Below are positions 1 to 10,996 of a DNA stretch of 10,996 nt, piece by piece. Under the pieces are notes generated by a model, which had not been told where the DNA came from, made no database searches, and saw only the letters and a program-made list of their open reading frames with translations. The DNA is from DAOVGU01 sp030637775 [NCBI: bacterium] (GTDB lineage Bacteria; Ratteibacteria; UBA8468): assembly GCA_030637775.1 (NCBI GenBank), contig DAOWFY010000114.1, positions 1-10,996 of the forward strand. The letters run 5' to 3'. A program made the translations under genes and the position numbers. Every line of letters begins with the position of its first letter. The stretch's first letter is position 1.

Positions 1-909
1 AAGGCTTTTTCTTTTCTTAAAAAGTATGTAAGACAAAATGATATCGATATTATTCATAGTTATACTCCTCGAAATAATATCTTAAGCGCAGCGGTTGGGA
101 AAATAACGGGTATATCTCTCATTTGGCATGAGAGAAATTTAATATATGGAAAAGAGAAGGATTTAGACCGGAGGTTTTCCTTTCTGCCTGATAGAATAAT
201 CTGTAATTCGCATGCGGTAGCAGAGAGATTTCAAATTCGCGGGAAGATTCCCAAGAAAATAAGGGTCATTTTGAATGGAGTTGACCTGAAAAAATTTCAT
301 CCTCAGATAAGTGGAGATGAAGTAAGGAGAAAGTTTGGGATTGGCGATGATAGGATAATAGTCGGTATGATTGCTAATTTTCATCCGAGAAAAAACCACG
401 AATATTTTATAAGTGCTATGCCAAAGATTATTAAATATTCTCCCGATGTCCTATTTGTAATTGCCGGAGGGGAATATTCTGAGGGAGATAGAGTTAGAGA
501 AGAAAAATTAAAAAGGATGATTAAAGAATTGAATTTAAAGAATCGGGTAATTTTCACCGGGTTTAGAGCCGATGTCCCCCCGGTCCTCGCATCTTTCAAC
601 ATTTTTGTTTTAACCTCTGTCTTAGAAGCTTGCAGCCGTGTTCTTCTTGAAGCGATGGCTATGGCTAAGCCTATTGTAGCCTTAGATAGTGGTGGCAATC
701 CAGAATTGATAGAGAATAACCTCTCGGGAATCCTCGTACCCCCGGATAGTCAGGAGAATTTTATAAAGGCGATTGTATCTTTCCTTGTTGATAAGAATAG
801 GAGGGAAGAATTTGGATTTAAGGCAAGAGAACGGGCAGAGAAATTTTTTGATGTGAAACGTAATGCTAAGGAAACAGACACAGTATATCTTGAGTTGGTA
901 GGTCAATAG
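1..909 (+). CDS. GT4-type glycosyltransferase, N-terminus outside window
   Basis: The frame is open from base 1 to the TAG at 907-909, so the gene begins upstream; a TTG at 271 is internal. In-window residues 1-85 are the end of the N-terminal GT-B domain (IIHSYTPRNN, then WHERN, then DRIICNSHAV). The linker VILNGVDLKKF leads into the C-terminal nucleotide-sugar domain (GMIANFHPRKNHEYF, VIAGGEYSEG). The donor-site E-x7-E motif is present as EACSRVLLE, followed by AMAMAKPIVA and SGGNPELI. Family knowledge: such enzymes transfer a sugar from a nucleotide donor with retention of configuration, usually to a lipid-linked glycan on the cytoplasmic face of the membrane. About 70-90 N-terminal residues are probably missing. 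The next gene starts 17 nt downstream. Donor and acceptor cannot be read from the sequence. Confidence 0.93.
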   Translation, partial: KAFSFLKKYVRQNDIDIIHSYTPRNNILSAAVGKITGISLIWHERNLIYGKEKDLDRRFSFLPDRIICNSHAVAERFQIRGKIPKKIRVILNGVDLKKFHPQISGDEVRRKFGIGDDRIIVGMIANFHPRKNHEYFISAMPKIIKYSPDVLFVIAGGEYSEGDRVREEKLKRMIKELNLKNRVIFTGFRADVPPVLASFNIFVLTSVLEACSRVLLEAMAMAKPIVALDSGGNPELIENNLSGILVPPDSQENFIKAIVSFLVDKNRREEFGFKARERAEKFFDVKRNAKETDTVYLELVGQ

Positions 910-926
910 AGAAAAAGGAGAAATAT

Positions 927-2057
927 TTGAAAATTGGGATTGATGCTCGGGAGATTCAAAACGGAGTTTATACAGGTATTGGCAGGTCGTTAGCAAATTT
1001 TTTAGAATATTTTTCAATGTTAAATAAGGATGACGAATGCATTCTCTTTTCCAGCAAGAAGATACCTTTAGATTTTGGTAGAAAGGTCAAGAATATAGTC
1101 ATCGAAGAAGGACTAACATTTTATTGGGACCAGGTAAAGCTTCCATTGGCTATGAGAAGAGAAAGAGTAGATATATTCTATTCGCCTTATTACAAAGTTC
1201 CGTTATTAACCTTCTGTAAAGTAGTCAGCGCTATCTTAGATTTGATGTACTTATCCTTTAAAGAATATAGAAAGAAATTAGGTATTAAGGCAAAGTTATA
1301 TTATATGAGCTTTGGTAAGGGTTTTGCTCATAAGGCTGATAGGATAATCACCGACTCTGAACATGCCAAAAAAGAGATAGTTAAATTTTATAAAATTGCT
1401 GAAGATAGAATAAAAATTATCCCTTTAAGTGTAAACAAAGTATACAATCTCGTAGAGGATAAAATTAAGATAGAAGAGACCAAGGAAAAATACGGTATCA
1501 ATAAGAGATATATCTTGTTTGTCGGTAACTTTAAACCCCATAAAAATGTAAAAACTTTAATTTTGGCCTTTAAAGAAATTACGAACATTCTGCCGGATCT
1601 GGAACTTGTCCTTGTCGGTCCGAAGAAAAATAGTTATCAAGAATTAAAAACTTTAGGAGAGGATTTATCCCTGCAGGATAAAGTCATATTTACTGGTAAG
1701 ATTACCAACTTGTTCGAACTAAAGAATTTATATGATGGAGCTGAACTATTTGTCATGCCATCATTATATGAAGGGTTTGGTTTGCCGGTTGCTGAGGCGA
1801 TGGCTTGCGGACTGCCGGTAGTTGCTTCTGACCGTACTTCCATTCCAGAAGTTGTAGGTAATGCTGGGATTTTGGTTAATCCCTCAGATAATAAAGCATT
1901 TGTTACTACCATATTAAATCTATTGCAGGACCAGCAGATGCGCCTCGAGTTAAGTAAGAGAAGCAAAGAGCAGGCGAATCTATTTTCCGAAGATAGGATT
2001 AATAAGGCAATCTATGATTTATTTCAAGAGGTCTATCACCATGAGATGAAGTTATAG
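927..2057 (+). CDS. GT4-type glycosyltransferase, TTG start
   Basis: A 376-residue GT-B glycosyltransferase of normal length. The TTG at 927 is chosen because AAAAAGGAG lies at 912-920, six bases upstream, and the protein then begins with the typical first strand and glycine loop KIGIDAREIQNGVYTGIGRS. The N-terminal acceptor domain spans about residues 1-170 (DRIITDSEHAKKEI at 138-151). The C-terminal donor domain starts near ILFVGNFKPHKNV (196-208). The E-x7-E motif is EGFGLPVAE, with E282 and E290, followed by ACGLPVVASD and IPEVVGNAG. The EGFGLPVAE form and IPEVVG motif are common in mannosyl- or rhamnosyltransferase-like GT4 enzymes of O-antigen clusters, but the sugar is not proven. It lies 17 nt after the preceding glycosyltransferase and 14 nt before the next, so the three are probably cotranscribed. 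Confidence 0.95.
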   Translation: MKIGIDAREIQNGVYTGIGRSLANFLEYFSMLNKDDECILFSSKKIPLDFGRKVKNIVIEEGLTFYWDQVKLPLAMRRERVDIFYSPYYKVPLLTFCKVVSAILDLMYLSFKEYRKKLGIKAKLYYMSFGKGFAHKADRIITDSEHAKKEIVKFYKIAEDRIKIIPLSVNKVYNLVEDKIKIEETKEKYGINKRYILFVGNFKPHKNVKTLILAFKEITNILPDLELVLVGPKKNSYQELKTLGEDLSLQDKVIFTGKITNLFELKNLYDGAELFVMPSLYEGFGLPVAEAMACGLPVVASDRTSIPEVVGNAGILVNPSDNKAFVTTILNLLQDQQMRLELSKRSKEQANLFSEDRINKAIYDLFQEVYHHEMKL

Positions 2058-2071
2058 AGGCAGCGGATACT

Positions 2072-3232
2072 ATGTTATATAAACTTCCTGAATTTAGCAA
2101 ATCTTTATTTATTGTTAATGATTTTCCCCCAATACTCGGGGGACAATCTACCTACTTCTATAACTTATGGAGGCATCTACCTAGCGAAAAAATTGTAGTA
2201 TTGGCTCCTGTAGTTAATGGTTACAAGGAATTTGATAAAAAGCAAAATTTTGAAATCATCAGGAAAAAATATCTTTTTAATATTCCTTTATTTGGATGGA
2301 TACTCAAGATTACTATTCCCTTACTCCTTTCTTTAATCTTAATTCCAAAAAGAAAGTTAAGTATTATTCACTGTGCCCATATTTTGTCGACCGGTATAGT
2401 TGGATTAATTCTAAAATTTAGTTTTAAAAAACCGTATATTGTTTATACATTCGCTGCAGATATCTTAGGATTTCAAAAATATAAGTTAATAGACAAATTA
2501 ATGCTGATTACCTTAAAAAACGCATATAAAATTATAAGTATAAGCGATTTTACAAAAGGTAAACTTATAGAGAGAGGCATTGAATCTGAAAAAATTATAA
2601 AAATCCTCCCGAGTATTGATTTGGACAAATTTGTTCCTAATGTTAACTCAAAGGAGATAATAAGGAAATATAATCTCCAGAATAAAAAGGTGATTTTAAC
2701 AATAGCACGATTAGTAAAAAGGAAGGGACATGATTTTGTAATTAGAGCTCTTCCGAAAGTATTAGAAAAAGTGCCAAATGCAACTTATTTAATAGTCGGT
2801 GATGGTCCATACTTAAATGAATTGAGAAAATTAGTTAAAGATTTAAAATTAAAGGAAGAAGTAATTTTTGCTGGAAGTGTACCGAATGAAAAGACGATAG
2901 AATATTATAATGCTTGTGATATTTTTATTATGGCAAATAGAGAGATTAAAAGGGAAGGAGATATAGAAGGTTTTGGAATAGTTTTCTTGGAAGCAAATGC
3001 CTGCGGAAAACCAGTCATTGGAGGTAGATCAGGTGGAACGGTTGAGGCAATAGTTGATGCTGAAACTGGTTTATTGATTGATTCCACAGATACAACCCAA
3101 ATCTCAAATGCTCTTATCAAACTTTTGACCAATTCTGAATATGCCAGGGAATTGGGACGAAAGGGGAGATTAAGGGTCGAAAGAGAGTTTACCTGGCAAA
3201 GAAGTATAAATATTTTAAAAAAATTTATATGA
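2072..3232 (+). CDS. GT4-type glycosyltransferase, PimB-like
   Basis: A 386-residue GT-B enzyme. The N-terminal domain opens with FIVNDFPPILGGQSTY (13-28), whose GG forms the phosphate-binding loop. A hydrophobic stretch at about 71-92 (IPLFGWILKI, then TIPLLLSLILIP) may give peripheral membrane contact. The donor domain begins near VILTIARLVKRKGHDF (207-222), with YLIVGDGPYLNEL at 239-251. The E-x7-E motif is EGFGIVFLE (E299, E307), followed by CGKPVIGGRSGG and ETGLLID. The signature EGFGIVFLEANACGKPVIGG resembles PimB-type mannosyltransferases, which suggests but does not prove a GDP-mannose donor. The ATG at 2072 has AGAGG at 2056-2060 as a somewhat distant ribosome binding site. It is strongly AT-rich (28-30% G+C in two sampled 60-nt lines). 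Its TGA overlaps an ATG in an ATGA (3229-3232). Confidence 0.95.
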   Translation: MLYKLPEFSKSLFIVNDFPPILGGQSTYFYNLWRHLPSEKIVVLAPVVNGYKEFDKKQNFEIIRKKYLFNIPLFGWILKITIPLLLSLILIPKRKLSIIHCAHILSTGIVGLILKFSFKKPYIVYTFAADILGFQKYKLIDKLMLITLKNAYKIISISDFTKGKLIERGIESEKIIKILPSIDLDKFVPNVNSKEIIRKYNLQNKKVILTIARLVKRKGHDFVIRALPKVLEKVPNATYLIVGDGPYLNELRKLVKDLKLKEEVIFAGSVPNEKTIEYYNACDIFIMANREIKREGDIEGFGIVFLEANACGKPVIGGRSGGTVEAIVDAETGLLIDSTDTTQISNALIKLLTNSEYARELGRKGRLRVEREFTWQRSINILKKFI

Positions 3233-3270
3233 AACTAGCAATGATGAAGGTTAAAGTGATTACAGATTAA
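3229..3270 (+). other. 13-codon coupled mini-ORF, possible gene remnant
   Basis: An ATG at 3229 overlaps the TGA of the preceding glycosyltransferase as ATGA, the layout usual for translationally coupled genes. It opens a frame encoding MKLAMMKVKVITD before a TAA at 3268-3270. Two further in-frame ATGs lie at 3241 and 3244. The peptide looks like the first beta-strand of a glycosyltransferase (MKVxxITD), so this may be the head of a lost gene. At 13 residues chance is also reasonable, and it could instead simply carry ribosomes towards the methyltransferase start 19 bases further on. Confidence 0.25.
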
Positions 3271-3289
3271 TCCCACATTTTGAGATTTA

Positions 3290-4150
3290 ATGAAGATAAA
3301 TAGGAAAAATCTCTCCTGTAAAATATGTCAGAGTAAAAGAATTTTAGTATTTATTCAGAAGAAGGGTTATCTGATGTTAAAGTGTAGAAACTGTGGCTTT
3401 ATATTTGCGCCATCCATAAATAAAGAGTATATAGAAAGGGTTGTTGAACATTATGAGAGACGAGACCCATTCCTAAGGGTTGCCAAATCCAGGAAGTTTC
3501 TCTATCAGCGATTTCTATCAGAGATAGATAAAAGATTTGCTAAGAAAATAAGAATTCTTGATGTTGGATGTGGACCTGGTTTCTTCCTATCTTTAGCCAG
3601 GCAAAAGGGATGGGATTGTTATGGAGTTGAAGTAGTTTCTTCACTATGTGAAATGGCGAGGAGAAGATATAAACTTAATAATATTATTAACTCAAGATTT
3701 GAGGATATTGAATTCCCTGATTATTATTTTGATATAATTACCTTGTGGAATGTCTTAGATGAAATTGATGCTTTTAAGGAGGTTATTATTAAAGTAAAAC
3801 GAATGCTGAAAGAGGATGGGTTATTATTTATTAGAACGCCAAATGCAACATTTCATTCCTTCTTTTGCCGCCTTCATAATTTTAATTTAGCGCCCCGGAG
3901 AATATTTATTCTTCATATTCGAAATTTTTCCAAAAAGAGTATCCAGATTCTACTTGGAAAAGTCGGTTTTTCTCAGGTAAGGGTTAGAAATTCTTCTCCC
4001 ACTGCAGGAGACCCTTATGGTGGTAAAAAAGGAGTGAAAATCTATAAGTTTTTTGCCTTCCTAATAGCACAACTTCTATTTATCTTAAGTTTTGGTAGAG
4101 TAACCCTTGCTCCATCAATCGAGGTATTTGCTGAAAATGGAAAAAATTAA
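3290..4150 (+). CDS. SAM-dependent methyltransferase with N-terminal Zn-ribbon
   Basis: A 286-residue class I methyltransferase. Residues 10-35 hold two Cys pairs (C10-x2-C13 and C32-x2-C35) in a short zinc-ribbon knuckle ending CRNCGFIFAPS, as in many sugar-cluster methyltransferases. The Rossmann domain follows: SAM motif I is ILDVGCGPGFF (89-99), the acidic strand-2 end is YGVEVV (111-116), and the post-motif region is FDIITLWNVLDEID (147-160). Relatives usually have a VLEH-type sequence where this reads VLDEI. A hydrophobic segment near the C-terminus (about 252-269) could touch the membrane. Its neighbours imply methylation of a glycan or sugar intermediate; O-, C- or N-methylation cannot be told. 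No strong ribosome binding site precedes the ATG at 3290. The 3' end overlaps the next gene by 14 nt. Confidence 0.88.
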   Translation: MKINRKNLSCKICQSKRILVFIQKKGYLMLKCRNCGFIFAPSINKEYIERVVEHYERRDPFLRVAKSRKFLYQRFLSEIDKRFAKKIRILDVGCGPGFFLSLARQKGWDCYGVEVVSSLCEMARRRYKLNNIINSRFEDIEFPDYYFDIITLWNVLDEIDAFKEVIIKVKRMLKEDGLLFIRTPNATFHSFFCRLHNFNLAPRRIFILHIRNFSKKSIQILLGKVGFSQVRVRNSSPTAGDPYGGKKGVKIYKFFAFLIAQLLFILSFGRVTLAPSIEVFAENGKN

Positions 4151-5333
4151 GGTCATCCATATCATTACCAGATTGGATAAGGGAGGGGCGGCAGAGAATA
4201 CCCTTTTGACGGTAAAGGGACTAAATGGAGATAGGTATGAGGCTAAAATTATTGCTGGCTGTTTCCGCAGAGATAAAGAGGATTTAAAGGTTGCGAATAC
4301 AAAAATTGAGGTAATTCTTATTCCTGAGATGAGAAGGGTGATTAATCCTTTTCTTGACATTTTAACATTCTTCAAACTATACCTGATGATAAAAAGAGAA
4401 AGACCCCAGATTGTTCATACCCATACCTCAAAGGCCGGATTTTTGGGTCGCTGGGCAGCAAAACTTGCCGATGTCCCGATCATTATCCATACCCCTCATG
4501 GTCATATCTTTTATGGCTATTTTCATTGGCTTATTACAAGATTTTTTATCTTTTTAGAGAGGATAACCAGCTTAATTACCGACTACATTGTCACCTTAAC
4601 CAAAAGGGGGAGAAAGGAACATCTCAGATATAGGATTGGACCTCCCTGCAAATTTATCCCAATTCATAGCGGGATTGAAAGAAAAAGATTTGAAGAAATA
4701 AGAGCCAATCGAGAAGAGAAAAAAAGGGAATTGGGGATCCCTTTAGAGGCAAAGGTGCTGGGAACAATTGGGAGATTGGAACCAATCAAGGGGCATCTCT
4801 ATCTCTTAAAGGCAGCAAAATTGATTGTGGAGAACCCTCGGTTTCAAGAAACAAGATTCTTATTGGTAGGGAGGGGACCTTTAAGAAAAAAATTAGAAAG
4901 AGAGATATCTCTCTTAGGCATCAGGAAGAATGTTCAATTCTTAGGATTCAGGGAGGATATTTCTGAGATTCTAAATATCTTTGATATCTTTGTTCTCCCT
5001 TCCTTGAATGAAGGAATGGGTAGGGTTTTACTGGAGGCGATGCTGATGGGGAAGCCTGTTGTCGCCAGTAATGTCGGCGGTATCCCTGATATTGTTAAAG
5101 ATGAAGAGACAGGTCTCCTTGTTCCTTGCAAGGATTTTAAAGCTTTATCTGAAAGAATTATTGAATTATTGAAGAACCCGGAGAAGGCAAAATTCCTGGG
5201 AAGAAAAGGGAAAGAAAAAGCAGAGGGGGAGGAATTTACGGCTGCTATAATGGTAAAAAGAATTGAGGAATTATATGAAAGGGCAATTAATGAAAAAATT
5301 TCTTCCGGTAACTTTTGTAATTCTATTACTTAG
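4137..5333 (+). CDS. GT4-type glycosyltransferase
   Basis: A 398-residue GT-B enzyme. I place the start at the ATG at 4137, 14 nt inside the methyltransferase gene, because it gives the canonical start MEKIKVIHIITRLDKGGAAE. An upstream in-frame TTG at 4107 would add a non-conserved extension. The glycine loop is KGGAAEN (15-21) and the acceptor domain includes HTHTSKAG and HTPHGHIFYG (94-127). The linker IPIHSGIERKRF leads to the donor domain LGTIGRLEPIKGH (208-220) and FLLVGRGPL. The E-x7-E motif is EGMGRVLLE (E292, E300), followed by GKPVVASNVGGIPDIV. The close match of its N-terminus to the usual family pattern (HIITRLDxGGAxENTL) makes the family call firm. Its last 44 nt overlap the start of the PHP gene. 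A lipid-linked acceptor is likely, but the sugar is unknown. Confidence 0.94.
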   Translation: MEKIKVIHIITRLDKGGAAENTLLTVKGLNGDRYEAKIIAGCFRRDKEDLKVANTKIEVILIPEMRRVINPFLDILTFFKLYLMIKRERPQIVHTHTSKAGFLGRWAAKLADVPIIIHTPHGHIFYGYFHWLITRFFIFLERITSLITDYIVTLTKRGRKEHLRYRIGPPCKFIPIHSGIERKRFEEIRANREEKKRELGIPLEAKVLGTIGRLEPIKGHLYLLKAAKLIVENPRFQETRFLLVGRGPLRKKLEREISLLGIRKNVQFLGFREDISEILNIFDIFVLPSLNEGMGRVLLEAMLMGKPVVASNVGGIPDIVKDEETGLLVPCKDFKALSERIIELLKNPEKAKFLGRKGKEKAEGEEFTAAIMVKRIEELYERAINEKISSGNFCNSIT

Positions 5334-6753
5334 TATTTCTTCAACTGGCAGGAGCCAGGAAGGACTAAGATATATTCCTGGAGTTATTCATCTCCATAGT
5401 AATGTTAGCACCGGTATCTATTCCATTAAGGAACTTGCTCAACTTGCTCAAGCCAAAGATATTCCTATTATAATTATTACCGATCATCTCTTATTGAAAG
5501 CCGAATATGGCCTTCCACCCCTCCAGAGAATAATAAAGAAAAGGGTAGAAAAAGGTTCTATCCTTCGTTCGGGAGTAAAAGAGTATTTAAGTCAGATTGA
5601 AGAGGTAGATAAGAGTTATCCTTCCTTATCAATTATTCCCGGGGCTGAGGTTGCTCCTTTCTATTTCTGGACAGGTAACTACTTCAGAAAGGACTTGACT
5701 CTCCGTAATTTGCATAAGCAGCTCTTGGTGATTGGATTGGATAAGGGCGATGACTACCTTAGAATGCCTGTTGTTGGCAATTACCATTTTTCTCTCTCAT
5801 GGGAGAATCTCCTTCGGTTATGGCCCTTGGTGCTCATTCTTCTTGGGCTCTGGATGATAAAAAGAAGGAGAAAAAGCAAATTCTGGTTTAGAACACAGAG
5901 CTTTATTCTCTCCTCCCATCCTTACCGAAGATTGGGAATAGTCCTTTTTCTCTTAGGGCTACTATTTCTCTTCAATGAACTTCCCTATTTCCCTTATGAC
6001 CAATACCATGGAGATAGAGATAATCTGCCCTATCAGGATTTGATTGATTATGTTAATGAGAGAAATGGTTTGACCTTCTGGTCAGCACCTGAGGCACCAA
6101 GTCAGCAAAAGCTCAGAGGTATCACCCTTTCCACTCTTCCCTATCCCGAAGCACTTCTCCAGACCAAAGATTATACCGGCTTTGCCTCTCTCTATGAGGG
6201 TTATAGAGAGGTAGGGGGTCCGGGAGGCATCTGGGATAGGGTTTTAATTGAATACTGCCAGGGAAAAAGGGATAAACCGGTCTGGACGATTGGGGAAGTA
6301 GACTATCATTGTCCTCTTGAGCGCAAAGAAATTGATGAGGTCCAGACCGTCTTTCTTTTATCCAAAATTGACGAAAACTCTATTATAGCCGCTTTAAGGA
6401 AAGGGAGATGCTATGTCCTTCGGAGAGCAAAGGAATATAAATTGGTTCTTGAAAATTTTACTCTTTCTATCTCCGGTGGTAAAATAAAACTAATGGGGGA
6501 TACCTTAATCACAGAAGAACTCCCCCGGATTAATTTTGCTCTTTCCAGTTCCGATGGAAAGAGAAGAAAAGTGAGGGTAAAATTGATTCGCTCCGGAAGG
6601 ATCATCAGGGAATTTGTCGGTCTTACGCCAATGAAGAGAAAATTTTACGATTATTCCCTGCCCGAAGGAGAGAAAGGTTACTACCGACTGGATGTTGAAA
6701 CCCAATATTCCCATAAGATCCTTACCAATCCGATATTTGTGAGAAGGAAATAG
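5290..6753 (+). CDS. Exported PHP-type metallohydrolase (CehA/McbA-like) with internal TM hairpin
   Basis: A 487-residue protein. The ATG at 5290 is preferred over in-frame TTG 5263 and ATG 5275 because AAAGGG lies six bases upstream and the product starts with a clean signal sequence (MKKF, then hydrophobic to about 16, STGRSQ after). PHP motifs follow: HLH (H34, H36), TDH (D65, H66), PGAE (E120) and a late DYH (D338, H340). Two hydrophobic segments, about 176-190 and 215-233, flank the basic loop KRRRKSK. By the positive-inside rule that loop is cytoplasmic, with both PHP halves outside. Where an HP histidine is expected the sequence reads FWSAPEA (263-269), so one ligand may be lost. The C-terminal beta-rich region ends YYRLDV...TNPIFV, as in CehA/McbA-family hydrolases. 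The substrate is unknown; phosphate or phosphodiester groups on exported glycans are an inference. Confidence 0.8.
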   Translation: MKKFLPVTFVILLLSISSTGRSQEGLRYIPGVIHLHSNVSTGIYSIKELAQLAQAKDIPIIIITDHLLLKAEYGLPPLQRIIKKRVEKGSILRSGVKEYLSQIEEVDKSYPSLSIIPGAEVAPFYFWTGNYFRKDLTLRNLHKQLLVIGLDKGDDYLRMPVVGNYHFSLSWENLLRLWPLVLILLGLWMIKRRRKSKFWFRTQSFILSSHPYRRLGIVLFLLGLLFLFNELPYFPYDQYHGDRDNLPYQDLIDYVNERNGLTFWSAPEAPSQQKLRGITLSTLPYPEALLQTKDYTGFASLYEGYREVGGPGGIWDRVLIEYCQGKRDKPVWTIGEVDYHCPLERKEIDEVQTVFLLSKIDENSIIAALRKGRCYVLRRAKEYKLVLENFTLSISGGKIKLMGDTLITEELPRINFALSSSDGKRRKVRVKLIRSGRIIREFVGLTPMKRKFYDYSLPEGEKGYYRLDVETQYSHKILTNPIFVRRK

Positions 6754-6798
6754 GTAGTGGTCAACCTTGGTTGACAGCCGAGTGAACTCGGCAACTAC
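6754..6798 (+). repeat. REP-like palindromic element, three-way junction
   Basis: The intergenic sequence after the PHP gene holds nested palindromes: outer arms GTAGT (6754-6758) and ACTAC (6794-6798), then hairpin one GTCAAC-CTTG-GTTGAC (6760-6775) and hairpin two GCCGAG-TGAA-CTCGGC (6777-6792). Together they can fold as a three-way junction in single-stranded DNA or RNA. No T-run follows, so it is not a standard intrinsic terminator, though it could protect or pause the transcript. The form suggests an interspersed, transposase-mobilised repeat, but only one copy is in this window. Confidence 0.7.
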
Positions 6799-6828
6799 AG
6801 AAAACAAAATGGCTTTATAAAGGTTTAG

Positions 6829-7527
6829 ATGATCTGCGCTATTCATCAACCTCAGTTTCTGCCTTGGCTGGGATACTTCGATAAGATCGATAAGAGCGAT
6901 ATCTTTGTTTTTCTGGATAATGTCCAGTATAAGAAGAATGAATGGCAAAATCGCAATAGAATCAAAATTGCTCATGGCTGGCAATGGCTGACGATTCCGG
7001 TAAAATACAGATTTGGACAAAGGATCAATGAAATTCTCATTGATTATAGCAAAGACTGGAGACCAAAGCATTGGCAGGCGCTGATTACAAATTATCAAAA
7101 GAGCCCCTACTTTAAAGATTACCGGGATTTCTTTCAGAAGGTTTATCAACAGAACTGGCGCTATTTAGCCGAGATCAATATTTATTTAATTAGGAAATTA
7201 ATGAAATTTTTAGGAATAGAAAAGGAGATGAAGAAGGCCTCCGATTTAGGAATCAAAGGTGAGAAGACAATAAGACTTGTCGAAATCTGCAAAGTTTTAG
7301 GAGCAGATACCTATCTTTCTGGTCAGGGAGCGAAGGATTACCTTGATTTAGAAAAGTTTAAAAGAGCAAAGATAGAGGTCATTTTTCAGGAGTTTGCTCA
7401 TCCAATATATCGGCAGAACTACCAGGGTTTTGAACCCAATCTTTCGATCATTGATCTTCTCTTTAATGAAGGGAAGAAAAGCCTCAGCCTGCTCCGAGGC
7501 AGAGCAAAGAAAGATAAAAATGTATGA
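6829..7527 (+). CDS. WbqC-family protein
   Basis: A 232-residue protein of the WbqC-like family, of the usual length. The N-terminus MICAIHQPQFLPWLGYFDKI carries the family hallmark HQPxFxPWxGY, and residues 30-45 (DNVQYKKNEWQNRNRI) match the second conserved block. Further blocks are WLTIPV (53-58) and the later TYLSGQGAKDYLD. The ATG at 6829 has AAAGG five bases upstream (6819-6823). Members occur in O-antigen and exopolysaccharide clusters, often beside amino-sugar genes. Their chemistry is poorly defined, and modification of an amino sugar or an acyl-type transfer is only inferred. Here it leads a tight four-gene unit and overlaps the next gene by 8 nt. It is separated from the genes to the left by the palindromic element, so this may be a distinct transcription unit, although I see no convincing promoter. 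Confidence 0.92.
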   Translation: MICAIHQPQFLPWLGYFDKIDKSDIFVFLDNVQYKKNEWQNRNRIKIAHGWQWLTIPVKYRFGQRINEILIDYSKDWRPKHWQALITNYQKSPYFKDYRDFFQKVYQQNWRYLAEINIYLIRKLMKFLGIEKEMKKASDLGIKGEKTIRLVEICKVLGADTYLSGQGAKDYLDLEKFKRAKIEVIFQEFAHPIYRQNYQGFEPNLSIIDLLFNEGKKSLSLLRGRAKKDKNV

Positions 7528-8314
7528 AGAGTATTGGGGCTTAAAGGAAAAGCCATTTGAGAATACCCCTGATCCCCGCTTTCTTTACAGATCTATCCAG
7601 CATAAGGAGGCGCTCTCAAGGCTGTTCTATGTGGTGAGGGAAGGCAAGGGAGCAGGGATGTTAACCGGGATCTTCGGCTGCGGGAAGACCGTATTGGGTC
7701 ATGCTCTCCTTAAAGAATTAGAGAGTGATATCTACAAGCTTGGCTTTGTCACCAATCCCCGACTTGAAGCTGTAGAACTATTGAGGATGATTATTCATTC
7801 CTTGGGGAGAGAGGAATTGCCAACAAGGAAGACCGAGGTTTTAGTTGCTCTTAATGAACTTCTGGTTAACAATCTCCGGGATGGAAAGAAGACCGTGATC
7901 ATCATTGATGAAGCCCATAGCATCGAGGAGAAGGAAGTTTTTGAGGAGATCAGACTCCTTCTTAATTACCAGTTAGAGGATAAGTTTCTCTTAACGCTTC
8001 TTCTTCTCGGTCAGCCGGAACTGAAAGAGAAAATAGAGAATAATAAACAGCTTCTTCAGAGGATAGCGATGAGATATAATTTAGAGGCTTTAAGTTTAAA
8101 GGAGACAGAAAAATATATCTACCATCGTTTAGCCATCGCGGGAAGCGATGGTTCCCGCCTCTTTGATATAAAAAGTCTGAAGAAGATTTACCAACACTCT
8201 GGTGGCATTCCCCGAAGGATCAATCAGATCTGCGACATGAGCCTTCTCATCGGTTTTGACAAAAGGAGCAAAAAAATAAATGAAGGGATTGTTGGGGAGG
8301 CGGTGAGGATATAA
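7520..8314 (+). CDS. ExeA-type AAA+ ATPase
   Basis: A 264-residue P-loop ATPase. The ATG at 7520 gives the family start MYEEYWGLKEKPFENTPDP; the longer frame back to 7394 only reads the WbqC gene in another phase. Walker A is GIFGCGKT (50-57), Walker B VIIIDEAH (126-133), sensor 1 LLLGQPEL (161-168), followed by QRIAMRYNLEAL (180-191) and the sensor 2 region GGIPRRIN (228-235). It has only the ATPase module: no peptidoglycan-binding or SPOR domain follows, unlike full-length ExeA. Family knowledge: relatives act in type II secretion assembly (ExeA) and in exosortase-associated polysaccharide loci, probably as a cytoplasmic energy or assembly factor. Its placement between WbqC and a deacetylase argues for a glycan-locus role rather than secretion. 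A related AAA+ (IstB/TniB-like) is unlikely given the start motif. Confidence 0.9.
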   Translation: MYEEYWGLKEKPFENTPDPRFLYRSIQHKEALSRLFYVVREGKGAGMLTGIFGCGKTVLGHALLKELESDIYKLGFVTNPRLEAVELLRMIIHSLGREELPTRKTEVLVALNELLVNNLRDGKKTVIIIDEAHSIEEKEVFEEIRLLLNYQLEDKFLLTLLLLGQPELKEKIENNKQLLQRIAMRYNLEALSLKETEKYIYHRLAIAGSDGSRLFDIKSLKKIYQHSGGIPRRINQICDMSLLIGFDKRSKKINEGIVGEAVRI

Positions 8315-8315
8315 A

Positions 8316-8930
8316 ATGAATATTTTAGCCATCGGAGCCCATCCCGATGATATTGAATATGGTTGTGGTGGTCTTCTTCTGAAGGCCGCAGAGAAGGGAA
8401 ATAAAATTTATCTCTTTATTCTTACCAGGGGGGAAAGGGGAGGGGATCCGAAGATAAGGGAAAAGGAGCAGGAAAAGGCCGCCAGACTTCTGGGAGCAGA
8501 AAGGTTGCTCTGGGGAGATTTTTCCGATACGCAACTTCCCGGGACAAATATCCTCATTCCCAAGATCGAAGAGGTTCTTAATCTTGTTAATCCAGAGGAG
8601 GTCTACGTTAACTACTTCGATGATACCCACCAGGACCATCGGGTTCTCTCAGATGCGGCGATCTCGGCAACCAGATATATCAAGAATGTTTTCTTCTATG
8701 AGGACTATACCACGACCAATTTTGAGCCAAATCTCTTTGTGGAGATCGAAGGTACCCTGAACAAGAAGATTGAACTTCTTAAATGTCACCATTCTCAGAT
8801 GACCAGGGTTTATCCCACAGGGCTTGATATCTTAGAAAGTGTCCGAGCAATTGCCAACTTCAGAGGCTTTCAGGGAAAGGTAAAATATGCTGAGGGGTTT
8901 AAGGCGCTTCGGTTTCTGCGAGAAGTATAA
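8316..8930 (+). CDS. PIG-L/LmbE-family zinc deacetylase
   Basis: A 204-residue protein starting one base after the ATPase stop, with GTGAGG (8303-8308) seven bases upstream of its ATG. The N-terminal motif MNILAIGAHPDDIEYGCGG includes AHPDD (8-12), where H9 and D12 bind zinc and D11 is the expected catalytic base. The downstream zinc ligand is in THQDHR (104-109, H108). LTRGERGGD (36-44) is also a family feature. Members hydrolyse N-acetyl groups from amino sugars, as in GlcNAc-PI, GlcNAc-inositol or GlcNAc-malate deacetylases (PIG-L, MshB, BshB). In this setting removal of an N-acetyl group from a nucleotide-linked or lipid-linked amino sugar is the natural inference, perhaps with later re-modification by WbqC. 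A bacillithiol role is possible but has no support nearby. No signal peptide, so cytoplasmic. Confidence 0.93.
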   Translation: MNILAIGAHPDDIEYGCGGLLLKAAEKGNKIYLFILTRGERGGDPKIREKEQEKAARLLGAERLLWGDFSDTQLPGTNILIPKIEEVLNLVNPEEVYVNYFDDTHQDHRVLSDAAISATRYIKNVFFYEDYTTTNFEPNLFVEIEGTLNKKIELLKCHHSQMTRVYPTGLDILESVRAIANFRGFQGKVKYAEGFKALRFLREV

Positions 8931-10028
8931 ATGAGGACTATACCCCATTCCCGCCCCTCTTTAGGAGCTGAGGAGAGAAAAAAGGTTGTTGCTACCTTAA
9001 GATCCGGCCAGATCGCCCAGGGAAGAATTGTCGAAAGGACCGAAAAGGCCTTCGCTGACTTTGTCGGCGTTAAAGGAGCCGTTTTATTCAACTCCGGTAC
9101 CGCCGCCTGTCATCTTGCACTTTTAGCATTAGGAATTAAGAAAAAAGATGAGGTCATTTTACCATCCTATACCTGCTCGGCCTTACTTAATGCTATCTAT
9201 TATACCGGCGCTAAGCCCATTCTCTGCGATGTCCATCGCTCTAACTTTAATCTTGACCCTGCCGAGGCAAGGAAGAGAATCGGTAAGAAAACAAGTGCAA
9301 TCATCATTCCCTATATCTTTGGGGCTCCTGCTAACCTCAAAGAATTGATAGAATTTAAGGTTCCCATTGTTGAGGACATTTCCCATAACATTGGAGCAGA
9401 TTATCAGGGTAGAAGGATCGGAAGTTTTGGAAAGATCTCTATCTGCTCCTTCTATGCGACCAAAATGGTGACCTCGGGAGAAGGAGGGATTGCTCTTTCC
9501 AATGATGAGATTCTTTTGAAAAGGATGAGAGATCTCCGGGACTACGATGAAAAGGAGAATTATCTTTTACGCTATAACTATAAATTGACCGATATCCAGG
9601 CCTCAATCCTTTTGGTTCAATTGAAGAAACTTCCTCTCTTTATTGCCCGGCGAAAAAATTTAGCCTCTGAATATAATGAGGCATTCTCTAGATACAATAT
9701 CAAGTTGCCTTCAGGAAAGGAGCATGTCTTTTATCGCTATGTTGTGCAAATTCCAAAGAACAGGGATCTCGAAAGAATAATCCTTTTATTTCAAAGGAAA
9801 GGAATTATCTGCCGCAGGCCGGTTTATAAACCTCTCCATCGGTATCTCCATCAGGAAGGATTCCCTGTTACAGAAGCAATCTGGCATTCCGCCCTTTCCC
9901 TGCCTCTTTACCCTTCCTTAACGAAAGAAGAATTAAGGAAAGTTGTCTCTGTGGGTCAGAGCATTTTCCCCCAACTGACACGAAGTGTCACCCTGAGCGC
10001 AAAGCGAAGGGTCTCATACTACAGATGA
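8931..10028 (+). CDS. DegT/DnrJ/EryC1-family PLP aminotransferase with repeat-encoded tail
   Basis: A 365-residue fold type I PLP enzyme starting directly after the deacetylase stop (TAAATG). Motifs: PHSRPSLG (5-12), the cofactor phosphate region NSGTAACHLAL (54-64), LPSYTCSALLNA (77-88), IVEDISHNIGA (146-156) with D149 pairing to the pyridine nitrogen, and SFYATKMVTSGEGG (173-186), where K178 forms the Schiff base. YNYKLTDIQASI (215-226) matches the family block YNxRxxDxQAA. The family mostly transaminates keto sugars on nucleotide carriers, usually from glutamate, giving amino sugars for surface glycans. The product sugar cannot be assigned. Residues 349-365, from LTRSVT to the stop, are encoded inside a palindromic repeat and are not expected to be conserved, so the ancestral C-terminus was probably near residue 348. 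All catalytic motifs lie upstream of the tail. Confidence 0.93.
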   Translation: MRTIPHSRPSLGAEERKKVVATLRSGQIAQGRIVERTEKAFADFVGVKGAVLFNSGTAACHLALLALGIKKKDEVILPSYTCSALLNAIYYTGAKPILCDVHRSNFNLDPAEARKRIGKKTSAIIIPYIFGAPANLKELIEFKVPIVEDISHNIGADYQGRRIGSFGKISICSFYATKMVTSGEGGIALSNDEILLKRMRDLRDYDEKENYLLRYNYKLTDIQASILLVQLKKLPLFIARRKNLASEYNEAFSRYNIKLPSGKEHVFYRYVVQIPKNRDLERIILLFQRKGIICRRPVYKPLHRYLHQEGFPVTEAIWHSALSLPLYPSLTKEELRKVVSVGQSIFPQLTRSVTLSAKRRVSYYR

Positions 10029-10062
10029 GATTCTTCGGCTACGCCTCAGAACGACTTCGTCG
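9976..10062 (+). repeat. Symmetrical multi-hairpin palindromic repeat
   Basis: Five consecutive hairpins tile 87 nt with no gaps: TGACAC-GAA-GTGTCA (9976-9990); a 21-nt unit with CCCT/AGGG and inner CGC/GCG (9991-10011); the centre TCTCAT-7 nt-ATGAGA (10012-10030); a second 21-nt unit with TTCT/AGAA and inner GGC/GCC (10031-10051); and CGAC-TTC-GTCG (10052-10062). The left and right halves are also imperfect reverse complements of each other, so the whole can fold as one long cruciform. It looks like a dispersed MITE or REP-type element. It extends the DegT-type gene by 17 codons and supplies its stop. No poly-T follows, so it is a poor intrinsic terminator. Confidence 0.75.
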
Positions 10063-10116
10063 AATTCTCCCCTTTATTTAACAAAAACAGCAATTGTGGT
10101 AAAAGAATTATAGTGG

Positions 10117-10125
10117 TGGTATAAT
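10117..10125 (+). promoter_or_regulatory. Extended -10 promoter for tRNA-Arg
   Basis: A consensus TATAAT at 10120-10125 is preceded by TGG (10117-10119), giving the TGn extended -10 form. A candidate -35, TTGTGG (10094-10099), lies 20 bases upstream, longer than optimal, so the extended -10 probably carries recognition. The expected start, about seven bases downstream, falls at 10132-10133, where the mature tRNA begins. Confidence 0.7.
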
Positions 10126-10132
10126 TATAGAT

Positions 10133-10206
10133 GCGCCCGTAGCTCAGCTGGATAGAGCGGTGGACTTCGAATCCAAAGGTGGCAGGTTCAAATCCTGCCG
10201 GGCGCG
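10133..10206 (+). tRNA. tRNA-Arg (anticodon UCG)
   Basis: A complete cloverleaf of 74 nt. The acceptor strands GCGCCCG (10133-10139) and CGGGCGC (10199-10205) pair perfectly. The D-stem is GCTC/GAGC. The anticodon loop CTTCGAA (10165-10171) has anticodon TCG at 10167-10169, for CGA/CGG arginine codons. The T-stem GCAGG/CCTGC surrounds the T-loop TTCAAAT. The first anticodon-stem pair is a G-A mismatch, the only irregularity. The discriminator is G10206. CCA is not encoded (CT follows), so CCA-adding enzyme is needed. The 3' half overlaps the antisense end of the mfd-like gene. Confidence 0.97.
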
Positions 10207-10996
10207 CTAAGCAACTTTTGGAGAGCCTCAGGAATCGGACCGAAGCGGTCTCTAAGTTCTTGGATGAATGCGGCGGGGATTTCCTCCTTTTTTAAAGAAA
10301 AAAGTTGACGATAAAGACGAAGGCGAAGGGACTCGCTCGGGATATAGGATTCGGGGATATAGCCGTTGGCCGAAGAAAGTACTTTAGGGAAGGGAATTTG
10401 AGGTTTCCCCAGTAACTCTCCTGTTACCTCTTGGAGTAAATCACAATATAGATGAAAACCCACCGCTTCAATAAAGCCGTGTTGCTCCCTTCCTAAGATA
10501 TTACCCGCCCCTCTGATTTCCAGGTCCCGGAGCGCTAATTTAAAACCACTGCCCAGGGTAGAAAATTCCTCAAGCGCTTTTAGCCTCTTTTTTGCCTCAG
10601 AGCCAAGGGTAGCATCCTGTGAAATGAGAAGATAGGCATAGGCTCTCTCTTTGTAACGGCCAACCCGACCGCGCAACTGGTAAAGATCGGCCAAACCAAA
10701 ATTCTCCGCCTCCTCAATAATGATCGTATTGGCATTAGGGATATCGAGGCCCGATTCAATAATGGTTGTCGCTAAAAGAAGGTCAATCTCTCCTTCAATG
10801 AACTTCAGCATCACACTTTCCAATCTTTTCTCCTCCATCTGGCCGTGGGCAATGCCGATTTTGGCCTCAGGAAGTAATCTCTTTAGGCTTATCGCCTTTT
10901 CCTCAATATTGTAGACCCGGTTGTGAAGATAGTAGACTTGGCCGCCCCTTTCCATTTCCCGGAGAACGGCATTTTTAATAAGAGATTCGTTATACT
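10188..10996 (-). CDS. mfd: Transcription-repair coupling factor (Mfd), 3' part, truncated C-terminus
   Basis: The minus-strand frame is open to the window edge; conserved sequence (LREMERGGQVYYLHNRV) continues past the first ATG at 10955, so the gene starts outside. Seen are the RecA-like domain 2 motifs: DLLLATTIIESGLDIPNAN (motif V), LADLYQLRGRVGR (motif VI), then the translocase (TRG) region with LRDLEIRGAGNILGREQHG, as in Mfd. RecG shares the helicase parts but not the following ESYIPSESLRLRLYRQL and RDRFGPIPEALQKLL, which mark the Mfd C-terminal TRCF domain. Mfd is a DNA translocase that displaces stalled RNA polymerase and recruits UvrA. The frame ends six codons after QKLL, so roughly 100 residues of the domain normally following RFGP are missing. 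The TGA at 10188-10190 and the last five or so codons lie antisense to the tRNA-Arg gene. Confidence 0.93.
   Translation of the reverse strand, partial: YNESLIKNAVLREMERGGQVYYLHNRVYNIEEKAISLKRLLPEAKIGIAHGQMEEKRLESVMLKFIEGEIDLLLATTIIESGLDIPNANTIIIEEAENFGLADLYQLRGRVGRYKERAYAYLLISQDATLGSEAKKRLKALEEFSTLGSGFKLALRDLEIRGAGNILGREQHGFIEAVGFHLYCDLLQEVTGELLGKPQIPFPKVLSSANGYIPESYIPSESLRLRLYRQLFSLKKEEIPAAFIQELRDRFGPIPEALQKLLSAPGRI

What the first reader, a model, noticed from the sequence alone, without database searches (positions are those of the whole stretch)
10188..10260. Mfd C-terminal domain breaks off exactly at the 3' end of tRNA-Arg
Conserved Mfd sequence runs to RFGPIPEALQKLL (last LL codons 10209-10214) and then ends. 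The remaining codons S-A-P-G-R-I-stop are just the antisense strand of the tRNA (10188-10208). Homology stops about 3 nt from the tRNA 3' end, the place favoured by tRNA-targeting integrases and a common recombination point. Most of the C-terminal domain (D7), which in E. coli masks the UvrA-binding surface, is therefore missing. If the protein is expressed it may be constitutively open for UvrA, or it may be a decaying gene. A lineage-wide loss of D7 is the main alternative.
Basis: partly seen in the sequence, partly recalled or inferred. Interest (0 to 1): 0.62.

Follow-up and report, generated by a model that had tools for sequence, protein, structure and literature searches.

The report
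Phylum-wide shortened Mfd repair protein
The DNA-repair motor protein Mfd really does end right beside a tRNA gene here, but its relatives end at the same place and mostly have no tRNA there, so this is an old, inherited shortening that keeps the residues of the protein's self-locking clamp, and not a gene broken by the tRNA.

Summary
In detail: mfd (10188-10994, - strand) loses homology after ...FGPIPEALQKLL (10209-10214); its last six codons and stop are antisense to tRNA-Arg(TCG) (10133-10207). "Broken at the tRNA" is wrong. In the window's phylum (35 genomes) 31 of 31 readable Mfd ends stop at about the same point with an in-frame stop, 5 of them with a tRNA within 600 nt. Outside it, 56 of 59 named loci run 80-145 residues further. 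The tRNA contact is recent: relative to family member G002, 47 nt holding the mfd stop are missing. The gene is under purifying selection (dN/dS 0.05-0.16). Only the distal half of D7 is gone; the D7 clamp motif (E. coli E1045/D1048/R1049/F1050) and its D2 partners R165/R181 are kept, so "constitutively open for UvrA" is not supported. Extra finding: the aromatic at E. coli F185, on the UvrA-docking face, is lost in 26 of 27 phylum Mfds and, at the equivalent site, in 24 of 26 phylum UvrBs, suggesting that the UvrA dock was remodelled for both partners.

The parts
10188..10994 (-). mfd (transcription-repair coupling factor), 3' 268 codons plus stop; 5' part lies off the contig
10206..10367 (-). 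retained N-terminal half of domain D7 (TRCF profile positions 4-57 of 95); three helices in the model of the G001 orthologue
10239..10259 (-). E-L-R-D-R-F-G clamp motif, aligned to E. coli E1045-G1051
10209..10214 (-). last homologous codons (Leu-Leu)
10188..10208 (-). six non-homologous codons S-A-P-G-R-I and stop, read from the antisense strand of the tRNA (10208 is one base beyond it)
10133..10207 (+). tRNA-Arg(TCG), convergent with mfd and overlapping it by 20 nt (10188-10207)
10207..10209 (+). CTA where the family members G002 and G003 encode CCA at the tRNA 3' end

Best explanation
This is a working Mfd of an unnamed candidate phylum whose common ancestor lost the C-terminal half of domain D7 (everything after about E. 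coli residue 1066). What remains of D7 is three helices that carry the E/D/R/F clamp motif. Inferred: this mini-D7 still folds onto D2, holds the motor closed and covers R165/R181 until Mfd meets a stalled RNA polymerase, as in E. coli; the lost half is then dispensable for the clamp. The contact with tRNA-Arg is a later local event: in the window's genus the spacer between mfd and a convergent tRNA-Arg was deleted (47 nt relative to G002, taking the mfd stop), so mfd now ends with six codons and a stop read from the antisense strand of the tRNA. Shown: phylum-wide end point, residue conservation, spacer difference, purifying selection. Inferred: that the clamp works.
For: TRCF profile over the phylum: 31 of 35 genomes match, 30 stop at profile 52-61, and G023 is listed to 70 but across two stops. 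Direct reading: 31 of 31 ends have an in-frame stop 0-11 aa past the alignment. Outgroups: 24 of 26 genomes match and all 24 reach profile 77-94, G046 in two pieces; 56 of 59 other named loci have 80-145 aa more (two cut by the contig; L079 stops earlier still). Residues past E. coli 1056: 5-15 in 28 phylum Mfds, 85-149 in 47 others. The 29 phylum Mfds in the tree form one clade, support 1.0. Clamp: D1048 28 of 28, F1050 28 of 28, R1049 25 R + 3 K of 28, E1045 23 of 28 (25 with D); D2 R165 27 of 27 and R181 27 of 27. D2-D7 contact and its autoinhibitory role: PMC3025350 and PMC7385628, passages. AlphaFold2 model of the G001 Mfd (mean pLDDT 79.9, pTM 0.56): half-D7 is helices 970-982, 985-999 and 1004-1014, pLDDT 73-85. 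Whole-chain TM-scores are 0.69-0.78 to closed Mfds (6ac8, 6ac6, 6acx, 2eyq, 6aca, 6x26) and 0.39-0.47 to rearranged ones (6x2f, 9n11, 6xeo); 6x26, where D7 still covers D2, aligns over 965 residues up to E. coli 1066 (state from PMC7864632 passages). Spacer. dN/dS. UvrA in 32 of 35 and UvrB in 28 of 35 phylum genomes.
Against: No experiment. The model has pTM 0.56, its alignment held 34 homologues with full D7, and closed Mfd structures are old enough to have been in AlphaFold2's training set, so the closed pose is weak evidence. By Z the order is mixed: the rearranged 9n11 (49.4) and 6x2f (43.5) rank second and third, and 6xeo (31.9) equals 2eyq (31.4). Conserved clamp residues could also serve another contact. 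A detached D7 half elsewhere in the genomes is not excluded: the profile used found only 9 of 24 positive controls. Genomes are drafts (the window's 83.5% complete), and the window's own mfd 5' part is not held, so its D2 residues are inferred from G001-G003.
Confidence: 0.72

Rival explanations
1. Natural derepressed Mfd: without the C-terminal half of D7 the clamp is too weak, so the phylum runs an always-open Mfd that translocates and binds UvrA without RNAP, like E. coli Mfd delta-D7, which still does transcription-coupled repair.
For: Delta-D7 E. coli Mfd is derepressed and still supports strand-specific repair (PMC3025350 passages), so such a lineage could live. The distal half of D7 (82 residues in E. 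coli numbering) is absent in 31 of 31.
Against: The residues whose alanine mutants derepress E. coli Mfd are at least as conserved here as elsewhere (D1048 28 of 28 against 40 of 47; R1049 25 of 28 against 36 of 47; E1045 23 of 28 against 37 of 47), which an abandoned clamp would not need.
Confidence: 0.18
2. Local breakage: integration or recombination at the 3' end of tRNA-Arg cut the window's mfd, leaving a decaying gene.
For: The homology ends within 2 nt of the tRNA 3' end; in G001 only a 3' tRNA remnant abuts mfd and no tRNA is called, the look of an att remnant.
Against: 31 of 31 phylum Mfds end there, 26 of them with no tRNA called within 600 nt (four had less than 600 nt to look at). 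G002 has its own stop right after LL, then 43 nt, then the tRNA. No second close copy of the tRNA-Arg 3' end in G000. dN/dS 0.048-0.157.
Confidence: 0.04
3. Assembly or binning artefact at 10190-10220.
For: Draft metagenome bin, 177 contigs; the contig ends inside mfd.
Against: The same end point in 31 genomes and the same kind of junction in G001.
Confidence: 0.02

Closest known systems
Escherichia coli Mfd (2EYQ, 6X26; 1148 aa)
   Same: UvrB-homology module with D2, RID, two-lobe RecG-like motor, start of D7 with the E1045/D1048/R1049/F1050 motif; structural alignment of the G001 model up to residue 1066
   Different: Ends where E. coli has 82 more residues; 670-706 residues between R165 and D6 in 25 phylum Mfds that cover the stretch whole, against 717-821 in 40 of 47 others and 674-676 in 7; F185 position not aromatic in 26 of 27
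E. coli Mfd delta-D7 and Mfd E1045A/D1048A/R1049A (laboratory mutants, PMC3025350)
   Same: Altered D7
   Different: Here the clamp residues are present and only the distal half of D7 is absent, a combination that the listings and passages I saw did not show
Mfd of genome G157 (L119, another unnamed phylum)
   Same: Also stops 9 aa past the same column
   Different: 692 aa; it begins in D2, so the N-terminal part is missing as well, and the aromatic is kept

Membership tests
Mfd / transcription-repair coupling factor | Passes NCBIfam equivalog TIGR00580 (cut-off 800 bits) | tested here: met
   Orthologues: G001 952.7, G002 965.4, G005 934.4 bits. The window fragment alone scores 371.6 because 5' codons are off the contig.
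Mfd / transcription-repair coupling factor | RNAP-interaction domain (PF02559) and motor lobes (PF00270, PF00271) | tested here: met
   G001 and G005 proteins; the window fragment has PF00271.
Mfd / transcription-repair coupling factor | UvrB-homology / UvrA-docking domain (PF17757) with R165 and R181 | tested here: met
   PF17757 in G001 and G005; R165 27 of 27, R181 27 of 27 phylum Mfds that cover them. Not readable in the window itself.
Mfd / transcription-repair coupling factor | Aromatic at F185 on the UvrA-docking face | tested here: not met
   F in 1 of 27 phylum Mfds against F or W in 46 of 47 others. Common in the family, but the curated models do not require it.
Mfd / transcription-repair coupling factor | Complete D7 / TRCF domain (PF03461, 95 positions) | tested here: not met
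   Matches stop at 52-61 in the phylum, at 77-94 outside. The partial PF03461 match still passes its cut-off in 31 of 31.
Mfd / transcription-repair coupling factor | ATP-driven removal of stalled RNAP and recruitment of UvrA | not testable with these tools
   Biochemistry needed.
tRNA-targeted integrative element | Second copy of the tRNA 3' end and an integrase next to it | tested here: inconclusive
   One exact copy in G000; the other hit (2 mismatches) is a tRNA-Arg(CCT). None of the 10 other window ORFs scanned matched an integrase family. The genome is a draft, and G001 has a 3' tRNA remnant.

The most novel reading that the evidence does not exclude
In one bacterial phylum the UvrA dock was rebuilt for both of its partners: Mfd D2 and UvrB D2 lost the same conserved aromatic on the UvrA-facing surface (26 of 27 and 24 of 26), and the distal half of Mfd's mask D7 was dropped while the clamp residues stayed. 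Mfd would then still recruit UvrA, its surface having followed UvrB's, and a natural minimal D7 shows which part of the domain is the lock.
Probability: 0.35. Interest if true: 0.58.

Novelty: new variant of a known kind. Interest (0 to 1): 0.38.

Why it matters
D7 is treated as one autoinhibitory domain of Mfd (PMC7835731 passages). A phylum that lives with only its first half, while keeping the clamp residues, is a natural deletion series: it predicts that the lock is the helical E-x-x-D-R-F-G part and that the distal half does something else. The joint loss of the F185 aromatic in Mfd and UvrB offers a natural test of how two proteins that share one docking site on UvrA change together. TIGR00580, the curated Mfd model, is 907 positions long and matches here to 889-890, so routine annotation would probably not show the shortening.

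Tried and rejected
Rejected: tRNA-caused truncation, misassembly and decay. Frame error: PF03461 finds no other piece of the domain in G000, and the space after the end is the tRNA itself.

Inconclusive: a detached D7 half. Profile A1 gave three weak phylum hits (G017 0.013, G001 0.022, G020 0.029; 3 of 35 genomes), no better than off-target hits in a control genome (G047 0.026, 0.047), but it found only 9 of 24 control genomes. UvrA pocket: 20 phylum UvrAs were read and one was compared with solved UvrAs; no compensating residue was identified. A first UvrA query used the wrong part of the protein. Survey of other lineages: (291 genomes, 269 match, phylum included) cut its match table at E about 1e-21; the rows it lists are from outside the phylum and reach profile 82 or more. 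re-searched 46 low scorers or non-matchers, 36 of which match: short ends were G157 (truly short), G103 and G248 (cut by the contig) and G194 (continued by a second piece); the rest reach 76-94. Genomes scoring between those two sets were not all read.

Counts and dropped rows: one search used 29 phylum rows (G006, G025 and G034 dropped as fragments; G017, G028 and G030 gave no Mfd place) and 47 others longer than 1000 aa. Outside that set L079 (D) and L084 (S) also lack the aromatic, as does L111 (E) within it. One search used 26 phylum UvrBs (three fragments from G004 and G021 left out) and 29 others (G047 dropped); its printed column labels are off by one, and the row labelled G/D is the F185 equivalent, checked against the printed alignment. 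The phylum rows descend from one ancestor, so the Fisher values are not evidence of many events. In one search dS is 1.2 (G002) and 2.0 (G003), near saturation. ARAGORN had under 600 nt downstream in G001, G010, G022 and G027.

Papers: searches. No title or abstract start in the listings spoke of a natural half-D7 Mfd; the library lacks most subscription papers. Passages only were seen of PMC3025350, PMC7385628, PMC7864632, PMC7672476, PMC7835731 and PMC6320318; PMC10491686 is from a search listing only.

Full report
What is there. The contig is exactly the window (G000:C91, 10,996 bases, from a 1.4-Mb draft genome, 83.5% complete). Its right end holds the last 268 codons of mfd on the minus strand (10188-10994) and, converging on it, tRNA-Arg(TCG) at 10133-10207. 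The last homologous codons are Leu-Leu at 10209-10214. The next six codons and the stop (10208-10188) are antisense to the tRNA, so the CDS and the tRNA overlap by 20 nt.

The end point belongs to the phylum, not to the tRNA. With the TRCF profile (PF03461, 95 positions) 31 of 35 genomes of the phylum match; 30 stop at profile 52-61, and G023 is listed to 70 only by running over two stops. Reading the DNA after the match, 31 of 31 have an in-frame stop 0-11 codons further on. Of 26 genomes outside the phylum 24 match and reach 77-94, G046 in two pieces. Of 59 other named loci 56 have 80-145 residues more, two are cut by the contig, and L079 ends earlier still. A tRNA is called within 600 nt of the mfd end in 5 of 31: tRNA-Arg, convergent, in G000 and G002; tRNA-Ala, same direction, in G004, G006 and G008. 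The 29 phylum Mfds put in a tree form one clade with support 1.0, beside L054 and L105 (Zixibacteria) and L067, so one loss in the common ancestor explains them. The named record of the same genus is "bacterium isolate CSMAG_1143"; the name CSMAG occurs in a cold-seep genome catalogue (PMC10491686, seen in a search listing). The phylum's name could not be read with these tools.

How mfd came to touch the tRNA. G002, same family, ends mfd with its own TGA directly after Leu-Leu, then 43 nt, then a tRNA-Arg with encoded CCA. Aligned to it the window lacks 47 nt, among them the stop, and reads CTA in place of CCA. In G001, same genus, mfd also runs into a tRNA 3' end, but only the T-arm and acceptor end remain and no tRNA is called. 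The tRNA contact is thus a genus-level event, later than the loss of half of D7. An integration event at that spot in G001 is possible and unresolved, as its contig begins 289 bases beyond the mfd stop. G000 holds no second close copy of the tRNA-Arg 3' end.

The gene is under selection. dN/dS is 0.157 against G001 and 0.087 against G002 over 261 codons, and 0.048 against G003 over 176 (dS is near saturation for the last two). Orthologues pass the curated Mfd model (952.7, 965.4 and 934.4 bits against 800), and the two scanned hold the UvrB-interaction, RID and motor domains. UvrA is found in 32 of 35 and UvrB in 28 of 35 phylum genomes.

What is lost and what is kept. The alignment with E. 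coli Mfd of a phylum member (G005) and a multiple alignment put E-L-R-D-R-F-G of the window on E1045-G1051 (numbering counted from the printed alignment). In E. coli these D7 residues contact D2, and changing E1045, D1048 and R1049 to alanine frees the motor and exposes the UvrA site; R165 and R181 are their D2 partners (PMC3025350 and PMC7385628, passages). In the phylum D1048 and F1050 are kept in 28 of 28, R1049 as R or K in 28 of 28, E1045 as E in 23 of 28, and R165 and R181 in 27 of 27. R165A alone abolishes UvrA binding in Salmonella (PMC6320318, passages). The AlphaFold2 model of the G001 Mfd shows the remaining D7 as three helices. Over the whole chain it resembles closed Mfds (TM-score 0.69-0.78) more than rearranged ones (0.39-0.47), and it aligns to 6x26 up to E. 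coli residue 1066; by Z the rearranged 9n11 and 6x2f rank second and third, through their motor and N-terminal parts only (aligned to model residue 942 or less). I therefore think, as an inference, that the lock still works with half a domain. That pose is weak evidence: pTM is 0.56, the alignment contained 34 homologues with full D7, and closed Mfd structures were probably in the program's training set.

An unplanned finding. The third docking residue in E. coli, F185, is F or W in 46 of 47 other Mfds but S, L, V, I, T or E in 26 of 27 of the phylum, with F only in G026. The equivalent place in UvrB is aromatic in 28 of 29 genomes outside the phylum and in 2 of 26 inside. UvrB and Mfd use the same kind of domain to meet UvrA, probably the same part of it (PMC3025350 passages), so the simplest reading is that the UvrA pocket changed and both partners followed. 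This favours a Mfd that still docks on UvrA. Against it: I found no compensating UvrA residue, and the changes may descend from one ancestor, so the counts are not independent. L079, L084 and L111 from other groups also lack the aromatic in Mfd.

Scope of novelty. One other genome outside the phylum, G157, also ends 9 residues past the same column, with a 692-residue Mfd, so the shortening has happened at least twice if its assembly is right. I saw no description of a natural half-D7 Mfd in the listings or in the passages read, in a library without most subscription journals. The finding is a variant of a known protein, of moderate interest.

Noticed in passing
L131-L156 (UvrB of the phylum) and L033-L052 (Mfd): Joint loss of the conserved aromatic on the UvrA-docking face in UvrB (24 of 26) and Mfd (26 of 27). 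In UvrB the nearby E-x-F-P position is also I or V in 26 of 26 phylum rows, where 16 of 29 others have F.
   Followed up: partly
L119 (G157:C24:65400-68700): A 692-residue Mfd in another unnamed phylum: begins in D2, has little between D2 and the RID, and also stops 9 aa past the same D7 column.
   Followed up: partly
L033 / L003, 250-310: In the same-genus genome G001 only the T-arm and acceptor 3' end of tRNA-Arg abut mfd; the rest does not look like a tRNA and none is called, as an attachment-site remnant would look.
   Followed up: partly
window 9991-10015: The C-terminus of the DegT-type aminotransferase ORF (8931-10028) runs into CCCTGAGCGCAAAGCGAAGGGTCTC, a palindrome-like stretch that reminds me of dispersed repeats (recalled, not tested genome-wide); one copy in the window, and no match in fetched loci other than those covering this place.
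   Followed up: partly
window 10207-10209: The tRNA-Arg gene has CTA in place of the CCA encoded by G002 and G003, so this tRNA would depend on CCA addition after processing.
   Followed up: no
window 1-10028: Surface-polysaccharide type cluster: four group-1 glycosyltransferases, a methyltransferase, WbqC, a PIG-L deacetylase, a DegT aminotransferase, a PHP-domain protein and an AAA ATPase.
   Followed up: no
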